Notes: generated by a model from the sequence alone, not told the origin. DNA of 64,000 bases from Epilithonimonas zeae (GCF_900141765.1 NZ_FSRK01000002.1:868001-932000); one strand, 5' to 3'; counted from the first letter of the stretch, positions 1 to 64,000 are shown. Program-made: numbers and translations.

Positions 1-2
1 AT

Positions 3-836
3 TATGACCAAATGAGAGAAGTGGCTTTAAGAGAAAAACCAAAAATGCTGATTGCGGGATTCTCTGCTTATTCCAGAGATTTGGACTATGCTAAGTTTAG
101 AGAAGTTGCTGATGAAATTGGAGCGACACTTTGGGCTGATATTGCACATCCGGCAGGGTTGGTTGCAAAAGGTCTTTTAAATAATCCATTCGAACATTGC
201 CACGTTGTAACGACTACGACTCACAAAACATTAAGAGGTCCAAGGGGTGGAATGATTATGATGGGGAAAGATTTCGAAAATACTTATGGACACAAAACAC
301 CGAAAGGAGAAACTAAATTGATGAGTGCTGTTTTAGATGGTGCTGTTTTCCCAGGAATCCAAGGTGGTCCTTTGGAACACGTAATTGGCGCTAAGGCTGT
401 TGCGTTTGCAGAAGCGATTGATTCAAAATTTGAAACTTATGCAAAACAAGTAAAAGCGAACGCTCAGGCATTGGCAAAATCGATGATAGATTTAGGCTTC
501 GAAATCGTAAGTGGCGGAACAGATAATCATTTGATGTTAATTGATTTGAGAAACAAAAACGTTAACGGTAAAGAAACTGAAAAAGCGCTTGTGAAAGCCG
601 ATATCACTTGTAACAAAAATATGGTTCCTTTTGATGACAAATCACCTTTCACAACTTCAGGAATTCGTCTTGGAACTGCAGCAATTACGACGAGAGGTCT
701 TAAAGAAAATGATATGCAGACTATTGCGGGCTTGATTTCTGAAGTGGTTGATGATATCAAAAATGAAAATGCTTTGGAAGCGGTTAAGAAAAAAGTCAAT
801 CAATTAATGGAAGGAAAAGAGCTTTTCAACTATTAA
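3..836 (+). CDS. glyA: Serine hydroxymethyltransferase, 5'-truncated by window edge
   Basis: PLP enzyme of the cytoplasm that moves the serine hydroxymethyl group to tetrahydrofolate, giving glycine and 5,10-methylene-THF. The frame is already open at base 3 (Y-D-Q-M-R-E-V-A), so the ATG at 12 is internal. Full-length enzymes have about 420 residues, so roughly the first third lies outside the window. The PLP-lysine motif [14 protein letters not shown] is intact at about 207-248, followed by the conserved FPGIQGGP and the C-terminal [10 protein letters not shown] and TTRG segments. A hairpin terminator follows at 860. Nothing suggests the gene is broken; the truncation is only the edge of the window. 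The identification is firm because the motifs are family-specific. Confidence 0.97.
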
Positions 837-859
837 TACAAGATATAATTATTGATAAG

Positions 860-889
860 AGAATGAGCTTTCGGGTTCATTCTTTTTTA
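860..889 (+). terminator. Rho-independent terminator after glyA
   Basis: AGAATGA at 860-866 pairs with TCATTCT at 877-883 around a loop containing TTTCGGG, and a T-rich run follows. It lies 23 bases after the glyA stop and before recX. Confidence 0.7.
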
Positions 890-899
890 TTGATTCAGG

Positions 900-1364
900 A
901 TGGAGAAAAAGTCTTATACATTTGAGGAGATTAAACAGAAACTGGTGAATTATTGTGTTTACCAGGATCGTTGTCATTCTGAAATAGAACAAAAAATGAG
1001 AGATTTTCTTTTGATTCCGGAAGCTAAAGATGAAATTTTTCTTTACCTGATTAAAGAAAATTACCTTAATGAAGAACGTTTTACAAGAAGTTATATCCGA
1101 GGAAAGTTCTACATCAAACATTGGGGAAGAACTAAAATCAAAATGAATCTTAAACAAAAAGGAATTATAGAGAAATTAATTTCCAAATGTATGGATGAAA
1201 TTGATGCTGATGATTACGAAAAAACTGTAAATAAGATTTATCAAGATTATTTTTCCAAACAAAAAGGACTGAAAGAGTATCAGAGAAAAAGTAAGGCAAT
1301 CAAGCATTTGATGTCCAAAGGCTTTGAATATGATGTTATCTTAGATGTTATTAATAATGAATAA
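900..1364 (+). CDS. recX: Regulatory protein RecX
   Basis: RecX-family modulator that binds RecA filaments and limits recombinase activity. The 154-residue length is normal. The N-terminal three-helix module is recognisable: QKLVNYCVYQDRCHSEIEQK, then FLYLIKENYLNEERFTRSYIRGK, then WGRTKIKMNLKQKGI. The NEERF...YIRGK and GRTKIK..L..KGI patterns are typical of the family. RecX is usually near recA in many bacteria; here it follows glyA after a terminator and recA is not in the window. No promoter is clear in the short gap. The assignment rests on motif recognition and I consider it secure. Confidence 0.9.
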   Translation: MEKKSYTFEEIKQKLVNYCVYQDRCHSEIEQKMRDFLLIPEAKDEIFLYLIKENYLNEERFTRSYIRGKFYIKHWGRTKIKMNLKQKGIIEKLISKCMDEIDADDYEKTVNKIYQDYFSKQKGLKEYQRKSKAIKHLMSKGFEYDVILDVINNE

Positions 1365-1476
1365 AATAGCATATTAAATTAAATTAATATAGCGTTTTAC
1401 TATAAGGGTTTAAAATATTTCTTAAAAATTGATAAATAATTCTTAATTTCGTCGCAAATTAGATCAAACAGAATTC

Positions 1477-2094
1477 ATGAAAAAAATAGTTATCATATAT
1501 GCTTTGGTATTATTTGGTTTTGCAAACGCACAATCGGTAAAGTATGGATTAACAGGGAATATTCACAAGTCGTCCATCGTTGGTATTCATGACCGTTCAA
1601 AAGGTATATTTGGAGGTAATGTAGGGGTTTTTGCTGATTTTTCTTTGGTAACTAATGATATTTACGACTCTGCGTGGCTGTATTTTACGCCACAATTGGA
1701 GTTTGCAATGTTTGGCGAAAATTCCAAATATCCGAATAAAGATCTTCAGAAGTTTCATAATAATTATATCAGTATGCCTTTGTTTATAAAGTATTTTATA
1801 AAAAATCATGGTTATAAAAGTGATATATATTTAATGGCAGGACCTAAATTAGAATATTTAATTACGGATAAAGTTTCCGGACCGGCATCACTTACTGCAG
1901 ATCAGGAAAAAAATCTGAATAAGTTTGCATACGGATTGGCTGTGGCAGTAGGTGTCAAAGTTCAAGAAAATTGGGATGTGTTTATTCGCTTCGACAGAGG
2001 ATTCTCGAAAATCTATCCGGACTATACTAAATATACAACATACAACAGAATGTTAGGCATAGGTATTAACTATTACCTGGGCAGTACAAACTAA
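1477..2094 (+). CDS. Outer-membrane beta-barrel protein (PorT/OMP_b-brl type)
   Basis: A 205-residue exported protein with a clear signal peptide (MKKIVIIYALVLFGFANAQ, cleavage after AQ) followed by alternating aromatic/aliphatic strands and glycine-rich turns, as in small eight-to-ten-strand Bacteroidetes barrels. The C-terminus ends in a strand (LGIGINYYLGSTN). The ATG at 1477 gives the signal peptide directly. It immediately precedes the polysaccharide-export genes, with 46 bases between its stop and the Wza-like start, so a link to capsule assembly is possible but unproven. No specific substrate can be named. Confidence 0.7.
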   Translation: MKKIVIIYALVLFGFANAQSVKYGLTGNIHKSSIVGIHDRSKGIFGGNVGVFADFSLVTNDIYDSAWLYFTPQLEFAMFGENSKYPNKDLQKFHNNYISMPLFIKYFIKNHGYKSDIYLMAGPKLEYLITDKVSGPASLTADQEKNLNKFAYGLAVAVGVKVQENWDVFIRFDRGFSKIYPDYTKYTTYNRMLGIGINYYLGSTN

Positions 2095-2140
2095 TATTTT
2101 TAAAACTGTAATAGATAATAATTATCTTTGCAGGATTCCA

Positions 2141-2932
2141 ATGAAAAAATCATTATTTTTTTTGATGATCATCTTGCTGCTTGTTTCATCTTGCAAACCG
2201 AAGCAGAATATGATTTACATGAGTAACAATAATTTTGAGCAGGAGGTGTCTCAGGCTCGCTATGAAGGACTTCATATTCAGGAAGGTGATATGCTAGAGA
2301 TTATTGTAACGGCTTTAGATGACCTGGCTGTTAAGCCATTTAACAGAACTACGATGCAGCGAACAGGGGATGATGGTAGCGCAGGAGGTAATATTCGTTT
2401 AGGTGATAATGAATATCAGGTTACCTCTGAGGGGTATGTTATTTTTCCTGTTTTGGGTAATATCTATTGCAAAGGGATGACAAAGCAACAACTGAAGACA
2501 GAGTTGGATACCCGTTTAAAAGAATATTTGGTAGATCCGGTAGTTACGGTAAGACATACCAATTTTAATATTAGTGTTTTAGGAGATGTAGGTAGTCCTG
2601 GCCAGAAAACTAGTCCCACAGAGAAGCTGAATGTTTTTCAAGCATTAGCGTTAGCTGGTGATATGAGAGATTCTGCTAACAGAACACAGGTTAAATTGAT
2701 TCGTTATTCAGAAGAATCTGGCAAAGATGTAACTTACACACTGGATCTTTCAGAAGCTTCTGTAGTCAATTCCCCTTTCTATTATCTACAGCAGAATGAC
2801 ATTTTATATGTAGAACCAGATCGTAATAAGCAGATTGCTGCTAATACAACCAACCCAAATAGGGCATTGTTTTTACAGCTTATGGGCGTTGTCTTAGGAT
2901 TAGTTACATTTGTCATTGCACTTGCTAAATAA
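2141..2932 (+). CDS. Polysaccharide export lipoprotein, Wza/OPX family
   Basis: Outer-membrane polysaccharide export protein that with the Wzc-like partner downstream forms the trans-envelope channel for capsule or exopolysaccharide. The N-terminus is a lipoprotein signal with lipobox (LLLVSSC, Cys18). The Poly_export domain lies around residues 40-140 (IQEGDMLEIIVTALDD... through the VTSEGYVIFPVLGNIY strand) and a SLBB-type domain around 140-225 (FNISVLGDVGSPGQ). The last 20 residues are a hydrophobic helix, a plausible membrane segment. The gene begins the export pair: its stop and the next ATG are 5 bases apart. A TATCTTTG sequence at 2123-2130 could be a flavobacterial -7 element, but no -33 TTG is well placed. 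A Wza-type role is confident; the polymer is unknown. Confidence 0.9.
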   Translation: MKKSLFFLMIILLLVSSCKPKQNMIYMSNNNFEQEVSQARYEGLHIQEGDMLEIIVTALDDLAVKPFNRTTMQRTGDDGSAGGNIRLGDNEYQVTSEGYVIFPVLGNIYCKGMTKQQLKTELDTRLKEYLVDPVVTVRHTNFNISVLGDVGSPGQKTSPTEKLNVFQALALAGDMRDSANRTQVKLIRYSEESGKDVTYTLDLSEASVVNSPFYYLQQNDILYVEPDRNKQIAANTTNPNRALFLQLMGVVLGLVTFVIALAK

Positions 2933-2937
2933 GAGTT

Positions 2938-5247
2938 ATGGAGTTAATGGATAGCCAGCCGGCTGTAAGAAAGAAGAAGATGAATGTCAAAAAAGAGGTC
3001 TTCAAATATCTCCGTTATTGGTACTGGATTCTTCTTAGTATGCTGGTTTTTTATGCCGCCGCAAGGATTTATTTGCGTTATACAACACCACAGTATCTTT
3101 CCAAAACTACCTTACAGTTTCCGCAGTCTAAAACCAAGGGAGGGGTTCCGCTTAGTGATTTAACTACCTTAGGCAATGGTCTCGGAGGTGATATTGAATT
3201 ACAGGGCGAGGCTACCGCTATTTTATCAAAGCCAATATTGGCGAAAGTTGTGGAACAACTTAATCTGAATGTTAGCTTTTTTGGCGTTGGTACCATCAAG
3301 GAGGCTGAGCTTTATACTTCTTCACCATTGGTGGCACAGATAGCTTCCATTTCAAATCCTAAATTTACGAAGGCAGCTTATGTCGTCTCGCCGACAGGTA
3401 AAAATACATATACACTTTCCGAAGGTCCGTTGTTAAAAGGTAAAAGCCAATTTCGTTTTGGAGAATTAGCCGAGTTGCCTTTTGGTAAGGTAAAAATTTC
3501 TCTTAAAGCTGGTAGAAAATCTTTCGAATCCATAAAAGTCGTTTTTACAAGCACGTCTAATTTAGTTTCTTCACTGGAAAATGGTGTGTCTGTTTTACTG
3601 CCTCCTAACAAAGGTTTGATGATGGAATTGAGTCTTACCGGAGAAGTACCAGGCAAGTCAGAGGATATTTTGAATAAGCTTACAGAGCAATATAGATTAG
3701 AGGGAGTGAAAGATCGTAGTCTGGAAGCGCAGAATACCCAGGATTTTATTAATGGTAGATTAGAAATCATCTCTAATGATCTTTCTGGTATTGAGGGAGA
3801 GAAGGAGATATTCAAACGGACCAATGAGATTACAGATTTGGATACCCAGGCTAATATGGCGGTAACTAATGCTAATACTAATAATCAGCAATTAGTTACT
3901 TATGCAACCCAGCTGGATTTGGTCAACTCTATTTATAATTTGACTTCTTCAGAAAGATTATTACCTTCTAATATGGGTTTGTCAAGTGTTACTGAGGGTT
4001 ATATTGCGAAGTATAACGATATGTTGCTTACAAAAAATAAGACCCTTAAACAGGCTACGGTACAAAACCCATCAGTCATTCAGTTGAACAGAGAAATTTT
4101 GGAAATCCGTGATTTAATTCGCCAGAATATGATGGAGTCAAAAGCTGCATTACAAATTCAGATTGCTCAGCTTCAGGGACAATTAGCCGCAGATCGTACA
4201 AAGATTTACAATTATCCAACACAAGAAAAGGTATTTAGAGGGATAGAACGCCAGCAAAATCTAAAGGAGCAGCTATATATTTATCTTTTGCAGAAAAGGG
4301 AAGAGAATGCTATAACATTAGCAGTAGCGGCACCAATAGCGAAAGTAATTAATCCGGCATACACCATTGGTATTGTAAAACCAAATAAAGAGCAGATTAC
4401 TTTGGGAGCTTTGTTAGCAGGTCTACTATTACCGCTGATAATCTTATATGCAACCTATGCCTCGGACAACAAGGTGCATACCAAAGATGATTTGCAAACT
4501 CGTATCCATAATGCATCGGTCATCGCAGAGATTACCGAAAATGATGACGAGGTAGCATTGCTAAAGCAGAATGACTTCACAGTATTTGCAGAATCATTCC
4601 GAATTCTTACCTCTAATCTCAAATTTTTACTGAGATCTAAAGAGAGTGATAACAAAAGTTCTGTTATTTTGGTAACCTCATCTATTAAGGGCGAAGGTAA
4701 AACCACAGTGGCAATGAATACGGCATTGACATTAGCAGGGTCTTCCAAAGTACTAATAATAGGAGCTGATATTAGAAATCCTCAGCTTCATAGATTTGTA
4801 AAAGAAAACAAAACCGGACTCACAGACTATTTGGTGTCAGATGATATCTCACCAGAATCTTATATTAAATCTAGTGGTCTGCACGACAATTTGGATGTTT
4901 TGTTTAGTGGTGCTATTGCTCCTAATCCTAATGATTTATTGGATATGCACAAATTTGATGAGATGATTATCAATCTTAAGGAGACATACCAATATATTAT
5001 TTTTGATTCTGCACCTGTGATGCTGGTTAGTGATACATTGCATCTCACTGAGATTTCAGATGTAATTTTATATGTTATAAAATCCAATTATACCGATAAT
5101 ACGATGCTGGATTTTGCGCAGGAATTTAAGGATTCTCACAATATTAGAAATATTTCCTTCGTCTTGAATAACGTAAAACCGGAGGATAGCCGTTATGGTA
5201 ATAAATATGGCTATGGTTATTATTCAGACGTAAAAGGAAAAAAATAA
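2938..5247 (+). CDS. Wzc-like polysaccharide co-polymerase and BY-type tyrosine kinase
   Basis: Inner-membrane chain-length regulator with a cytoplasmic bacterial tyrosine kinase domain (769 residues). A first membrane helix is at about residues 26-46 (WYWILLSMLVFYAAARIY). A Wzz-type periplasmic region with coiled-coil stretches follows, and a second helix is near 485-505 (LGALLAGLLLPLIILYA). The C-terminal kinase has a Walker A motif SSIKGEGKTT, a Walker A' type LIIGADIRNPQ and a Walker B-like YIIFDSAPVM. The tail is tyrosine-rich, with five Tyr in the last 21 residues, the usual autophosphorylation cluster. It lies 5 bases after the Wza-like gene, as in most Wza-Wzc pairs. Phosphorylation of the cluster normally controls export in this family. 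Assignment is firm. Confidence 0.95.
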   Translation: MELMDSQPAVRKKKMNVKKEVFKYLRYWYWILLSMLVFYAAARIYLRYTTPQYLSKTTLQFPQSKTKGGVPLSDLTTLGNGLGGDIELQGEATAILSKPILAKVVEQLNLNVSFFGVGTIKEAELYTSSPLVAQIASISNPKFTKAAYVVSPTGKNTYTLSEGPLLKGKSQFRFGELAELPFGKVKISLKAGRKSFESIKVVFTSTSNLVSSLENGVSVLLPPNKGLMMELSLTGEVPGKSEDILNKLTEQYRLEGVKDRSLEAQNTQDFINGRLEIISNDLSGIEGEKEIFKRTNEITDLDTQANMAVTNANTNNQQLVTYATQLDLVNSIYNLTSSERLLPSNMGLSSVTEGYIAKYNDMLLTKNKTLKQATVQNPSVIQLNREILEIRDLIRQNMMESKAALQIQIAQLQGQLAADRTKIYNYPTQEKVFRGIERQQNLKEQLYIYLLQKREENAITLAVAAPIAKVINPAYTIGIVKPNKEQITLGALLAGLLLPLIILYATYASDNKVHTKDDLQTRIHNASVIAEITENDDEVALLKQNDFTVFAESFRILTSNLKFLLRSKESDNKSSVILVTSSIKGEGKTTVAMNTALTLAGSSKVLIIGADIRNPQLHRFVKENKTGLTDYLVSDDISPESYIKSSGLHDNLDVLFSGAIAPNPNDLLDMHKFDEMIINLKETYQYIIFDSAPVMLVSDTLHLTEISDVILYVIKSNYTDNTMLDFAQEFKDSHNIRNISFVLNNVKPEDSRYGNKYGYGYYSDVKGKK

Positions 5248-5283
5248 CGGGTCAAGTATTCAGTATTCAAAAAAAAGTCATTA

Positions 5284-6471
5284 ATGAATATCTTAAATCT
5301 TATTGGAAGACAATTGGAGTTATTTAAAGAAGATACCTTCAGGAATAACGATGAGTTGGAAAAAATAGTTTCGCTTTCTAAGTTTTTAGTAATAGGCGGT
5401 GCTGGCTCAATTGGTTCAGCTACTACAAAAGAAATATTCAAGCGCAATCCAAAAAAACTCCATGTTGTAGACATCAGTGAAAATAATATGGTGGAACTGG
5501 TGCGTGATATTCGCAGTTCTTTTGGATATATCGACGGTGATTTCCAAACCTTCGCATTAGATATTGGTTCGATTGAATATGATGCATTCTGGGAAGCAGA
5601 CGGAGATTATGATTACGTTCTAAATTTATCAGCATTAAAGCACGTTCGAAGCGAAAAAGACCCTTATACATTAATGAGAATGATTGATGTAAATGTTTTC
5701 AATACAGATAAAACATTACAACAATCCATCGATAAAGGTGTTAAAAAATACTTTTGCGTTTCTACAGATAAAGCAGCTAATCCTGTCAATATGATGGGCG
5801 CTTCAAAACGGATTATGGAAATGTTTTTGATGCGTAGAAGCAAAGAAATTACAATTTCTACTGCACGTTTTGCCAATGTCGCATTTTCAGACGGTTCATT
5901 ATTGCACGGATTTAATAAAAGAATCGAAAAAAAGCAGCCGATGGTGGCTCCAAACGACATCAAACGTTATTTCGTGATTCCAAAAGAATCGGGAGAATTA
6001 TGTTTAATGTCTTGTGTCTTTGGAGAAAACCGAGATATCTTTTTTCCGAAATTAAGCGAAAATTTACATTTGATTACTTTTGCAGAAATTGCTGTAAAAT
6101 ATCTTGCAGAAATTGGATACGAACCTTACTTGTGCAAAAATGAAGATGAAGCAAGAGTTTTAATCGAAACTTTACCACAAGAAGGAAAATGGCCTTGTTT
6201 ATTTACTTCAAGTGATACTACTGGTGAGAAAGATTTCGAAGAATTCTTTACCGATAAAGAAACTTTGGATATGGATCGTTTCGAAAATTTAGGAGTAATT
6301 AAAAACGAACTGAATATCGAAGAAGAAAAACTTAATTTATTTGAAACCAAAATCAATGAATTAAAATCCGTACGTAAATGGAACAAAGAAGAAATTGTAG
6401 ATTTATTCTTTACAATGATTCCGGATTTTGGACATAAAGAAACGGGCAAGTATTTAGATTCTAAAATGTAA
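5284..6471 (+). CDS. UDP-GlcNAc 4,6-dehydratase, LegB/PglF-like short form
   Basis: Soluble SDR-fold dehydratase expected to convert UDP-GlcNAc to the UDP-4-keto-6-deoxy sugar. The Rossmann motif GGAGSIGS is near residues 38-45. The catalytic region reads STDKAANPVNMMGASKR, where Asp-Lys of TDK and a Met replace the usual SDR Tyr ahead of the MxxxK lysine, as in PglF, WbpM and CapD relatives. The membrane helices of long PglF/CapD proteins are absent, and the 395-residue length with an extended C-terminus fits the LegB subgroup. It is followed after 2 bases by the aminotransferase gene. Together they would give a UDP-4-amino-4,6-dideoxy sugar. The family is certain; which stereoisomer it makes is inference. 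Confidence 0.88.
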   Translation: MNILNLIGRQLELFKEDTFRNNDELEKIVSLSKFLVIGGAGSIGSATTKEIFKRNPKKLHVVDISENNMVELVRDIRSSFGYIDGDFQTFALDIGSIEYDAFWEADGDYDYVLNLSALKHVRSEKDPYTLMRMIDVNVFNTDKTLQQSIDKGVKKYFCVSTDKAANPVNMMGASKRIMEMFLMRRSKEITISTARFANVAFSDGSLLHGFNKRIEKKQPMVAPNDIKRYFVIPKESGELCLMSCVFGENRDIFFPKLSENLHLITFAEIAVKYLAEIGYEPYLCKNEDEARVLIETLPQEGKWPCLFTSSDTTGEKDFEEFFTDKETLDMDRFENLGVIKNELNIEEEKLNLFETKINELKSVRKWNKEEIVDLFFTMIPDFGHKETGKYLDSKM

Positions 6472-6473
6472 AG

Positions 6474-7616
6474 ATGGAAAGTATTCAAAATATGATCTCT
6501 TTTGTAAGAGAACATTTTAACTCAAATCAATTCATTCCTCTCCACGAACCGCGTTTCAGAGGCAATGAAAAAAAATATTTGGCAGAAACGATTGATTCTA
6601 CGTTCGTATCTTCTGTAGGTGCATTTGTCGACCAATTCGAAAATATGATGCAGGACATTACGGGTGCAGCGAAATCTGTAGCTGTGGTAAATGGAACCGC
6701 TTCTTTACAGGTAGCTTTGAGATTGGCAGGTGTGGGAAAAGATGAAGAAGTCATTACACAAGCACTCACTTTCATCGCGACTGTCAATGTAATCGCTTAT
6801 AATAATGCTGTTCCGGTGTTTGTAGACGTAGATTTAGACACAATGGGGCTTTCACCAAAAGCACTTGAAAATTTTTTAGAAGAATTTGGAGAATTGCGTG
6901 AGACTGGTTGTTATAACAAATCAACCGGTCGTAGAATTGCTGCTTGTATGCCGATGCACACATTCGGTTTTCCCGTTCATTTAGATGAATTGATGGCGGT
7001 TTGCAACAAATGGCAAATTCCGTTGGTAGAAGATGCCGCAGAATCTTTGGGAAGTTTTTACAAAGGAAAACATACAGGAACCAAGGGGTTAATCAGTGGT
7101 TTTTCATTCAATGGAAACAAAGTGGTAACAAGCGGTGGCGGCGGCGCAATTATCACCAATGATATCGAACTCGGAACGCAAGCAAAGTATTTGACAACCA
7201 CAGCAAAACGTCCACATCCTTACGAGTTTTTCCACGACGAAATGGGCTATAATTTCAGAATGCCTAATTTGAACGCCGCTTTAGCTTGCGCACAATTGGA
7301 ATCTTTGAATGATTTTCTTGAAGACAAAAGAATTTTGGCGAATAAATATGCTGAGTTTTTCAAAGAATCCGGAATCAAATTCAGACAAGAAACTGCTGAC
7401 ACAAAAGCAAATTACTGGCTAATGTGTGTTGAGCTTAATAATAAAGCGGAAAGAGAAGAATTTTTAAAAAACACCAACAACCACGGTATAATGACGCGTC
7501 CGATTTGGAATTTGATGTACCGTTTGCCAATGTATGCAAATTGTCAGCGTGATGCTCAGACAAATGCTGAGTTTTTAGAAGAAAGAATTGTTAATATTCC
7601 AAGTAGTGCCAGATAA
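6474..7616 (+). CDS. LegC/PglE-type sugar aminotransferase (DegT/DnrJ/EryC1)
   Basis: PLP-dependent aminotransferase of the DegT family acting on nucleotide-linked 4-keto sugars. The PLP lysine lies in FNGNKVVTSGGGG, and the substrate loop GHTG-like KGKHTGTKG and the DAAESLGS motif are present. The 380-residue length and the ending ERIVNIPSSAR match the LegC family, which makes UDP-4-amino-4,6-dideoxy-GlcNAc in legionaminic acid and bacillosamine pathways. The start at 6474 sits 2 bases after the dehydratase stop, and the next gene overlaps its 3' end, so the three are almost certainly co-transcribed. Context supports a role in making the amino sugar of the polymer. An acetyl or other acyl group is probably added by the NeuD-like protein next door. 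Confidence 0.9.
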   Translation: MESIQNMISFVREHFNSNQFIPLHEPRFRGNEKKYLAETIDSTFVSSVGAFVDQFENMMQDITGAAKSVAVVNGTASLQVALRLAGVGKDEEVITQALTFIATVNVIAYNNAVPVFVDVDLDTMGLSPKALENFLEEFGELRETGCYNKSTGRRIAACMPMHTFGFPVHLDELMAVCNKWQIPLVEDAAESLGSFYKGKHTGTKGLISGFSFNGNKVVTSGGGGAIITNDIELGTQAKYLTTTAKRPHPYEFFHDEMGYNFRMPNLNAALACAQLESLNDFLEDKRILANKYAEFFKESGIKFRQETADTKANYWLMCVELNNKAEREEFLKNTNNHGIMTRPIWNLMYRLPMYANCQRDAQTNAEFLEERIVNIPSSAR

Positions 7617-8253
7617 AAATTCCATAGCAATAATAGGATATTCAGGACACTCTTTTGTTGTTTTAGATGCAGCAAAGGAAATGGGTTTGGATGTGGAATA
7701 CTATTGTGAAAGAAATAAAGTTTCGTTCAATCCTTTTGAAATAAATTATTTGGGAGATGAAGGAAACGAATCTTTTGATTGGAATTCTGTAGATAAATTT
7801 ATTTTAGGAATTGGTGATAACAGAATCCGTCAGAAAGTGGCAGATTTAATTTTATCTAAAAATAAAAAAATATTAAATGTTTTTCATCCATATTCTGTTA
7901 TAAGTAATTATGCGAGTTTTGGAACAGGAAATTTCATAGCTGCAAATGTTACAGTTAATGCTTTAGCAAAAATTGCTGATAATTGTATTTTAAACACAGG
8001 TTGCATTGTTGAACACGAATGTGTGATCGAAAGTGGAGTTCATATAGCGCCTGGAGCTGTTTTAGCTGGAAGCATTACTGTAGGTGAAAACTCTTTTATC
8101 GGAGCGAATACTGTGATAAAACAAGGAATAAAAATAGGAAGTAATATTATCATAGGTGCTGGGAGTGTCGTGACAAAAGATATTTTAGAAAGCAATATTT
8201 ATTTTGGAAACCCCTGTAAACTAATAAATTCAAATAATCGAAATGAAAGTTAA
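7606..8253 (+). CDS. NeuD/PglD-like sugar O/N-acetyltransferase
   Basis: Left-handed beta-helix acyltransferase. An N-terminal Rossmann-like half (IAIIGYSGHSFVVLDAAKEMG) precedes hexapeptide repeats (GCIVEHECVIESGVHIAPGAVLAGSITVGENSFIGANTVI). The EHEC histidine corresponds to the catalytic His of PglD. The start is uncertain. The open frame extends to a TTG at 7588, but a GTG at 7606 yields the compact N-terminus PDKNSIAIIGYSGH expected for the family, overlapping the aminotransferase stop by 11 bases; I annotate the GTG. Following a LegB/LegC-type pair, the simplest reading is acetylation of the 4-amino group of the UDP sugar (PglD-like), giving UDP-N,N'-diacetylbacillosamine; NeuD-type O-acetylation is an alternative. 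Confidence 0.8.
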   Translation: MPDKNSIAIIGYSGHSFVVLDAAKEMGLDVEYYCERNKVSFNPFEINYLGDEGNESFDWNSVDKFILGIGDNRIRQKVADLILSKNKKILNVFHPYSVISNYASFGTGNFIAANVTVNALAKIADNCILNTGCIVEHECVIESGVHIAPGAVLAGSITVGENSFIGANTVIKQGIKIGSNIIIGAGSVVTKDILESNIYFGNPCKLINSNNRNES

Positions 8254-9316
8254 AGATTTTTCTAATATTAAAATAAATTATTCTGATAGTTTACATAGGG
8301 CATTAGAAAAAATGACTAATAACAATCATAAGTTATTAATTGTTGTAAAAGAATCTAAGTATTATAGTTTACTTAGTATTGGCGATATTCAGCGTGCTAT
8401 TTTACAAGGTAAAGACTTGAACGTAAAAGTAGAAAATGCTCTACGAACTAATGTTAAAATTGCTTATGAGTATGATGATGAAGATGTAATCAAAAATATG
8501 ATGCTTAATAACAGAATGGAGTTTTGTCCTGTTATTAATTCTGATTCTGAAATTGTAAATATATTCTTTTGGGAGGATTTATTTGATAAAAAGATTGTTC
8601 ATAATAAAAGCTCCTTTAATCTTCCTGTGGTTGTTATGGCAGGTGGTTATGGAACTCGACTACGTCCATTGACTTATGTCATTCCTAAACCATTAGTACC
8701 AATTGGTGAAAAAACAATGCTTGAAGAAATATTTGAAAAATTTAGTATATATGGTTCAGCTAATTTTTATTTATCAGTAAATTATAAGTCAGAGCTTATA
8801 AAATTTTATTTACAACAAAATAATCTTCCTTATGAGATTGAATACTTTGAGGAAGAAACACCACTGGGGACAGCAGGAAGTTTAACCTTATTAAAGGGAA
8901 AAATAAATACAACATTTTTTGTTACAAATTGTGATATTTTGATTGAAGAAGACTATTCCGAAATTTTAGATTTTCACAGAAAAAATGATAATGTAATAAC
9001 GGTTGTTGCCGCAATAAAACAGATGACTATTCCATATGGAATCATGAATATTGGTGAAAATGGTGAGCTGTTAAGTATCGAAGAAAAACCTAATTTCAAT
9101 TTTATTGTGAATACAGGATTTTATATCCTTGAACCTGAAATTTTTGATTTTATACCGGAAAATGAAATTTTTGATTTACCAACATTAATTGAGGAAATAA
9201 AGAAAAACCACAGAAAAGTAGGAGTTTTTCCTGTTGCCGAAAATTCCTGGACAGATATGGGGGATTGGGCAGAATATAGTGGAATTTTAAAGAAAAAAGG
9301 ATTTAATTTAGGCTAA
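8243..9316 (+). CDS. Nucleotidyltransferase with N-terminal CBS pair (PtmE-like)
   Basis: Two-part protein of 357 residues. Residues 1-120 form a CBS-domain pair, and about 125-350 form a sugar-nucleotidyltransferase with the signature MAGGYGTRLRPLTYVIPKPLVPIGEKTMLEEI. The Asp ligand in FFVTNCDIL and the GFYILEPEIF segment are also conserved. This architecture is that of PtmE/LegF-associated GlcN-1-P guanylyltransferases, which supply GDP-GlcN in the Campylobacter legionaminate route. The gene overlaps the NeuD stop by 11 bases, so it belongs to the same transcript. Its usual partners NeuB, NeuC and a CMP-sugar synthetase are absent from the window. The family is firm; the sugar substrate is inferred only from other systems. 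Confidence 0.85.
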   Translation: MKVKDFSNIKINYSDSLHRALEKMTNNNHKLLIVVKESKYYSLLSIGDIQRAILQGKDLNVKVENALRTNVKIAYEYDDEDVIKNMMLNNRMEFCPVINSDSEIVNIFFWEDLFDKKIVHNKSSFNLPVVVMAGGYGTRLRPLTYVIPKPLVPIGEKTMLEEIFEKFSIYGSANFYLSVNYKSELIKFYLQQNNLPYEIEYFEEETPLGTAGSLTLLKGKINTTFFVTNCDILIEEDYSEILDFHRKNDNVITVVAAIKQMTIPYGIMNIGENGELLSIEEKPNFNFIVNTGFYILEPEIFDFIPENEIFDLPTLIEEIKKNHRKVGVFPVAENSWTDMGDWAEYSGILKKKGFNLG

Positions 9317-10537
9317 ATGAAAATACTGCTAACGGGTATAGGACAAGCAAATTTTTTGAATCAACTTTATTCAAAGGTTATTCCTTTGGGTAAAATAGAT
9401 GTTCATATAATTGATATGACGTTTAAGTCTGAAGCTGAAAGATTACAATCAGAAAAAATTTTTAAGATACTACCAACTTATAAATTAGAAAAAAATATTC
9501 TTTCGTACTTATTACCATTCAAGTCTAAATTCTTTTGGAAACTATTTTTTTTCTTTTCTATTTCTGGTAAATTCAAAACTTTCAAAACTTTTAAATTATT
9601 TATAAACGCACAAATCTATCAGTATAATTTGGCCAAAATGATAGATAGTTTAGGTTATGATGTAATACATCATCATTATTTGACTGTTCATTTTGGAAAT
9701 TTTCTACTTTATTTAAAAAAAACAAAATTTATTGTATCTTTTTGGGGATCTGATTTATTTAGAGAATCTAGCTATATAGATTTATTTTTTAAAAAACAAA
9801 TTCTAGATAATGCTGAAAAAATAACAGTTGCAACTTCAGATATGCAATATAATGTTATGACAAAATATGGTTTAAGTTTACGTAGTAAGATAAAAAAGCT
9901 AAAATTCATTAATAATAATCAATACTTTGATACAATAAATAAACTTACTCCAAGTGATATAGAAACTAATAGGAAGTTATTGTTTCCTCAGGTAGAACAA
10001 GAGCTTATACTATCTTTTGGACACTCTGGATTCAAAGAGGAGAACTACGAAGATCTGTTGAACTGTATTGAAAAAATTGATAAAAATACAACTTCAAAAT
10101 TTCATTTTTTATTTGTTTTAACCTATGGATTAGATAAAGATAATCTAGTATCAATGATAAATTCAAAAATGAGTAAATTAGAGATAGGTTATACTATTTT
10201 AAGCAAGTTCTTATCGCATTCAGAATTAGCTAATTACAGATCATGTGTAGACGCCTTTATATTTGCTCCACAGACCGATGCTTTTAGTGGTTATCTTACA
10301 GAGTGTTTTTACCAAAAGGTACCAGTTTTTGTAGGTTCTTGGTTACCATACAAAGAATTTATAAGAATGGGAATAAAATACCACGACTTTGACAATTTTA
10401 ATGATTTAAAGGAGATGTTAATAAATATTGATGATTTTGTAAAGAGCGATTATAGAGGGAATAGGGAGATTGTCAAGCAATATTTTATTGAATCAAACGA
10501 TAGTGTCGAATGGAGTAAATTATATATAAATGCCTGA
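9317..10537 (+). CDS. Putative GT-B glycosyltransferase
   Basis: A 406-residue protein starting directly after the previous stop (zero gap). It has the look of a GT-B enzyme. The N-terminal domain contains DVIHHHYLTVHFGNFLLY and FIVSFWGSDLFRESS, typical of an acceptor domain. The C-terminal domain has LSFGHSGFKEENYEDLL and DAFIFAPQTDAFSGYLTECFYQKVPVFVG, which resembles a donor site but lacks the classical E-x7-E of GT4. The layout is closer to WecF/Fuc4NAc-transferase-like sequences than to GT4, but I am not sure of the subfamily. The coding sequence is very AT-rich. Its place between the sugar genes and the flippase argues for repeat-unit assembly. Confidence 0.6.
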   Translation: MKILLTGIGQANFLNQLYSKVIPLGKIDVHIIDMTFKSEAERLQSEKIFKILPTYKLEKNILSYLLPFKSKFFWKLFFFFSISGKFKTFKTFKLFINAQIYQYNLAKMIDSLGYDVIHHHYLTVHFGNFLLYLKKTKFIVSFWGSDLFRESSYIDLFFKKQILDNAEKITVATSDMQYNVMTKYGLSLRSKIKKLKFINNNQYFDTINKLTPSDIETNRKLLFPQVEQELILSFGHSGFKEENYEDLLNCIEKIDKNTTSKFHFLFVLTYGLDKDNLVSMINSKMSKLEIGYTILSKFLSHSELANYRSCVDAFIFAPQTDAFSGYLTECFYQKVPVFVGSWLPYKEFIRMGIKYHDFDNFNDLKEMLINIDDFVKSDYRGNREIVKQYFIESNDSVEWSKLYINA

Positions 10538-11993
10538 AGAGAGTATTGGACAACCGAACTTAAATAAGAAAATTAAGATTGGTTTAAAGTGGAATCTTAT
10601 AAACCAAGTCATTTCACAATTTATATTCATTTGGTTTAGCATATACCTTGCCAGGTTATTAGGCCCTCAGGCATATGGATTAGTTGGAATGGTTACAGTG
10701 TTATCTGGATTTGCTGTAATCTTTGTGGACTTCGGATTTACAAGTTCAATTATTTATTATCAAATTGAAGCGGAGAAAAAACTGTCCAGCATATTTTGGT
10801 TTAATATCTTTGCAGCATCAATTATTTATTTAATATTTTTCATTCTTGCTCCCACTATTGCAAAATTTTATAATGAACCACAACTGGTAAAATTGACTCG
10901 TGTAATCTGTTTTGGAATTATTATTTCTGCATTTTCTTCTATGCAGGCAACTCTTCTTAGTAAAGAAATTAATTTTAAAAAAAAGGTTATCATTCAATGG
11001 TTTAGTACAATTGTCAGTTACTCGGTAGGTTTTTTTCTAGCTTTTAAAGGCTATGGAGTTTGGAGTATTGTATTTATGTCACTTGTCAATAATTTTGTAA
11101 ATAGTGTAATTCTTTGGTTGACCTCATCTTGGAAACCCTCTTTCTATTTTTCATTAGAGGAGTTAAAAGGTCTAACGAAATATAGTACAAATATCGGTGC
11201 AACCAGTATTTTTACTTATCTAACAAGAAATCTTGATAATTTCATTGTAGCTAAATTTTTAGGACAAACGGATTTAGGATTATACACCAATGCTTATCGT
11301 CTTATGATGCTGCCGGTTACTAATGTTGCCGGAATATTTGGAAGTGTTTTGTTTTCAGGATTCTCAAAATTAGGTGATGATTTAAATAAAATGGCTGATA
11401 TATACCTAAAGACAGTTAAAATCATATCATTTGTTACCTTTCCTTTAATGATTGGAATTTTTTCTATTTCACAGGATTTAATTATGATTATGTATGGCCA
11501 CAAATGGATGGGGGCTGTTCCTCTAATAAGGATTTTATCATTATTAGGGGCTGTTCAATCAATTCTATTTTTAAATGGGACTATATTCAATGCTGTAGGT
11601 AAACCTAAGGTAGCTCTTTACACGACAATTGTTTTATATTTATTCTTAATTGTAGGCTGGATTATAGGTTTAAAATTAGATGGTATTATTGGTTTTACAA
11701 AAGCCTATTTAATTATTGCAGGTTTAGGGAGTGTTTTTATTCTCTATAATGCAATAAGATTTATCAATCTGAATTTGTTTAATGTTTTTCAAGTAATAAA
11801 AAAACAATTATTTGGTTCTTTATTAATGGGATGTTTAATTTATATACTTAACAGATTTTTTTTAATTCAGGATATAAATATTCGTTTTACAGTTAACATT
11901 TTGCTAGGTATTTCGTTTTATGTTAGCTATTCATTTTTATTCCAGAGAGATATGATAAGTATAATAAAAGGTTTAAAGAGTAAATCTGGATAA
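10530..11993 (+). CDS. Wzx-type lipopolysaccharide/O-unit flippase
   Basis: A 487-residue multi-pass membrane protein of the MOP/PST transporter superfamily. It translocates undecaprenyl-linked repeat units across the inner membrane. After a short polar start (PNLNKKIKIGLKWNLINQV), helix after helix follows, with the family motif AYGLVGMVTVLSGFAVIFVDFGFTSS and the loop RNLDNFIVAKFLGQTDLGLYTNAYRLMMLP, which is strongly diagnostic of Wzx/RfbX-type sequences (WzxC-like). The ATG at 10530 overlaps the preceding stop by 8 bases (ATGCCTGA), so coupling is likely. It is the only flippase in the locus. Composition is AT-rich like its neighbours. Confidence 0.9.
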   Translation: MPEESIGQPNLNKKIKIGLKWNLINQVISQFIFIWFSIYLARLLGPQAYGLVGMVTVLSGFAVIFVDFGFTSSIIYYQIEAEKKLSSIFWFNIFAASIIYLIFFILAPTIAKFYNEPQLVKLTRVICFGIIISAFSSMQATLLSKEINFKKKVIIQWFSTIVSYSVGFFLAFKGYGVWSIVFMSLVNNFVNSVILWLTSSWKPSFYFSLEELKGLTKYSTNIGATSIFTYLTRNLDNFIVAKFLGQTDLGLYTNAYRLMMLPVTNVAGIFGSVLFSGFSKLGDDLNKMADIYLKTVKIISFVTFPLMIGIFSISQDLIMIMYGHKWMGAVPLIRILSLLGAVQSILFLNGTIFNAVGKPKVALYTTIVLYLFLIVGWIIGLKLDGIIGFTKAYLIIAGLGSVFILYNAIRFINLNLFNVFQVIKKQLFGSLLMGCLIYILNRFFLIQDINIRFTVNILLGISFYVSYSFLFQRDMISIIKGLKSKSG

Positions 11994-12047
11994 ATTTATA
12001 AATTATAAATTATCACTTAATAATAGTAATTATTAAAATTAAATCAT

Positions 12048-12941
12048 ATGAAAAGTGTTTCTATAATTATAGTAACATATAATGCTGAAAAGTATATTTA
12101 TAATTGTGTTAGTTCAATTAATGAATCAAAAATTAATGTGCATATCATCGTTATCGATAATGGTTCGCAAGATAAAACATTAGACATCATTAGAGCTAAT
12201 TTCAAAAATATTGAAATTGTAGATTCCAAGAAAAATTTAGGATTTGGAGCTGCCAATAATATAGGTTATGAAATAGCTTTAGCAAGAAACTCAGATTATA
12301 TTTATTTGCTTAATCAAGATACAATTAGTTACCCAGAAACATTAAGTAGAATGATTGAGATTTTAGATAGTGATAGTCATATTGGAGTTGCGTCTCCTAT
12401 GCATTTAAATGATGATGGACAAAAGCTTGATAAAAAATTTGAAGAATATATTTCTGCTGGATCTTGCCCAGAATATATTTCAGATGCTTCATTGAACAAA
12501 GTCTCTACTTTTTATGAAATTGGTTTTGTAAATGCTGCAGCTTGGTTGATTAACATAGAAATGATTAAAAAACTTGGGGGATTATTTTCTTCAGCATTTT
12601 TTCACTATGGAGAAGATTCAAATTTTTTATCTAGATTGAGATATCATAAAAAGAAATGTGTCATTATTCCAAATATTTACGTTCATCATCTTAGAGAGGA
12701 AAGATCTGGAAAGATGAGCGCAGCTTTTGAGAAAAGAAAACTTTCGATAAAAAAAGTTGAGATAATGACAAATATAAATAGAGATTATAAATCTACAGTA
12801 AAAATTTTATATAAATATGCCGGACAACAGATTTTTCACGGGAATTTAAAAGGAGGATTCGAATTATTATTATATCCTATAACTCACAGGACTGAAATTT
12901 TAAGATATAGAAATTCTTATACAAGTAGTAAAATACTCTAG
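12048..12941 (+). CDS. Glycosyltransferase family 2 (rhamnosyltransferase-like)
   Basis: GT-A fold inverting glycosyltransferase of 297 residues. It begins with VSIIIVTYNAEKYIYNCVSSI; the nucleotide-binding DNGSQD, NLGFGAANNIGYE and the LNQDTIS loop are characteristic of WbbL/RfbF-type rhamnosyltransferase-like GT2. The acceptor region FVNAAAWLINIEMIKKLGG and FFHYGEDSNFLSRL (a possible catalytic E-D pair) are also seen. It lies 54 bases after the flippase stop, in the polysaccharide operon. Cytoplasmic face of the inner membrane, adding one sugar to the lipid-linked unit. The donor sugar cannot be read from sequence. Family assignment is secure. Confidence 0.85.
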   Translation: MKSVSIIIVTYNAEKYIYNCVSSINESKINVHIIVIDNGSQDKTLDIIRANFKNIEIVDSKKNLGFGAANNIGYEIALARNSDYIYLLNQDTISYPETLSRMIEILDSDSHIGVASPMHLNDDGQKLDKKFEEYISAGSCPEYISDASLNKVSTFYEIGFVNAAAWLINIEMIKKLGGLFSSAFFHYGEDSNFLSRLRYHKKKCVIIPNIYVHHLREERSGKMSAAFEKRKLSIKKVEIMTNINRDYKSTVKILYKYAGQQIFHGNLKGGFELLLYPITHRTEILRYRNSYTSSKIL

Positions 12942-12989
12942 AAATAGGTAGTCTGTGTTTTTGGCAACTAATCTAAACAATATTTAAAA

Positions 12990-13871
12990 ATGATTACAAT
13001 CATTATCCCTTTTTTCAATAGATTTTCTCAGTTACACAATACCTTGCTTTCTGTTAAAAATCAGTCTTTTCAAGATTGGGAGTGCCTGCTTATAGATGAT
13101 GGTTCAGATCAAGAGGAGTTATTCAAAATAAACGAATCTATTTTGGATGATAAAAGATTCAGAATAATCTTAAGACCGGATGATCGGCTTAAAGGAGCCA
13201 ATTCTTGTAGAAATATTGGAATAGAAAATGCCAAAGGTGAGTATATTGCACTTTTAGATTCTGATGACTTGTGGCCTGAGAATTATCTCTCGGATTATTT
13301 AAAATTTGTGAAATCAGTACCTGAGTTTAGTGGTGGTTTTGCAAAATGTCTAATACGAAACGGAGAGAAAGAATGGATTTCCGATTCTAGGGATTTGTTA
13401 GAAAATGAGAGTTGTTTTGATTTTTTATTAGATGATAAAGCTATTGCCCAAACATCCACGTTTTTTATAAAAACATCAAAAGCTAAAGATATAAAATTCG
13501 ATGAGTCGTTATTACGCCATCAAGATTGGGATTTTTTTATACGTTTTGGTGAAAAGTTTAATTGGCAATATAATCCTGAACAATATGTAATAGTGATTTG
13601 GGAAAAAGGTGCGAAAAGAACTATTCATTTTCCGTCTTGTATTAAAGTTTACAATAATTTTCAGTCGCAGATTTCAAATTTAGATAATCGTAACAGATAT
13701 CTTTTTTCAATGTATGAAAAGTCATTGCAGTACAATTCTGATAAAAAAATTAAAGATTTCTATTTGAAACAGCTTAAAATTAATAATTATAAAGTAAACA
13801 CTAATAGAGAATTTCTAATGATAAAATATCCTTTTATTTATCAGTTTCTCAGAAATTTTGTAAAAAAGTAG
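12990..13871 (+). CDS. Glycosyltransferase family 2
   Basis: A 293-residue GT-A glycosyltransferase. The start ITIIIPFFNRFSQLHNTLLSV, the LLIDDGSDQ binding motif, the RNIGIENAKGEYIALLDSDDLW signature and HQDWDFFIRFGEKF, which carries the likely catalytic acid, are all present. It lies 48 bases downstream of the other GT2 gene and 3 bases ahead of the next glycosyltransferase, so it is inside the same run. The sugar and acceptor are unknown. Of the two GT2 genes this one is closer to the general WcaA-like group than to rhamnosyltransferases. No membrane anchor is seen. Confidence 0.85.
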   Translation: MITIIIPFFNRFSQLHNTLLSVKNQSFQDWECLLIDDGSDQEELFKINESILDDKRFRIILRPDDRLKGANSCRNIGIENAKGEYIALLDSDDLWPENYLSDYLKFVKSVPEFSGGFAKCLIRNGEKEWISDSRDLLENESCFDFLLDDKAIAQTSTFFIKTSKAKDIKFDESLLRHQDWDFFIRFGEKFNWQYNPEQYVIVIWEKGAKRTIHFPSCIKVYNNFQSQISNLDNRNRYLFSMYEKSLQYNSDKKIKDFYLKQLKINNYKVNTNREFLMIKYPFIYQFLRNFVKK

Positions 13872-13874
13872 CAA

Positions 13875-14957
13875 ATGAAAATAATAAGATTAAGTACTTT
13901 TTTAAATTTTGGAGGAATAGAAACTAAGATGGTTAACCTATCGCATTATAATGATACCGAAAACGAATGGATTTTTGCAGCAGTTGGTAAAGGAGGGGTT
14001 GCCGAAGAACGAATTTTAAATAACAATAAAAGAACAGCAATCCTCAATTTAAATTATAAGATTCCTTGTTTGAAAACAATATGGGGGCTCTACAAATATT
14101 TAAAGAAAGAAAGACCAGATGTTTTACATACTTCGGGAGCCGAAGCTAATTTTTTTGGTTTCTTAGCAGGAAGAATGGCTAAAGTTCCGAAGATTATTGT
14201 TGAAGAAATTGGTATTCCGAATCAATCATATAATGCAAAAAAAATATTTGGCTTCATTTTTAAAAATGCAGATTACGTAGTTGGCGAGTCCCAGACTGTG
14301 GTCAATCATATTGTCTCAAATTATAAGTTAAATGTTTCAAAGACCAAAGTTATTCACAATTTTGGTTTGTTTAACTATAAATTTGATAGCCAAAAATCCC
14401 AAAATGATAATAATTATTTTCATATTGTGATGATATCTCGTCTAGAACCTGTTAAAAATATTGAAGCTGTTATTAATGTTATTGCTCATTTGAAAGATAG
14501 GATCTCCGTAAGAATTAAATTAACAATTGCGGGAAGCGGAACATTAGAAGAAAATTTGAAAAATAGAGTTAGTGAGTTAGAGCTTAGTGAGAATGTATTT
14601 TTCATGGGTTTTATATCTGATCCTTATCCTATTCTTAAAAACTCAGACTTATACATTTTAAATTCATTTTCTGAAGGATTTTCAAATTCATTAATAGAAG
14701 CAATGTATAGCTCCACACCATCCCTCAGTACAGACGTAGGAGCAGCTAGTGAAATTATTGATAACAATGTTAATGGATTCCTTATTCCTGCAGCAAATGA
14801 AAAAGTATTATTAGATAGAATAGAAACCATAATTTCTATGCCTAAAGAACGACTTCAGGAAATTGGTATGAAGGGGCACCAAAAAATCACGGAAAATTTC
14901 TCTTTAAATAATCATATTGCTGAACTAATGCAAATTTATAAGTCAAATAAGCTATAA
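13875..14957 (+). CDS. Glycosyltransferase family 4
   Basis: Retaining GT-B enzyme of 360 residues. The N-terminal domain starts IIRLSTFLNFGGIETKMVNLS, with the glycine-rich loop GGIE that is typical of GT4. The C-terminal donor domain shows VMISRLEPVKNIEAVI, LTIAGSGTLEENL and NSFSEGFSNSLIEAMYSS with the E-x7-E pattern, then STDVGAASEIIDNNVNGFL. It begins 3 bases after the previous gene. It likely adds a hexose or amino sugar to the lipid-linked oligosaccharide. Family assignment is certain; specificity is unknown. Confidence 0.88.
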   Translation: MKIIRLSTFLNFGGIETKMVNLSHYNDTENEWIFAAVGKGGVAEERILNNNKRTAILNLNYKIPCLKTIWGLYKYLKKERPDVLHTSGAEANFFGFLAGRMAKVPKIIVEEIGIPNQSYNAKKIFGFIFKNADYVVGESQTVVNHIVSNYKLNVSKTKVIHNFGLFNYKFDSQKSQNDNNYFHIVMISRLEPVKNIEAVINVIAHLKDRISVRIKLTIAGSGTLEENLKNRVSELELSENVFFMGFISDPYPILKNSDLYILNSFSEGFSNSLIEAMYSSTPSLSTDVGAASEIIDNNVNGFLIPAANEKVLLDRIETIISMPKERLQEIGMKGHQKITENFSLNNHIAELMQIYKSNKL

Positions 14958-14962
14958 CCATT

Positions 14963-16087
14963 ATGATTCGAGTATTACATATTATGTCAACAGTCATGGG
15001 GGGCGGTGTTGAAAGACGAAGGTTGTCTTTGGCAAAATATTTTAAAAACACCAATTTTGAGATGAAGTTGGTTGGGACTTATAAAGATGGTGTAATAGCT
15101 GAGCAAATTGAAGAAAATGGCGTGGAAATCATTGAGGTCGGGGATTTTAACGGGCCTTTTCACTGGGGAAAACATAAAGAAGTTCAGAAGATAATTGATG
15201 ATTTTAAACCACACATCATCCACGGTGCTGTATATGAAGGTGTCACAATGGCGGCGATAAATGGTTTTATAAAAAGAGTACCCATAGTTCTTTTAGAAGA
15301 AACTTCCGATCCTCAAAATAGAAGTTCTAAAGCAAATTTTCTATTAAGAATTTTTTCTTTTGCAGCAGACAGATTCATTGCTATAGCTCCGAATGTAGCA
15401 GATTATCTTAAAAAAAAGGCAAAGGTATCTGCGAAGAAAGTTATTACAATTAACAATGGGGTCGAAATTCCAAGAACTGTTTCAGACTTAGAAATTATGA
15501 ACTTAAAAAATCAATATTCTATAAAGGATGATGATTTTGTCGTAGGAACTGTTGGCAGATTGTTTAATGATCACAAAAAAATTACAGATATAATTGAAGC
15601 TGTTCATCTTTTAAGAGAACTTGATAAACTCAAATTAATTATTGTTGGGAGTGGCAAGGATGAAGAGTTGATTATGCAAAAAGCAATCGACTTGGGGATT
15701 CAGGATAGAGTAATTTTTACAGGCTATCAATTTGATACAGCACCTTTTTATAAATTAATGGATGTATTCTGTATAGCATCACAAAGAGAAGGTTTTGGAT
15801 TGGTTGCTGCTGAGGCAATGCTTCACCATCTTCCGGTCATTGCTACTAAGGTAGGGGGGTTGCAAAATGTTGTAGTCGATGGAGAAACGGGTATGTTGAT
15901 AGAGCCTCATCAACCAAGAGAAATTGCAAATTCAATTCAAAAATTATATAATTCATCAGAATTGCTAGACTTGTATGCAACAAACGGGTATAATAGGGCA
16001 ATAGAGAATTATACAGAAGAAAGATACGTGAGAGAAGTAATTGCGTTATATATGGAATTATTAAAAAAGAAAAAAATACATGCCTAA
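14963..16087 (+). CDS. Glycosyltransferase family 4
   Basis: A 374-residue GT4 enzyme. The N-terminus reads VLHIMSTVMGGGVERRRLSLAKYF with the GGGVE loop. The donor domain has VGTVGRLFNDHKKITDIIEAV, LIIVGSGKDEEL and ASQREGFGLVAAEAM with E-x7-E, then IATKVGGLQNVVVDGETG. It starts 5 bases after the previous stop and its 3' end overlaps the next gene by 8 bases. Composition is somewhat richer in GC than the 8-14 kb part of the locus, which hints at a different origin for the distal cassette. The product acts at the cytoplasmic membrane face; sugar specificity is unknown. Confidence 0.88.
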   Translation: MIRVLHIMSTVMGGGVERRRLSLAKYFKNTNFEMKLVGTYKDGVIAEQIEENGVEIIEVGDFNGPFHWGKHKEVQKIIDDFKPHIIHGAVYEGVTMAAINGFIKRVPIVLLEETSDPQNRSSKANFLLRIFSFAADRFIAIAPNVADYLKKKAKVSAKKVITINNGVEIPRTVSDLEIMNLKNQYSIKDDDFVVGTVGRLFNDHKKITDIIEAVHLLRELDKLKLIIVGSGKDEELIMQKAIDLGIQDRVIFTGYQFDTAPFYKLMDVFCIASQREGFGLVAAEAMLHHLPVIATKVGGLQNVVVDGETGMLIEPHQPREIANSIQKLYNSSELLDLYATNGYNRAIENYTEERYVREVIALYMELLKKKKIHA

Positions 16088-17276
16088 AAACCTCCTCTTC
16101 ATCACTTGGGACGGACCACAGACTTCTTATATGGAAGGTCTTTTTATGCCTATTTTTCAGGAAATTGCTAAGATAAGCGATTTCAAATTTCACGTTTTGC
16201 AGTTCACTTGGGCAGAGGAAAAGAAAATCAGTCAAACTAAAAAGAGTGCAGAAAAAATGGGAATCACATATTCTGCTTTGCCTATTCTTAGAAAACCTAA
16301 TGTATCTATAGGAAGTCTTTTGACGGTTTTTACATCATCAAACAAAATCAAAAAATATATCAGGGAAAATAAGATTGATATCGTGATGCCAAGAAGTACT
16401 TTTCCTGCAATGATAATTAATCAAATCAAAAATAAAAATATTAAAATTATTTTCGATGCGGATGGATTACCTATAGAAGAGAGAATTGATTTTGCGGGTC
16501 TGAAGAGAGATTCTCTTCAATATAAACTGATGAAGTCTGCTGAAACCAAAATGCTTAAAAATGCAGATGCAGTCATCACTAGATCTCAAAAAGCAATTGA
16601 TATTCATCTTAGTAATATTGGAGAAGTAAACATGCCAAAATTTTCGGTAGTATTCAATGGAAGAGAAAACAATTTTTTCAAATTAAATGATGAAGCCAGA
16701 CTAAAAGCACGCGAGAAATTAAAATTAAATAAAGAATTCCTCCTTGTTTATGCAGGTTCGCTAGGACCTCAATACTGCTTGTCCGAAATGTTGGAAATTT
16801 TTAAGAATTACAAGACAAAGTACCATTCCAAATTTCTTATTCTAACAGGTAATACTGAGTTTGCCAAACAAAATATCCCAGAAGATCTGCAATCAGACAT
16901 TATTTTAAAATCTGTAGCATCAGATGAGGTTCCATTTTATCTCAATGCTGGAGATGCTGCTTTTGCGTTACGGCAGCCAAGTTTCAGTATGCAAGGTGTA
17001 GCTCCGATTAAATTGGGCGAATATCTTCTTTGTGGCTTGCCGGTGATTGCCAGCAAAGGCATTGGCGATACAGATGATATTTTGGAAATTTTTGAAGAAT
17101 GTTATCTCTATGATCATTCAATGGGTTTGCTATCTCAATTTGGTCTAATCACGGACTTTTTAGAAAAGTCTATATTTGCGGACAGAAATAATATCTCTAG
17201 AAAAGCTCAGCGATATTTTTCTCTGGAAGCTGCTGCAGAATCATACATCACAGCAATCAACAAAATTAAGCAATGA
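16080..17276 (+). CDS. Glycosyltransferase, GT4-like
   Basis: A 398-residue GT-B protein. The N-terminal half (LLFITWDGPQTSYMEGLFMPIFQEIA) and the middle KIIFDADGLPIEERIDFAG are typical of a subgroup of capsule glycosyltransferases. The donor half carries LLVYAGSLGPQYCLSEMLEIF, and then VAPIKLGEYLLCGLPVIASKGIGDT, where the Glu of LGEYL stands for the usual second Glu of GT4. It overlaps both neighbours (8 bases upstream, 4 bases downstream), so translation is probably coupled. This gene and the next are often found as a pair in such loci, but I am inferring that from memory. Confidence 0.75.
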   Translation: MPKNLLFITWDGPQTSYMEGLFMPIFQEIAKISDFKFHVLQFTWAEEKKISQTKKSAEKMGITYSALPILRKPNVSIGSLLTVFTSSNKIKKYIRENKIDIVMPRSTFPAMIINQIKNKNIKIIFDADGLPIEERIDFAGLKRDSLQYKLMKSAETKMLKNADAVITRSQKAIDIHLSNIGEVNMPKFSVVFNGRENNFFKLNDEARLKAREKLKLNKEFLLVYAGSLGPQYCLSEMLEIFKNYKTKYHSKFLILTGNTEFAKQNIPEDLQSDIILKSVASDEVPFYLNAGDAAFALRQPSFSMQGVAPIKLGEYLLCGLPVIASKGIGDTDDILEIFEECYLYDHSMGLLSQFGLITDFLEKSIFADRNNISRKAQRYFSLEAAAESYITAINKIKQ

Positions 17277-18328
17277 AAATCCTTTATCTTACCAAATACA
17301 CAAGAATGGCGGGTAGCAGTAGAATGCGGAGCTATCAGTACTTCCCGTATCTTGAAAGGTCAGGGATGAAGATAACGGTAAAACCTTTTTTTGATGATGA
17401 TTATCTTAAAGATTTTTACGCTGGAAAAAAAAATATAAGCACAGTCATAAAGTCGTATTTACGAAGATTTCTTGTGTTGTTTTCAGTTTTAAAATATAAT
17501 AAAGTAGTAATCGAAAAAGAAATTTTCCCTTTTATTCCTGCTGTCGCAGAATGGATTTTAAAATTATTTGGAATCAGATATATTGTAGATTATGATGATG
17601 CTATTTTTCATAATTATGACCAAAGTTCAAATCCAATTATTAAAAAGTTTCTGGGGAATAAAATTGCCAATGTGATGAGATATAGCGGAATTGTTATAGC
17701 AGGTAATCATTATTTGGCAGAATATGCTTGGCGATCTGGAGCAAAAAAAATAGAAATCATCCCAACAGTAATAGATCTGGATAGATATCCAATAAAAGCA
17801 AATTTAGATTCTGAAAAATTCATTGTAGGCTGGATAGGAACTAAAACGACTTTTGAAAAACATCTCTTACCGTGCAAAAATTGGGTTAAAGAATTGCAAA
17901 GCCAAGATCCAAATATCCAGTTCAACATTGTTGGGATAAGAGAGGATATGGATCTCGGAAAAAATGTAAAGTACATCCAGTGGAGAGAAAAGACAGAAGT
18001 GTCCGAAATTCTAAAAATGGATGTGGGCATTATGCCTCTTCAGGATTCCGAATGGGAAAAAGGAAAGTGTGCCTATAAATTAATTCAGTATGCAGCTTGC
18101 GGAATTCCCGGAGTAGCATCCGATGTGGGAATGAATAAGGATGTTTGTATTGATAATGTGACAGGACAAATTGCTTATGAAGATCAGGATTGGATAGATC
18201 ATATTCTGTTTCTGAAAAATAACAGTCTTCAGAAAAAAGAAATGGGAAATAACGCACGGCAGTTGGTAGAACAAAAATATTGCATACAGGTCACTGCAGA
18301 TAAATGGTGTAAAATATTAAGTAAATGA
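17273..18328 (+). CDS. Glycosyltransferase, GT4-like
   Basis: A 351-residue GT-B protein with start LYLTKYTRMAGSSRMRSYQYFPYLE. The middle YIVDYDDAIFHNYDQSSNPIIKKF is a recognisable motif of this subgroup. The donor domain has VGWIGTKTTFEKHLLPC, then VGIMPLQDSEWEKGKCAYKLIQYAACGIPGVASDVG. It overlaps the previous stop by 4 bases (ATGA) and the next gene by 4 bases. This indicates a tightly packed transcript of glycosyltransferases and polymerase. A role in adding a later sugar of the repeat is likely. Specificity cannot be seen. Confidence 0.75.
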   Translation: MKILYLTKYTRMAGSSRMRSYQYFPYLERSGMKITVKPFFDDDYLKDFYAGKKNISTVIKSYLRRFLVLFSVLKYNKVVIEKEIFPFIPAVAEWILKLFGIRYIVDYDDAIFHNYDQSSNPIIKKFLGNKIANVMRYSGIVIAGNHYLAEYAWRSGAKKIEIIPTVIDLDRYPIKANLDSEKFIVGWIGTKTTFEKHLLPCKNWVKELQSQDPNIQFNIVGIREDMDLGKNVKYIQWREKTEVSEILKMDVGIMPLQDSEWEKGKCAYKLIQYAACGIPGVASDVGMNKDVCIDNVTGQIAYEDQDWIDHILFLKNNSLQKKEMGNNARQLVEQKYCIQVTADKWCKILSK

Positions 18329-19506
18329 TTCTAGATATCCTATACATACCATTATTTGTATTATTGGCGTTTCAGTTTCCAAAATTGTTGCTTGAAGATA
18401 AGGAACAAGCTTATTTGCCAATTCTGAATAAATTGGCTTTATTTCATTTTGTTCTAGGAATAGCGTATTTCTTTACCACCAATAATGGAGGTGGAGACGC
18501 TTGGGGCTATTGGACAGCCGCAAAAAATATGAATTATCTACAGTTTGTAAAAGACGTGAGCGGAGGCGAGGGAACCGAGTTTATGAGGGCCTTCAATTAT
18601 ATTCCGGGCAATATGATGGGAATGTCATTCTTGTCCAACACGATGTTTTACAGTTTGTTGGGTTTCATGGGAATAACCTATTTTTTCCTGATAGCCGCGC
18701 GTACCATTCCTTACAACAAAATGATAAGTGGTTATGTACTGTTTCCATTGATTTTCTTTCTCCCTAATCTTCATTTTTGGAGCGCAGGAGTAGGAAAAGA
18801 TACAATCCTGTTTCTTTGTATAGGCATGTTTGTTTATGGATTGATGAAACCCTTTCAGAGAATTCCGCTAATTATAATTGCAGGATTATTAGCAATGGCA
18901 ATCCGACCTCATATTCTATTATTCTTAATGGTAGGCTTTGGTTTGGCTTATGTATTTGGAGGAAAGGTGTCGCCATTCCAGAGATTCCTATTTTCTGCAG
19001 TGATGATAGGCGTTGGGATTGCTATTTTGCCAAGCGTAATGGAGTTTGCCAAGATAGAGGAAGCTTCAGCGGAAGGTTTTGATAAGTTTGCAACGGGGAA
19101 GGCTGCTGTTTTGAGCCGTGGAAGTACAGGTTCTGCCATAGATATTTCGTCATATCCATTTCCCCTAAAAATTCTCACGTTTTGGTTCAGACCTTTCTTT
19201 TTTGATGTCAGAAATATTAATGGTTTGATTGCCTCACTGGAGAATTTGGTACTTGTTATTGTCTTTATCAAAGCAATGAGAACAAGTCCTGTTATAGCTT
19301 TCAAGGCAGCACCTTTTGTAATAAAAGGGCTGGTGTTGTTTTTGATTATGGGAACACTTGCATTTTCGCAGTCATTAGGAAATGTTGGGATTATGATTAG
19401 AATGCGCAATATGTTTCTGCCGGGGATGATCATCTACCTGATGTGGGTGTTCTCCTACCAGCAGCAGAGAATTAGGGCTTTTAAAGATAGCACCGAAGTC
19501 AAGTAA
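18325..19506 (+). CDS. Polytopic membrane protein, candidate Wzy polymerase (copy 1)
   Basis: A 393-residue protein with about ten hydrophobic segments and no enzymatic signature, the usual look of a Wzy/EpsG-like polymerase. It overlaps the last glycosyltransferase by 4 bases. Characteristic conserved blocks are LPNLHFWSAGVGKDTILFL, AIRPHILLFL and FRPFFFDVRNINGLIASLENLVLVIVF. These recur in the next gene (LPNLHFWTSVIGKEP, SVRPHVAMFLL, FRPLFWDARSTYDFILSVENLLVIVLL), so the two are paralogues. The conserved RPH and FRP motifs with Arg in loops suit a polymerase that handles charged lipid-linked sugars, by analogy. The function is inferred from context and topology. Confidence 0.6.
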   Translation: MILDILYIPLFVLLAFQFPKLLLEDKEQAYLPILNKLALFHFVLGIAYFFTTNNGGGDAWGYWTAAKNMNYLQFVKDVSGGEGTEFMRAFNYIPGNMMGMSFLSNTMFYSLLGFMGITYFFLIAARTIPYNKMISGYVLFPLIFFLPNLHFWSAGVGKDTILFLCIGMFVYGLMKPFQRIPLIIIAGLLAMAIRPHILLFLMVGFGLAYVFGGKVSPFQRFLFSAVMIGVGIAILPSVMEFAKIEEASAEGFDKFATGKAAVLSRGSTGSAIDISSYPFPLKILTFWFRPFFFDVRNINGLIASLENLVLVIVFIKAMRTSPVIAFKAAPFVIKGLVLFLIMGTLAFSQSLGNVGIMIRMRNMFLPGMIIYLMWVFSYQQQRIRAFKDSTEVK

Positions 19507-19639
19507 GATAGTTTTAAATCATATAATTAAACCTGTCACGCTGACACTCTCGAAGCATTCTTAACATTAAATCTTAAAAATCCTTAACTTAGCATTCATT
19601 ATTTTAGCATTAGATTAGAATATTAGCAAAAGCCCTGAT

Positions 19640-20710
19640 ATGAAAAGCAAAGAGTGGTTATTCCCCGTTATTTTATTGGTTTACCACCTGACCTTTGCCA
19701 TAATAGCCTGGGAGTACAGCCAGCAGCACCCCAGTGATGCTGTTAGATATTGGATGCTGGAAGAAGAATGGTCAGATTATCTTCATTGGGGAACAGATGT
19801 TATTAAACTGATCAGTTACCCTTTTTCATCCGTTTTGCAATGGCCATTTTGGACAGGTTTTTTGCTGTACAGCCTAATCGGTTTCTTTGCAATATGGGAA
19901 TTTTATAGTTTCTCATTAAGATACATCAAACCATCAGGGAAGTGGGAAAAAGGATTGTTAATTTTAATTTTCTTACTGCCTAATCTCCATTTTTGGACTT
20001 CTGTTATCGGGAAAGAACCTGTTGTTTTTTTGGCAATTACATGGATCATTATACAAAATAGTCATAGGAAATACGTCAGCATTAAAAATATTTTGGGCTG
20101 GTTGCTTCTGGCTTCTGTTAGACCGCACGTCGCAATGTTTCTCCTCATGGCAGTATTATTAGGAATGCTTTGGGAGAATAGAAAATGGAATTGTAAAAAG
20201 TCAATAGCGATAGTTGCGAGTGTCTTGACAATATCCGGATTATACCTGATGACAATGCATTTACTGAACCGAAATCCTTTGGATATAGCTTATATTCTGG
20301 AGAGAAATAGAGCCTCATTAGTAGCTTTCAAAAGAGCAGGATCGTACATCTCAATGATAGATTATAATTGGATAGAAAGAGTATTTGCACTCAATTTCAG
20401 GCCATTGTTTTGGGATGCCCGGTCAACCTATGATTTTATTTTAAGTGTAGAAAACCTTTTGGTAATAGTATTGTTGCTGACATCAGTAGTTGTTTGGGTT
20501 AAAAATGCTAAACATATAAAATGGGATTTTTTTGCAAAGATTTCCATATTATTTTTCGCCATCGCTTCTCTGTTTTATATCCAGCGTTATGCGTGTCTCG
20601 GAATCTTCGTCCGAACCAAAATAATGTACTTGCCATTTTTGCTAATCGTTGCCATCAAAATAATAGTCAAAACTGCAAAAAAAAAATATTTACTAATCAA
20701 AAAAGAATAA
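19640..20710 (+). CDS. Polytopic membrane protein, paralogue of the 18325 gene (second Wzy-like copy)
   Basis: A 356-residue integral membrane protein with about nine hydrophobic helices. It shares the motifs LPNLHFW, RPH, FRP..W/FDxR and a C-terminal R-T/N-K/M segment with the upstream gene but is otherwise diverged. It starts 133 bases after the first copy and is followed by a 336-base gap. Possible roles are a second polymerase with different linkage, a ligase-like protein, or a diverged duplicate. It keeps its full length and every shared motif, so it does not look like a pseudogene. Naming it a polymerase is inference from context. Confidence 0.55.
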   Translation: MKSKEWLFPVILLVYHLTFAIIAWEYSQQHPSDAVRYWMLEEEWSDYLHWGTDVIKLISYPFSSVLQWPFWTGFLLYSLIGFFAIWEFYSFSLRYIKPSGKWEKGLLILIFLLPNLHFWTSVIGKEPVVFLAITWIIIQNSHRKYVSIKNILGWLLLASVRPHVAMFLLMAVLLGMLWENRKWNCKKSIAIVASVLTISGLYLMTMHLLNRNPLDIAYILERNRASLVAFKRAGSYISMIDYNWIERVFALNFRPLFWDARSTYDFILSVENLLVIVLLLTSVVVWVKNAKHIKWDFFAKISILFFAIASLFYIQRYACLGIFVRTKIMYLPFLLIVAIKIIVKTAKKKYLLIKKE

Positions 20711-21046
20711 TGATAATGTCATTTTGATTAGGGATTTAAAGAATCAAACTTAATTCATATGTGATAAATATTTGGAAAAAAGTGTTATGCAATTTCCTAT
20801 TTCGATTAAGGGTAACTCTTAGTGTAATTCCTTAATTATCTTTTGCAGAATTAATGTTTAATAGAATTCTAGTTGAGATTGGGTTAATTTTAATAACTTT
20901 TTATTTAATGAACCAAAGGTTTAAAATGAAAAACTTTATTACCGCGTAAAAGACAATCAAACTTTCCAAGGTTACAACTCTCAAGCCCTGCAACTCACAT
21001 CTCTCAACCCCAAAGCCTTTTCCTATCTTTGTAAAAAAATTTTTAA
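20711..21046 (+). other. 336-base gap with no gene; C-rich word repeats near its end
   Basis: No open frame of useful length is seen. The first 220 bases are AT-rich. From about 20970 to 21020 the plus strand becomes C-rich with short repeated words (CTCAAG, CAACTC, CTCTCAACC), similar in style to the in-frame insertion at 21727-21810 in the next gene. TATCTTTG at 21024-21031 matches the flavobacterial -7 element, but no TTG lies at the right distance upstream. A promoter for the next gene may therefore lie here. Confidence 0.4.
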
Positions 21047-22243
21047 ATGGCAAAACTCTTCCGCATTACCACAGTTCCCATTTCTGTAGAAAAATTATTG
21101 GGCAATCAGCTTACTTTTATGAACCAACATTATGAGGTAACTGCTATTTCATCCGATAAAGAATATCTAGATAGAGTAGGAACCGATTTGGGAATAAGAA
21201 CCCATGCCATCGGAATGACGCGTCAGATTACACCTTTTCATGATTTGAAATCTCTTTGGCAGATGTACAGGTACATCAAAAAAGAAACCCCCGAAATTGT
21301 ACATACCCATACACCCAAGGCCGGATTAATTGGGATGCTGGCAGCCAGACTCGCAGGCGTTAAAATCCGTCTTCATACGGTGGCAGGCTTGCCATTAATG
21401 GAGGCAGAAGGTCTTAAACGAAAAGTGTTAAATGCAGTAGAAAAATTGACCTATGCTTGTGCAACAAAAGTTTATCCCAATTCTCAGGGATTATATGATT
21501 TTATTATAAAAGAGAAATTAGTCAAAGCAGAAAAACTGAAAGTAATAGGCAACGGAAGTACTAATGGTATTAATACTAGCTATTTTGATCCGGCTTTATA
21601 TTCTCATAAATCCAAACAGGATTTGAGAAAAAACCTTGCTATAAGAGAGAATGATTTCGTCTTCGTATTTGTAGGAAGATTAGTTAAAGATAAAGGAATC
21701 AATGAGTTGGTTTCGGCCTTCAGATCCCTCCAGCCTCCAAATCCTCCAGCCTCCAAATCCTCGCATCCTATCACCCTTGAACCATCACCCCTCCGCACCC
21801 TTAAACTCCTTCTCGTAGGTCCGTTTGAACAAGAATTGGATCCTTTATCCGATGAGGTACTTCAAGAGATAGAAACAAATCCGGATATCTATTGCGTGGG
21901 CTATCAGAGTGACGTTCGGACATATTTTTCAATAGCAGATGCATTAGTTTTCCCAAGTTATCGGGAGGGGTTTCCTAATGTGGTTATGCAGGCGGGCGCA
22001 ATGGGACTTCCATCTATAGTTAGTGATATCAATGGCTGTAATGAAATTATCGTAAATAAGGAAAATGGACTGATTATCTCTGTCAAGAATGAAATCGCAA
22101 TTCAAAGCGCGATGAAACAGTTGTCATTAGATAATCAGATGTACAAAAGAATGAAAAATAACAGCAGGACTATGATTAAACAGCGTTATGAACAGAAAGT
22201 AATTTGGGAGTTGATTCTTAAAGAATATAAAAGTTTTCTCTAA
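21047..22243 (+). CDS. Glycosyltransferase family 4 (PglA-like) with an in-frame insertion
   Basis: GT4 enzyme of 398 residues. The N-terminus FRITTVPISVEKLLGNQLTF, then HTHTPKAGLIGMLAARLAGV and the donor-site YREGFPNVVMQAGAMGLPSIVSDINGCNEII are those of a group commonly acting after the first sugar is loaded on undecaprenyl phosphate. Residues 225-251 or so (SLQPPNPPASKSSHPITLEP and onward) are a proline-rich insert between FVGRLVKDKGINELVSAFR and LKLLLVGPFEQELDPL, where family members have only a few residues. The inserted DNA is C-rich and contains a 16-base tandem repeat (see separate entry). The reading frame remains open and the catalytic motifs are intact, so the enzyme may still be active; the insert falls in a surface-type loop before a strand. 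Confidence 0.85.
   Translation: MAKLFRITTVPISVEKLLGNQLTFMNQHYEVTAISSDKEYLDRVGTDLGIRTHAIGMTRQITPFHDLKSLWQMYRYIKKETPEIVHTHTPKAGLIGMLAARLAGVKIRLHTVAGLPLMEAEGLKRKVLNAVEKLTYACATKVYPNSQGLYDFIIKEKLVKAEKLKVIGNGSTNGINTSYFDPALYSHKSKQDLRKNLAIRENDFVFVFVGRLVKDKGINELVSAFRSLQPPNPPASKSSHPITLEPSPLRTLKLLLVGPFEQELDPLSDEVLQEIETNPDIYCVGYQSDVRTYFSIADALVFPSYREGFPNVVMQAGAMGLPSIVSDINGCNEIIVNKENGLIISVKNEIAIQSAMKQLSLDNQMYKRMKNNSRTMIKQRYEQKVIWELILKEYKSFL
21727..21762 (+). repeat. 16-base tandem repeat, 2.3 copies, inside a GT4 gene
   Basis: CCTCCAGCCTCCAAAT occurs at 21727-21742 and 21743-21758 without a mismatch, then starts again (CCTC). It lies within a C-rich stretch that runs to about 21812. The unit is not a multiple of three, so changes in copy number would shift the frame. 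Confidence 0.9.
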
Positions 22244-22319
22244 GTTTTTTTTAGAATCATATTTTATGGAATGGAATAATTTATATAAACATATTATTTA
22301 TAAATTTGCAAAAAAAAGT

Positions 22320-24017
22320 ATGGGGAAAAATATACAAATATGGATAGCCTTGTTGCTGGTCGTTGGACTTAAGGGGCAAACAACGACTTGGAATGGGACA
22401 GCGTGGTCTGCTGGTGTTCCTAATGCGAATGTAGATGCGATAATAAATGGTAATTATAATGTCAGTGCAAATATAGCTGCGAAAAATTTTACAATTAATT
22501 TTGGACATACTTTTACAATTGCAGAGGGATTTCGCCTCTTGATTTCTGGTGATTTTGTAAATAATGGAACAATTGTTGTCAATAATGATGCAATACTGAC
22601 ACAACTTTCTGATACTTCGACATACTCTGGATCAGGGAATGCAATAGTTAAAAGAGAATCCAATTTAAGAAAAAATGATTATACTTTTTGGAGCTCACCA
22701 GTAAGTGGACAAAATTTATATAATTTTTCTGTAGGTACTCCAACTAATTATTTCTTCAGGTATAATGAGCCAGATGACAGATTTGTTACCTTAGGTCTTA
22801 ATACAACATCGGTTTTTGAACCGGGAGTTGGTTATGCTATTAAAGGAAAAAATACATACTCTACAACAACACCTGTTAATGAAATTTTCACTTTTAATGG
22901 TATACCAAATAATGGAAATATTAGTGTTACTTTAAGACGAAGCACAGGACTGGATAAAGGTTATAATTTAGTAGGTAATCCATATCCTTCTAACATTGCC
23001 TTCAAAGTTGTTTATAATAATGCGGGTAATAAAAATTCTATTTTTAATAAACAATGGTTTTGGACTAATTTAAATGAAATTATTAGTCAGCAAGGTTCTA
23101 ATTATTCTGGAAACAATTATGCCACTTTTGTCTCTGGTGTTGGAGGTGTTGGGCCAACATATATTTCTGGTAGTATTGAAGAAATTACCTTAAGACCGTT
23201 GTCTTACACAAAAAGTAGTCAAGGTTTTTTAGTACAAGCAAGACGAAATAATGCTATATTAACTTTTACAAATTCTATGAGAGTATCTACAACTACGGGT
23301 TCTATTTTTTATAATAAATCAGAAGATGATGAACCAGAAGAGGAAATACTAAATAGATATTGGTTAAAATTTATCAATCCTGACAATATTGCAAATAATA
23401 TTTTAATTGCTCATATACCAGAAGCTACAAATGATTTTGATGAAGATTATGATTCATCTCTATTTACTCTTGGTAGTGATTCATTTTATTCAGTTATTGG
23501 TACTAATAAATTACAAATTCAAGCACGTGCTTTACCAATACAAGATTCTGATGTAATCATATTAGGTTATAAAAATTCGAAACAAGGAACTTGTGTAATA
23601 GCGCTTAATGATAAGGAAGGAGTTTTCAAAGATTCTTCAAAAGCAATCTACCTGAAAGACAAGTTAACGGGTACGGTAACCAATCTACAACAAGGATACT
23701 ATACGTTCACAAGCGATGTAGTAACCGTAGAAAATGAAACTAGATTTGAAATTCTATATGCTAATGATGTACTTGCTGCTGGAAATGTAACTAAAGAAGA
23801 TTTGCTGGTTTATAAGCAAAATGATGCATTGATGGTTAAAAATAATTTCAATATTTTTAAAGCTGAACTATATGATGCTTCAGGAAAATTGATTACTTCG
23901 CTTTCTGGAAATAACACTAAAGAAATCAAACTAAGTACAGTTGGATTCGTGAAAGGTGTTTATATGTTGAAGATTACTTCTGAAAAAGGTATTACAACTA
24001 AGAAAGTTATCTTATAA
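22320..24017 (+). CDS. Secreted protein with T9SS type A sorting domain
   Basis: A 565-residue exported protein. I chose the ATG at 22320 because it begins a clean signal peptide (MGKNIQIWIALLLVVGLKGQ); the in-frame ATG at 22266 would add 18 residues before it, and a TAAATTTG -7-like box at 22301-22308 lies between them. The mature N-terminus TTTWNGTAWSAGVPNANVDAI is a repeat-type beta-strand domain common in flavobacterial surface proteins. The centre has DYTFWSSPVSGQNLYNFS and GYNLVGNPYPSNI segments. The last 75 residues form a T9SS sorting domain (FKAELYDASGKLITSL through GVYMLKITSEKGITTKKVIL). It directly follows the polysaccharide genes, so it may be a surface protein linked to the polymer; this is inference. 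Activity is unknown. Confidence 0.85.
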   Translation: MGKNIQIWIALLLVVGLKGQTTTWNGTAWSAGVPNANVDAIINGNYNVSANIAAKNFTINFGHTFTIAEGFRLLISGDFVNNGTIVVNNDAILTQLSDTSTYSGSGNAIVKRESNLRKNDYTFWSSPVSGQNLYNFSVGTPTNYFFRYNEPDDRFVTLGLNTTSVFEPGVGYAIKGKNTYSTTTPVNEIFTFNGIPNNGNISVTLRRSTGLDKGYNLVGNPYPSNIAFKVVYNNAGNKNSIFNKQWFWTNLNEIISQQGSNYSGNNYATFVSGVGGVGPTYISGSIEEITLRPLSYTKSSQGFLVQARRNNAILTFTNSMRVSTTTGSIFYNKSEDDEPEEEILNRYWLKFINPDNIANNILIAHIPEATNDFDEDYDSSLFTLGSDSFYSVIGTNKLQIQARALPIQDSDVIILGYKNSKQGTCVIALNDKEGVFKDSSKAIYLKDKLTGTVTNLQQGYYTFTSDVVTVENETRFEILYANDVLAAGNVTKEDLLVYKQNDALMVKNNFNIFKAELYDASGKLITSLSGNNTKEIKLSTVGFVKGVYMLKITSEKGITTKKVIL

Positions 24018-24037
24018 CAAATCATTAAATTATAATT

Positions 24038-24065
24038 AAAGCCAATCTGAAAAGATTGGCTTTTT
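24038..24065 (+). terminator. Rho-independent terminator ending the polysaccharide locus
   Basis: GCCAATCT (24041-24048), loop GAAA, AGATTGGC (24053-24060), flanked by AAA and TTT that extend the stem, then a T-run. It closes the transcript about 20 bases after the T9SS gene. Confidence 0.85.
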
Positions 24066-24162
24066 ATTTTGATAAGAAAAGCTCTTTATTTTTAAATATT
24101 TTGTTTCAAGTTAATTTTCATTAATACTTCTTTTAACGATTTCTAAAGCCAATTTCTTCTAA

Positions 24163-24178
24163 TGGCACAAGGTTTGTA
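24163..24178 (+). promoter_or_regulatory. Sigma-54-like promoter upstream of the barrel gene
   Basis: TGGCACAAGGTTTGTA resembles the -24/-12 consensus TGGCAC-N5-TTGC. The GG and the downstream GT are ten bases apart as required, but the -12 has GT where the consensus has GC. The site is 23 bases before the ATG at 24202. It is a candidate only. Confidence 0.4.
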
Positions 24179-24201
24179 AAATTTAAAAAAGATAATTATT
24201 A

Positions 24202-24810
24202 ATGAAAAAATTTAACAATATGAAAAAATTATTATTAGGAGCATTTGTGGCCGGAGCAGGATTGTTATCAACAGCTAATGCACAAATACAGGAAGGAAAC
24301 TGGATGGTTGGTAGTAGCTTAGTTACAAGTAATTTCGGATTGAATACTGGCGCGGGTTACGACTTCTCTATTCAGCCAAAAGCAGCTTATTTTATTAAGG
24401 ATAATGTAGCACTTGGGGGTTATGTGAATTTAGGATTTGCAAAGCCTGGTAAAGGAGAAGCTACACAATTCAATTATGCTGTTGGCGCTTTAGGAAGATA
24501 TTTCTTATCTCCAAATGAGCAAGGTGTTGACAATCTATTGAATCACGGACGTTGGTTCTTCGAAGGTAATGTAGGGATTGGAGGAACTTCTGTAGAAAAC
24601 GGAATTTCGACTAATGGCCTTGATTTCGGAGTTGGACCTGGATATTCTTACTTTATTACACCAAACATAGGCGTAGAAGGATTAGTGAAATACAATGGGG
24701 TTACAGGTTTTGGTAATGAAGGCTTGACTTCCAAAATTACTTTCAATGTTGGTTTCAGTATTTATTTGCCTTCCGGTCAAGCGAAAAGAATTGCCAACGA
24801 AGCAAAATAA
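24202..24810 (+). CDS. Outer-membrane beta-barrel protein
   Basis: A 202-residue exported protein with signal peptide MKKLLLGAFVAGAGLLSTANAQ. The nearer ATG at 24220 begins exactly at this peptide; the ATG at 24202 adds MKKFNN. The mature part has the alternating pattern and glycine/aromatic turns of small Bacteroidetes barrels (GYVNLGFAKPGKGEATQFNY, WFFEGNVGIGG, GYSYFITPNIGVEGLVKYNG) and ends in a strand IYLPSG plus a basic tail. It is a single-gene unit between terminators at 24038 and 24835, possibly under the sigma-54-like site at 24163. Substrate and partners are unknown. Confidence 0.7.
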   Translation: MKKFNNMKKLLLGAFVAGAGLLSTANAQIQEGNWMVGSSLVTSNFGLNTGAGYDFSIQPKAAYFIKDNVALGGYVNLGFAKPGKGEATQFNYAVGALGRYFLSPNEQGVDNLLNHGRWFFEGNVGIGGTSVENGISTNGLDFGVGPGYSYFITPNIGVEGLVKYNGVTGFGNEGLTSKITFNVGFSIYLPSGQAKRIANEAK

Positions 24811-24834
24811 AAACTTATCTTTATAAAATATATC

Positions 24835-24857
24835 AAACCGGCTTTTGTCGGTTTTTT
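24835..24857 (+). terminator. Terminator after the barrel gene
   Basis: AAACCG (24835-24840) pairs with CGGTTT (24849-24854) around GCTTTTGT, followed by a T-run. It separates the barrel gene from the mscS-like gene. Confidence 0.75.
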
Positions 24858-24877
24858 GTCTTAAATTAGTAGTCGTT

Positions 24878-25741
24878 ATGGAATATTTTCACACCGTTTA
24901 TGCCGTTTTACAAAGATGGTATATCAGTTTCGCAGAACTCACACCTAGGTTGATTGTCGGGATTTTAGTTTTTCTATTCTTCCTGATGACAAGTACATAT
25001 CTAAGTAGATGGTCTGTGAAGTTATTTCACAAATTTTTTCCAAAAACAAAGAATGAATCTGTAGTCACTCTCATATCGGTATTCAAATTTCTGATTATTC
25101 TGATGGGAACTTTTATCGCATTAGAAATAATGGGATTCAGCGGATTTTTTATGAAATTCCTCGGAAGTTTAGGAGTAGCGGGGGTGATTGCTGGGGTTGC
25201 TTTGAAAGACTTAGTATCAAGTATTTTCTCAGGAATGTTGGTAAGTGTTGACAAAGCCTTTAAAATAGGAGATTATGTAACGATTGGAGGTAATTCAGGA
25301 ACAGTTCAAGATATTGGATTATTAACAACCAAATTGATTACTGATGATGGTAAGAAAGTTTATATTCCGAATCAGGTGATTTTTAATTCGCCGTTTTTCA
25401 ATATTACAGCATCGCCGCAGCGTAGAATTATTTTTAATTTAGAAATTCCTGTTGGCGAAGATATTGATAAAGCTAAAAATGTCATTTTAGAAACAATCAA
25501 AACATTAGAACACGTTGATAAAGCTGATACAACGGATGTTCTTTTAACAGATGTCAAACAAGGCGTGTTCACATTGCAGGTCAAATTCTGGCTGGAAATA
25601 GGAAGCGATTTTGGAAGGCTGAAAAGTATCGCAATTATCAAAATCAATGAAACCCTAATGAAAGAAGGAATTAATCTTGTCACGCCAACAAGCATTAATA
25701 TTACCAATGTAGAACAAAATCCATCAGAGCATAAAGAATAA
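24878..25741 (+). CDS. Small-conductance mechanosensitive channel, MscS family
   Basis: A 287-residue MscS-type channel that opens on membrane tension to release osmolytes. Three hydrophobic helices are seen: about 22-45 (RLIVGILVFLFFLMTSTYL), 65-90 (LISVFKFLIILMGTFIAL) and the pore helix 95-130 (GFFMKFLGSLGVAGVIAGVALKDLV). The MscS beta domain follows: DKAFKIGDYVTIGGNSGTVQDIGLLTTKLITDDGKKVYIPN. The open frame extends to a TTG at 24845 inside the upstream terminator, so I chose the ATG at 24878. A bidirectional terminator is shared with sucC. The family assignment is firm. Confidence 0.93.
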   Translation: MEYFHTVYAVLQRWYISFAELTPRLIVGILVFLFFLMTSTYLSRWSVKLFHKFFPKTKNESVVTLISVFKFLIILMGTFIALEIMGFSGFFMKFLGSLGVAGVIAGVALKDLVSSIFSGMLVSVDKAFKIGDYVTIGGNSGTVQDIGLLTTKLITDDGKKVYIPNQVIFNSPFFNITASPQRRIIFNLEIPVGEDIDKAKNVILETIKTLEHVDKADTTDVLLTDVKQGVFTLQVKFWLEIGSDFGRLKSIAIIKINETLMKEGINLVTPTSINITNVEQNPSEHKE

Positions 25742-25767
25742 TTATAAATCTAAATTTTACAAAAAAG

Positions 25768-25796
25768 AAACCCGACTCATTACTGAATCGGGTTTT
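25768..25796. terminator. Bidirectional terminator between mscS-like gene and sucC
   Basis: AAACCCGA (25768-25775) and TCGGGTTT (25788-25795) enclose a 12-base loop; T and A runs flank both sides, so both convergent genes can end here. Confidence 0.85.
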
Positions 25797-25819
25797 CTAT
25801 TTTATTTTAAAATCTCAGC

Positions 25820-27010
25820 TTAAGCTAAAACTTCTTTTACTTTATTTGCTGCTTCTTCCAAAGTAATTGCAGAGTGGATTGGCAATCCAGCTTCGTCAAT
25901 CAGTTTTTTAGCTTCTACAGCGTTGGTTCCTTGTAATCTTACGATTAATGGAACAGGAAGGCTTCCCATAGCGTTGTAAGCATCTACAACACCTTGAGCA
26001 ACTCTATCACATCTTACGATTCCTCCAAAGATGTTGATTAAGATTGCTTTTACGTTCGGATCTCTCAAGATAATTCCGAAAGCAGTCTGAACTCTTTGCG
26101 CATCAGCCGTTCCACCAACGTCCAGGAAGTTTGCTGGATTTCCGCCAGACAATTTGATGATATCCATAGTTGCCATTGCAAGACCAGCACCGTTTACCAT
26201 ACAAGCAACGTTTCCGTCCAACTTCACGAAGTTAAGACCAGCTTCACCAGCTTCAACATCCAATGGATCTTCTTCTCTTGTATCTCTTAACTCAGCAAGA
26301 TCTTTGTGACGGAACAATGAGTTACCATCCAAAGTTACTTTAGCATCTACAGCGATAATTTTGTTGTCAGAAGTTTTCAAAACCGGGTTGATTTCGAAAA
26401 GAGAGGCATCAATTCCTACGTATGCGTTGTATAATGAAGTGATGAATTTTGTGAATTCTTTGAAAGCGTTACCTTCCAATCCAAGACCGAAAGCAATTTT
26501 TCTAGCCTGGAAACCTTGTAATCCGTAAGCTGGGTCAATTACTTCTTTGTGAATCAAATGCGGCGTTACTTCAGCAACGTGCTCGATATCCATTCCACCT
26601 TCAGTAGAATAAACGATAGTGTTTTTTCCCAAAGCTCTGTCCAAAAGGATAGAAACATAAAATTCTTTAGTTTCAGTTTCTCCAGGATAATATACATCTT
26701 CTGCTACCAATACAGAGTTTACTTTTTTACCTTCAGCAGATGTCTGAGGTGTAATCAATTGCATCCCGATAATATTGCCGGCGTTTTCCTTAAGTTTGTC
26801 CATATTCGGAGAAAACTTAACACCTCCACCTTTTCCACGTCCACCAGCGTGGATTTGAGCTTTTACAACCCAACCTTGTGCACCGGTTTCAGCAGTTAAT
26901 TTTTCAGCGGCAGCAACTGCCTCATCTACGTTGTTTGCAACAAAACCACGTTGGATGTTAACCCCGTATTTTGCTAAAATCTCTTTTGATTGATACTCGT
27001 GAAGATTCAT
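25820..27010 (-). CDS. sucC: Succinyl-CoA ligase (ADP-forming) beta subunit
   Basis: TCA-cycle enzyme subunit of 396 residues with the ATP-grasp fold. The N-terminus MNLHEYQSKEILAKYGV and the ATP-binding WVVKAQIHAGGRGKGGGVK are characteristic. The Mg-binding and CoA-ligase region includes LFEINPVLKT and AVDAKVTLDGN, and the C-terminal half has NGAGLAMATMDIIKLSGGNPANFLDVGG and ILINIFGGIVRCD. The alpha subunit (sucD) is not next to it in this window: the gene upstream on the minus strand is DUF423 with a 226-base gap. A TAAATTTG -7-like box lies 40 bases upstream (27050-27057, minus strand). The product acts with SucD in the cytoplasm. Confidence 0.97.
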   Translation of the reverse strand: MNLHEYQSKEILAKYGVNIQRGFVANNVDEAVAAAEKLTAETGAQGWVVKAQIHAGGRGKGGGVKFSPNMDKLKENAGNIIGMQLITPQTSAEGKKVNSVLVAEDVYYPGETETKEFYVSILLDRALGKNTIVYSTEGGMDIEHVAEVTPHLIHKEVIDPAYGLQGFQARKIAFGLGLEGNAFKEFTKFITSLYNAYVGIDASLFEINPVLKTSDNKIIAVDAKVTLDGNSLFRHKDLAELRDTREEDPLDVEAGEAGLNFVKLDGNVACMVNGAGLAMATMDIIKLSGGNPANFLDVGGTADAQRVQTAFGIILRDPNVKAILINIFGGIVRCDRVAQGVVDAYNAMGSLPVPLIVRLQGTNAVEAKKLIDEAGLPIHSAITLEEAANKVKEVLA

Positions 27011-27049
27011 AATATATTAATGATTAATTTTTAAATTTTATAAGACGCA

Positions 27050-27057
27050 CAAATTTA
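27050..27057 (-). promoter_or_regulatory. Candidate -7 promoter element for sucC
   Basis: TAAATTTG read on the minus strand, fitting the flavobacterial TAnnTTTG element, about 40 bases from the start codon. I see no -33 TTG at the right spacing, so support is partial. Confidence 0.35.
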
Positions 27058-27119
27058 AGAAAAAGTGACGAATTACTTGATATAAATGTCTGATTGAAAT
27101 CAGTTTTCAAAATAATCTG

Positions 27120-27236
27120 GGTGTGTCCCTCGCCAGCGCTTTTTCCAGCCGCTTGGGTCGCTACGTTCGCTGCAATTCCTCATTCCGAGGCTTGCCCAAA
27201 GCTTATTGCGGGATTTCCGCTATCATCGCTCACACA
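27120..27236 (-). repeat. Divergent dispersed extragenic repeat
   Basis: GC-rich island in AT-rich surroundings with CCAGCGCTTTTTCCAGCC at one end and GCGGGATTTCCGCT at the other. These resemble the ends of the elements at 35152 (AGCTTTTTCCGCC and GGATTTCCGCT). I see no believable gene inside. Confidence 0.45.
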
Positions 27237-27623
27237 TTAGAATTTCGTCTTAGCAAAATACCAAATCAGCATTCCCCAAGAGATGATCATAAACAAACCT
27301 CCAAGTGGTGTGATTGGACCAAGAAATTTCAGATTAATGCCCCAATAATCCTGAAAACTCAAGAAATAAATACTTACCGAAAACAAGAAGGCACCAGCAA
27401 TCATCAAAATCGAAATCCACTTTTCAGATGAGGTTTCAAATTTCAAAATATAACCGACAATCAACAAAAAGAAAGCCGCATACATCTGATAACGAACACC
27501 CGTTTCAAAACTTTCCAGTCTTTCGATTGATAATATTTTTTTGAAGGCGTGCGCACCAAACGCGCCAAGAACTACAGATAGCAAACCGTAGATTCCGCCT
27601 ATTATTAGAGTAAAGTTTTTCAT
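27237..27623 (-). CDS. DUF423 small integral membrane protein
   Basis: A 128-residue YgdD-type protein with four hydrophobic helices. The typical N-terminus GIYGLLSVVLGAFGAHAFK, the ETGVRYQMYAAFFLLIVG segment and the C-terminal GPITPLGGLFMIISWGML make the family clear. It is the third gene of a minus-strand operon, after HMG-CoA reductase and a 56-residue membrane protein; the gap to the small gene is 3 bases. Function is unknown in the family. Its co-transcription with HMG-CoA reductase may be accidental, because no biochemical link is seen. Confidence 0.85.
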   Translation of the reverse strand: MKNFTLIIGGIYGLLSVVLGAFGAHAFKKILSIERLESFETGVRYQMYAAFFLLIVGYILKFETSSEKWISILMIAGAFLFSVSIYFLSFQDYWGINLKFLGPITPLGGLFMIISWGMLIWYFAKTKF

Positions 27624-27626
27624 TTT

Positions 27627-27797
27627 TTATAATTCTCCTTTTTGATTTAAAATAATAATTCTTCCAACCAGCGTAATGATTCCTAAGATGATAAAAAGCC
27701 AAGCAAATCTTTTGGAACTAGCAAAACCTTGATTTTTTGTCAACTTTAGAAATATTCCAAAAACAAGTATAAAAGCTGAAAGTGCGATTCCAAACAT
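27627..27797 (-). CDS. 56-residue membrane protein, unusually short gene
   Basis: A complete short frame, 4 bases from the stop of HMG-CoA reductase and 3 bases before DUF423. It reads MFGIALSAFILVFGIFLKL, then a basic loop (KNQGFASSKR), then FAWLFIILGIITLVGRIIIL and a short polar tail. This is a compact two-helix hairpin with positive charges in the loop and at the end. The tight spacing, an ATG start and a coherent hydrophobic pattern argue for a genuine gene. I know no named family for it and cannot assign a function. Confidence 0.65.
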   Translation of the reverse strand: MFGIALSAFILVFGIFLKLTKNQGFASSKRFAWLFIILGIITLVGRIIILNQKGEL

Positions 27798-27801
27798 AAT
27801 T

Positions 27802-29130
27802 TTATTTATTTCTCAATTTTTCCAACTCCGAAATCACCTCGTGATGACTCACCGTTTTGTCTTTGAAATAAGTCACAAAATGCTGTTTTTCTTCTTCCGT
27901 TGCACCAAACTGATTCAAGATATTGAAGAGGTGCATTTTCATATGACCTTTCTGGATTCCCGTCGTCACCAAAGAACGAAGCGCGCCAAAATTCTGCGCC
28001 AATCCGGAAACTGCCAAAATACTCATCAATTCCTGAGCAGAAGGTTTTCCAAGTAGTGCCAAAGAGAATTTTACCAACGGATGAAGATTCGTCAAACCAC
28101 CAACTACACCAACCGAAATCGGCAAGTCAATCCAAAATCTGAAAATCCCGTTGTCCGTTGTGCAGTGCGTCAAAGAAGAATATTTTCCGTTTCTCGCAGC
28201 ATAAGCGTGCGCACAAGCTTCCGTCGCTCGAAAATCATTTCCTGTTGCGATGACCACAGCATCAACACCATTCATAATCCCTTTGTTGTGCGTCGTTGCT
28301 CTGTAAGGTTCAATCTCCGCAATCGTCACAGCACGTTTGAATTTCCACGCAAATTCTTCGTTAGAAATTCCGCTGTCATCTTTCAAATCTTCAATTTTGC
28401 AGGAAACTTCAGCTCTTACGATGCAATCTGGCGTGTAATTGGAAAGGATATTCATCACAATCTGCAACGAATCTTTTTCTTCCTGAGTGAAACTTTCTTC
28501 GTTGGCAACTTCTTCTTTCAAAGTCTTCCCGAACTGTTCCAGACAAGAATTAATGAAATTCGCGCCCATAGAATCTACAGTGTCAAAACTCGCTTTCAAT
28601 TGGAAATAATCTTCCAGTTCCAAAGTTTTATCGATGAGTTTGATGTCAAGGATTCCGCCGCCACGGTTGCGCATATTTTTGGTAATGTCTTCCGTTGCTT
28701 CCAACAATTTTTTCTTCAGTTTAAAATTGAAAAAATGCAAAAGTTTATGAGCCTCAGTTTTGAAAATAAAATGCGTGTGACCCAGCTTTTCTGTATTGAT
28801 AATCGTTGTTTTGAAACCACCTTTGTCAATCCAGAATTTTGCCGCTTTACTCGCTGCTGCCACCACCGAACTTTCTTCCACTGCCATTGGAAGCGCAAAT
28901 AATTTCCCGTCAATTAGGAAGTTGGGAGCGATTCCGTATGGCATATAAAAATTGGAAATCGTGTTTTCAGAAAACTCGTCGTGCATTTTTTGCAGATTAG
29001 AATCGTTGTTCCAATATTGTTGCAGAATCTGCTCATAACTTCTGTCGTTGCTTAGATATTCGCTGATTAGCCAATCGATTTTTCTTTGTTTGGAAAGTTT
29101 TGAAAATCCTTCAACAGGTTGATGGTTCAT
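27802..29130 (-). CDS. mvaA: HMG-CoA reductase, class II
   Basis: A 442-residue bacterial-type hydroxymethylglutaryl-CoA reductase. The N-terminal part has GIAPNFLIDGKLFALPMAVEESSVVAAASKAAKFW with the catalytic Glu of the EES motif. The middle contains MGANFINSCLEQFGKTL, the catalytic Lys/Asp regions HNKGIMNGVDAVVIATGNDFRA, and the C-terminal segment includes VVGGLTNLHPL. Class II enzymes can act in degradation, but Flavobacteriia use the mevalonate route for isoprenoids, so a biosynthetic role is more likely. It leads a three-gene operon with the 56-residue membrane protein and DUF423. The other mevalonate genes are not in the window. Confidence 0.92.
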   Translation of the reverse strand: MNHQPVEGFSKLSKQRKIDWLISEYLSNDRSYEQILQQYWNNDSNLQKMHDEFSENTISNFYMPYGIAPNFLIDGKLFALPMAVEESSVVAAASKAAKFWIDKGGFKTTIINTEKLGHTHFIFKTEAHKLLHFFNFKLKKKLLEATEDITKNMRNRGGGILDIKLIDKTLELEDYFQLKASFDTVDSMGANFINSCLEQFGKTLKEEVANEESFTQEEKDSLQIVMNILSNYTPDCIVRAEVSCKIEDLKDDSGISNEEFAWKFKRAVTIAEIEPYRATTHNKGIMNGVDAVVIATGNDFRATEACAHAYAARNGKYSSLTHCTTDNGIFRFWIDLPISVGVVGGLTNLHPLVKFSLALLGKPSAQELMSILAVSGLAQNFGALRSLVTTGIQKGHMKMHLFNILNQFGATEEEKQHFVTYFKDKTVSHHEVISELEKLRNK

Positions 29131-29240
29131 AGGGAAATTTTATGTTTGTAAAGATAAGGATTTTGAGAGATTGTGATGGGATTGGTTTTATATAATTAGC
29201 AATTTTATAAGCACGATTTCGTTTAATTTAAAAATAACTA

Positions 29241-29879
29241 ATGAATCGATATCTCAAAATAATTAAATATACAGCTATAGGAATTTTAGGAGTATTTATA
29301 ATTCTAGTTTTATCCATTTTTATTTTCTATAAATTTTTCTATTACAGTGAATTTAATTCGATAAAAAAAAATCTTCAAAAAAATGATAAAGTAGAAATCA
29401 TAAAAATGTGGGGAAATGAAGATGTAACATTCGAAGATATAAATGTTGTTTTAAAAGTGAAAAATAAAGGAATTCTATCGATTTACGGGATAAGCAAAGA
29501 TGTTAATCATTTCCCCGAAAGTGTTTACATAACCGAAATTGGAAAATTCTCATTTGTTAATTTTAGTTGCCAAAATTCAATGAGTTGGAACTTGAATGTT
29601 GGAACCGAATCAGATTTTGGAAAGAAAACAGGGATTGTATTTAATAATGTTGATGACGTAATTAATCACTATGATGACATTAATAAATATGTTGAATCTT
29701 TTAAAATTTTTCCTGAATATAATTATCTAAAATCAAATGGAAATCCTGAAAGCATTCTTTTTATAAATAGAGGTGATAATATGAATTATGAGAATTTAAA
29801 AAAATATTATAATTCTGAATGTATTGCCGATTTGCAAAATGAGATAAATAAAATAGGGATTACTAAACCGTGTAGGTAA
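29241..29879 (+). CDS. Membrane-anchored protein of unknown function
   Basis: A 212-residue protein with one N-terminal membrane segment (YTAIGILGVFIILVLSIFIFYKFF) and a soluble, lysine- and asparagine-rich remainder that is probably periplasmic. I do not recognise a family. The DNA is distinctly AT-rich with codon use unlike the neighbouring HMG-CoA reductase and radical SAM genes, which hints at a transferred accessory gene. It stands alone: 110 bases from the divergent HMG-CoA reductase start and 135 bases before the next gene. Confidence 0.55.
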   Translation: MNRYLKIIKYTAIGILGVFIILVLSIFIFYKFFYYSEFNSIKKNLQKNDKVEIIKMWGNEDVTFEDINVVLKVKNKGILSIYGISKDVNHFPESVYITEIGKFSFVNFSCQNSMSWNLNVGTESDFGKKTGIVFNNVDDVINHYDDINKYVESFKIFPEYNYLKSNGNPESILFINRGDNMNYENLKKYYNSECIADLQNEINKIGITKPCR

Positions 29880-30014
29880 TAAGAGATTGAATTTAACAAA
29901 AAAAAAAATTTCTGTTAGTAACTTAATTCAAAATATCTATCAACAAATCCTTCAAATGGTTTTATTTTTGACATTCATTTAAAAGAAAATTCTTCTAAAT
30001 AAAATTCCCAAAAT

Positions 30015-31271
30015 ATGAACTTCGACCGCACAAAAGAAAAACTGGAAATACTTGCAGACGCTGCTAAGTACGACGTTTCTTGCTCATCAAGTGGCGGTAA
30101 AAGAAAAAATAACGGTGGCTTGGGCGACAGTTCGGCAAGCGGAATTTGTCATACTTATACAGAAGACGGACGTTGTGTTTCGCTTCTCAAAATCCTTTTG
30201 ACCAACCATTGCATTTACGATTGCATCTACTGCGTTTCCAGAAAATCGAATGACATCAAACGCGCCGCTTTCACAGTGGAAGAAGTGGTGGATTTGACCA
30301 TCAGTTTTTACCGCCGAAATTACATCGAAGGTTTGTTTCTAAGTTCTGGGATTTTTAAAGATGCGGATACGACGATGGAACGCTTGGTTCGGGTTGCAAA
30401 AAAACTGAGAAATGAACATAACTTCAATGGTTATATTCACTTAAAATCAATTCCTGGAGCAAGTGATATTCTGATGCAGGAAGCGGCACTTTACGCTGAC
30501 CGACTTTCCGTAAACCTCGAAATCCCAACCGAATCTGGATTGAAGCTTTTGGCTCCGGACAAAAACCGAGAAGATATGTTGCAACCAATGCGAATCGTTC
30601 AAAAAGGTATCCAGCAATATAAAGATGAAAAGAAAATCATCCGAAGCACTCCTAAATTTGCGCCAGCCGGACAATCAACTCAAATGATTGTTGGAGCAAC
30701 TAATGAAAATGATTTGCAAATCATCAAGGTAGCTGACCATTTCTATAAGAATTACGGAATGAAACGCGTCTATTATTCGGGTTACATTCCTGTGACGTCG
30801 GACAATCGTTTGCCGGCAATCACGGCGGAAGTTCCTGTTTTGAGGGAAAATCGTTTGTATCAATCCGATTGGCTGATGCGTTTCTACGGTTTCAAAGCAG
30901 ATGAGATTTTAGATTCCAATATGCCATTCCTGGATTTGGAAGTTGACCCGAAACTGAGTTGGGCTTTGAGAAACTTAGGCCAATTTCCAGTTAATCTTCA
31001 AACTGCAGATTATAAAATGATTCTTAGAATTCCTGGAATTGGTGTGAAAACGGCACAGAAAATTGTGAGTGCAAGACAATTTCAAGTTTTGAGTATTGAC
31101 CATCTTAAGAAACTTGGTGCAGCGGTAAATCGAGCGAAATATTTCATTGATTTCACTTACGGAAATCCATTTTTGAAACACTTAACAGATTTGAATTTGA
31201 GAAAATTAATTATCGGTGGAAGTCAATCCAAATTTCAGAATCAGTTTTCCCAGCAGTTGACTTTGTTTTAA
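30015..31271 (+). CDS. Putative DNA modification/repair radical SAM protein (TIGR03916 type)
   Basis: A 418-residue radical SAM protein. The iron-sulfur cysteines are Cys66, Cys70 and Cys73 in LLTNHCIYDCIYC, spaced C-x3-C-x2-C. The N-terminal SCSSSGGKRKNNGGLGDSSASGICH is a family hallmark. The C-terminus, about residues 330-390, carries a helix-hairpin-helix DNA-binding motif (MILRIPGIGVKTAQKIVSARQ). This domain pair belongs to a group annotated as putative DNA repair or modification enzymes, normally next to a DUF4130 partner. Here the partner is at 33719, beyond a convergent S41 protease and an AraC regulator. The 3' end overlaps the protease stop by 4 bases on the opposite strand. Substrate unknown. 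Confidence 0.88.
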   Translation: MNFDRTKEKLEILADAAKYDVSCSSSGGKRKNNGGLGDSSASGICHTYTEDGRCVSLLKILLTNHCIYDCIYCVSRKSNDIKRAAFTVEEVVDLTISFYRRNYIEGLFLSSGIFKDADTTMERLVRVAKKLRNEHNFNGYIHLKSIPGASDILMQEAALYADRLSVNLEIPTESGLKLLAPDKNREDMLQPMRIVQKGIQQYKDEKKIIRSTPKFAPAGQSTQMIVGATNENDLQIIKVADHFYKNYGMKRVYYSGYIPVTSDNRLPAITAEVPVLRENRLYQSDWLMRFYGFKADEILDSNMPFLDLEVDPKLSWALRNLGQFPVNLQTADYKMILRIPGIGVKTAQKIVSARQFQVLSIDHLKKLGAAVNRAKYFIDFTYGNPFLKHLTDLNLRKLIIGGSQSKFQNQFSQQLTLF

Positions 31272-32698
31272 TTTTCCAAATATTCTGTTGCAAATTTTAT
31301 CCAATCTTCAACGCTTTCATCAAGATATATATCTGGCTGAACTCCAATATTGTCAATTGGATAATCCGGCAATCTGAAAGATTTGTAAGTAGGCATCAGT
31401 AGTTTATAATTGTCACATCCGTATTCAAAAAACATCGCATTAGCATAATCCAAAACTCCTGAAGATGGGATTCCCATAAGTTTTACTTTCTTACTTTGTT
31501 TGGCGTTGAGGAGAAAGTTTTCGGCCGCACTTCCTGTATGATTATTGGCTAAAACGACAATTTGAGAAGGACTTTTAGCGGCAGGAGAAACCGAACTGAT
31601 ATTGACTTTGTTCTGATTATAATTAACATATTTCCCAAGATTGGCTTTTAGCAATTTCAGTCTGCTATTGATATCGCTGATTTCGTCTTTATTCTTTATG
31701 CTGTCTTTTTGAACTCCGAGTAAATAATTTTCCATTGTTTTGATTAAAGTCGGAGAAGCCAAATATTCTGCTCCCACATTTCGCACAGGATTGGTTACCA
31801 GATATGGCAGAATTTTTTGATAAGCATTATCTGTTCCGCCACCGTTATCTCTGACATCAATGATTAGAAATTCCGAATTTTCCAATAAAGATTTATTCTT
31901 TTCAATCAGCTTTTCAATCGTATTGACAAACATATAACTGAAATACTGCATTTTGATTATGGTGGTTTTAGGAGTCAGTTTTTTGATGTAAAATCCATTG
32001 ATTTCATTTATTTTGTCCTCAATTTCGTTTTCATTCAAATTTGATTGAGGAAAGGTTCTTGTAAATGCAGATTTAATATCGTTAAAATACAAAAGACTAT
32101 TGTCTATCATTTTGTAAGTCCCTTTTTGGGAAGAATGGTCTTGCATATAATATTCATAAGTTCCGTCTGCGAATAATCGGAATTTTACTTCGTTTGATTT
32201 CCAGAATTTCGGATTCGCTTTTATGATAAAACCGACAGATTCTTTTTCGTTTAGCTTTTTGATTCCAATTTCATAACTATCATCTTTCCAAATCCCTTCG
32301 AAACTATTTTTCTGATTTTGAACTTCCTTCCTGAATTTTTCAACATTAATATTAAGAGGTTTCGATACATTTTTTGAGGAAACATTATTAGAAATTTGTG
32401 GTGTTGAATTTCCATTTGGAAGAACCCAAATATGTCTGTCTTTAAAAAATCCGGTGTAGCTTTTCAGTATTTCCAGACAATTATCATCAGATTTAGCTTC
32501 AGCAGACGCTTTTAGTGCATTTTCTTTTATATTATTGTACAATAATTTGTCTTTAGTTTTAATATCAAAGCCTGGATATTCGCTTTCAATCTTTGAAATT
32601 ATTTGTTGCAAAGTCTCATTACAACTGCATTTTGTCTGTGCATTAGCGAAACCGAAAAATAAAAAAAGTGGTAGAAATAAAAAGACTTTGGTTTTCAT
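31268..32698 (-). CDS. S41 family peptidase, exported
   Basis: A 476-residue protein with signal peptide MKTKVFLFLPLFLFFGFANAQ. The first third has six or so conserved residues and a CSCN segment. The C-terminal half is a tail-specific-protease-type S41 domain: EFLIIDVRDNGGGTDNAYQ, then IVVLANNHTGSAAENFLLNAKQ with the nucleophilic Ser in TGSAAE. No PDZ domain is apparent, as in several Bacteroidetes relatives. The gene ends facing the radical SAM gene and probably has its own promoter. It is read from 64 bases downstream of an AraC gene on the same strand, so the regulator could control it. The substrate is unknown. Confidence 0.85.
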   Translation of the reverse strand: MKTKVFLFLPLFLFFGFANAQTKCSCNETLQQIISKIESEYPGFDIKTKDKLLYNNIKENALKASAEAKSDDNCLEILKSYTGFFKDRHIWVLPNGNSTPQISNNVSSKNVSKPLNINVEKFRKEVQNQKNSFEGIWKDDSYEIGIKKLNEKESVGFIIKANPKFWKSNEVKFRLFADGTYEYYMQDHSSQKGTYKMIDNSLLYFNDIKSAFTRTFPQSNLNENEIEDKINEINGFYIKKLTPKTTIIKMQYFSYMFVNTIEKLIEKNKSLLENSEFLIIDVRDNGGGTDNAYQKILPYLVTNPVRNVGAEYLASPTLIKTMENYLLGVQKDSIKNKDEISDINSRLKLLKANLGKYVNYNQNKVNISSVSPAAKSPSQIVVLANNHTGSAAENFLLNAKQSKKVKLMGIPSSGVLDYANAMFFEYGCDNYKLLMPTYKSFRLPDYPIDNIGVQPDIYLDESVEDWIKFATEYLEN

Positions 32699-32762
32699 TG
32701 ATAAAATTTTTCAGCAAAAGAAATCATTTCTGAATTTCAAAAATTGTAAAAATCATTCAATT

Positions 32763-33584
32763 TTAATCTTTGTTATAAATCCAAGTCAAATCTTTTTGGT
32801 TCACAGAGATTTTTTCTGCTAATTTTTTTGGCGAAAATCCTGAAAACATTTTGAAATCTTTGATGAAGTGTGCTTGGTCATAAAACTGATTCTGATAGGC
32901 AACCGTCGTCAAAGAATTGTTAGATTGAGAAAGGTCACTCAATACATTTCGAAATCGCAATGTTTTAAGGTAAGATTTTGGATTTTGTCCCAGATTATTT
33001 TTGAAAAGTCGGAACAATGTTGCTTCACTGATTTTAAGACTTTTGGAAAGTTCATCGATACTAATCATATTATTTTGATTAATGAGCATCAAAGCTTCTT
33101 TCATTTTTCCAGAAACAGAATCGTTTAATTTTTTAAGAAGCAGAATTTCCAGTTCATTGGCTCGTTCAGAGAAATCAGCGATTTCGAATATTTTTTCTAA
33201 AACATTTTTATCCGAAGAGAATATTTCATCAAAAACAGAATCGGAAAACATCAGTTCATCGTAAGATTCTTTGGTAAAAGCTCTTAACGCAGAAGGCTGA
33301 AAAATAATACAAATCTGACTAAGCGAAGCATCAATATTAACCTGAAAAGGCTTTTTATGAAATCCGTAAAACCGACTTGTAAAAGCACTTCCGACGTTCA
33401 CTTCACACAAATTGTTTTGATTATTATAAGAAATTTTATTTTCCTTATAAATTGCGAGACAAAGATTGCTGTTGGGAAAAGTCGTGTAAGTTAAAAAATC
33501 GTGATTCGCTTTTTCAAAGAACAGAAAATACTGAACATACTTTTTCAGAATCTCATTTTTTGGCTTTATGATTACTGAATTCAT
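32763..33584 (-). CDS. AraC family transcriptional regulator
   Basis: A 273-residue regulator. The N-terminal sensing half is poorly conserved; the C-terminal half carries two helix-turn-helix motifs (SIDELSKSLKISEATLFRLFKNNLGQNPKSYLKTLRFRN and LTTVAYQNQFYDQAHFIKDFKMFSGFSPKKL), the AraC/XylS domain. The QFYDQAHFIKDFK and FSGFSPKK motifs are usual for the family. It is read towards the S41 protease and starts 134 bases from the divergent DUF4130 gene. A direct role in controlling either neighbour is plausible but not shown. Effector unknown. Confidence 0.9.
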   Translation of the reverse strand: MNSVIIKPKNEILKKYVQYFLFFEKANHDFLTYTTFPNSNLCLAIYKENKISYNNQNNLCEVNVGSAFTSRFYGFHKKPFQVNIDASLSQICIIFQPSALRAFTKESYDELMFSDSVFDEIFSSDKNVLEKIFEIADFSERANELEILLLKKLNDSVSGKMKEALMLINQNNMISIDELSKSLKISEATLFRLFKNNLGQNPKSYLKTLRFRNVLSDLSQSNNSLTTVAYQNQFYDQAHFIKDFKMFSGFSPKKLAEKISVNQKDLTWIYNKD

Positions 33585-33718
33585 TGTATGATTTTCTTTT
33601 TTAAAATATTTTCTGTCGTAAATTTGGAAAACTGTTCCAGAATGTAAATTTAATAAACTTTTATTTCTGATAAAGCTTTGGAAAGACTTTTGAGTTAATA
33701 AAACTTAGAAAAATTAAA

Positions 33719-34483
33719 ATGACAACTCTTCTCTACGACGGCAGTTTCGATGGCCTTTTCACAGCGATATTCGAAGTTTTTGAATACCGTTACAAAGATG
33801 TGGAAATCAAAAACAGAGAAACTTTCCAGCAGGAAAATATGTTTGCGGAGATTCACGAAGTCATTACTCAGCAAGAAAAATCCGAAAGAGTTCTCAATAA
33901 ATTAGAACAAAACATTGGCAAGTCAGGAATCAGTCAATTAATCAAAGTCTATCTTTCCGAAGATTCAGAATTAGAACAACTCATTTTTTCTGCGGTAAAA
34001 CAATCCATCAAACATCCAAATGATAATATCCTTCAAAATTTCGCCAACGATGAAATTCTGAAAATCTCAAAAATCTGCAAATCCGTCAGTCGGGAAAGAC
34101 ACAGAATGACTGCATTTGTAAGATTCGAGAAAATGCAGGACGATATTTATTTTGCGAAGATTGACCCCGATTTCAATGTGTTGCCTTTAATCCGAAAACA
34201 TTTCAAAGACCGATACGCAGACCAGAAATGGATGATTTATGATTTGAGAAGACATTACGGATTGTTCTACGATTTGGAAAACTGCGAATTCTTTTATCCC
34301 GATGAAAAATTGAATCTCAATCAATACAAAGAAAAATTCCACGACGAAGAGAAGAAATACCAAACGCTCTGGCAAAGCTATTTTACGAAAACTAACATCA
34401 AAGAACGCAAAAATACAAAGCTCCACATTCAGCACGTTCCGAAACGTTATTGGAAATATTTGACCGAGAAATACAATTCTTAA
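33719..34483 (+). CDS. DUF4130/TIGR03915 putative DNA metabolism protein
   Basis: A 254-residue protein starting TTLLYDGSFDGLFTAIFEVFEYR, the signature of the TIGR03915 family. A conserved SRERHRMTAFVRFEKMQDDIYFAKIDPDFNVLPLIRKHFKDRYADQKWMIYDLRR segment, with His/Arg-rich pattern, resembles the uracil-DNA-glycosylase-like fold that the family is said to have. It is usually adjacent to the radical SAM partner found here at 30015. Both genes are on the plus strand, 2.4 kb apart. They are likely to work together on damaged or modified DNA, by association; the reaction is not known. No ribosome binding site is seen. Confidence 0.85.
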   Translation: MTTLLYDGSFDGLFTAIFEVFEYRYKDVEIKNRETFQQENMFAEIHEVITQQEKSERVLNKLEQNIGKSGISQLIKVYLSEDSELEQLIFSAVKQSIKHPNDNILQNFANDEILKISKICKSVSRERHRMTAFVRFEKMQDDIYFAKIDPDFNVLPLIRKHFKDRYADQKWMIYDLRRHYGLFYDLENCEFFYPDEKLNLNQYKEKFHDEEKKYQTLWQSYFTKTNIKERKNTKLHIQHVPKRYWKYLTEKYNS

Positions 34484-34515
34484 CTTACATCAATGTGAGG
34501 GAAACCTGACCGGCC

Positions 34516-34523
34516 TAAATTTG
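34516..34523 (+). promoter_or_regulatory. Candidate -7 promoter element for yceI-like gene
   Basis: TAAATTTG fits the flavobacterial -7 consensus and lies 32 bases before the ATG at 34555. A TTG -33 partner at proper spacing is not seen. Confidence 0.4.
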
Positions 34524-34554
34524 CATCATAATTAACAACAAAATATTAAAAATT

Positions 34555-35064
34555 ATGGCAACTAAATGGTTATTAGACCCAACTCATAGCGAAATCACTT
34601 TCAAAGTAAAACACTTGATGATTTCTAACGTAAAAGGAGAATTCACAACTTTCAACGCAGAGATTGATGCGGAAGATGATACATTCGCAAACGCAAAAGT
34701 TTCCGCTTTCATCGATACAGATTCTATCTTCACAAACAATACAGACAGAGACAATCACTTGAAATCAGCAGATTTCTTCAACGCAGAAGCTAACCCAAAA
34801 ATCACTTTCGAAGCTTCAACTTTGAATGGTGATGTTACAGGAAACCTAACATTGAACGGGATTACAAAAGAAATCACTTTGGACGTTGACTTCGGAGGAA
34901 TCAATTCTGACCCTTGGGGAAATACAAAAGCAGGTTTCTCTTTCGAAGGAAAAATCAAAAGAAGCGACTTCGGTTTGACTTGGAACGCAGCATTGGAAAC
35001 AGGCGGTGTAATGGTAAGCGAAGAAGTTAAAATTGCAGGAGAATTGCAATTCGTAAAACAATAA
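34555..35064 (+). CDS. YceI family protein without signal peptide
   Basis: A 169-residue lipocalin-like YceI protein: WLLDPTHSEITFKVKHLMISNVKGEFTTFNAEID, then NRD..HLKSADFFNAEANPKITFEAS and GNLTLNGITKEITLDVDFGG. Family members bind long-chain isoprenoids in the periplasm. This one starts MATKWLLDP and has no signal peptide, so it is expected to stay in the cytoplasm, unlike the copy at 61409. It is a stand-alone gene with a -7-like box at 34516 and a strong terminator at 35100. The sequence is clean and typical. What it binds is unknown. Confidence 0.9.
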   Translation: MATKWLLDPTHSEITFKVKHLMISNVKGEFTTFNAEIDAEDDTFANAKVSAFIDTDSIFTNNTDRDNHLKSADFFNAEANPKITFEASTLNGDVTGNLTLNGITKEITLDVDFGGINSDPWGNTKAGFSFEGKIKRSDFGLTWNAALETGGVMVSEEVKIAGELQFVKQ

Positions 35065-35099
35065 TACATCATAGTATTTTTTATAGTTTGAGTTTTTAA

Positions 35100-35134
35100 A
35101 GTGTGAACAAAGGCAACTTTGTTCACGCTTTTTT
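35100..35134 (+). terminator. Terminator after the yceI-like gene
   Basis: GTGTGAACAAAG (35101-35112) and CTTTGTTCACGC (35117-35128) form a 12-base stem with one G-U pair and a GCAA loop, followed by a T-run. Confidence 0.88.
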
Positions 35135-35151
35135 GATTTTAATTGTAATAA

Positions 35152-35258
35152 TTTGGGCAGCTTTTTCCGCCTTCCGCTCCCAATCTTTTTTGCAGAAAGT
35201 TTCCAGATAAATAGAATTTGAGCACAAGCAAAAAAGGATTTCCGCTCAAGTCGGGCTG
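35152..35258 (+). repeat. Dispersed extragenic repeat, copy A
   Basis: Left end TTTGGGCAGCTTTTTCCGCC with TCCGCCTTCC at 35166-35175, right end with TCAAGTCGGG at 35246-35255, and a variable AT-rich middle. The same end motifs in the same order are at 57423-57504 and, inverted, at 49442-49559. No gene is inside. Confidence 0.75.
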
Positions 35259-35298
35259 CAGATTCTACATAAAAACAAGATTTGTCAGAAACACAGTA

Positions 35299-35347
35299 TT
35301 GTCATTCCGTAGGAATCTAGACTGTTGAGATTCCTACGGAATGACAA
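35299..35347. repeat. Perfect palindrome, 20-base arms (REP-like), copy A
   Basis: TTGTCATTCCGTAGGAATCT (35299-35318) is exactly complementary to 35328-35347, with a 9-base loop AGACTGTTG. A matching palindrome is at 57556-57610, with two compensated stem positions changed and the loop inverted. It follows repeat copy A after about 40 bases. Confidence 0.92.
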
Positions 35348-35442
35348 AAATTATGTTGAATTTAAAATCTATTCAATCCACCAAATCTGCGAGAAAATAA
35401 AATACTTTTTACATTAATACATTTTACTTTTTACAAAAAAAA

Positions 35443-36270
35443 ATGAACCTCAACGACCTTTCAAAAATATCTGACAATTTCAAAACCACACAAAAAATGC
35501 CCGTTCTATTCCTAGGACACGGCTCTCCGATGAACGCCATCGAAGAAAATATTTTTGTTCAGGGATTCAGGAATATCAGCAAAGAAATCCCAAAACCAAA
35601 TGCCATCATTTGTATTTCTGCGCATTGGTTTACCAATGGAACTTTTGTCACGGCGATGGATATGCCCAGAACCATTCACGATTTTGGAGGTTTCCCGCAA
35701 GCCTTGTTTGATGTTCAGTACCCCGCAAAAGGAAATCCGGAACTTGCTAAAGAAACTGCTGGTTTACTAACTCCGGTTTTGGTGGAAGAAGACCACAATT
35801 GGGGATTGGACCACGGCGCTTGGTCGGTATTGCGACATCTTTATCCGGATGCAGATATTCCGGTTATCCAGTTGAGTATCGATTATACAAAACCACCACA
35901 ATATCACTTTGATTTGGCAAAAAAATTATCCAGACTTCGTGAGAAAGGAATCTTGATTATCGGAAGCGGAAACATTGTCCATAATCTCCGATTGATTGAC
36001 TGGAAAAATATTGATACTGTTGGAGCAGGCTGGGATTGGGCGATAGAAGCTAGAGAGAAAACCAACAGCTGGCTTCTGGATGGCGATTTCCAAAAACTCA
36101 TCGATTATCAAAAACAAGGTTTGTTTCTCCAACAAGCCGTTCCGACACCAGACCATTTTCTGCCGATGATTTATAATCTTGGTTTGAAGGAAAAATCAGA
36201 AGAATTATCATTATTCAATGACTCGTTAATTGGCGGTTCTTTGAGTATGACATCGATAAGAATTGGATAA
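35443..36270 (+). CDS. ygiD: DODA-type extradiol ring-cleavage dioxygenase family protein
   Basis: A 275-residue class III extradiol dioxygenase homologue (LigB fold), cytoplasmic. It has PVLFLGHGSPMNAIEEN with the metal-ligand His of GHGSP, IICISAHWF with a second His, DHNWGLDHGAWSVLRHLYP with further His/Asp residues and IIGSGNIVHNL. The GHGSPMNA, SAHW and DHGAW motifs are those of YgiD/4,5-DOPA dioxygenase extradiol-type enzymes. The physiological substrate is not known; zinc or iron may be the metal. The gene is alone, behind a repeat-containing gap of 378 bases (35065-35442). Confidence 0.88.
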   Translation: MNLNDLSKISDNFKTTQKMPVLFLGHGSPMNAIEENIFVQGFRNISKEIPKPNAIICISAHWFTNGTFVTAMDMPRTIHDFGGFPQALFDVQYPAKGNPELAKETAGLLTPVLVEEDHNWGLDHGAWSVLRHLYPDADIPVIQLSIDYTKPPQYHFDLAKKLSRLREKGILIIGSGNIVHNLRLIDWKNIDTVGAGWDWAIEAREKTNSWLLDGDFQKLIDYQKQGLFLQQAVPTPDHFLPMIYNLGLKEKSEELSLFNDSLIGGSLSMTSIRIG

Positions 36271-36402
36271 ATTTTAATTAATTCCTTTTTATAACTAAAA
36301 AATTAGTAATATTGTTTTAATGAAATCGCCATAAATACAAAAACAAATACCTATGAAGATTAGGCGATTGCATATGTCCATTAGAAAAATAAATATCTTC
36401 AT

Positions 36403-37578
36403 ATGAAAAGAATATTACTTTTTTGCGTATACTTTAGTTTTGTCTGCTGTTATTTTGCTCAGATTATCTCAGGAAAAATCCAAACTGAAACTGGAAACGC
36501 TATTTCTGATGTGAATGTTTATCTTGACGGAACTAAAATCTCAACCACATCTACTAATGACGGAAGTTTCCAATTAGATGTTCAAGGACAGAAAAGCGGA
36601 AATCTGATTTTCCAGAAAGACAGCTACGAAACCAGTATTTTTCCACTTAATCAAGCGATTGGAAAATCAGTAAAAGTAATTATCAATCCAGTTAAAGAGA
36701 TTAAAGAGGTTGTTATAATTCCTTATACAGAACAGGCTTACAAAAATTTTATTAATTATTTTCTGGATAAATTTCTTGGATTTGATAGGGAAGGAGTTAC
36801 GATTAAAAATCAACGAACGCTCAAATTTTCTTATGACAAGAAAAATCAATTTCTGAAAGTGAAAGCACCACAGACTTTGATTATTGAAAATAAAAACCTG
36901 GGTTATACACTTCAATATAATCTTATCAATTTTGAAGCGGACTTTAAAAAGAAAACGACAAGCTATCTTGGAACTTCATTCTTTAAAGAGAATAATAGTA
37001 AGAAAAATACCATTCTGAATCGGATGAATGCATATAAAGGAAGTCTGATGGATTTTCTACGAAGCCTTTATAATAACGAATTAGAGCAAGAAGGTTTCAT
37101 CGTCAATCACGCCAAAAGAATAAAAAATCCATCATATCCAACAGACGCCGAACTGCAAAAACTTCAAGACCATTTCGAAATTGTGAAAGCTCAGAAAATC
37201 TCCAATGTTCCTTGGACGGATGAGTTAGAAGCCATTTCCCGGAAGAAAAGTAAAAATTCCGAGTTTGTAATGGCGATTCTAAAAACGAAAATGAAAGAAT
37301 CCGATTTCACTAAACGAAAAGATGGTAGGTTATTTATTGATTTCGAAGATTTGCTGATGGTGAATTATCAAAAATATTTTTACGAAATCAAGAAAGGCGA
37401 ATTTGTAAAAGCCAACACATTCTCCACACAATCTTCAATCATTCATCCGGAAGCTTTGGAATTTGAAGTGTTTCCTGAGGGTAATACTTCGGAACCGGAT
37501 TTGTTGATTTTGGAAGAGAATTTTTCTAATCAAAATGTTTCGAAGATGCTGCCGCTAGATTATACTTTTGGAAATTGA
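36403..37578 (+). CDS. Exported protein with carboxypeptidase-like regulatory domain
   Basis: A 391-residue protein with signal peptide MKRILLFCVYFSFVCCYFAQ. Residues 20-105 form a CarbopepD_reg_2/TonB-dependent receptor-like plug-associated domain (ISGKIQTETGNAISDVNVYLDGTKISTTSTNDGSFQLDV). The remaining 280 residues show no motif I recognise; they are rich in Lys, Phe and Asn. Such proteins are common in Flavobacteriia and their function is unknown. Isolated, with 130 or more bases on each side. Alternatives such as a peptide hydrolase are not supported by any catalytic motif. Confidence 0.75.
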   Translation: MKRILLFCVYFSFVCCYFAQIISGKIQTETGNAISDVNVYLDGTKISTTSTNDGSFQLDVQGQKSGNLIFQKDSYETSIFPLNQAIGKSVKVIINPVKEIKEVVIIPYTEQAYKNFINYFLDKFLGFDREGVTIKNQRTLKFSYDKKNQFLKVKAPQTLIIENKNLGYTLQYNLINFEADFKKKTTSYLGTSFFKENNSKKNTILNRMNAYKGSLMDFLRSLYNNELEQEGFIVNHAKRIKNPSYPTDAELQKLQDHFEIVKAQKISNVPWTDELEAISRKKSKNSEFVMAILKTKMKESDFTKRKDGRLFIDFEDLLMVNYQKYFYEIKKGEFVKANTFSTQSSIIHPEALEFEVFPEGNTSEPDLLILEENFSNQNVSKMLPLDYTFGN

Positions 37579-37590
37579 TTTTTATAATTA

Positions 37591-37656
37591 TTTCTCGCAG
37601 ATTGGGCTGATTTAATTTCCATTATTATCTGCTTAATTTGCAAAATCAGCGAGAAA
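37591..37656. repeat. Extragenic repeat with short inverted ends
   Basis: TTTCTCGC (37591-37598) and GCGAGAAA (37649-37656) bound a segment with GCAGATT/GGCTGATT words. Related words occur in inverse orientation at 35380-35396 (CCAAATCTGCGAGAAAA). It lies between two convergent genes and could also act as a terminator. Confidence 0.5.
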
Positions 37657-37658
37657 AA

Positions 37659-38108
37659 TCATTCCAACTCTTTCTCAAAACAAATACTATTCTCAACGCC
37701 AATATATTGACCGTAATTTGGAATGACTTTGTATACGCATTTATTGTAAAGCGCAACTGCTTCGACTTGTCTTTTTCCTGTTTCCAGAACTGTTTTTTCG
37801 TAACCCAATTCTTTTGCCCAAGTTTCTAATTCCTTTAAAATCAAAGAAGCCAAACCTTTTCCACGTTTTTCGGGAAGCGTAAACATTCTTTTGACTTCCA
37901 TAGATTTTGAATCCATCTCTTTTATTGCACCACAAGCAACTGCTTCATCATTATCAAAAATCACAACGCAATTTTTCAGCAAATCGATTTTGTTATATTG
38001 ATGATAAAAAGCGTGTTCATCACCATCCATTACTGCAAGATAAGCATCCAATTGTTTTACTAATTTTTGAAAGTCTGGATTTTCGGAAGTTGTTCTGAGG
38101 GTTTTCAT
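37659..38108 (-). CDS. GNAT family N-acetyltransferase
   Basis: A 149-residue GCN5-related acetyltransferase. The acetyl-CoA site is in VKRMFTLPEKRGKGLASLILKELETWAKELGY, which has the R-x-x-G-x-G/A pattern, and the C-terminal NYGQYIGVENSICFEKEL is usual for the family. The start at 38108 gives MKTLRTTSENPDFQKLV. A single gene, transcribed away from a 77-base gap. The substrate cannot be predicted. It is not a clear RimI or antibiotic acetyltransferase. Confidence 0.85.
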   Translation of the reverse strand: MKTLRTTSENPDFQKLVKQLDAYLAVMDGDEHAFYHQYNKIDLLKNCVVIFDNDEAVACGAIKEMDSKSMEVKRMFTLPEKRGKGLASLILKELETWAKELGYEKTVLETGKRQVEAVALYNKCVYKVIPNYGQYIGVENSICFEKELE

Positions 38109-38186
38109 TAATTAAAAGTAATGAAATATATTAAAAAAATAGCCAGAAGATATGATCTTCCGGCTAATAAATGTATTCCGAATATT

Positions 38187-38453
38187 CTATATTCTTGTAA
38201 TACCCGTAACGTGAGGTTGTCCGTTAATAGGCTTGTAAATTTCCACAATTGCGTTCCAAATTACATCGGATGGTGGTATACTTGCTGTGCATTTGTAACG
38301 GTAATTGGTTCCATTAACTAATTGTGTTGATACTTCTGTAGGAGTATATTTTACTCCAACAAATCCTCTTAGAGCTTCACTGAATATTTGTTGCTCTTCC
38401 GATGTAAGACTATGAAACGCCGTCCATCCGCCAACTGTTAGTTCTTCTGTCAT
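38187..38453 (-). CDS. Cystatin/stefin-like protein (candidate cysteine-protease inhibitor)
   Basis: An 88-residue protein with no signal peptide and no membrane segment. It has the layout of a type 1 cystatin (stefin): an N-terminal Gly-Gly (residues 8-9), a helix region (SLTSEEQQIFSEALRGFV), then VSTQLVNGTNYRYKCTA with the Q-x-V-x-G motif at 44-48 followed by the GTNY typical of stefins, and a second loop near NGQPH. Stefins inhibit papain-like proteases by inserting these three segments. The second-hairpin residues differ from eukaryotic stefins. A 277-base leader region with a TAGCTTTG box lies upstream. The function is inferred from the motif; neighbours give no protease partner. Confidence 0.65.
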   Translation of the reverse strand: MTEELTVGGWTAFHSLTSEEQQIFSEALRGFVGVKYTPTEVSTQLVNGTNYRYKCTASIPPSDVIWNAIVEIYKPINGQPHVTGITRI

Positions 38454-38573
38454 GATTAATTTGTTTTAGGTGTCCTACTCTTATGGCCTTTCGGATACGC
38501 CCCGTTTTTGGTGGTTTCTGGTCTCCATGGTTAGAATTTTTTTAAATCAAGGTGTCTTTTTGTGATCACAGGA

Positions 38574-38581
38574 CAAAGCTA
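38574..38581 (-). promoter_or_regulatory. Candidate -7 element for the cystatin-like gene
   Basis: TAGCTTTG on the minus strand fits TAnnTTTG and is about 120 bases upstream of the start. No -33 TTG lies at the proper distance. Confidence 0.3.
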
Positions 38582-38680
38582 TTGTAGATTACTTATATAT
38601 TTAAGAGCATATATACCTAATTTTTATTCATAGGTATAATTACTTAATGCATTTATTATCAATTTGATAAAAATGAAAAT

Positions 38681-38700
38681 CCCCCAGTTAAACTGAGGGG
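38681..38700 (-). terminator. Terminator after hutH
   Basis: CCCCCAG (38681-38687) and CTGAGGGG (38693-38700) form a stem with a one-base bulge and a TTAAA loop; the minus strand continues with ATTTTCATTTTT. It lies 30 bases past the hutH stop. Confidence 0.55.
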
Positions 38701-38730
38701 TAATTTAATTTTTTGAAAAATATTTGTCAA

Positions 38731-40224
38731 TTATATATGGACTTGAAATTTCTTCTCTCTAATCAACTCCGCAATCTTCAAAATATCTTCACCAATCAAT
38801 CTGTCATTTTCCAGTTTTGGAACAACAGAACGAATTAATTCATAGTTCTTCTCAACAATTTTAGAACATTTCGCCGGTCTTCGGAATTCTAAGCCTTGGG
38901 CTGCGAACATTAACTCAATCGCTAGAATATTTTCCAAATTACCTAAAATCTGATTGAATTTTCGACCGGAAATACTTCCCATAGAAACGTGGTCTTCCTG
39001 ACCTAAACTTGTCGGTATAGAATCTGCCGAAGCTGGAAAGCAAAGTGTTTTGTTCTCTGTTACTAAAGCTGCACTCGTATATTGAGGAATCATAAAGCCG
39101 GAATTGAGTCCAGAACTTTCTACTAATAATTTCGGTAAACCATATTTTCCTTCTAATAAAAGATAACTTCTTCTATCGGAAATATTTCCTAATTCTGCAG
39201 CTGCCAAAGAACAATAATCCAAAGGCAAAGCCATCAATTGTCCGTGGAAATTACCTCCGGAAATCGATTCTTCTGCACTTAAAACAATGGGGTTGTCGGT
39301 CACGGAATTCAGTTCTGTTTCTGCCATTTGTTTCAGGTGTTCAAAGGCATTTCTACTCGCGCCGTGAACCTGCGGAACGCATCGCATAGAATACGGGTCT
39401 TGAACTCTATCACAGAATTCGTGAGACTTGAGATTATCAGAATCTTTAAGGAAATTTCGCATTCTTTCCGCTACTTTTTGACTTCCGTCAAATGGGCGAA
39501 TCTCGTGCAATTCTTTCTTGAACGGGCTTGATGAACCTCGGTAAGCTTCCAGACTCATAGCTGCAGTCAAATCGGCCAAATCTAAAAGATATTCGAATTT
39601 TGTAAGACCTGTAATGGCGTGCGCTAAAATAAACTGAGTGCCATTAATCAATCCCAAACCTTCTTTCGGACCGAGTTTTAAAGGTTGAAGTTTATGTTTC
39701 TTCAAAACTTTAGCAGTTTCAACAGTTTTATCATTTTCCCAAACCTGACCTAATCCCAAAAGCGGCAAAACCAAATGTGCCAATGGCGCCAAATCTCCTG
39801 AAGCACCAACAGAACCTTGCTCTGGAACAACCGGAATAATATCCAGTTCCAACATCAGAATCAATCGCTCAATAACATCTAACGAAACACCCGAAAATCC
39901 TTTCGACAAAGCGTGGATTTTGGAAATCATCATTATTTTGGAAATGTTCTTATCAATCGGTTTTCCTACACCTACAGCGTGAGAAATAATCAAATTATGC
40001 TGAAGTTGTGCTGTCTCCGATTCTGAAATCTTAGTGTCGCAAAGTGGTCCAAATCCTGTGTTGATACCATAAACAGTTCGGTCAGATGCTACAATTTTCT
40101 GAACATTCTGTTGGGATTTTATGATTTGTTCTTTTGATTTTTTATTGAGTTTTGCTTTGGAAGGATTTTTTAAAATCTCTAAAACATCCTGATATTTAAA
40201 TTGGTCGATTCCGTAAATCATCAC
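38731..40224 (-). CDS. hutH: Histidine ammonia-lyase
   Basis: Enzyme that deaminates L-histidine to trans-urocanate with an autocatalytic MIO cofactor. Ala141-Ser142-Gly143 in GSVGASGDLAPLAHL forms the MIO. Tyr52 in YGINTGFG and the NLIISHAVGVG segment, with His82, agree with histidine rather than tyrosine or phenylalanine lyases. The 497-residue length is normal. The other hut genes are not adjacent, so it may act alone or with distant genes. A terminator follows at 38681. The minus-strand start at 40224 is 87 bases from a divergent gene. Assignment to HAL is good. Confidence 0.9.
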   Translation of the reverse strand: MMIYGIDQFKYQDVLEILKNPSKAKLNKKSKEQIIKSQQNVQKIVASDRTVYGINTGFGPLCDTKISESETAQLQHNLIISHAVGVGKPIDKNISKIMMISKIHALSKGFSGVSLDVIERLILMLELDIIPVVPEQGSVGASGDLAPLAHLVLPLLGLGQVWENDKTVETAKVLKKHKLQPLKLGPKEGLGLINGTQFILAHAITGLTKFEYLLDLADLTAAMSLEAYRGSSSPFKKELHEIRPFDGSQKVAERMRNFLKDSDNLKSHEFCDRVQDPYSMRCVPQVHGASRNAFEHLKQMAETELNSVTDNPIVLSAEESISGGNFHGQLMALPLDYCSLAAAELGNISDRRSYLLLEGKYGLPKLLVESSGLNSGFMIPQYTSAALVTENKTLCFPASADSIPTSLGQEDHVSMGSISGRKFNQILGNLENILAIELMFAAQGLEFRRPAKCSKIVEKNYELIRSVVPKLENDRLIGEDILKIAELIREKKFQVHI

Positions 40225-40311
40225 TGAAAAATTTTGCCTAAAAATACACTTTTCGGAAGGAATTATAAAAAGGATTTTATCTTGAATATTAGATTTATTT
40301 TATATTTTTAA

Positions 40312-41619
40312 ATGATGAAAAACTATTACCTATTAATTCTCTTATTTAGTCAGCAGATTTTTGCTCAGACAATTCATAACAAAAGTAAACTTGATAGTGT
40401 CTATGACGCATTTGGAACTTATGACAAAGCGATGTTCCGAATCAAAGTTCAAAAAGAAGGAAGGGATATCTATGAAAAAAATGTTGGTTTTGCTGATTTG
40501 GAAAATGAAACTGTTCCGGATGATAATACTAAATATCGAATTGGTTCTGTAACCAAAACTTTCACTGCAGTTTTGATATTCAAAGCGATTGAGGAAGGGA
40601 AACTAAAACAAACTGACAAGCTTTCCAAGTTTTTCCCGAGAGTCAAAAATGCAGATATTATACAGATTTCTAATTTATTAGAACATACAAGTGGAATTAG
40701 AAGTTATGATAAATCGAAATTCTATGATGAATTGAAATACAAAAGCTATTCAAAAGAATTGCTATTAGAAATGATTTATAGACTACCTTCGGATTTTCCA
40801 CCAGATTATAAGTTTTCTTATTCTAACACAGGTTTTGCTCTTCTAGGATTAATTTTGGAAAATGTTTATGGAAAAAATTATTCGGAAATTTTAAAAGAGA
40901 AAATTATAAATCCGCTGAACTTACAAAATACTTCTACAGGAAATTTGGCAGACGAAAAAAATAACGAAGCCAAATCTTATGTTTATTATAATAACTGGAG
41001 AAAGAAAGAAAATTTAGAACTTAACAATTTTCTAGGAGCAGGAAATATTGCTTCCACGCCTTCGGATATTAATACATTTTTGAAAGCTTTATTTGATGGA
41101 AAATTAGTTTCTGAAAAATCTCTTGTCCAAATGAAAAATTTGCAGAAAGGATTGTTTCGCTATCCTTACGAAAGCAAAAATATGTATGGACACACAGGTT
41201 CTGTTTTAGGTTATCTGACATTTGCGCTTTATATTCCGGAAGATAAAATTGCCATTTGTATTACAGAAAACGGAGTGAGATACGACATTGGCGATATCTT
41301 GGAGTATGTTCTTAATGATTTGTATAATGACAAATATGAAGTGCCTGATTTTAAAAGAATCAAGCTTAGTAACCAGGAATTACAGCAATTTGTAGGGAAA
41401 TATAAATACTCGGGCTCTTCTACAGATTTGAATGTTTATATTAATAATGATAAACTTTATATACAGCAAGATGATTCTCCTGAAGTTTTGATTGAGGCTA
41501 AGGAAAAAAACAAATTTGTTTACGATACAAACAAAGTAGAATTGTTATTTTCTCCCGAGAAAAAGAAAATGACTATGATTACCAAAAGAAATACTTACGT
41601 TTATAAGAAAGTAGATTAA
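40312..41619 (+). CDS. Serine hydrolase, beta-lactamase/penicillin-binding-protein family
   Basis: A 435-residue exported protein with signal peptide MMKNYYLLILLFSQQIFAQ. The class C beta-lactamase-like fold is recognisable: the catalytic Ser-x-x-Lys is SVTK in KYRIGSVTKTFTAVLIFKAI, the Tyr-x-Asn is YSNTGF, and the third motif is GHTGSVLGY. A C-terminal beta domain of about 100 residues follows (FKRIKLSNQELQQFVGKYKYSG). Such proteins are esterases or peptidases as often as lactamases; resistance cannot be concluded. It stands alone and is convergent with the LprI gene. Confidence 0.87.
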   Translation: MMKNYYLLILLFSQQIFAQTIHNKSKLDSVYDAFGTYDKAMFRIKVQKEGRDIYEKNVGFADLENETVPDDNTKYRIGSVTKTFTAVLIFKAIEEGKLKQTDKLSKFFPRVKNADIIQISNLLEHTSGIRSYDKSKFYDELKYKSYSKELLLEMIYRLPSDFPPDYKFSYSNTGFALLGLILENVYGKNYSEILKEKIINPLNLQNTSTGNLADEKNNEAKSYVYYNNWRKKENLELNNFLGAGNIASTPSDINTFLKALFDGKLVSEKSLVQMKNLQKGLFRYPYESKNMYGHTGSVLGYLTFALYIPEDKIAICITENGVRYDIGDILEYVLNDLYNDKYEVPDFKRIKLSNQELQQFVGKYKYSGSSTDLNVYINNDKLYIQQDDSPEVLIEAKEKNKFVYDTNKVELLFSPEKKKMTMITKRNTYVYKKVD

Positions 41620-41632
41620 TTACAGTATAGCT

Positions 41633-42031
41633 TTAATAATCAAATTGTTCATCATATTCCTTCAGTTGCAACGCTCTTTCTTTGATGATTTGTAACTTTT
41701 TGTTTTCAGAAATCACTTGAAAAATTGTTCCTTTTTTGACGTCAAGATAATACTTATTGATTAATTTGAATTCGGAATCTCGGAAAGAAATCCAATTTCT
41801 CTGTGCTTCCAACAATTCCTTTTTTGCTGTATTGTTTAATTTATGATTTAGTGAAGTATAAGACTTATTCAGTTCCTTGTCCCAAGATTGTTGAGCAGAA
41901 ATGATACAGTTTCTTTGACCGGCCGTCGAGTTATCCTGGTTAAGGCATTTTTCCAAGGTATGGTCTATTTTGTTTTGAGCCAAAGGAAAAATAGTTGCAA
42001 ATAGAAAAAAAATGACGATTGACTTTTTCAT
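41633..42031 (-). CDS. LprI-like DUF1311 lysozyme-inhibitor family protein
   Basis: A 132-residue exported protein. I chose the ATG at 42031, which begins MKKSIVIFFLFATIFPLAQ; an ATG at 42055 would add eight residues and overlap the previous gene by 8 bases. The mature part has DHTLEKCLNQ and GQRNCIISAQQSWDKELNKSYTSLNHKL and LLEAQRNWISFRDSEF, the DUF1311 pattern with paired cysteines and helical repeats. The LprI group binds lysozyme in some bacteria; the role here is inferred only from the family. It is the last gene of a minus-strand operon with a YfiT-like and a GDSL gene. Confidence 0.8.
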   Translation of the reverse strand: MKKSIVIFFLFATIFPLAQNKIDHTLEKCLNQDNSTAGQRNCIISAQQSWDKELNKSYTSLNHKLNNTAKKELLEAQRNWISFRDSEFKLINKYYLDVKKGTIFQVISENKKLQIIKERALQLKEYDEQFDY

Positions 42032-42047
42032 AATTTTATTTTTAGAT

Positions 42048-42578
42048 TCACTCAAATTTTAATTCTTTTGCCTGACGAATATGCGCCAAATGATGCTGAC
42101 AATGCCAGCCGTAAATCAAGATATTTTCTCTGAGCGAAATTCTTTCCGATTGTTCAGGATGAATGAATTCTTTATTCAAATCTTCTTCAAGCAAAGTTTT
42201 CAAAAGATATACCCATCTTGTATGCAAAGCTTCCAAAAGCTGTAAAGAAACCAAAGGCGAAAGCTGATTGTCCGGTAATTCTGCCCAAAGACTTTCCTCG
42301 TAAGGTTTGATGGTTGGAACATTTTCCGTCAATGCTAATTTGAACCTCATATAGCTATTAATATGACTGTCAGCGCAATGATGAACCACTTGAGTAATTG
42401 TCCAACCGTCCGGTCTGTATCTCAATTTTAAATCTTGTTCATCGAGATTTTGAATCTCAGCTTTGACAACATTGGGAAAGTTTTCGATTTCAAAAATAGC
42501 AGAATCGATGACTTCTTTGGAGATAGATTCTGACTTGATGAATTTTCCGACTGGATATTTTAATTCTTCTAAATTCAT
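42048..42578 (-). CDS. YfiT/DinB-fold putative metal-dependent hydrolase or thiol transferase
   Basis: A 176-residue protein of the DinB four-helix fold, YfiT subgroup. The metal-binding histidines are seen in GWTITQVVHHCADSHINSYMRFK and in YGWHCQHHLAHIRQ. The N-terminus LKYPVGKFIKSE is typical. Family members are nickel or zinc proteins and include bacillithiol S-transferases; the substrate of this one is unknown. It is translated in the middle of a three-gene operon: its ATG overlaps the GDSL stop by one base (TAATG). Confidence 0.85.
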   Translation of the reverse strand: MNLEELKYPVGKFIKSESISKEVIDSAIFEIENFPNVVKAEIQNLDEQDLKLRYRPDGWTITQVVHHCADSHINSYMRFKLALTENVPTIKPYEESLWAELPDNQLSPLVSLQLLEALHTRWVYLLKTLLEEDLNKEFIHPEQSERISLRENILIYGWHCQHHLAHIRQAKELKFE

Positions 42579-43231
42579 TATTTCAAATTCTTCATCAGGA
42601 TTGCTTCCATTTTTTCATAACCTAATTTGTTCGGATGGATTCCGTCCTCAGCAATTTCTTTAGGCAAACCATTTTTTTCGTCCTTTAAAACTGAATGGTA
42701 ATCCACGTAAGTGATATGATTTTTCTGAGCGTAATCTTTTATCATTTTATTCAATGCAATGACTTTATCGGCTGGTTGCATATCTTTTCTCCAAGGGAAA
42801 TCGTAAGCTGGCAATGCAGAGCATAAAACTACTTTGATGTTATTAGCTTTTGCCAGTTCTGCCATAGAAACAATATTTCCGAACACTTTATCCAAAGAAA
42901 TCGGACCTTGATTTTCTGCAATATCATTAGTTCCGGCAAGGATAATAACACGTTTAGGTTTCAGTTTGATCACATCTTCCCGGAATCTCAAAAGCATCTG
43001 CGAAGTCACTTGTCCGCTGATTCCTCGTCCTACAAAATTATTTTTGGTAAAAAATCCTGGGTCTGTGAAGAACCAACCTTCTGTGATAGAATCTCCCATC
43101 AAAACAGAATTTGGAGCAATATTTTGAGAAAGAACTTCTTGGTTTTGTTTTTGATATCTGCCGAAATTGGCAAAGTCTTGAGCTGATAGCATTGTGGAAA
43201 GTATAATAGATGCGAAGGTTAAGAATTTCAT
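42578..43231 (-). CDS. SGNH/GDSL hydrolase family protein, exported
   Basis: A 217-residue esterase or acetylhydrolase with a signal peptide (MKFLTFASIILSTMLSAQ). Block I is VLMGDSITEGW (catalytic Ser), block II RGISGQVTSQ, block III GTNDI and block V DGIHPN with Asp and His, so the active site is complete. Homologues include acetylxylan and rhamnogalacturonan acetyl esterases and platelet-activating-factor acetylhydrolase-like enzymes. It leads the operon GDSL, YfiT, LprI. The substrate is unknown. Confidence 0.92.
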   Translation of the reverse strand: MKFLTFASIILSTMLSAQDFANFGRYQKQNQEVLSQNIAPNSVLMGDSITEGWFFTDPGFFTKNNFVGRGISGQVTSQMLLRFREDVIKLKPKRVIILAGTNDIAENQGPISLDKVFGNIVSMAELAKANNIKVVLCSALPAYDFPWRKDMQPADKVIALNKMIKDYAQKNHITYVDYHSVLKDEKNGLPKEIAEDGIHPNKLGYEKMEAILMKNLK

Positions 43232-43297
43232 ATTTTCTAAATTTGATTATCAAATATATGAAATAAGAATAATGATAAATTTATTTCTTAACATTTA

Positions 43298-43373
43298 GCT
43301 GAGCAAAGCACTTGGCGACCTTAAAATATTTTAAATAATTATAAAAAAATCTTTGCTGACTTTGCGTTCAAAA
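43298..43373. repeat. Dispersed repeat with GCTGAGCAAAGC and TTTGCGTT words
   Basis: GCTGAGCAAAGC at 43298-43309 and TTTGCGTTCAAAA at 43361-43373 recur in shorter form at 57633-57669. Intergenic, immediately upstream of the VF530-like gene, so it might also affect its transcription. Confidence 0.5.
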
Positions 43374-43394
43374 TAATATCAATAATTTTACAAA

Positions 43395-43640
43395 ATGGAA
43401 AACACTTCGAAAGACCCTTTACATGGCAAAAGACTGGACGCTATTCTGGAAGAATTGCTAGAATACTACAAAGGCTACAGCGAATTGGGAAAACAAATCA
43501 ACATCAAATGTTTTACTGGCGAAAATCCAAGTGTCAGTTCCTCTCTGAAATTCCTCCGAAAAACCGATTGGGCAAGGACAAAAGTGGAGAGTTTGTATCT
43601 GTATGTTTTGAGACAGAAAAAGAAAAAATCCAAAGAATAA
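43395..43640 (+). CDS. VF530/DUF2132 small DNA-binding-like protein
   Basis: An 81-residue protein with the VF530 family pattern: DPLHGKRLDAILEELLEYYKGYSELGKQINIKCFTGENPSVSSSLKFLRKTDWARTKVESLYLY. The structure known for one member is a small helical domain with a suggested nucleic acid role. It is isolated, with a dispersed repeat upstream and a large inverted repeat just after its stop, and the strongly basic tail (RQKKKKSKE) is consistent with binding DNA or RNA. Function is otherwise unknown. Confidence 0.88.
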   Translation: MENTSKDPLHGKRLDAILEELLEYYKGYSELGKQINIKCFTGENPSVSSSLKFLRKTDWARTKVESLYLYVLRQKKKKSKE

Positions 43641-43642
43641 TA

Positions 43643-43721
43643 AACCACAAAAGTCACAAAAGAATATTCAAGGTCTTGATTTTTTATCAGAAGGATAAGA
43701 ACTTTTGTGACTTTTGTGGTT
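43643..43721. repeat. 20-base perfect inverted repeat between convergent genes
   Basis: AACCACAAAAGTCACAAAAG (43643-43662) is exactly complementary to 43702-43721, with a 39-base spacer. It lies 2 bases past the VF530-like stop and 8 bases from the YchJ-like stop. It could work as a bidirectional transcript end or be a mobile repeat. Confidence 0.9.
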
Positions 43722-43729
43722 GAAAATAA

Positions 43730-44125
43730 TCAATCCAAAAATTCTCCGGTCACATAAAACCAACGATTCTGAATCATCTTGAATTGTGACAATTCGTGAT
43801 GAAGCTGTTCGTTTCCGTCTTCATCGATATAAAATGCTTTGAACTCTACTTTATTAGTTGAAGGTTTGTCGACAATTTCCAACTTTGTCCATTCATTGAT
43901 TTCGCCCCATTCCTGTAAGCTCTTTTTGTTATGAAATTGTCTTTTGTTTGGCGAGGTCGTTTCCCAGAGATATTCACCGTTTGGGATAGCGAAAGCCGAG
44001 AATCGAGAACGCATCAAAGCTTCCGCAGTTGGCGGGAATTTCTCTTTTGTGTGATAAGGTTGACAGCAATCTTCGTAGGATTTTCCAGAACAGCAGGGAC
44101 AATTCATTTTTAATTCAAATTTCAA
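43730..44125 (-). CDS. YchJ family SEC-C-like zinc-binding protein
   Basis: A 131-residue YchJ protein. The SEC-C-type zinc motif NCPCCSGKSYEDCCQPYH is at the N-terminus, and ALMRSRFSAFAIPNGEYLWETTSP and the C-terminal ELSQFKMIQNRWFYVTGEF are family-specific. The start may instead be the Met at 44107 (MNCPCCSG), since family proteins tend to begin close to the cysteine motif. It is convergent with the VF530-like gene. Biological role unknown. Confidence 0.87.
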   Translation of the reverse strand: MKFELKMNCPCCSGKSYEDCCQPYHTKEKFPPTAEALMRSRFSAFAIPNGEYLWETTSPNKRQFHNKKSLQEWGEINEWTKLEIVDKPSTNKVEFKAFYIDEDGNEQLHHELSQFKMIQNRWFYVTGEFLD

Positions 44126-44372
44126 ACTTCGAATGTACTAAAACTTAAAATTATCCGAGAAATATCTCAACAATTTTCAGAAAATTAAAAACTGATATTT
44201 ATTAGTCTCCAAAACCTAAAAATGTCCTTATTGTACTATTTTGTAAGCCAATGTCATTAGACTGAATTTGCAAGGAGAAGTAATTTTGCTTCGGGAAATA
44301 ATGTAATGGATTCTTACTTTAAAGGTTAAAAATAAGAATGTCTATTCAGTTCATTTTCTAAGATATAAGATT

Positions 44373-45815
44373 ATGGATACAAAAGAAAATAGTATAAAAG
44401 TTTCAGATAAAATAAAGGAGACGTTCAGAGATTCTGTTGGGACAATGGACGAAGCAGGAACCAGAAAATGGGTCTTCCCAAGAAAGCCAAAAGGAAAATA
44501 TACCAATTATAGAGAATGTGTTGGTTATTCCTTAATTTTTTTATTTGTGATAATGCCTTTCCTCAAAATCAGTGGAAATCCTGTTTTGTTGATTAATATT
44601 ATAGATAGGAAGTTTTTCATTCTTGGACAACCTTTCTATTTGCAGGATTTTTTCATTTTAGCTTTGGGAGCAGTGGCCTCGGTTATTTTTGTAATGCTTT
44701 TTACTGTGGTTTTTGGCAGGATATTTTGTGGTTGGATTTGTCCACAGACCTTATTTATGGAAATGATCTTCCGTAAAATCGAATATTGGATAGAAGGCGA
44801 CCGAAACAAACAGATGAAACTGAACAAACAAGCTTGGGATGAAGAGAAAATCAGAAAGAGAGCTTTGAAATGGTCTGTGTTTTTACTTATATCATTGCTA
44901 ATAAGCCATATTATGTTTATGTACATTGTTGGATACGAAGAAACGTTTAGAATTATTTTGAGCGGACCAGCTAAATATCCAACCAATTTTATTGTGATGT
45001 TAGTTTTTACAGGCATTTTTTATTTTGTTTTTGCTTGGTTTCGGGAACAGGTTTGTACATTGGTTTGTCCTTATGGAAGACTACAGGGTGTTCTGATAGA
45101 CAAGCATACAGTCAATGTTTATTATGATTTCAAAAGAGGAGAGGGAAGGGCAAAATGGAGAAATGGCGAAAATCGTTCTGCGGTCGGAAAAGGCGATTGT
45201 ATCGATTGTCAGCAATGTGTGGTCGTTTGTCCAACGGGAATCGATATCAGAAACGGACAACAATTGGAATGTATCAATTGTACAGTTTGTATCGATGCCT
45301 GCGATGAAGTAATGGAAAAAGTGGGAATGCCAAAAGGACTCATAAGATATGCGACCGAAGCTGAAATAGAGAATCAGGAAAAATTCAAATTTACGGCTAG
45401 GATGAAAGCGACCACTGTTGCACTTTTCGTATTAATTGGTGTTTTGTGTGGATTGATGTACGACAGAGGTTCGGTTGAAGCTAAATTCATACGGCCAGCT
45501 GGTTCTGCTTATTTTGTAAGAGACGGAAAAATTACCAATACATTTACTTATACGATTCTAAACAAGTCCAATGAGAAAAAAATGATGACCATAAAGGTTC
45601 TTTATCCAAAACATTCGGAGATAACTTTTGCTGGTAAAGAAGGTATTATTGTGAAAGGAGATGCGATAATAAAAGGAAATGTCAATATCAGTTTCCCGGA
45701 AAATGAAGTGAAATTATCAAAACAAAATATAGAAATAGGCGTTTTCGATGCTGATGGAGAAATGCTGGATTCTTACAAAACTTACTTTGAAGGTCCATTT
45801 AAATTTCAGTTTTAA
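44373..45815 (+). CDS. ccoG: Cytochrome c oxidase accessory protein CcoG
   Basis: A 480-residue membrane iron-sulfur protein (FixG/RdxA type) that helps assemble cbb3-type cytochrome oxidase, probably as a copper reductase. It has about five membrane segments (including YSLIFLFVIMPFLKI and VFGRIFCGWICPQTLFMEMIF). The WFREQVCTLVCPYGR motif is followed by two 4Fe-4S clusters (CIDCQQCVVVCP and CINCTVCIDACD), and the C-terminal domain is immunoglobulin-like. The gene stands alone; ccoN, O, P and the usual ccoHIS genes are outside the window. No clear anaerobic regulator site is seen in the 247-base gap upstream. Confidence 0.94.
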   Translation: MDTKENSIKVSDKIKETFRDSVGTMDEAGTRKWVFPRKPKGKYTNYRECVGYSLIFLFVIMPFLKISGNPVLLINIIDRKFFILGQPFYLQDFFILALGAVASVIFVMLFTVVFGRIFCGWICPQTLFMEMIFRKIEYWIEGDRNKQMKLNKQAWDEEKIRKRALKWSVFLLISLLISHIMFMYIVGYEETFRIILSGPAKYPTNFIVMLVFTGIFYFVFAWFREQVCTLVCPYGRLQGVLIDKHTVNVYYDFKRGEGRAKWRNGENRSAVGKGDCIDCQQCVVVCPTGIDIRNGQQLECINCTVCIDACDEVMEKVGMPKGLIRYATEAEIENQEKFKFTARMKATTVALFVLIGVLCGLMYDRGSVEAKFIRPAGSAYFVRDGKITNTFTYTILNKSNEKKMMTIKVLYPKHSEITFAGKEGIIVKGDAIIKGNVNISFPENEVKLSKQNIEIGVFDADGEMLDSYKTYFEGPFKFQF

Positions 45816-45822
45816 AGTTTAA

Positions 45823-46710
45823 TTAATGTTTATGCTCTTTAACAAAAGTCGAAGGCGTTTGCCCCGTTTTTTTACGGAATACCCGAACGAAATAAGAATA
45901 TTCCTCGTAACCCAAACGGAAAGCAATGTCCACAAGACTCTCATCAAGATAGATTAGCATTCTTTTGGCTTCCAAAATTGTTCGGTCGGTTATAATTTCC
46001 GAAACGGTTTTCTGAACCACGGTTTGTGTGATTCTATTGAGATGTTTGGTTGTCAGATTCATCCATTCAGCATATTGAAAAGCAGATTTTTCTTTGATGA
46101 AATTTAATTCTAATAATTCTTCAAAATGTTGATAATGCTGGATATAAGAAGTATTTGAGTTTTGTGTTCCAATGATTTTTTCTTCCGAGAATAATCTGAC
46201 TGTTTCTATATACAATTGAGAAATAAAAGCTAAGATTAAATTCTCCGATAACAAAGCCGATGAAGAATTCTCATTACCGATTTTAATAAAAAGATTTGAA
46301 AATTCTGTAAAATTATATCCTTTCAACTGAAGTTTTCGAGGATATTGAACAGAACTGAAAAACGGATATTCTCTTAGTTTTTGATTGACAAAATGAAGGT
46401 CAAAAAATTCCTGAGAATGAAAAAATATAAACCCATCGGCATCTTCTGACAACTTCCAGCTGTGAACTTGTCCAGGTGACATAAAAAATAGTGAACCACC
46501 AAAAACGTCATATTTTCTAAAATCGATTTCGTGAGTTCCTGTCCCTTTTGTGAAAAAGATGCAGGCGTAAAAGTCGTGGCGATGAGGTTTTTCGATATGC
46601 CTGTGACTTCTTAATAAATGATCTTTAATTGAATTGAAATAAAAATCCGAATGCTTTGCTGCAGACTGAAACAAATTGATATTCAAAACCGATATTTCGT
46701 TGTGACCCAT
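45823..46710 (-). CDS. AraC family transcriptional regulator
   Basis: A 295-residue regulator with an N-terminal cupin-like sensing domain (HRHIEKPHRHDFYACIFFTKGTGTHEIDFRKYDVFGGSLFFMSPGQVHSWKL), whose histidines may bind a metal or ligand, and C-terminal AraC helix-turn-helix motifs (YAEWMNLTTKHLNRITQTVV and LVDIAFRLGYEEYSYFVRVFRKKTGQTPSTFVK). It follows a GNAT gene without a gap (46711), so the two are an operon. The target is unknown; the neighbouring acetyltransferase is the simplest guess. Confidence 0.92.
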   Translation of the reverse strand: MGHNEISVLNINLFQSAAKHSDFYFNSIKDHLLRSHRHIEKPHRHDFYACIFFTKGTGTHEIDFRKYDVFGGSLFFMSPGQVHSWKLSEDADGFIFFHSQEFFDLHFVNQKLREYPFFSSVQYPRKLQLKGYNFTEFSNLFIKIGNENSSSALLSENLILAFISQLYIETVRLFSEEKIIGTQNSNTSYIQHYQHFEELLELNFIKEKSAFQYAEWMNLTTKHLNRITQTVVQKTVSEIITDRTILEAKRMLIYLDESLVDIAFRLGYEEYSYFVRVFRKKTGQTPSTFVKEHKH

Positions 46711-47241
46711 TTAATTCAGAAAATTTACAACGGGTTTTTGTAAAGACCAGAGAATCATTCCGTTTTCTTGTTTTTCTTTTGTGAAATTTAATTTGTTTAA
46801 AAGATTGATGGAATTGAGATTATCGAATGCGCATTTTGCAGTAATTTCCTTTACTATTTCTTGTGAAAATGCCCAATTTATAAGCTCTGTTACAGCTTCT
46901 TCAGCATAACCATTTCTCCGTTCTTCTTTTATGATACCGTATCCAATATCTGCATTTTGCTCTTTTTCATTAAAACCTTTGAATCCTGCATCACCAATTA
47001 TTTCCAAAGTATCCGCTTTGATAATCATCCATGATTCGAATCCTGTAGGTTCGCCGACTTCAGACAAATTATCAATGATTTTAGGAAGCGTTTCGATAAC
47101 ATCATTGTCCGGCCAACTTTTTCCCTTTTTAAATCCCAATTTGATTAAGTCATTAAAGTCCCAATTCAAAATATTTTCACAAATTTGCTTTGTAAATGGA
47201 ATAAGAATTAATCTTTTCGTAGTAAGTTTGCTTATTTTCAA
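46711..47241 (-). CDS. GNAT family acetyltransferase, RimJ-like
   Basis: A 176-residue protein of the ribosomal-protein-alanine acetyltransferase-like group (Acetyltransf_3). It has LTTKRLILIPFTKQI at the start, DIGYGIIKEERRNGYAEEAVTELINWAF with the acetyl-CoA-binding motif, and a C-terminal CAFDNLNSINLLNKLNF. Its stop is directly followed by the AraC start on the same strand, so the regulator is probably co-transcribed. Substrate unknown; RimJ and antibiotic acetylation are both possible. Confidence 0.88.
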   Translation of the reverse strand: MKISKLTTKRLILIPFTKQICENILNWDFNDLIKLGFKKGKSWPDNDVIETLPKIIDNLSEVGEPTGFESWMIIKADTLEIIGDAGFKGFNEKEQNADIGYGIIKEERRNGYAEEAVTELINWAFSQEIVKEITAKCAFDNLNSINLLNKLNFTKEKQENGMILWSLQKPVVNFLN

Positions 47242-47272
47242 AGGTTAATGTTATTTTTTATTTGTTTAAATT

Positions 47273-47315
47273 TTAGACACGAGAAATAATCTAATATCTG
47301 TTATCTCGTGTCTAA
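47273..47315 (-). terminator. Inverted repeat after the M3 peptidase gene
   Basis: TTAGACACGAGA (47273-47284) is the exact complement of TCTCGTGTCTAA (47304-47315). It is 13 bases past the M3 peptidase stop and could end its transcript, though the T-run on the minus strand is weak. Confidence 0.5.
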
Positions 47316-47327
47316 TGACTTTTTTAA

Positions 47328-49349
47328 TTATTCTCCAAACGCCCTTTTCAAAAGACTCTCGACTTTCGGTTCGCTTCCTCGGAAGTTTTTGTACAATTCC
47401 ATCGGGTCTTTTGTTCCACCGGAAGACAATAGGATTTTGTATTTTGCAGCGATCTCCGGATTGAAAATTCCATTTTCTTTGAAATATTGAAACGCATCGG
47501 CATCCAAAACTTCCGCCCATTTGTAAGAATAATATCCTGCTGAATATCCACCTTGGAAAATATGAGAAAAACTCGGACTTGCTGCAGTTTCCGGATTTGA
47601 AGGATAAAGGTTGGTTGCAGCTGTTTTTTCAACTTCAAACTCTTTCACACTCTTATTCTCCAGTGCTTCAACTTCCGAATGATAAGCCATATCCAACAAC
47701 CCGAATCCAAGTTGTCTCAAAGTCTGGTAGCCTTCCATAAAAGATTTGCTTTGCGACAATTTTTCGATTTTTTCATTTGGAAGAATTTCTCCCGTTTGAT
47801 AATGTTTGGCAAAAGTTTTCAGAAATTCCGGTTCGTAACAGAAATTTTCCAAAAACTGAGAAGGCAATTCCACAAAATCCCATTTAACCGAGGTTCCGGA
47901 AAGGTTCGGATATTGCGTGTCCGCCAAAACGCCGTGAAGTGCGTGTCCAAATTCGTGGAAAAGCGTTGTCACTTCTTGGAAAGTTAACAAACTTGGTGTG
48001 TCTTTCGTCGGTTTTGTGAAATTACAAACCACGGAAATATGAGGACGAGAATTTTCGCCGTTTTTTTTGTATTGATTTTTATAACTCGTCATCCAGGCGC
48101 CGGCACGTTTTCCTTTTCGAGGATGATAATCGGCATAGAGTAGGGCTTTTACATTTCCATTTTCTGTGATTTCGTAGGTTTTCACATCTTCGTGATATTT
48201 CTGAACGTCGTTGATTTCTTTAAATTCAAGTCCGAACAATTTACCGGCTAAACCAAAAACCGCTTCCTGCACTTTTTCCAATTGGAAATAAGGTTTCAGT
48301 TCTTCATCATCAATATCGAATTTTTGTTTGCGTAATTTTTCAGCGTAGAATGCGTGGTCATAACTTTGAATTTCATCGATTCCGTCTGCTTTTGCCAAAG
48401 TCTTTAATTCTTCGATTTCTTTTTGAGCATAAGGTGTTGCTTTGTCCAAAAGTTCATTCAGGAATTCAAAAACTTTTTCCGGCGATTTTGCCATTCTTTC
48501 TTCCAAAACGAAATCTGCATAGTTTTTATAACCTAATAATTCTGCTTTTTCCTGACGAAGTTTGACGATTTCTTTAATCAAATTCTGATTATCAAATTCT
48601 CCACCGTCAAACGATTTCTTTCCGTTAGCTAATGCCAATTCTTTTCTGAGTTCTCTGTTTTCTGCGTAAGTCATCGCCGGAAGATAACTAGGATATTGAA
48701 GCGTGATGACATAGCCTTTTAAGCCTTTTTCCTTCGCATCTTCTTCGTATTGTTGAAGAATAGCTTCCGGAATTCCTTTCAACTCTTCTTTATCCGTAAT
48801 ATTTTTGAAATAAGCATTGGTTGAACCTAAAGCATTTTGTCCGAATTGAAGTGATTTGATAGACAAATCCATACTGATTTTCTCCAGTTTCTTTTTATCT
48901 TCTTCATTTAATAAAGCTCCACTTCTCACAAAACCTTTGTAAGTTTCGTTGAGCAACATTTTTTGTTCGTCGTTCAATGACAAGCTGTCTTTTTGGTCGT
49001 AAACGCTTTTGATTCTTTCGAATAGCTTTTCGTTTTGAGAAATTTTGGAAGAGAATTCTGTCAAAAGTGGCGAAACGTCTTGAGCGATTTTCTGGATTTC
49101 GTCATTGGTTTCAGCAGAATTTAGGTTGAAGAAAATACTGGAAACTCTGTCCAATTGTTCGCCAGAAAATGCCATTGCTTCAATCGTATTTTCGAAAGTT
49201 GGAGCTTCGGAGTTATTTGTTATTTCATCGATTTCTTTTTCAGAATTTTTTACCAATTCCTGAAAAGCAGGAAGGTAATTTTCTTCTTTGATTTCCTCGA
49301 AAGGCGATGAGGTATATTTGGTGTTGAATTTTTCTAAAAGTGGATTCAT
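47328..49349 (-). CDS. M3 family metallopeptidase (oligopeptidase A / dipeptidyl carboxypeptidase-like)
   Basis: A 673-residue cytoplasmic zinc peptidase. The zinc motif HEFGH is near residue 465 (VTTLFHEFGHALHGVLA), followed by WDFVELPSQFLENF with the third ligand Glu. The C-terminal SHIFQGGYSAGYYSYKWAEVLDADAF is typical of the PrlC/Dcp group. No signal peptide is seen, so it acts in the cytoplasm on oligopeptides. It stands alone. Whether it is closer to OpdA or to Dcp cannot be settled by eye. Confidence 0.93.
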   Translation of the reverse strand: MNPLLEKFNTKYTSSPFEEIKEENYLPAFQELVKNSEKEIDEITNNSEAPTFENTIEAMAFSGEQLDRVSSIFFNLNSAETNDEIQKIAQDVSPLLTEFSSKISQNEKLFERIKSVYDQKDSLSLNDEQKMLLNETYKGFVRSGALLNEEDKKKLEKISMDLSIKSLQFGQNALGSTNAYFKNITDKEELKGIPEAILQQYEEDAKEKGLKGYVITLQYPSYLPAMTYAENRELRKELALANGKKSFDGGEFDNQNLIKEIVKLRQEKAELLGYKNYADFVLEERMAKSPEKVFEFLNELLDKATPYAQKEIEELKTLAKADGIDEIQSYDHAFYAEKLRKQKFDIDDEELKPYFQLEKVQEAVFGLAGKLFGLEFKEINDVQKYHEDVKTYEITENGNVKALLYADYHPRKGKRAGAWMTSYKNQYKKNGENSRPHISVVCNFTKPTKDTPSLLTFQEVTTLFHEFGHALHGVLADTQYPNLSGTSVKWDFVELPSQFLENFCYEPEFLKTFAKHYQTGEILPNEKIEKLSQSKSFMEGYQTLRQLGFGLLDMAYHSEVEALENKSVKEFEVEKTAATNLYPSNPETAASPSFSHIFQGGYSAGYYSYKWAEVLDADAFQYFKENGIFNPEIAAKYKILLSSGGTKDPMELYKNFRGSEPKVESLLKRAFGE

Positions 49350-49441
49350 AAAGATGAATTATTAATGATAAATTATAAATGATTTTCTGTGTGTCGTAAT
49401 TGACAAATTTAGTACCTAAAGTTGAAAGTATGACAAAATTG

Positions 49442-49559
49442 CGCCCCGACTTGAACGGAGCTCATTTTTTTATTGCAATGTCCGAAATTTCTATTGTCGG
49501 ATTAACTTTCTTTGCAATAAAAAGATAGCGGGAGTGGAAGGCGGATAAAGGCGCCCCAA
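49442..49559 (-). repeat. Dispersed extragenic repeat, copy C (inverted)
   Basis: Same end motifs as copies A and B on the opposite strand: CCCGACTTGA at 49445-49454 and GGAAGGCGGA at 49536-49545, with GGCGCC next to it. The middle is AT-rich and has its own inverted repeat (TTATTGCAA and TTGCAATAA). ATGACAAAAT at 49430-49439, just outside, matches the end of the palindrome seen with A and B. Confidence 0.75.
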
Positions 49560-49633
49560 TAAATATTATCATAGAAAAAGTTTTTGTGTTCAAATTCTTT
49601 TTAGATTTGTTTTCAACTTAAAACTAACTTATT

Positions 49634-50164
49634 ATGAAGAAATTTTTAAAAATTATTAGCGTTATCGTGGCAATAATCATTGCTTATTGCGCAATTGCAA
49701 TGTTGTTTTTTGACAGCAAATGTCACAACGAACAATCTCTCGTTATCAATGCTCCGAAAGAGAAAGTATGGCAAAATGTGAATTCTATGAAAGCTTTTAA
49801 CACTTGGAATCCTTGGATGAAAATGGATCCGAACTTGACAGTAACTTACAGAGGAACGGCTGGCGAAGTGGGTGACGGCTATCACTGGAAAGGTAATGAT
49901 GATGTGGGCGAAGGCGAACAGGAGATCACGGCGATTGCTCCGAACGAAAAAGTGTCCACGAAAATGCATTTTATCAAACCAATGGATGATAATGCGACTT
50001 CGGACCTGCTCTTGACGTCGGAAGGTTCCGGAACCAAAGTGACTTGGAATATTGAATACGAAATTGAAACGCTTTTCAAACCGATGAAACCGATGATGAC
50101 CTGGCAAATGAACAAATCATTCTCGGAAGGTCTTGGAAAACTGAAAGAACTTTCTGAAAAATAG
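49634..50164 (+). CDS. SRPBCC family protein, membrane-anchored
   Basis: A 176-residue protein with one N-terminal hydrophobic helix (KIISVIVAIIIAYCAIAMLFF) and a START-like SRPBCC domain (SLVINAPKEKVWQNVNSMKAFNTWNPWMKMDPNLTVTYRGTAGEVGDGYHWKGND). It is probably an envelope-facing ligand-binding or polyketide-cyclase-like protein with unknown ligand. TAGATTTG at 49602-49609 could be a promoter element. A perfect palindromic terminator follows. Confidence 0.87.
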   Translation: MKKFLKIISVIVAIIIAYCAIAMLFFDSKCHNEQSLVINAPKEKVWQNVNSMKAFNTWNPWMKMDPNLTVTYRGTAGEVGDGYHWKGNDDVGEGEQEITAIAPNEKVSTKMHFIKPMDDNATSDLLLTSEGSGTKVTWNIEYEIETLFKPMKPMMTWQMNKSFSEGLGKLKELSEK

Positions 50165-50171
50165 TAAACAA

Positions 50172-50199
50172 AAATCGCCTCAGCTAGCTGAGGCGATTT
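50172..50199. terminator. Bidirectional palindromic terminator
   Basis: A 28-base palindrome, AAATCGCCTCAGCT (50172-50185) followed directly by its exact complement (50186-50199). It ends both the SRPBCC gene and, convergently, the alpha-amylase gene. Confidence 0.9.
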
Positions 50200-50225
50200 C
50201 ATTTGATTTGAAAATTTATTTTGTA

Positions 50226-53045
50226 TTATTTGATGATCAGTTTAGAAACTGCCAAACCTTCATCTGACTTTAATTGTACTAAGTAATTTCCTGTTCCAAT
50301 TCCGTTTACAGAGAATGTTTCGTCTCCTTTAGCAGATTTCAGTCCGAAAGATTTTACCAGTTTACCGTTAAGGTCATAGATATTGATCTGTCCGTTTTTA
50401 GCTTTGTTGTATCTGATTTTCAATAATCCGTCAGTAGCAGGATTCTGAACGATTTGTAATGATGTTCTGTTGGCACCGATTTTCGTTTCATCCGTAGCCA
50501 AAGCAGTTTGATTACCAAAAATTCTGAACTCTCCTGGCTGAAGAACTACTGTTGTAGAGCCGTTAGCGTTCATAGAAGAATTGTCCATTAGATTGTACCA
50601 GTTTCCGGCATAAGGGAAATTAGGCGTTACAGTTTGAGCTGTTGTTGTAAAGTTGGCAACTACCACTACGTTTTTCAAAGAACTTGCAGGTAAAGCATCA
50701 TTCCAAACATAGATTCTAGGTAAAAGATTTCCGGATTCTACCGTAAAAGTTGTTGTGTCAAAAACCTGACTTGATAATCTGATGGCCAGGATTTTTGACC
50801 AAGTGTCATAAACTGCTTTTCTATTGGCATTGGTGTCATATCCCAAAGTAAAAGCTACTGGTTTTGGAGCAGTTCTACAATCGTTGCTGATGGTTCCGTT
50901 CTCACATCTGTTGATACTGAATTCGTAACCCAATTCTCCAAACTGCCAAATCATCTTAGGACCAGGAACTGTGAAGAAAACGGCACCAAAAGCTTTTTGT
51001 CTTTCCAGTGCGGTATTCAAATCTTTAACACTGTAAGAACCATTAGCATTTCCATAAGCTAAATTTTTGAACATTAGTCTTTCCTCGTCGTGACTCTCGC
51101 CATAGCTCATATTTCTTCTTTCAGAAAAAGTATGGTTTCTAAAATCAACTCTGTTGAAGTTGCTGTCAGAATCGTAACCCATTGTGTTTTGATTGTAAGG
51201 TCCAACCAAATTATCCCACATCATTACACCTTTCCCTTCGTTCAATCTGTAGTCAGCCCATTGTTTTTCTTCAGCATTTCCTCCCAAATGTTCGAAAATA
51301 ATATAAGAAGTTGGATCATATGACCATTGATAGTCTGAATATAATTTCAATACATCCACTCTGTCTTGCTGATAAGAACCTGTACAGTTTTCATCTGATG
51401 CAGTACAATTTTGTGTAAATCCTTTGGTCAAATCCCAACGAAATCCATCGATTTTATATTCAGAAATCCATTGTTCCAAAACTCTGTTCACATAATATCT
51501 TGTTTCAGGTTTTGAATGGTTGAAATCATAGAATACACTATAAGCATGTTTTGCAACCTGATTGAAATATGGATTGTTAGCTGCAACATCCCCATAACCA
51601 CCGGATGTACTTGTTGACCAAAGTCTTTCCAATGGAGATCTGCCAGAAGCGTGATTAAGTGCAACATCAAGAATTACAGCAATCCCATTTTGGTGACATT
51701 TGTCAATAAATTCTTTGAATTTTTCTGGCGTTCCGTAAGCTTTATCTAATGCTAAATGGAATCCAGGGTTGTACCCCCAAGAATTATTTCCATCAAATTC
51801 CATTACCGGCATTAATTCGATGGCATTAACATTTAATCCTTTGATATAAGGGATTTTATCAATCATAGATTGCCAGTTTTTCTGCTCTGTAAAATCTCTT
51901 ACCAGAGCTTCATAGACAATTAGATTTTGTTTTGCTGGTTTTTGGAAATTAGTTACAGTCCAGTTGTAAGCCGGTTTCGCTGTCTGAATTACTGAAACGT
52001 CATATTGTTGTCCAGCAGGATAAGCTGGCAAATTAGGATAGGTACTTGATGAAATCCAAGGATCATCATCCGGAGATAATACCAAAGTTGAATACGGATC
52101 CGCAACTTTCACTCCGTCATTGGTTCTGTATTGGAAAGTATAAACCTGCTGAGGTGTCAATCCTGTAATTTCTAACCAAAATAGATCGGTGTTATTAGTA
52201 TCTCTTTTCATCACATAGTTGGAAGAAATCTGCCAATTGTTAAAACTTCCGATAACATGAACGTAGCTTTTAAGAGGCGCGTATAAAGCTAAACCAACTT
52301 TCGTTGGATCATTAGGATCGTAAGTGATACCTTGTCTCATATAAGAAGGCATTGCCGCAGATTGAGAAGTTGGTGTCGGAGAAACTACAAAATTAGAAGT
52401 CAAAGTGGTTCCAGATGCTGTCGCAGAAACTTCTATATTATTATCAGTAGTAATGCTTGGAGAGGTGGTAATAGTTGATACATTACTAGCTGTGTAGATT
52501 GTATTACCATTAGATTTTACAACATAATTAGCAGGCAAAGAAGTGCTGTAAGTAATAGGGAAAGTACTTCCTGAAGCTACAAAATTAACAGTTCCGTTTT
52601 GCGGAGTAGTACTTGTAAACTGAAATCTTCCAACTTCCGAATAGATATCCTGAGATTGTCCGTTTCCAGTTTTAGTTTTTAAAAGAAAACCAATTCTTCC
52701 GATTCCTGTTCTGTTGTAAAAGGTTCTAGGAACAAATGTAATTGTGTATGTATCTGTACCAGAATTGTAAGTCAGCTTATTGGATTCATTAGATGAAGCC
52801 CAGGTTCCGTTGGTTGGACAGTCTTGGCTGTTAGCATCATTGCTGTCATAGGACCAAGCCCAAAGGTATAATGCATTGTTGGTAACACCCCAAGTGGATT
52901 CATTAATACTGTTTCCATTAAAGGTAATGGTAATCGATTCGTCTTCGTTAAAAGTCGGAGGACTGATAGAAGAACTCACAGTTTGCTGCTGCGCAAAACT
53001 TGTAATCGCAATGAAAATTGCGATCAGATTGTAAAAAAATTTCAT
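50226..53045 (-). CDS. Secreted alpha-amylase family protein with T9SS sorting domain
   Basis: A 939-residue exported GH13 glycosidase. Signal peptide MKFFYNLIAIFIAITSFAQ. The N-terminal 230 residues form beta-rich modules. A CBM48-like domain spans about 240-330 (VGLALYAPLKSYVHVIGSFNNW). The catalytic barrel has the family motifs DVALNHASG, DGFRWDLTKG (nucleophile Asp near 538), IIFEHLGG (acid Glu near 583) and ESHDEERL (near 653). The last 75 residues are a T9SS sorting domain (GQINIYDLNGKLVKSF, ending VSKLIIK), so the product is exported across the outer membrane and surface-attached or released. It acts on starch or glycogen-like glucans. A second, cytoplasmic amylase is at 55848, consistent with uptake and degradation, but no SusCD is in the window. 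Confidence 0.93.
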   Translation of the reverse strand: MKFFYNLIAIFIAITSFAQQQTVSSSISPPTFNEDESITITFNGNSINESTWGVTNNALYLWAWSYDSNDANSQDCPTNGTWASSNESNKLTYNSGTDTYTITFVPRTFYNRTGIGRIGFLLKTKTGNGQSQDIYSEVGRFQFTSTTPQNGTVNFVASGSTFPITYSTSLPANYVVKSNGNTIYTASNVSTITTSPSITTDNNIEVSATASGTTLTSNFVVSPTPTSQSAAMPSYMRQGITYDPNDPTKVGLALYAPLKSYVHVIGSFNNWQISSNYVMKRDTNNTDLFWLEITGLTPQQVYTFQYRTNDGVKVADPYSTLVLSPDDDPWISSSTYPNLPAYPAGQQYDVSVIQTAKPAYNWTVTNFQKPAKQNLIVYEALVRDFTEQKNWQSMIDKIPYIKGLNVNAIELMPVMEFDGNNSWGYNPGFHLALDKAYGTPEKFKEFIDKCHQNGIAVILDVALNHASGRSPLERLWSTSTSGGYGDVAANNPYFNQVAKHAYSVFYDFNHSKPETRYYVNRVLEQWISEYKIDGFRWDLTKGFTQNCTASDENCTGSYQQDRVDVLKLYSDYQWSYDPTSYIIFEHLGGNAEEKQWADYRLNEGKGVMMWDNLVGPYNQNTMGYDSDSNFNRVDFRNHTFSERRNMSYGESHDEERLMFKNLAYGNANGSYSVKDLNTALERQKAFGAVFFTVPGPKMIWQFGELGYEFSINRCENGTISNDCRTAPKPVAFTLGYDTNANRKAVYDTWSKILAIRLSSQVFDTTTFTVESGNLLPRIYVWNDALPASSLKNVVVVANFTTTAQTVTPNFPYAGNWYNLMDNSSMNANGSTTVVLQPGEFRIFGNQTALATDETKIGANRTSLQIVQNPATDGLLKIRYNKAKNGQINIYDLNGKLVKSFGLKSAKGDETFSVNGIGTGNYLVQLKSDEGLAVSKLIIK

Positions 53046-53456
53046 AAGGTCTATATATTAAGTGATAAATATATCATTTTTTAATTCACACAATATATTT
53101 TTATTTGAAATGAAATTTTTATTTTTAAATAATTGTAAATGAGTTAGTTGCTGTTTTGACTTGATTTGGAGAGAATTAATTTATTAATTTTAGTTTAACC
53201 AAAAATCAACATTGTGCAAGAATTTGATGAATTTTTTGCTTTAAATGATATTTGTATTATTTTGTAAAATAATCAACAATATATTTTTATAGTTCGTATA
53301 AATTTCTATAAATTTACGGACACAGTAAAAAATAATGAACATTTAATTTGATTAAATGCGAATTTTAAATTTAGTATTAAACCTTAAAGTTCGTTAATTG
53401 TTTTTGATTAATTAAATGTTTGTTTTAAATTGCAAATAAAATTAATAATTAAAATT
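53046..53456. other. 411-base AT-rich gap upstream of the amylase and Lrp genes
   Basis: No gene seen. It holds an 18-base palindrome ATTATTTTGTAAAATAAT (53256-53273), a tandem pair of ATAAATTTCT/ATAAATTTAC (about 53300-53320) and several TTTG words. The divergent amylase and Lrp genes may both be controlled from here, but no promoter fits well. Confidence 0.4.
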
Positions 53457-53927
53457 ATGAAGAGTGCATCTGAAACCGGTTATCATTTAGACGGAGTTGA
53501 CAAAGAGATTATTTATATGTTAATGGACAACGCTAAAACTTCTCTTGCACATATTTCCAAGCACGTAGGTATTTCTACAACTGCGGTTCACCAAAGAATC
53601 AAAAAACTGGAACAAGCGGGCGTAATAGAAAATTCTATTTCTTTCCTTAATCCAAGAAAAATTGGTTACAAAGTCGTTTCTTACATTGGTGTTTTCTTGG
53701 AGCAACCAAGCCATTATCAGGACGCTATCAAAAATCTTAATTTGGTAAATGAAGTAGTAGAAGCGCATTACACAACAGGAAATTACACGATTTTCTTAAA
53801 AGTACTTTGTAAAGATAATGATCACCTGATGCAGATTCTTAACAAAATCCAAAAGCTGAAGGGCGTTACGAGAACAGAAACAATTCTTTCTCTGGAGCAA
53901 AGCATCAGCAGACAATTGAAAGTTTAA
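53457..53927 (+). CDS. Lrp/AsnC family transcriptional regulator
   Basis: A 156-residue protein with an N-terminal HTH (YHLDGVDKEIIYMLMDNAKTSLAHISKHVGISTTAVHQRIKKLEQAGVI) and a C-terminal RAM/AsnC ligand-binding domain (VEAHYTTGNYTIFLKVLCKDNDHLMQIL). The open frame goes back to a TTG at 53430, but the ATG at 53457 is the natural start and matches the usual length. It is followed by a terminator. In the family the regulators respond to amino acids. Divergence from the secreted amylase over a 411-base gap suggests a possible link, not demonstrated. Confidence 0.93.
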   Translation: MKSASETGYHLDGVDKEIIYMLMDNAKTSLAHISKHVGISTTAVHQRIKKLEQAGVIENSISFLNPRKIGYKVVSYIGVFLEQPSHYQDAIKNLNLVNEVVEAHYTTGNYTIFLKVLCKDNDHLMQILNKIQKLKGVTRTETILSLEQSISRQLKV

Positions 53928-53946
53928 AAAATTTTATATAATCGCG

Positions 53947-53977
53947 AAAGGATACAAATTATTTGTATCCTTTTTTT
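53947..53977 (+). terminator. Terminator after the Lrp gene
   Basis: AAAGGATACAAAT (53947-53959) is complementary to ATTTGTATCCTTT (53961-53973), then a T-run. The frame of deoC extends back into it, which is why I start deoC at 53990. Confidence 0.85.
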
Positions 53978-53989
53978 ATTTTTGTAATT

Positions 53990-54733
53990 ATGGAAATCAA
54001 TCAATATTTAGACTCAACATATCTGAAAACGCCGGAACAATCTGGGCTGACAGAAGAACAGACTTTTGAAAAAGTTAGAGAATTGACAGATGAAGCGATT
54101 GCTTACAACTTCAAAGAGGTAATGATTCGTCCGAATTATGTTAAGCTCATCAAAGATTATTTAGTTTCGAAAAATTCTGACGTTCTGGTGGGAACAGTTA
54201 TTGGTTTTCACGAAGGAACATATTCTATAGAAGATAAATTGAAAGAAGCTAATCAGGCAGTTTTGGATGGCGTAGATGAGTTGGATTATGTTATCAATTA
54301 TGAAGCTTTCAAAGCCGGAGAATTAGAATTGGTAAAAAAAGAATTTGTTGAAGGAACCAAATTAGGTTTGGATTTCGATAAAACAGTGAAATGGATTATA
54401 GAAATTGCTGCACTTTCAGATGCTCAAATTGCTAATTTAACGACTAACATTTGGACTTGGGCGCAGGAAAATTTTGAAGAAAAAGATTTCTCCAGAATCT
54501 TTGTTAAATCCTCAACAGGATTTTATGTAACCGAAGGCGGAAAACCCAATGGCGCAACTTTCGAAGGTGTAAAAATTATGCTGGATAATGCCGGAAAACT
54601 TCCAGTGAAAGCTGCTGGTGGTGTGAAGACGCCTGCCGATGCAGAAAAAATGATTGCAATGGGAATCCAGAGAATCGGAACTTCTGCAGCCAAAGCACTT
54701 CTTGGAGAAGGCGAAGCTGGAGTTGGCTATTAA
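53990..54733 (+). CDS. deoC: Deoxyribose-phosphate aldolase
   Basis: Class I aldolase that splits 2-deoxyribose-5-phosphate into acetaldehyde and glyceraldehyde-3-phosphate, for nucleoside catabolism. The Schiff-base lysine is Lys173 in IFVKSSTGF, the second active lysine Lys213 is in AAGGVKTP, and DELDYVINY carries the conserved Asp. The protein has 247 residues, the normal length. The frame opens upstream at a TTG (53963), but the ATG at 53990 directly gives MEINQYLDSTYLK. Cytoplasmic. Purine nucleoside phosphorylase at 63266 could work in the same pathway, but not in the same operon. Confidence 0.95.
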   Translation: MEINQYLDSTYLKTPEQSGLTEEQTFEKVRELTDEAIAYNFKEVMIRPNYVKLIKDYLVSKNSDVLVGTVIGFHEGTYSIEDKLKEANQAVLDGVDELDYVINYEAFKAGELELVKKEFVEGTKLGLDFDKTVKWIIEIAALSDAQIANLTTNIWTWAQENFEEKDFSRIFVKSSTGFYVTEGGKPNGATFEGVKIMLDNAGKLPVKAAGGVKTPADAEKMIAMGIQRIGTSAAKALLGEGEAGVGY

Positions 54734-54756
54734 GTAATCCCTTTAAAGAAAATATA

Positions 54757-54789
54757 AAACCCTCTTGAATTTTCAGGAGGGTTTGTTTT
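54757..54789. terminator. Bidirectional terminator between deoC and the next gene
   Basis: AAACCCTC (54757-54764) and GAGGGTTT (54777-54784) enclose a 12-base loop, and T-rich sequence follows on the plus strand. Confidence 0.82.
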
Positions 54790-55815
54790 TTACTTCAAAG
54801 ATTTGATGTAATCAGCATATCCGCTTTTCTCGAATACAATTTGAGAATCCATTTTATAAATATCTTTCCAGCTATCCTTTCCGTGTTTTTCAACGTATTT
54901 TTCTATAATTCTAAAACCCATCCAATAGTTTAAACTTTTGGGAGCGTCTGCAAATAGTTTGAATTTTTCATTTCTCAGCAAAGGATTATTACCACTTTTA
55001 TCGTAAAAATATTTCTCTAATTCCTGATAAAGCTTTTTCTCATTAGTCAAATACCAAGCCCAATCTTTTTCGGACATATTTTCAACAGCTTCGTTTTTTG
55101 CAATTTTCTTGTCAAAAAATATCCAAGTAAAATAGCACGCAAAACCTTCATCAATGGTTTGTGCTAGAGCCGTTTCTTTATTAGAGTCATTGGTATGGAA
55201 AGGTTCATAAACCAAATGATTGAGTTCGTGAGGAATTCCTTTTTCGATCGTGTAATTGACGTTGTATTCTTTATTATTCAATTCAAAAGCAAATTCTTCT
55301 GCGCTGCAACCACCAAAACCGATTCCTTGTAACGGCGTAAACAGAATGCTGATTTTGGCTTTCGGTGGATAAGGAACCAATTTTTCGAATTTTTGAAGAT
55401 TCTGTTTTAAAGTTTTTTCTAAATTAATGTTCAAAAGTTCTGAAGTCCGATTGTCAAAAAAGTCTTTATTATCAGGATAAAGCTTTTTATTCCAATCAAC
55501 CATTCCTTTTGAATTATTGAATTTTGAAGCATTTTCTTCTCCGAAAATCATTCCGTAACAGTTGTTCCAAAGTTCTTTATGTGGCTGATAAACCTTTTGA
55601 ACAATTCGTAAACTGTCATATTGGGATTGATGCGCTAAAATTTGATTTTTGAAAAGATTAAGAATAGTGATGTTTCCAACTTTAACGCTGTCTGGGACTT
55701 TTTCTAATTTTTCAAAAATATTTGATGATTCATTTTGAGATTTTGAAACTTGATTTTTACAAGATGTAATTAATAACGAAATTAAGATGGATGGTAATAT
55801 TAGCTTTTTAATCAT
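54790..55815 (-). CDS. Lipoprotein with putative zinc-protease motif (DUF2268-like)
   Basis: A 341-residue lipoprotein, with lipobox SLLITSC (Cys19). A likely metalloprotease centre is HELNH within GIPHELNHLVYEPF, with DEGFACYF downstream giving a Glu, the layout of a gluzincin such as DUF2268. An upstream glycine-rich ILFTPLQGIGFGGCSAEEFAF fits a family hallmark. I see no closer match. It is anchored in the periplasm or on the outer membrane. The gene is single, convergent with deoC. The proteolytic activity is inferred from the motif only. Confidence 0.65.
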   Translation of the reverse strand: MIKKLILPSILISLLITSCKNQVSKSQNESSNIFEKLEKVPDSVKVGNITILNLFKNQILAHQSQYDSLRIVQKVYQPHKELWNNCYGMIFGEENASKFNNSKGMVDWNKKLYPDNKDFFDNRTSELLNINLEKTLKQNLQKFEKLVPYPPKAKISILFTPLQGIGFGGCSAEEFAFELNNKEYNVNYTIEKGIPHELNHLVYEPFHTNDSNKETALAQTIDEGFACYFTWIFFDKKIAKNEAVENMSEKDWAWYLTNEKKLYQELEKYFYDKSGNNPLLRNEKFKLFADAPKSLNYWMGFRIIEKYVEKHGKDSWKDIYKMDSQIVFEKSGYADYIKSLK

Positions 55816-55847
55816 ACAGAATTCTTACAATTCAAATATAATTAAAT

Positions 55848-57317
55848 TCACTCCGCCACCCAAACACTCACACTCCCTGCTGGACAAGGGAAATTGGCCC
55901 AGCCATTTTCATCAATTGTAATTTTTTCCTCAAGATGTCCGGTGAAATCATAAAATGTTTTTCCCGCGTATCGTTTTCCTATTTCCATAGATTTTTGATT
56001 CACATCCTTGTTACTCAAAACAATGGCACAACCTTGGTGTTCATCGTCACCTTCACGAGTCCAGCCAATGCAATGCGCATCATCAAAATAATCTCTTTGC
56101 TCCCCATAAGCAAAATCCTTTCTGGCTCGGATGAGTTCTTCAATCGCATCTACTTTGTCGAGGAAGATTTCATATTCGTTGCCATCTTTTCCTTGGTCTT
56201 TGTAGCTCGCGCCGTATAAATCGGGATAGAAAACGCAAGGATAACCATCTTTTCTCAGCAAAATCAAAGCATAAGCAATCGGTTTGAACCAAGTTTCAAC
56301 CGGAGCTTCCAAAGCCTGAAGCGGCTGCGTGTCGTGATTGTCAACAACTGTTACAGCTTTATTAGGATGAGAACCGACAAGCGTTCCATTGAAAATTTCT
56401 CTCAAATCATAATCCGGATTTTTGGAGGCCTGATGCAAATTATGCTGCAAGGAAGAATCAAACAAGCTCATACAACCTTCGGTAGAATCTATGTAAGCTT
56501 CCAAAAGTGGCAATTCTCCAGGAGCCCAATATTCACCAACTGCAAAAATATTTTTTCCGGAGTTGGAGCGCAGAAGCGTTAACCATTCTTTATAAAAATC
56601 AGGCGAAATATGTTTTACGGCATCCAGTCTCACACCGTCAAAATCCGTCTGGTCAAAATACCATTTTCCCCAATGATTCAGTTCTTCGCGAACAAAAGGA
56701 TTACGATGTTCGATATCATTATACATCAAAAAATCATAATTTCCTTTCTCATCAGAAATAATATCATCCCAGCCATCGGCGTGTTCGTGGATAAGACGGA
56801 AAATACCTTTTTCTTTACCTTCCGCATAATCTACACCTGTAAAACAGTTGAAATCCCATTTGAAATCAGAATAAGTATCGCCTCTTCCAGGAAAGGTGAA
56901 TTTGGTGTAAGATTCGATTTCCATAACATCAGAAATATCTTTGTTGCGGTCTTCTTCATCCACCTGTATAACCTTGAATTTCTCAAGCTCATCACCGCCA
57001 GCTTTGTGATTCAGAACGACATCTACTATGACTTGAATGTTTTTTTCTTTCAAAGATTTGATGGCGTCAAGATATTCATCCTTCGAACCATATTTTGTAA
57101 CAGTCGTTCCTTTTTGATCAAATTCTCCCAAGTCAAAAAGATCGTAAGCATCATAACCAACGGAGTAGCCACCGTTAGTGCTTTTGTAAGCCGGAGGAAG
57201 CCAAACTGCTGTGATTCCTAAGTCGGAAAGATATTGTGCAGAGTCTTTGGTGTGTTTCCAAAGGAAAGAATCCCCATCGGTATACCAATGGAAAAACTGA
57301 ATCATGGTCCCGTTCAT
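55848..57317 (-). CDS. Cytoplasmic alpha-amylase (GH13)
   Basis: A 489-residue alpha-amylase with no signal peptide. Start MNGTMIQFFHWYTDGDSFLWKHTKDSA is the usual one for the GH13_5 group. Family motifs are DVVLNHKAGGDE, GVRLDAVKHIS (nucleophile near residue 231), FAVGEYW (acid near 259) and VVDNHDTQP (near 327). It is likely to cleave internal glucans or imported maltodextrins in the cytoplasm, complementing the T9SS amylase at 50226. It lies 32 bases upstream of the lipoprotein gene on the same strand, so they may be co-transcribed. Confidence 0.94.
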   Translation of the reverse strand: MNGTMIQFFHWYTDGDSFLWKHTKDSAQYLSDLGITAVWLPPAYKSTNGGYSVGYDAYDLFDLGEFDQKGTTVTKYGSKDEYLDAIKSLKEKNIQVIVDVVLNHKAGGDELEKFKVIQVDEEDRNKDISDVMEIESYTKFTFPGRGDTYSDFKWDFNCFTGVDYAEGKEKGIFRLIHEHADGWDDIISDEKGNYDFLMYNDIEHRNPFVREELNHWGKWYFDQTDFDGVRLDAVKHISPDFYKEWLTLLRSNSGKNIFAVGEYWAPGELPLLEAYIDSTEGCMSLFDSSLQHNLHQASKNPDYDLREIFNGTLVGSHPNKAVTVVDNHDTQPLQALEAPVETWFKPIAYALILLRKDGYPCVFYPDLYGASYKDQGKDGNEYEIFLDKVDAIEELIRARKDFAYGEQRDYFDDAHCIGWTREGDDEHQGCAIVLSNKDVNQKSMEIGKRYAGKTFYDFTGHLEEKITIDENGWANFPCPAGSVSVWVAE

Positions 57318-57422
57318 AAGATTGTAGATTTTTTCAGATTGTTTGATTTGATGTTTCGTTCTATGAAAATATCAAGCCACTTCAAAAATTCAAGATAAAG
57401 TAAAAAGAATCGAGGAGAATTA

Positions 57423-57504
57423 TTTGGGCGCCTTTATCCGCCTTCCGTTCCCGCTTTTTTCTTTTTTTCTCAAAAAGAAAAAGAGCTCCACTCAAGTCGG
57501 GGCG
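57423..57504 (+). repeat. Dispersed extragenic repeat, copy B
   Basis: TTTGGGCGCC, TCCGCCTTCC (57437-57446) at the left and GAGCTCCACTCAAGTCGGGG (TCAAGTCGGG at 57492-57501) at the right, the same layout as copy A. The gap from 57318 to 57672 has no gene; it contains this copy, a palindrome and the short word repeat. Confidence 0.78.
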
Positions 57505-57555
57505 GGCTTCGCGAAGTTGAAGATTTGTCATAAATCCAAACTTAACACAAACACA

Positions 57556-57610
57556 ATTTTGTCATTCCGGAGGAATCTCAACAGTCTAGATTCCTCCGGA
57601 ATGACAAAAT
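57556..57610. repeat. Perfect palindrome, 23-base arms (REP-like), copy B
   Basis: Arms at 57556-57578 and 57588-57610, each containing GTCATTCCGGAGGAATCT or its complement. The loop CAACAGTCT is the reverse complement of the loop in copy A (AGACTGTTG). Relative to copy A, the stem has one G/C pair in place of a T/A pair, so base pairing is preserved. Confidence 0.93.
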
Positions 57611-57632
57611 GAACTTTAAAACTAAATTATTT

Positions 57633-57669
57633 GCTGAGCAAAGCGCCTTTGCGGAATTTGCGTTTAAAA
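57633..57669. repeat. Short dispersed repeat, second copy
   Basis: GCTGAGCAAAGC (57633-57644) and TTTGCGTTTAAAA (57657-57669), matching the longer copy at 43298-43373. It ends 3 bases before the dinB stop. Confidence 0.5.
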
Positions 57670-57672
57670 AAC

Positions 57673-58761
57673 TTAATCACCAAACTCCTCAAAAGGAATT
57701 TTCAACTGGACAGAAATCTGTTTTTTTTCTTCTGTATTAAGATTGGAAAGTGATAATCCAAGCAAGCGAATCGCTTTGTCAAAAGGCCTCAATTCCCAAA
57801 GTTGTTTTGCCGTGTTGTAGAATTTCTCCGCATTTTCAAAATATAATTCCTGAGTTTTGCTTCTCGTATAAAGTGAAAAATCTTTGTACTTGATTTTAAG
57901 CGTTAAGGTTTTTCCTTTGATTTCTTTTCTCCCGAGACGTTCTTCCAGTTCCTGACTCAGGGATTTTAGTTTTTCATCAATTTCCTCATCTTCATTGATG
58001 TCATCCCAAAACGTTCTTTCAACTGCCACGCTTTTCTGGATTCGGTTAGGTTTTACTTCACCATTATGAATTCCTCGCACAACATTATAATAATATACTC
58101 CGGATTTTCCGAAAAGACCTTCGAGCTGTTCCAAAGTCTTGGCCTTCAAATCTGCCCCTTTGAAGATGTGAAGCGTGTGCATTTTATTAGCAGTCACTTT
58201 TCCGACACCATAAAACTTCTCAATGGGGAGATTTTCCAAAAATTCATCAATTTTTGTGGGATGAATGGTTTTCTGCCCATTCGGTTTATTGATATCAGAT
58301 GCGACTTTTGCTAAAAATTTGTTGACAGAAATGCCTGCAGAAGCGGTTAATCCGGTTTCTTCAAATATTCGTTTTCGGATTTCTCTGGCAATATCGTTGG
58401 CAGATTCTATATCTTTTTTATTTTCCGTAACATCCAGATAAGCCTCATCCAAAGAAAGTGGTTCGACCAAGTCTGTATAATCGTAAAAGATGTTTCGGAT
58501 TTTGTTGGAGATTTCTTTGTAACGTTGGAATCTCGGCTTTACAAAAATGAGATGCGGACATTTTTCTTTGGCAGTCTTACTTGGCATCGCAGAACGTACC
58601 CCGAATTTTCTTGCCTCATAACTTGCTGCTGCAACCACGCCACGATGCTGTCCGCCAACAGCAATAGCTTTCCCACGCAGGCTCGGGTCATCAAGCTGCT
58701 CCACGGAGGCATAAAATGCGTCCATATCTACGTGGATGATTTTGCGTTGCGATTGCACCAA
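57673..58761 (-). CDS. dinB: DNA polymerase IV
   Basis: Y-family translesion polymerase of 362 residues. Palm motifs are IIHVDMDAFYASVEQLDDP and VEPLSLDEAYLDVTE, with the acidic catalytic residues in VDMDAFY and SLDEAYL. The fingers and thumb are recognised through GVVAAASYEARKFGVRSAMP and VGKVTANKMHTL, and the little finger is at the C-terminus. No ATG is available near the expected start: the first codons are TTG (58761) or GTG (58758), both giving VQSQRK. A TAAATTTG box overlaps the start (58762-58769), so the leader would be very short. Function in error-prone bypass is known for the family. Confidence 0.95.
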   Translation of the reverse strand: MVQSQRKIIHVDMDAFYASVEQLDDPSLRGKAIAVGGQHRGVVAAASYEARKFGVRSAMPSKTAKEKCPHLIFVKPRFQRYKEISNKIRNIFYDYTDLVEPLSLDEAYLDVTENKKDIESANDIAREIRKRIFEETGLTASAGISVNKFLAKVASDINKPNGQKTIHPTKIDEFLENLPIEKFYGVGKVTANKMHTLHIFKGADLKAKTLEQLEGLFGKSGVYYYNVVRGIHNGEVKPNRIQKSVAVERTFWDDINEDEEIDEKLKSLSQELEERLGRKEIKGKTLTLKIKYKDFSLYTRSKTQELYFENAEKFYNTAKQLWELRPFDKAIRLLGLSLSNLNTEEKKQISVQLKIPFEEFGD

Positions 58762-58772
58762 ACAAATTTAGG

Positions 58773-58799
58773 CAAAAAAAATCCCGAAATTTTCGGGAT
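58773..58799 (-). terminator. Terminator after the thioredoxin gene
   Basis: AATCCCGAAA (58779-58788) pairs with TTTCGGGATT (58790-58799), and an eight-base A-run on the plus strand is the U-tract of the minus-strand transcript. It lies 10 bases past the thioredoxin stop and just ahead of dinB. Confidence 0.8.
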
Positions 58800-58808
58800 T
58801 GTCAATTG

Positions 58809-59324
58809 TTATTTTGTCAGTTTATCGATTGTCGATTGGATTTCCGGGTCTTCCGGAGAAATTGCATAATATTTTGCAATATCCGATTCTTGGTCAACCA
58901 CAATGTATCTCGGAATCCAGTTGAGGTCCACATAATTGTTGAAGTCATTTTTCCAACCGGAAGCGAACCAATAATTTTCTTTGTCAGTCATTCCGTGCTT
59001 TTCGAGGCTTTTATCAAAACCTTCTTTTGAGCGTTCCAGTGAAAGGAAAACAAAATCGATATTGGGGTTGTTTGCTTCCAGTTCTTTAGCTTTTGGAAAT
59101 GCTTTTAGACAGTCTCTACACCAACCGGCCCAGAAATCTAGTATCAAAACTTTTCCTTTGTGCTGATGCAAAATGTCTTTTATGGAAGTTTCTTTTCCAT
59201 TTTCATCTTGTAATTTTTGAGCGAGTGCTTCTTTGGAAAATTTGGTTTTCAGAACTTTTGGAACTTCCTGAGAAAATCCCAATTGAAACACAAATAATAA
59301 GATGTAAACTAATATCCTCTTCAT
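58809..59324 (-). CDS. Exported TlpA-like thioredoxin family protein
   Basis: A 171-residue thioredoxin-fold protein with signal peptide MKRILVYILLFVFQLGFSQ. The redox motif is WCRDC in KVLILDFWAGWCRDCLKAF, and the cis-Pro is in WIPRYIVVD. It likely reduces disulfides or hemes/cytochromes in the periplasm. The neighbours give no specific partner; the nearest cytochrome gene is at 61030, on the opposite strand. A terminator follows. Identification of the fold is sure. Confidence 0.9.
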   Translation of the reverse strand: MKRILVYILLFVFQLGFSQEVPKVLKTKFSKEALAQKLQDENGKETSIKDILHQHKGKVLILDFWAGWCRDCLKAFPKAKELEANNPNIDFVFLSLERSKEGFDKSLEKHGMTDKENYWFASGWKNDFNNYVDLNWIPRYIVVDQESDIAKYYAISPEDPEIQSTIDKLTK

Positions 59325-59442
59325 TTTTTTTAAATTTTGATGAACGAAGTTAGTAATTAATATCGAATTTGTAAGTGTTAAGAATCTTTGTGTTGAAAAA
59401 TGATTAATCCGTAAGATATTTTTAAATTTGTTTTGAATTTGA

Positions 59443-59471
59443 TTGAAATTATCAAAATATATTTAATTTTG
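59443..59471 (+). promoter_or_regulatory. Flavobacterial promoter of the Crp/Fnr gene
   Basis: TTG at 59443-59445 and TAATTTTG at 59464-59471 are separated by 18 bases, within the usual TTG-N17-23-TAnnTTTG range. The start codon is 15 bases beyond. It is the best-spaced promoter candidate I saw in the window. Confidence 0.5.
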
Positions 59472-59485
59472 ATTAAAAATTATTA

Positions 59486-60121
59486 ATGGGAAACTCGGAT
59501 TTTATTAAAAGAAAATTTGAAAAATTTGATGAAGGTTTTTATCAGGAGCTCAAAGAATACGGGATTTTTACCTCGGTCAATGCTAAACAGGAATTGATTG
59601 CTGAAGGTGATAAGGTAAAATTTATCCCTATACTTATAAAGGGTTCGGTAAAGGTGTATAATTTGAATGACGGGAAAGAGCTTGTTTACTATTATATATC
59701 ACCAGGTGAGAGTTGCATTATGACTTTTTCTACGATATTCACCGATAAAGTGAGCCGAATCTACGCCGTCTCTGAGGAAAAATCCGATGTTCTCCTTCTG
59801 CCTGTTTCTCAATTTTTAATTTGGCTTCAGAAATATCCCATGCTGAACCAAATGTTTTTCCTGGAATATGATTCCCGATATAAGTTTATGATGGAAACAA
59901 TTAATAAAATTGTTTTCCAAAAGCTTGACCATAGGGTGTTGGAATATCTCCACGAACGAATCAGAAGAAATGGGGCTGATGCTGTGAAGGTTTCACATAA
60001 AAAGATTGCTGATGAATTGGGAACGGCGAGGGAAGTCGTAAGCCGTATTCTGAAAAAATTTGAAAAAGAGGGGTTGATTACACAAAGCCCATTGGGTATA
60101 GGAATAATTGAAAAACGGTGA
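59486..60121 (+). CDS. Crp/Fnr family transcriptional regulator
   Basis: A 211-residue regulator with an N-terminal cyclic-nucleotide-type beta-roll (EGDKVKFIPILIKGSVKVYNLNDGKELVYYYISPGESCIMTFSTIF), a long dimer helix (LDHRVLEYLHERIRRNGADAV) and a C-terminal HTH (VSHKKIADELGTAREVVSRILKKFEKEGLI). It has no N-terminal Fnr-type iron-sulfur cysteines. Its terminator overlaps the stop. It precedes the envelope operon of 60179, which it could regulate. The signal sensed is unknown: it could be cAMP-like, redox or another ligand. Confidence 0.93.
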   Translation: MGNSDFIKRKFEKFDEGFYQELKEYGIFTSVNAKQELIAEGDKVKFIPILIKGSVKVYNLNDGKELVYYYISPGESCIMTFSTIFTDKVSRIYAVSEEKSDVLLLPVSQFLIWLQKYPMLNQMFFLEYDSRYKFMMETINKIVFQKLDHRVLEYLHERIRRNGADAVKVSHKKIADELGTAREVVSRILKKFEKEGLITQSPLGIGIIEKR

Positions 60122-60140
60122 CTTTAGTCACCGTTTTTTT
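60112..60140 (+). terminator. Terminator overlapping the end of the Crp/Fnr gene
   Basis: AACGGTGACT (60114-60123) pairs with AGTCACCGTT (60126-60135) and a T-run follows. It separates the regulator from the 60179 operon. Confidence 0.85.
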
Positions 60141-60178
60141 GTAGAGAGACGTTATAATTTTGACATTAAAAGGTTAAT

Positions 60179-61018
60179 ATGTCAAAATTTTTATCATTTA
60201 TTTCTCTGTTTGTTTTAATTTTCTCTTATGCACAGGATGATTTGTTAAAAGAAATTGATACTGTGAAAACAGAGAAGCCATATTCTCCCAGTTTCAAAGC
60301 ACTGCAGGTTGTTACTGCACAATCCACAAAATTACCTGCAAGAAAAGAATTCTATCTTGACATCTCTCATAGATTCGGAGATGTAAGTGATGGGTTCAAA
60401 AATTTCTTCGGATTAGATAATGCGACCACAAAATTAGGTCTCATCTATGGATTGAAAGATTGGCTTGCTTTGAGCGCTTCCCGACATACTTACCAAAAAA
60501 CTTATGAGTTTGGTGCAAAATACAGACTTTTCAAACAAGAAAAAGAATCACCATTTGATATTGTCGGGTACAATGTTTTGGATATTAATTCTGAACTTAG
60601 AAAAGATGATTTTCCAAAGCTGGAATTCTCGGACAGATTTGCCTATCTATCTCAATTATTGATTTCAAGAAGATTCACAGAAAATCTGACGTTACAATTG
60701 ATGCCAAGTTTTGTTCATAAAAATCTCATCGAGCCAACCATTGATAGCAAAACTCTCTTTTCTACAGGCTTAGGCGGACGATATAAAATCTCGAAACGCG
60801 TTTCTATCAATGCGGAATATTTTTACAATTTCGAGGATAAAAACTTTTACAAAAATCCTTTGTCTGTAGGGATGGACATCGATACCGGCGGACACGTGTT
60901 CCAGTTGGTTTTCAGCAATTCCCAAGCTAATACGGAAACTGGTTATATCACCAATGCAACTGGTGATTGGGGAAAAGGGCATTTCTTTTTTGGATTTAAT
61001 CTTTATAGAGTTTTTTAA
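60179..61018 (+). CDS. DUF5777 family beta-barrel protein
   Basis: A 279-residue exported protein with signal peptide MSKFLSFISLFVLIFSYAQ and the DUF5777 features: FKALQVVTAQSTKLPARKEFYLDISHRFGDVSDGFKNFFGLDNATTKLGLIYGLKDWLALSASRHTYQKTYEFGAKYRLF, with alternating strand pattern, ending in FFFGFNLYRVF. The family is thought to form an outer-membrane barrel and often sits beside cytochrome and YceI genes. Here it starts the operon; the next gene begins 2 to 11 bases after the stop. A TAATTTTG box lies at 60155-60162. Function unknown, but the context points to redox metabolism. Confidence 0.85.
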   Translation: MSKFLSFISLFVLIFSYAQDDLLKEIDTVKTEKPYSPSFKALQVVTAQSTKLPARKEFYLDISHRFGDVSDGFKNFFGLDNATTKLGLIYGLKDWLALSASRHTYQKTYEFGAKYRLFKQEKESPFDIVGYNVLDINSELRKDDFPKLEFSDRFAYLSQLLISRRFTENLTLQLMPSFVHKNLIEPTIDSKTLFSTGLGGRYKISKRVSINAEYFYNFEDKNFYKNPLSVGMDIDTGGHVFQLVFSNSQANTETGYITNATGDWGKGHFFFGFNLYRVF

Positions 61019-61029
61019 AAATGCTGATT

Positions 61030-61389
61030 ATGAAAAAAACAATAAAATTAGTCATTCCGGTTTTAGGATTTTTGATAGTGATGAGTTGCGATACCAAAAC
61101 TTATGAAGATATTTCTGATGCAAAACCAATTACAGAAACCGTTACGTACAACAAAAATGTGAAAACAATCATTGATAATAATTGTGTTGTTTGTCATTCT
61201 GCAACAGGTTCTAATCCCTATTTCCCGCTGACAGATTACACGGCTGTGAAAAATTCGATTGATAATATTATGGACAGAATTCAGAGAGCTAATGGCGACC
61301 CTTTGAAAATGCCTCAGGGCGGAACATTGTCTCAGGATAATATCAATATGATCATCAAATGGAAAGCAGACGGTTTACTGGAAAATTAA
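61030..61389 (+). CDS. Cytochrome c-type lipoprotein
   Basis: A 119-residue lipoprotein with a class I heme c site. The lipobox is VMSC (Cys20); the ATG at 61030 gives this peptide, while the ATG at 61021 only adds MLI. The heme-binding CVVCH is at 52-56 and the axial Met is likely Met94 in LKMPQGG. The region ITETVTYNKNVKTIIDNNC is usual for monoheme periplasmic cytochromes of Bacteroidetes. It is anchored in the membrane and probably carries one electron. It lies between DUF5777 and YceI genes in a five-gene operon. Confidence 0.88.
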   Translation: MKKTIKLVIPVLGFLIVMSCDTKTYEDISDAKPITETVTYNKNVKTIIDNNCVVCHSATGSNPYFPLTDYTAVKNSIDNIMDRIQRANGDPLKMPQGGTLSQDNINMIIKWKADGLLEN

Positions 61390-61408
61390 TCTATAAACAA
61401 ATGAAAAA

Positions 61409-61951
61409 ATGAAAGCTTTAGTTTTTTTAATGGGCATTATTCTAACCTCGAATTTTGTTTTTGCTCAAAAATATTCTACCAAAACCGGGAAGATTACTTT
61501 TGAAGCTTCAGTCCCGCTATTTGAGGATGTTTATGCTGAGAATAACAATTCAACAGCAATTCTAAATTCTGATACAGGCGATATTGCTTCGCTTGCAATG
61601 GTTAATGGATTTACGTTTAAAGTCACTCTCATGCAGGAACATTTTAATGAAAACTATGCAGAATCTGTCAAATATCCCAAGACGAGTTTCAAAGGAAAAA
61701 TCCAAAATTTCAATAAAAATGATGTGTCAGGCAAACCAAAAGCTTACACCATTTCCGGAACGCTAAACTTCCACGGTGTTGACAATGCGGTTCAATCAAC
61801 GGCTAACGTCTATCTGAAAGATGACAAAATTGTTGTTCAGGGAAAATTTGTCGTAAAAACAGCAGATTATAAAGTTAAAATTCCAAAAATGGTGGCTGCA
61901 AAAGTAGCTGAAAATGTGAATGTCAATTATAACTTCTTACTTCAGAAATAA
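61409..61951 (+). CDS. Exported YceI family protein
   Basis: A 180-residue lipocalin-like protein with signal peptide MKALVFLMGIILTSNFVFAQ. The domain runs TKTGKITFEASVPLFEDVYAENN to KYPKTSFKGKIQNFNK and GTLNFHGVDNAVQSTANVYLKDDKIVVQGKFVVKTADYKVKIP. YceI proteins bind isoprenoid chains such as quinones, which would fit beside a cytochrome. Its stop overlaps the ankyrin start by one base (TAATG). A cytoplasmic copy is at 34555. No ligand is shown. Confidence 0.9.
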   Translation: MKALVFLMGIILTSNFVFAQKYSTKTGKITFEASVPLFEDVYAENNNSTAILNSDTGDIASLAMVNGFTFKVTLMQEHFNENYAESVKYPKTSFKGKIQNFNKNDVSGKPKAYTISGTLNFHGVDNAVQSTANVYLKDDKIVVQGKFVVKTADYKVKIPKMVAAKVAENVNVNYNFLLQK

Positions 61952-62472
61952 TGAAAAAGTATTTTACAGTAATTCTTTTAGTAATGTTTTTCGGGTTGAG
62001 TTTTTCTCAGACTAAAAATGTTTTTGATATCGCCCGAAGCGGAACTCTTGACGAAATGAAAGCTTTGGTGAGTCAAAATCCAGAGATCATTAATTCTAAA
62101 AATGAAAGAGGTTTTACACCCTTGATTTTGGCTTGTTACAGAGGCAATACCGAAGTTGCAAAATATCTGATTGATAACGTAAAAGACTTGAACTATCTCA
62201 GTCAGGAAGGAACAGCACTTTCGTCACTTTGTATTAATTATAATAAAGAGCTTGTAGAAAAAATGCTATCAAAAAATGCTGACCCTAATATTCAGGATTC
62301 TTTTGGAAATACACCACTTTTATGGGCCGTAAAAAGAGGAAATCTAGAACTCGTAAAAATACTTTTACAAAATAAAGCGGACAGAACTATAAAAGATTCG
62401 CTTGGAATTTCCGCGTTTGAATATGCCGTAAAATCTAATAATAATGAAATGATTAATCTTCTAAAACTTTAA
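61951..62472 (+). CDS. Exported ankyrin repeat protein
   Basis: A 173-residue protein with signal peptide MKKYFTVILLVMFFGLSFSQ and four ankyrin repeats: FDIARSGTLDEMKALVSQNP, GFTPLILACYRGNTEVAKYL, the less regular NYNKELVEKMLSKNADPN and GNTPLLWAVKRGNLELVKILL. Ankyrin proteins in the periplasm are often partners of redox or catalase proteins. It overlaps the YceI stop by one base and ends 4 bases before the DOMON gene, so it belongs to the operon. Its partner in the complex is unknown. Confidence 0.88.
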   Translation: MKKYFTVILLVMFFGLSFSQTKNVFDIARSGTLDEMKALVSQNPEIINSKNERGFTPLILACYRGNTEVAKYLIDNVKDLNYLSQEGTALSSLCINYNKELVEKMLSKNADPNIQDSFGNTPLLWAVKRGNLELVKILLQNKADRTIKDSLGISAFEYAVKSNNNEMINLLKL

Positions 62473-62476
62473 TAAT

Positions 62477-63226
62477 ATGTTTAAAAAAAATCTACTTTTA
62501 GGAATTCCGCTTTTTATGAGCGGTATGTTTTTTTCTCAGTTTTCTACTGGGATGGTCAGTTTGCCCACAACTTCTATGTCAGTAAAAATTGATGTTGATG
62601 CTACAAATGTCACTATGACTTTAACGGGGAGTAGTACCAGTTGGTTAGGAATTGGATTCAGTGATGAAGGGATGAAATCAGGAGCAGATGGATTTATTTA
62701 CAATAGCAGTGCTGATAGAGACTACACTTTTAATGGAGTAGGAGTAGCTCCATCGGCAGATGCTGTACAAAACTGGACAGAGCTTTCTAATATAGTCGCT
62801 TCCGGAATACGGACTTTGGTTGTAAGAAGAACTCTTGCAGGAGGAGCTGGTGATTACGCATTTACGAATGCTGCAGGAAGTCTTCCTATATTCTATGGTA
62901 AAGGAACTTCCACAGCTTTGGCATACCATGGCGTAGGAAATAAAGATTTTGCAACCTTGACATTCTCTCCTGCTTTGGCTGTTGATGATGTTAATTCTTC
63001 AGCGAAGAAAATAGGCGTTTATCCTAATCCGGTAAATGATGTTTTGAATTTTACTAATGCGGATAAAATCAGTTCGGTTAAAATTTATGATTCGACTGGA
63101 AAACAAGTGGTGTCTCAAAAATCTGTTGTAAGTCTGGATGTTTCTCAATTGATGAAAGGTGTTTATTTCATAGAATTTGAAAATATAGACGGCTCCAAGA
63201 GTTATGAAAAGTTAATCAAGAATTAA
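62477..63226 (+). CDS. Secreted DOMON-domain protein with T9SS sorting domain
   Basis: A 249-residue exported protein. Signal peptide MFKKNLLLGIPLFMSGMFFS. Residues 35-165 form a DOMON (DOH-type) domain: VTMTLTGSSTSWLGIGFSDEGMKSGADGFIY, NWTELSNIVASGIRTLVVRRTLAGGAGDYAF, PIFYGKGTSTALAYHGVG. Met66 in EGMKSGAD and His151 in AYHG are where the heme b ligands of cellobiose-dehydrogenase-type DOMON proteins are located, so a heme is likely. The last 75 residues are a T9SS sorting domain (GVYPNPVNDVLNFTNADKISSVKIYDSTGKQ to SYEKLIKN), so it reaches the cell surface. It ends the operon, followed by a terminator. Electron exchange with the surroundings is inference. Confidence 0.87.
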   Translation: MFKKNLLLGIPLFMSGMFFSQFSTGMVSLPTTSMSVKIDVDATNVTMTLTGSSTSWLGIGFSDEGMKSGADGFIYNSSADRDYTFNGVGVAPSADAVQNWTELSNIVASGIRTLVVRRTLAGGAGDYAFTNAAGSLPIFYGKGTSTALAYHGVGNKDFATLTFSPALAVDDVNSSAKKIGVYPNPVNDVLNFTNADKISSVKIYDSTGKQVVSQKSVVSLDVSQLMKGVYFIEFENIDGSKSYEKLIKN

Positions 63227-63230
63227 AACA

Positions 63231-63255
63231 AAATCCTCAGAATTTCTGAGGATTT
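63231..63255. terminator. Bidirectional terminator after the redox operon
   Basis: AAATCCTCAG (63231-63240), loop AATTT, CTGAGGATTT (63246-63255), then a T-run. It also serves the convergent purine nucleoside phosphorylase gene. Confidence 0.88.
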
Positions 63256-63265
63256 TTAATTTTAT

Positions 63266-64000
63266 TTAATTGTAATTTTTTACAAGACCTTTTACGATTT
63301 TGATGACGTTAGGCATTGCTTTATTGGCTGCTTCCAAAACTTCTTCGTGAGAAACAGCGAAGGAAATATCCGGACCTCCTAAATCTGTGATGATGGAAAG
63401 ACAGAAACAATCCATTCCCTGATGTTTTGCAACAATGACTTCCGGAACAGTACTCATTCCAACAGCATCTCCGCCAATGGCTTTTACCATTCCGTATTCT
63501 GCAGGTGTTTCAAAAGTTGGTCCTGTCAAAGCGACATAGACACCTTCTTTTAAATCTATGTTTTCCTGAACAGCAATGTTTTTAGCTAATTCAATCATTT
63601 TGCGATTATAAGGCTCACTCATATCCACAAAACGAGGTCCTAATTCATCAATGTTTTTACCTCTCAAGGGATGCTCGGGCATCATATTGATATGATCGGT
63701 TAAAACCATAATATCCGCTACTTTGAAGTTGGGATTCACGCCCCCACAAGCATTAGACAAAATCAAATTCTTAATTCTTAACAAATGAAAAACTCGGAAA
63801 GGAAAAGTGACAGTTTCCATAGAATGACCTTCATAATAATGAAAACGACCACTCATCATCAAGACTTTTTTGCCTTCTAGGATTCCGTAAATCAATTTTC
63901 CGCCGTGACCAATAACTGTAGTTTGGGGAAAATTCGGAATGTCTTTATAATCTAAAGTATGAATCGCCTCAACCTCGTTTTGAAGTTTTCCAAGACCAGA
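63266..64000 (-). CDS. Purine nucleoside phosphorylase, 5'-truncated by window edge
   Basis: Trimeric PNP of the NP-I family that cleaves purine nucleosides with phosphate. The frame is open from the window end (S-G-L-G-K), so the TTG at 63895 is internal, and about 30 N-terminal residues are missing. The phosphate and substrate motifs are HGGKLIYG, MMSGRFHYYEGHS, LILSNACGGVNPNFKVADIM, TGPTFETPAEYGM and VGMSTVPEVIVAKHQ with the conserved Asn/Glu pattern. Catalyses guanosine/inosine phosphorolysis, giving ribose- or deoxyribose-1-phosphate for DeoC. The identification is strong; bacterial PNP of this type is close to 270 residues. Confidence 0.94.
   Translation of the reverse strand, partial: SGLGKLQNEVEAIHTLDYKDIPNFPQTTVIGHGGKLIYGILEGKKVLMMSGRFHYYEGHSMETVTFPFRVFHLLRIKNLILSNACGGVNPNFKVADIMVLTDHINMMPEHPLRGKNIDELGPRFVDMSEPYNRKMIELAKNIAVQENIDLKEGVYVALTGPTFETPAEYGMVKAIGGDAVGMSTVPEVIVAKHQGMDCFCLSIITDLGGPDISFAVSHEEVLEAANKAMPNVIKIVKGLVKNYN

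Follow-up and report, generated by a model that had tools for sequence, protein, structure and literature searches.

The window analysed here, a 64,000-nucleotide stretch of the Epilithonimonas zeae genome, carries a conserved unit of five genes encoding an outer-membrane barrel of family DUF5777, a lipoprotein cytochrome c, a YceI lipocalin, an ankyrin-repeat protein and a DOMON-domain protein tailed for type IX secretion (T9SS). Three of these families form a core that we found across the Bacteroidota, and the ankyrin and DOMON genes are a pair added to it. We think it probable, with real room for doubt, that the locus is an envelope redox operon switched by a Crp-type regulator, in which a surface heme-b carrier has joined the phylum-wide core.

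A conserved unit and its phylum-wide core

The five genes are co-directional on the plus strand, from 60179 to 63226, the boundaries proposed by a first-pass annotation of the window (Table 1). That annotation had described a tight operon with gaps of 20 bases or less, and the intergenic distances of 2, 19, -1 and 4 bases bear this out; it had also spoken of one-base overlaps, of which there is a single one, at the junction of the YceI and ankyrin genes. Hairpins flank the operon on both sides. Protein families were assigned using Pfam and NCBIfam profiles. An inverted repeat at 60156-60190 (z -4.1), which spans the start codon of DUF5777, was considered as a control element and rejected because it is broken in a near relative (L023).

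Table 1 Features of the operon and its upstream region, in window coordinates.
Feature	Position	Strand	Details
Crp/Fnr-family regulator	59486..60121	+	HTH_Crp_2 46 bits, cNMP_binding 36 bits; REVVSR recognition helix, invariant Cys77
Hairpin and short T run, possible crp terminator	60110..60139	+	-17.1 kcal/mol, z -5.1; same bases as the proposed operator
GTGACTTTAGTCAC palindrome, proposed operator	60118..60131	+	GTGA-N6-TCAC; overlaps crp stop codon
TAATTTTG, putative Bacteroidota -7 box	60155..60162	+	TAnnTTTG match
DUF5777 exported outer-membrane beta-barrel, 12 predicted strands	60179..61018	+	PF19089 300 bits; AlphaFold pLDDT 89.6
Lipoprotein monoheme cytochrome c	61021..61389	+	Cys23 lipid; CVVCH 61183-61197; Met97 61309-61311
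Exported YceI lipocalin	61409..61951	+	PF04264 39.2 bits, cut-off 23.7
Exported ankyrin-repeat protein	61951..62472	+	Ank_2 99 bits
DOMON protein with T9SS tail	62477..63226	+	Pfam/NCBIfam families, conservation, AlphaFold fold
DOMON domain, residues 23-167	62543..62977	+	AlphaFold pLDDT ~93; heme-b cytochrome-domain fold
Met66, putative heme-b axial ligand	62672..62674	+	Invariant in 39 sequences
His151, putative heme-b axial ligand	62927..62929	+	Invariant in 39 sequences
T9SS type A C-terminal sorting domain	63005..63223	+	PF18962 52 bits, TIGR04183 49 bits; T9SS cargo domain 8glk, Z 10.5
Intrinsic terminator 3' of the operon	63230..63256	+	12-pair stem, -14.8 kcal/mol, z -5.4

The same order of regulator, DUF5777, cytochrome, YceI, ankyrin and DOMON genes recurs in Epilithonimonas, Kaistella, Chryseobacterium and one Myroides genome, so that the neighbourhood is present outside the source strain and in several genera. 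When the regulator, DUF5777 and the DOMON protein were searched for separately, the identical 9 of 23 Epilithonimonas genomes carried all three, from which we conclude that the block is acquired or lost as a single piece. The DUF5777 protein of the window is 96% identical to its counterpart in E. arachidiradicis. With its order shared between genera and its inheritance as a block within one, the five-gene set is a real unit, beyond chance, as the annotation had proposed.

DUF5777 itself is distributed far more widely and occurs in 153 of 395 sampled Bacteroidota genomes (~39%) and in 227 of 396 genomes of the order. Of 118 non-identical DUF5777 loci, chosen to span genera and thus not a random sample, 112 had YceI nearby, 110 a monoheme cytochrome c and 57 an OB-fold protein (PF12869). 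DUF5777, YceI and monoheme cytochrome c are a phylum-wide core, and ankyrin and DOMON are a pair added to it. Both members of the pair occur together in 35 of the 118 loci, adjacent and with the ankyrin gene first every time (35/35), and both are present in all 29 regulator-linked loci of this set. The place of insertion varies: the pair follows YceI in Weeksellaceae and at two further loci (L080 and L081), precedes the OB gene at three (L039, L041 and L111), and at one (L063), where the cytochrome and YceI genes run divergently, lies ahead of DUF5777. Rieske proteins adjoin the core at L048, L069 and L077, with a Pfam match in L048 and L077.

A putative surface heme-b protein and its partners

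The DOMON protein of the window scores 31.0 bits against PF03351, just below the cut-off of 32.7, and relatives score above it at 41.7 and 45.0 bits. Structural comparison of its AlphaFold model gave matches to cellobiose dehydrogenase (cytochrome domain, Z 12.9 over 145 residues, rmsd 2.9), pyranose dehydrogenase (cytochrome domain, Z 12.5), ethylbenzene dehydrogenase gamma (Z 11.7) and subunit C of nitrite oxidoreductase (Z 11.1). The top match is the DOMON domain of dopamine beta-hydroxylase (Z 14.4), which binds no heme and lacks the ligands (PMC4846438), so the fold alone is no proof of heme. Compared with the sequences of solved structures, the DOMON domain by itself gave no match beyond short ones, for the most part to WD-repeat designs.

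The pair Met66 and His151 is a stronger argument for heme than the fold. The annotation had singled out Met and His in connection with heme b, and we found the pair to be invariant in 39 relatives, down to 27% identity; judged by this conservation, the two residues would be the axial ligands. They lie 85 residues apart. In HYP1, a plant CYBDOM ferric reductase, heme b is proposed to be bound through M90 and H174, at the similar spacing of 84 (PMC10784544). The operon protein thus shares its fold and a comparably spaced Met/His pair with known heme-b DOMON cytochromes (cellobiose dehydrogenase, pyranose dehydrogenase, ethylbenzene dehydrogenase gamma and HYP1), but it is bacterial, has a T9SS tail, is unfused to a dehydrogenase or cytochrome b561, and is encoded with YceI, a cytochrome c and a barrel. 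It contains no [ST]GA[ST] flavinylation motif. Its signal peptide, seen in the sequence, and its C-terminal sorting domain, recognized by sequence and by fold, are those of T9SS cargo and support the predicted export suggested earlier.

Other T9SS proteins can take the same position. In four Flavobacterium loci (L037, L038, L042 and L043), one such protein replaces the ankyrin and DOMON pair and ApbE is encoded next door. The proteins of L038 and L043 are DUF2271-like, with PF10029 below cut-off; the profile of such proteins was built on the domains only, with the T9SS tail excluded. DUF2271 elsewhere is a proven ApbE substrate (PMC8238504). The flavinylation motif reads TGAT in L037 and L038, L043 has TGST in the aligned position, and it is missing from L042; with so patchy a motif and PF10029 below cut-off, modification of these proteins by ApbE is only possible. 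A plastocyanin-like domain sits on the T9SS tail at L055, L098 and L103, with PF00127 above cut-off in L098 and L103 and L055 assigned by sequence and profile. These blue-copper and DUF2271-like alternatives suggest an exchangeable surface redox protein. Not every occupant of the position is a redox protein, since a CBM96 domain (L095), a Reeler domain (L115) and an unassigned T9SS protein (L123), none of them clearly redox, also occur there.

For the exported ankyrin protein, analogy points to a role as maturation partner. In each of 25 Weeksellaceae loci with DUF2271, the gene immediately before it encodes ankyrin repeats, and in most of them PepSY lies downstream; the ankyrin protein Cj1386 is known for heme trafficking to catalase. 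Together these suggest, as a correlation, that such ankyrin proteins serve redox proteins, and that of the operon is probably a maturation partner. An ankyrin paralogue in the same genome (L147) has no heme-protein neighbour.

The cytochrome of the window scores below the Pfam cytochrome cut-offs, and its relatives keep the lipobox cysteine, the CxxCH motif and the distal methionine. Cys23, Cys55, Cys58, His59, Met97, Pro98 and Trp114 are conserved at >=97% in 117 relatives, and by these residues the protein is a His/Met class I cytochrome c on a lipid anchor. Its CxxCH is the only one in the operon. The redox theme that the annotation had read into the locus is borne out by this c-heme motif and the Met/His pair of the DOMON protein, both of which are invariant. 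YceI lipocalins have been solved with bound isoprenoids, ubiquinone-8 in some (PMC9113575), and by analogy YceI of the operon may carry a quinone. The DUF5777 barrel has 12 strands in the AlphaFold model, and the folds nearest to it are those of FapF, KdgM and NanC, besides other barrels. Across 55 relatives, 17 residues are invariant, His64 and His239 included, more than a general porin should require.

A predicted operator for the linked regulator

The upstream Crp/Fnr gene had been named as a possible regulator of the operon, and a conserved predicted operator now argues for this. The gene is linked to the operon in 9 of 9 operon-bearing Epilithonimonas genomes, and the linked copies retain the REVVSR helix and Cys77, a candidate sensor. 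The recognition helix of E. coli CRP reads GTGA through the pattern R-E-x-x-x-R, which the regulator shares. Of 30 linked loci, 28 have GTGA-N6-TCAC between the regulator and DUF5777 genes, against 0 of 89 unlinked DUF5777 loci; the two linked loci without it (L027 and L033) each seem to have one half-site mismatch. TAnnTTTG follows 22-23 bases 3' of the palindrome in all 28 loci, at a distance from the start codon that varies widely. The centre of the operator would thereby fall ~41-43 bases 5' of the inferred transcription start, which is the class II Crp position. Operator and -7 box combined match one site in the genome, but this single match proves nothing because a reversed control pattern gave two; the evidence for the operator is its conservation across genomes, not its uniqueness in this one.

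Proposed mechanism and alternatives

Under the reading that we favour, the Crp-type activator would bind the palindrome and turn on the five-gene transcript, as position and conservation suggest. The core proteins (12-strand barrel, His/Met lipoprotein cytochrome c and YceI, possibly with a quinone) would handle electrons on the periplasmic side. To this core, Weeksellaceae and some Flavobacterium add the exported ankyrin and the DOMON protein. In the latter, Met66 and His151 would be the two axial ligands of a single heme b. T9SS would carry this protein to the cell surface, where it could serve an external partner, for example ferric chelates or oxidants, as one-electron carrier or reductase. 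Electrons may flow from YceI-bound quinone to the cytochrome and on to the DOMON protein. We infer heme loading, quinone binding, the role of the ankyrin, the direction of electron flow and the identity of the partner. The operon encodes neither cytochrome b561 nor another quinol-oxidising membrane protein, and b561 is also absent from the neighbouring open reading frames that we read. DUF5777 being present in ~39% of sampled genomes, a testable function for this phylum-wide envelope cluster, together with a predicted heme-b protein exported by T9SS, would connect type IX secretion with redox chemistry outside the cell. A wider generalization is conceivable, and we offer it tentatively, thinking it rather doubtful: that Bacteroidota possess an undescribed envelope redox core of DUF5777, YceI and lipoprotein cytochrome c, frequently joined by an OB-fold protein, and that T9SS adds to it an exchangeable surface 'cartridge' bearing heme b, blue copper or flavin, with exported ankyrins as dedicated maturation partners of such surface proteins.

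The operon might instead protect the envelope, with YceI-bound quinol quenching lipid peroxyl radicals and being re-reduced by the cytochrome and heme partners. In Burkholderia, the YceI lipocalin BcnA and the cytochrome b561 LcoA protect envelope lipids (PMC9113575), and the two systems are alike in tying a YceI lipocalin genetically to a cytochrome; YceI and the cytochrome are, moreover, the most constant partners of DUF5777. However, a cytochrome c lipoprotein here replaces the membrane cytochrome b561, the barrel, ankyrin and surface DOMON protein are extra, and BcnA/LcoA has neither a surface heme protein nor a Crp-type activator. We consider this reading unlikely.

The first-pass annotation had envisaged a conduit across the outer membrane, leading from quinone to cytochrome and through the barrel to the surface DOMON protein. 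Operon order, the combination of periplasmic and surface redox proteins and the swappable surface domains fit this idea, as does the likeness to MtrCAB-type porin-cytochrome systems, which join an outer-membrane barrel, cytochrome and surface redox protein. A 12-strand barrel is too narrow for a folded cytochrome inside. Those systems have a large barrel and multiheme wires, whereas the DUF5777 barrel has 12 predicted strands and the sole c-heme is that of a monoheme protein, so an MtrCAB-like conduit is unsupported and we regard it as improbable.

It is still harder to credit that the redox signature is incidental, the DOMON protein and its substitutes binding ligands or sugars at the surface and the core serving outer-membrane assembly or some lipid function. 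Sugar binding is known for DOMON domains too, enzymes and sugar porins are found among 12-strand barrels, and CBM96 and Reeler domains do take the DOMON position; against this stand the invariant Met/His pair and c-heme motif and the copper and Rieske partners. Least probable is heme acquisition by a secreted DOMON hemophore, with ankyrin and barrel passing heme inwards, which would suit the predicted heme-b binding, the surface export and the link of an ankyrin protein to heme trafficking elsewhere, but leaves the cytochrome and YceI unexplained and conflicts with control by a Crp-type regulator, with an operon lacking a TonB-dependent receptor and a DUF5777 barrel lacking a plug, and with swapped T9SS proteins whose domains are copper or possibly flavin, not heme.

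The five-gene set is undescribed in the papers that we searched, where no paper names DUF5777 and none bearing on the set joins DOMON with T9SS; most subscription journals lay outside the search, which makes this weak evidence of absence. One paper, on iron-limitation RNA sequencing in Riemerella, has YceI, cytochrome c and ankyrin genes and was considered as a description of the set, but they are separate loci there (PMC5429918).

We place the operon with extracytosolic electron transfer modules, an already known kind, as a variant. Among the known systems close to it are the flavinylated DUF2271/PepSY/ApbE systems (Meheust 2021), which are likewise extracytosolic redox modules with swapping of flavin and heme carriers. 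They differ in that the carrier predicted here is heme b, not flavin, and that the operon has no PepSY protein; a search of the genome for DUF2271 (PF10029) gave no match. The two also share, in Weeksellaceae, an ankyrin gene beside that of the redox protein, an arrangement that offers a concrete hypothesis for exported ankyrins.

Invariant residues in DUF5777

We aligned DUF5777 (window 60179-61018) with its relatives (alignment A4, 55 diverse sequences) and found 17 invariant positions, two of which are histidines. Such invariance across diverse sequences suggests that the protein may provide a ligand site or act as an enzyme, rather than form a simple pore.

Gene content of comparison loci

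Genes within DUF5777 clusters encoding a plastocyanin-like domain with a C-terminal type IX secretion sorting domain
Locus	Coordinates
L098	3659-4255
L103	5507-6094
L055	4222-4797

YceI was absent from L078:4371-9449 and L082, where the DUF5777 and cytochrome pair adjoins one 4Fe-4S and one NrfD protein as well as a second cytochrome c (Pfam run on L078). Apparent sigma and anti-sigma genes precede the Flavobacterium clusters L080, L081, L067 and L121, 5′ of the OB-fold gene, as does an 844-residue TonB-plug protein; together these genes, for which Pfam was run on L081 only, perhaps serve surface signalling.

In all 25 Weeksellaceae DUF2271 loci compared (L150-L174), the gene for the DUF2271 flavoprotein has an ankyrin-repeat gene as its immediate 5′ neighbour, with PepSY 3′ in the majority. 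Ankyrins are not mentioned in the flavinylation papers that we consulted.

Surroundings of the Crp/Fnr-family gene

The DUF5777 start codon is spanned by an inverted repeat, ATTTTGACAT...ATGTCAAAAT (window 60156-60190), that is not kept in comparison locus L023. Divergent from crp is a TlpA-like thioredoxin gene (window 58809-59324), which, among the loci compared, was seen in those of Epilithonimonas type only.
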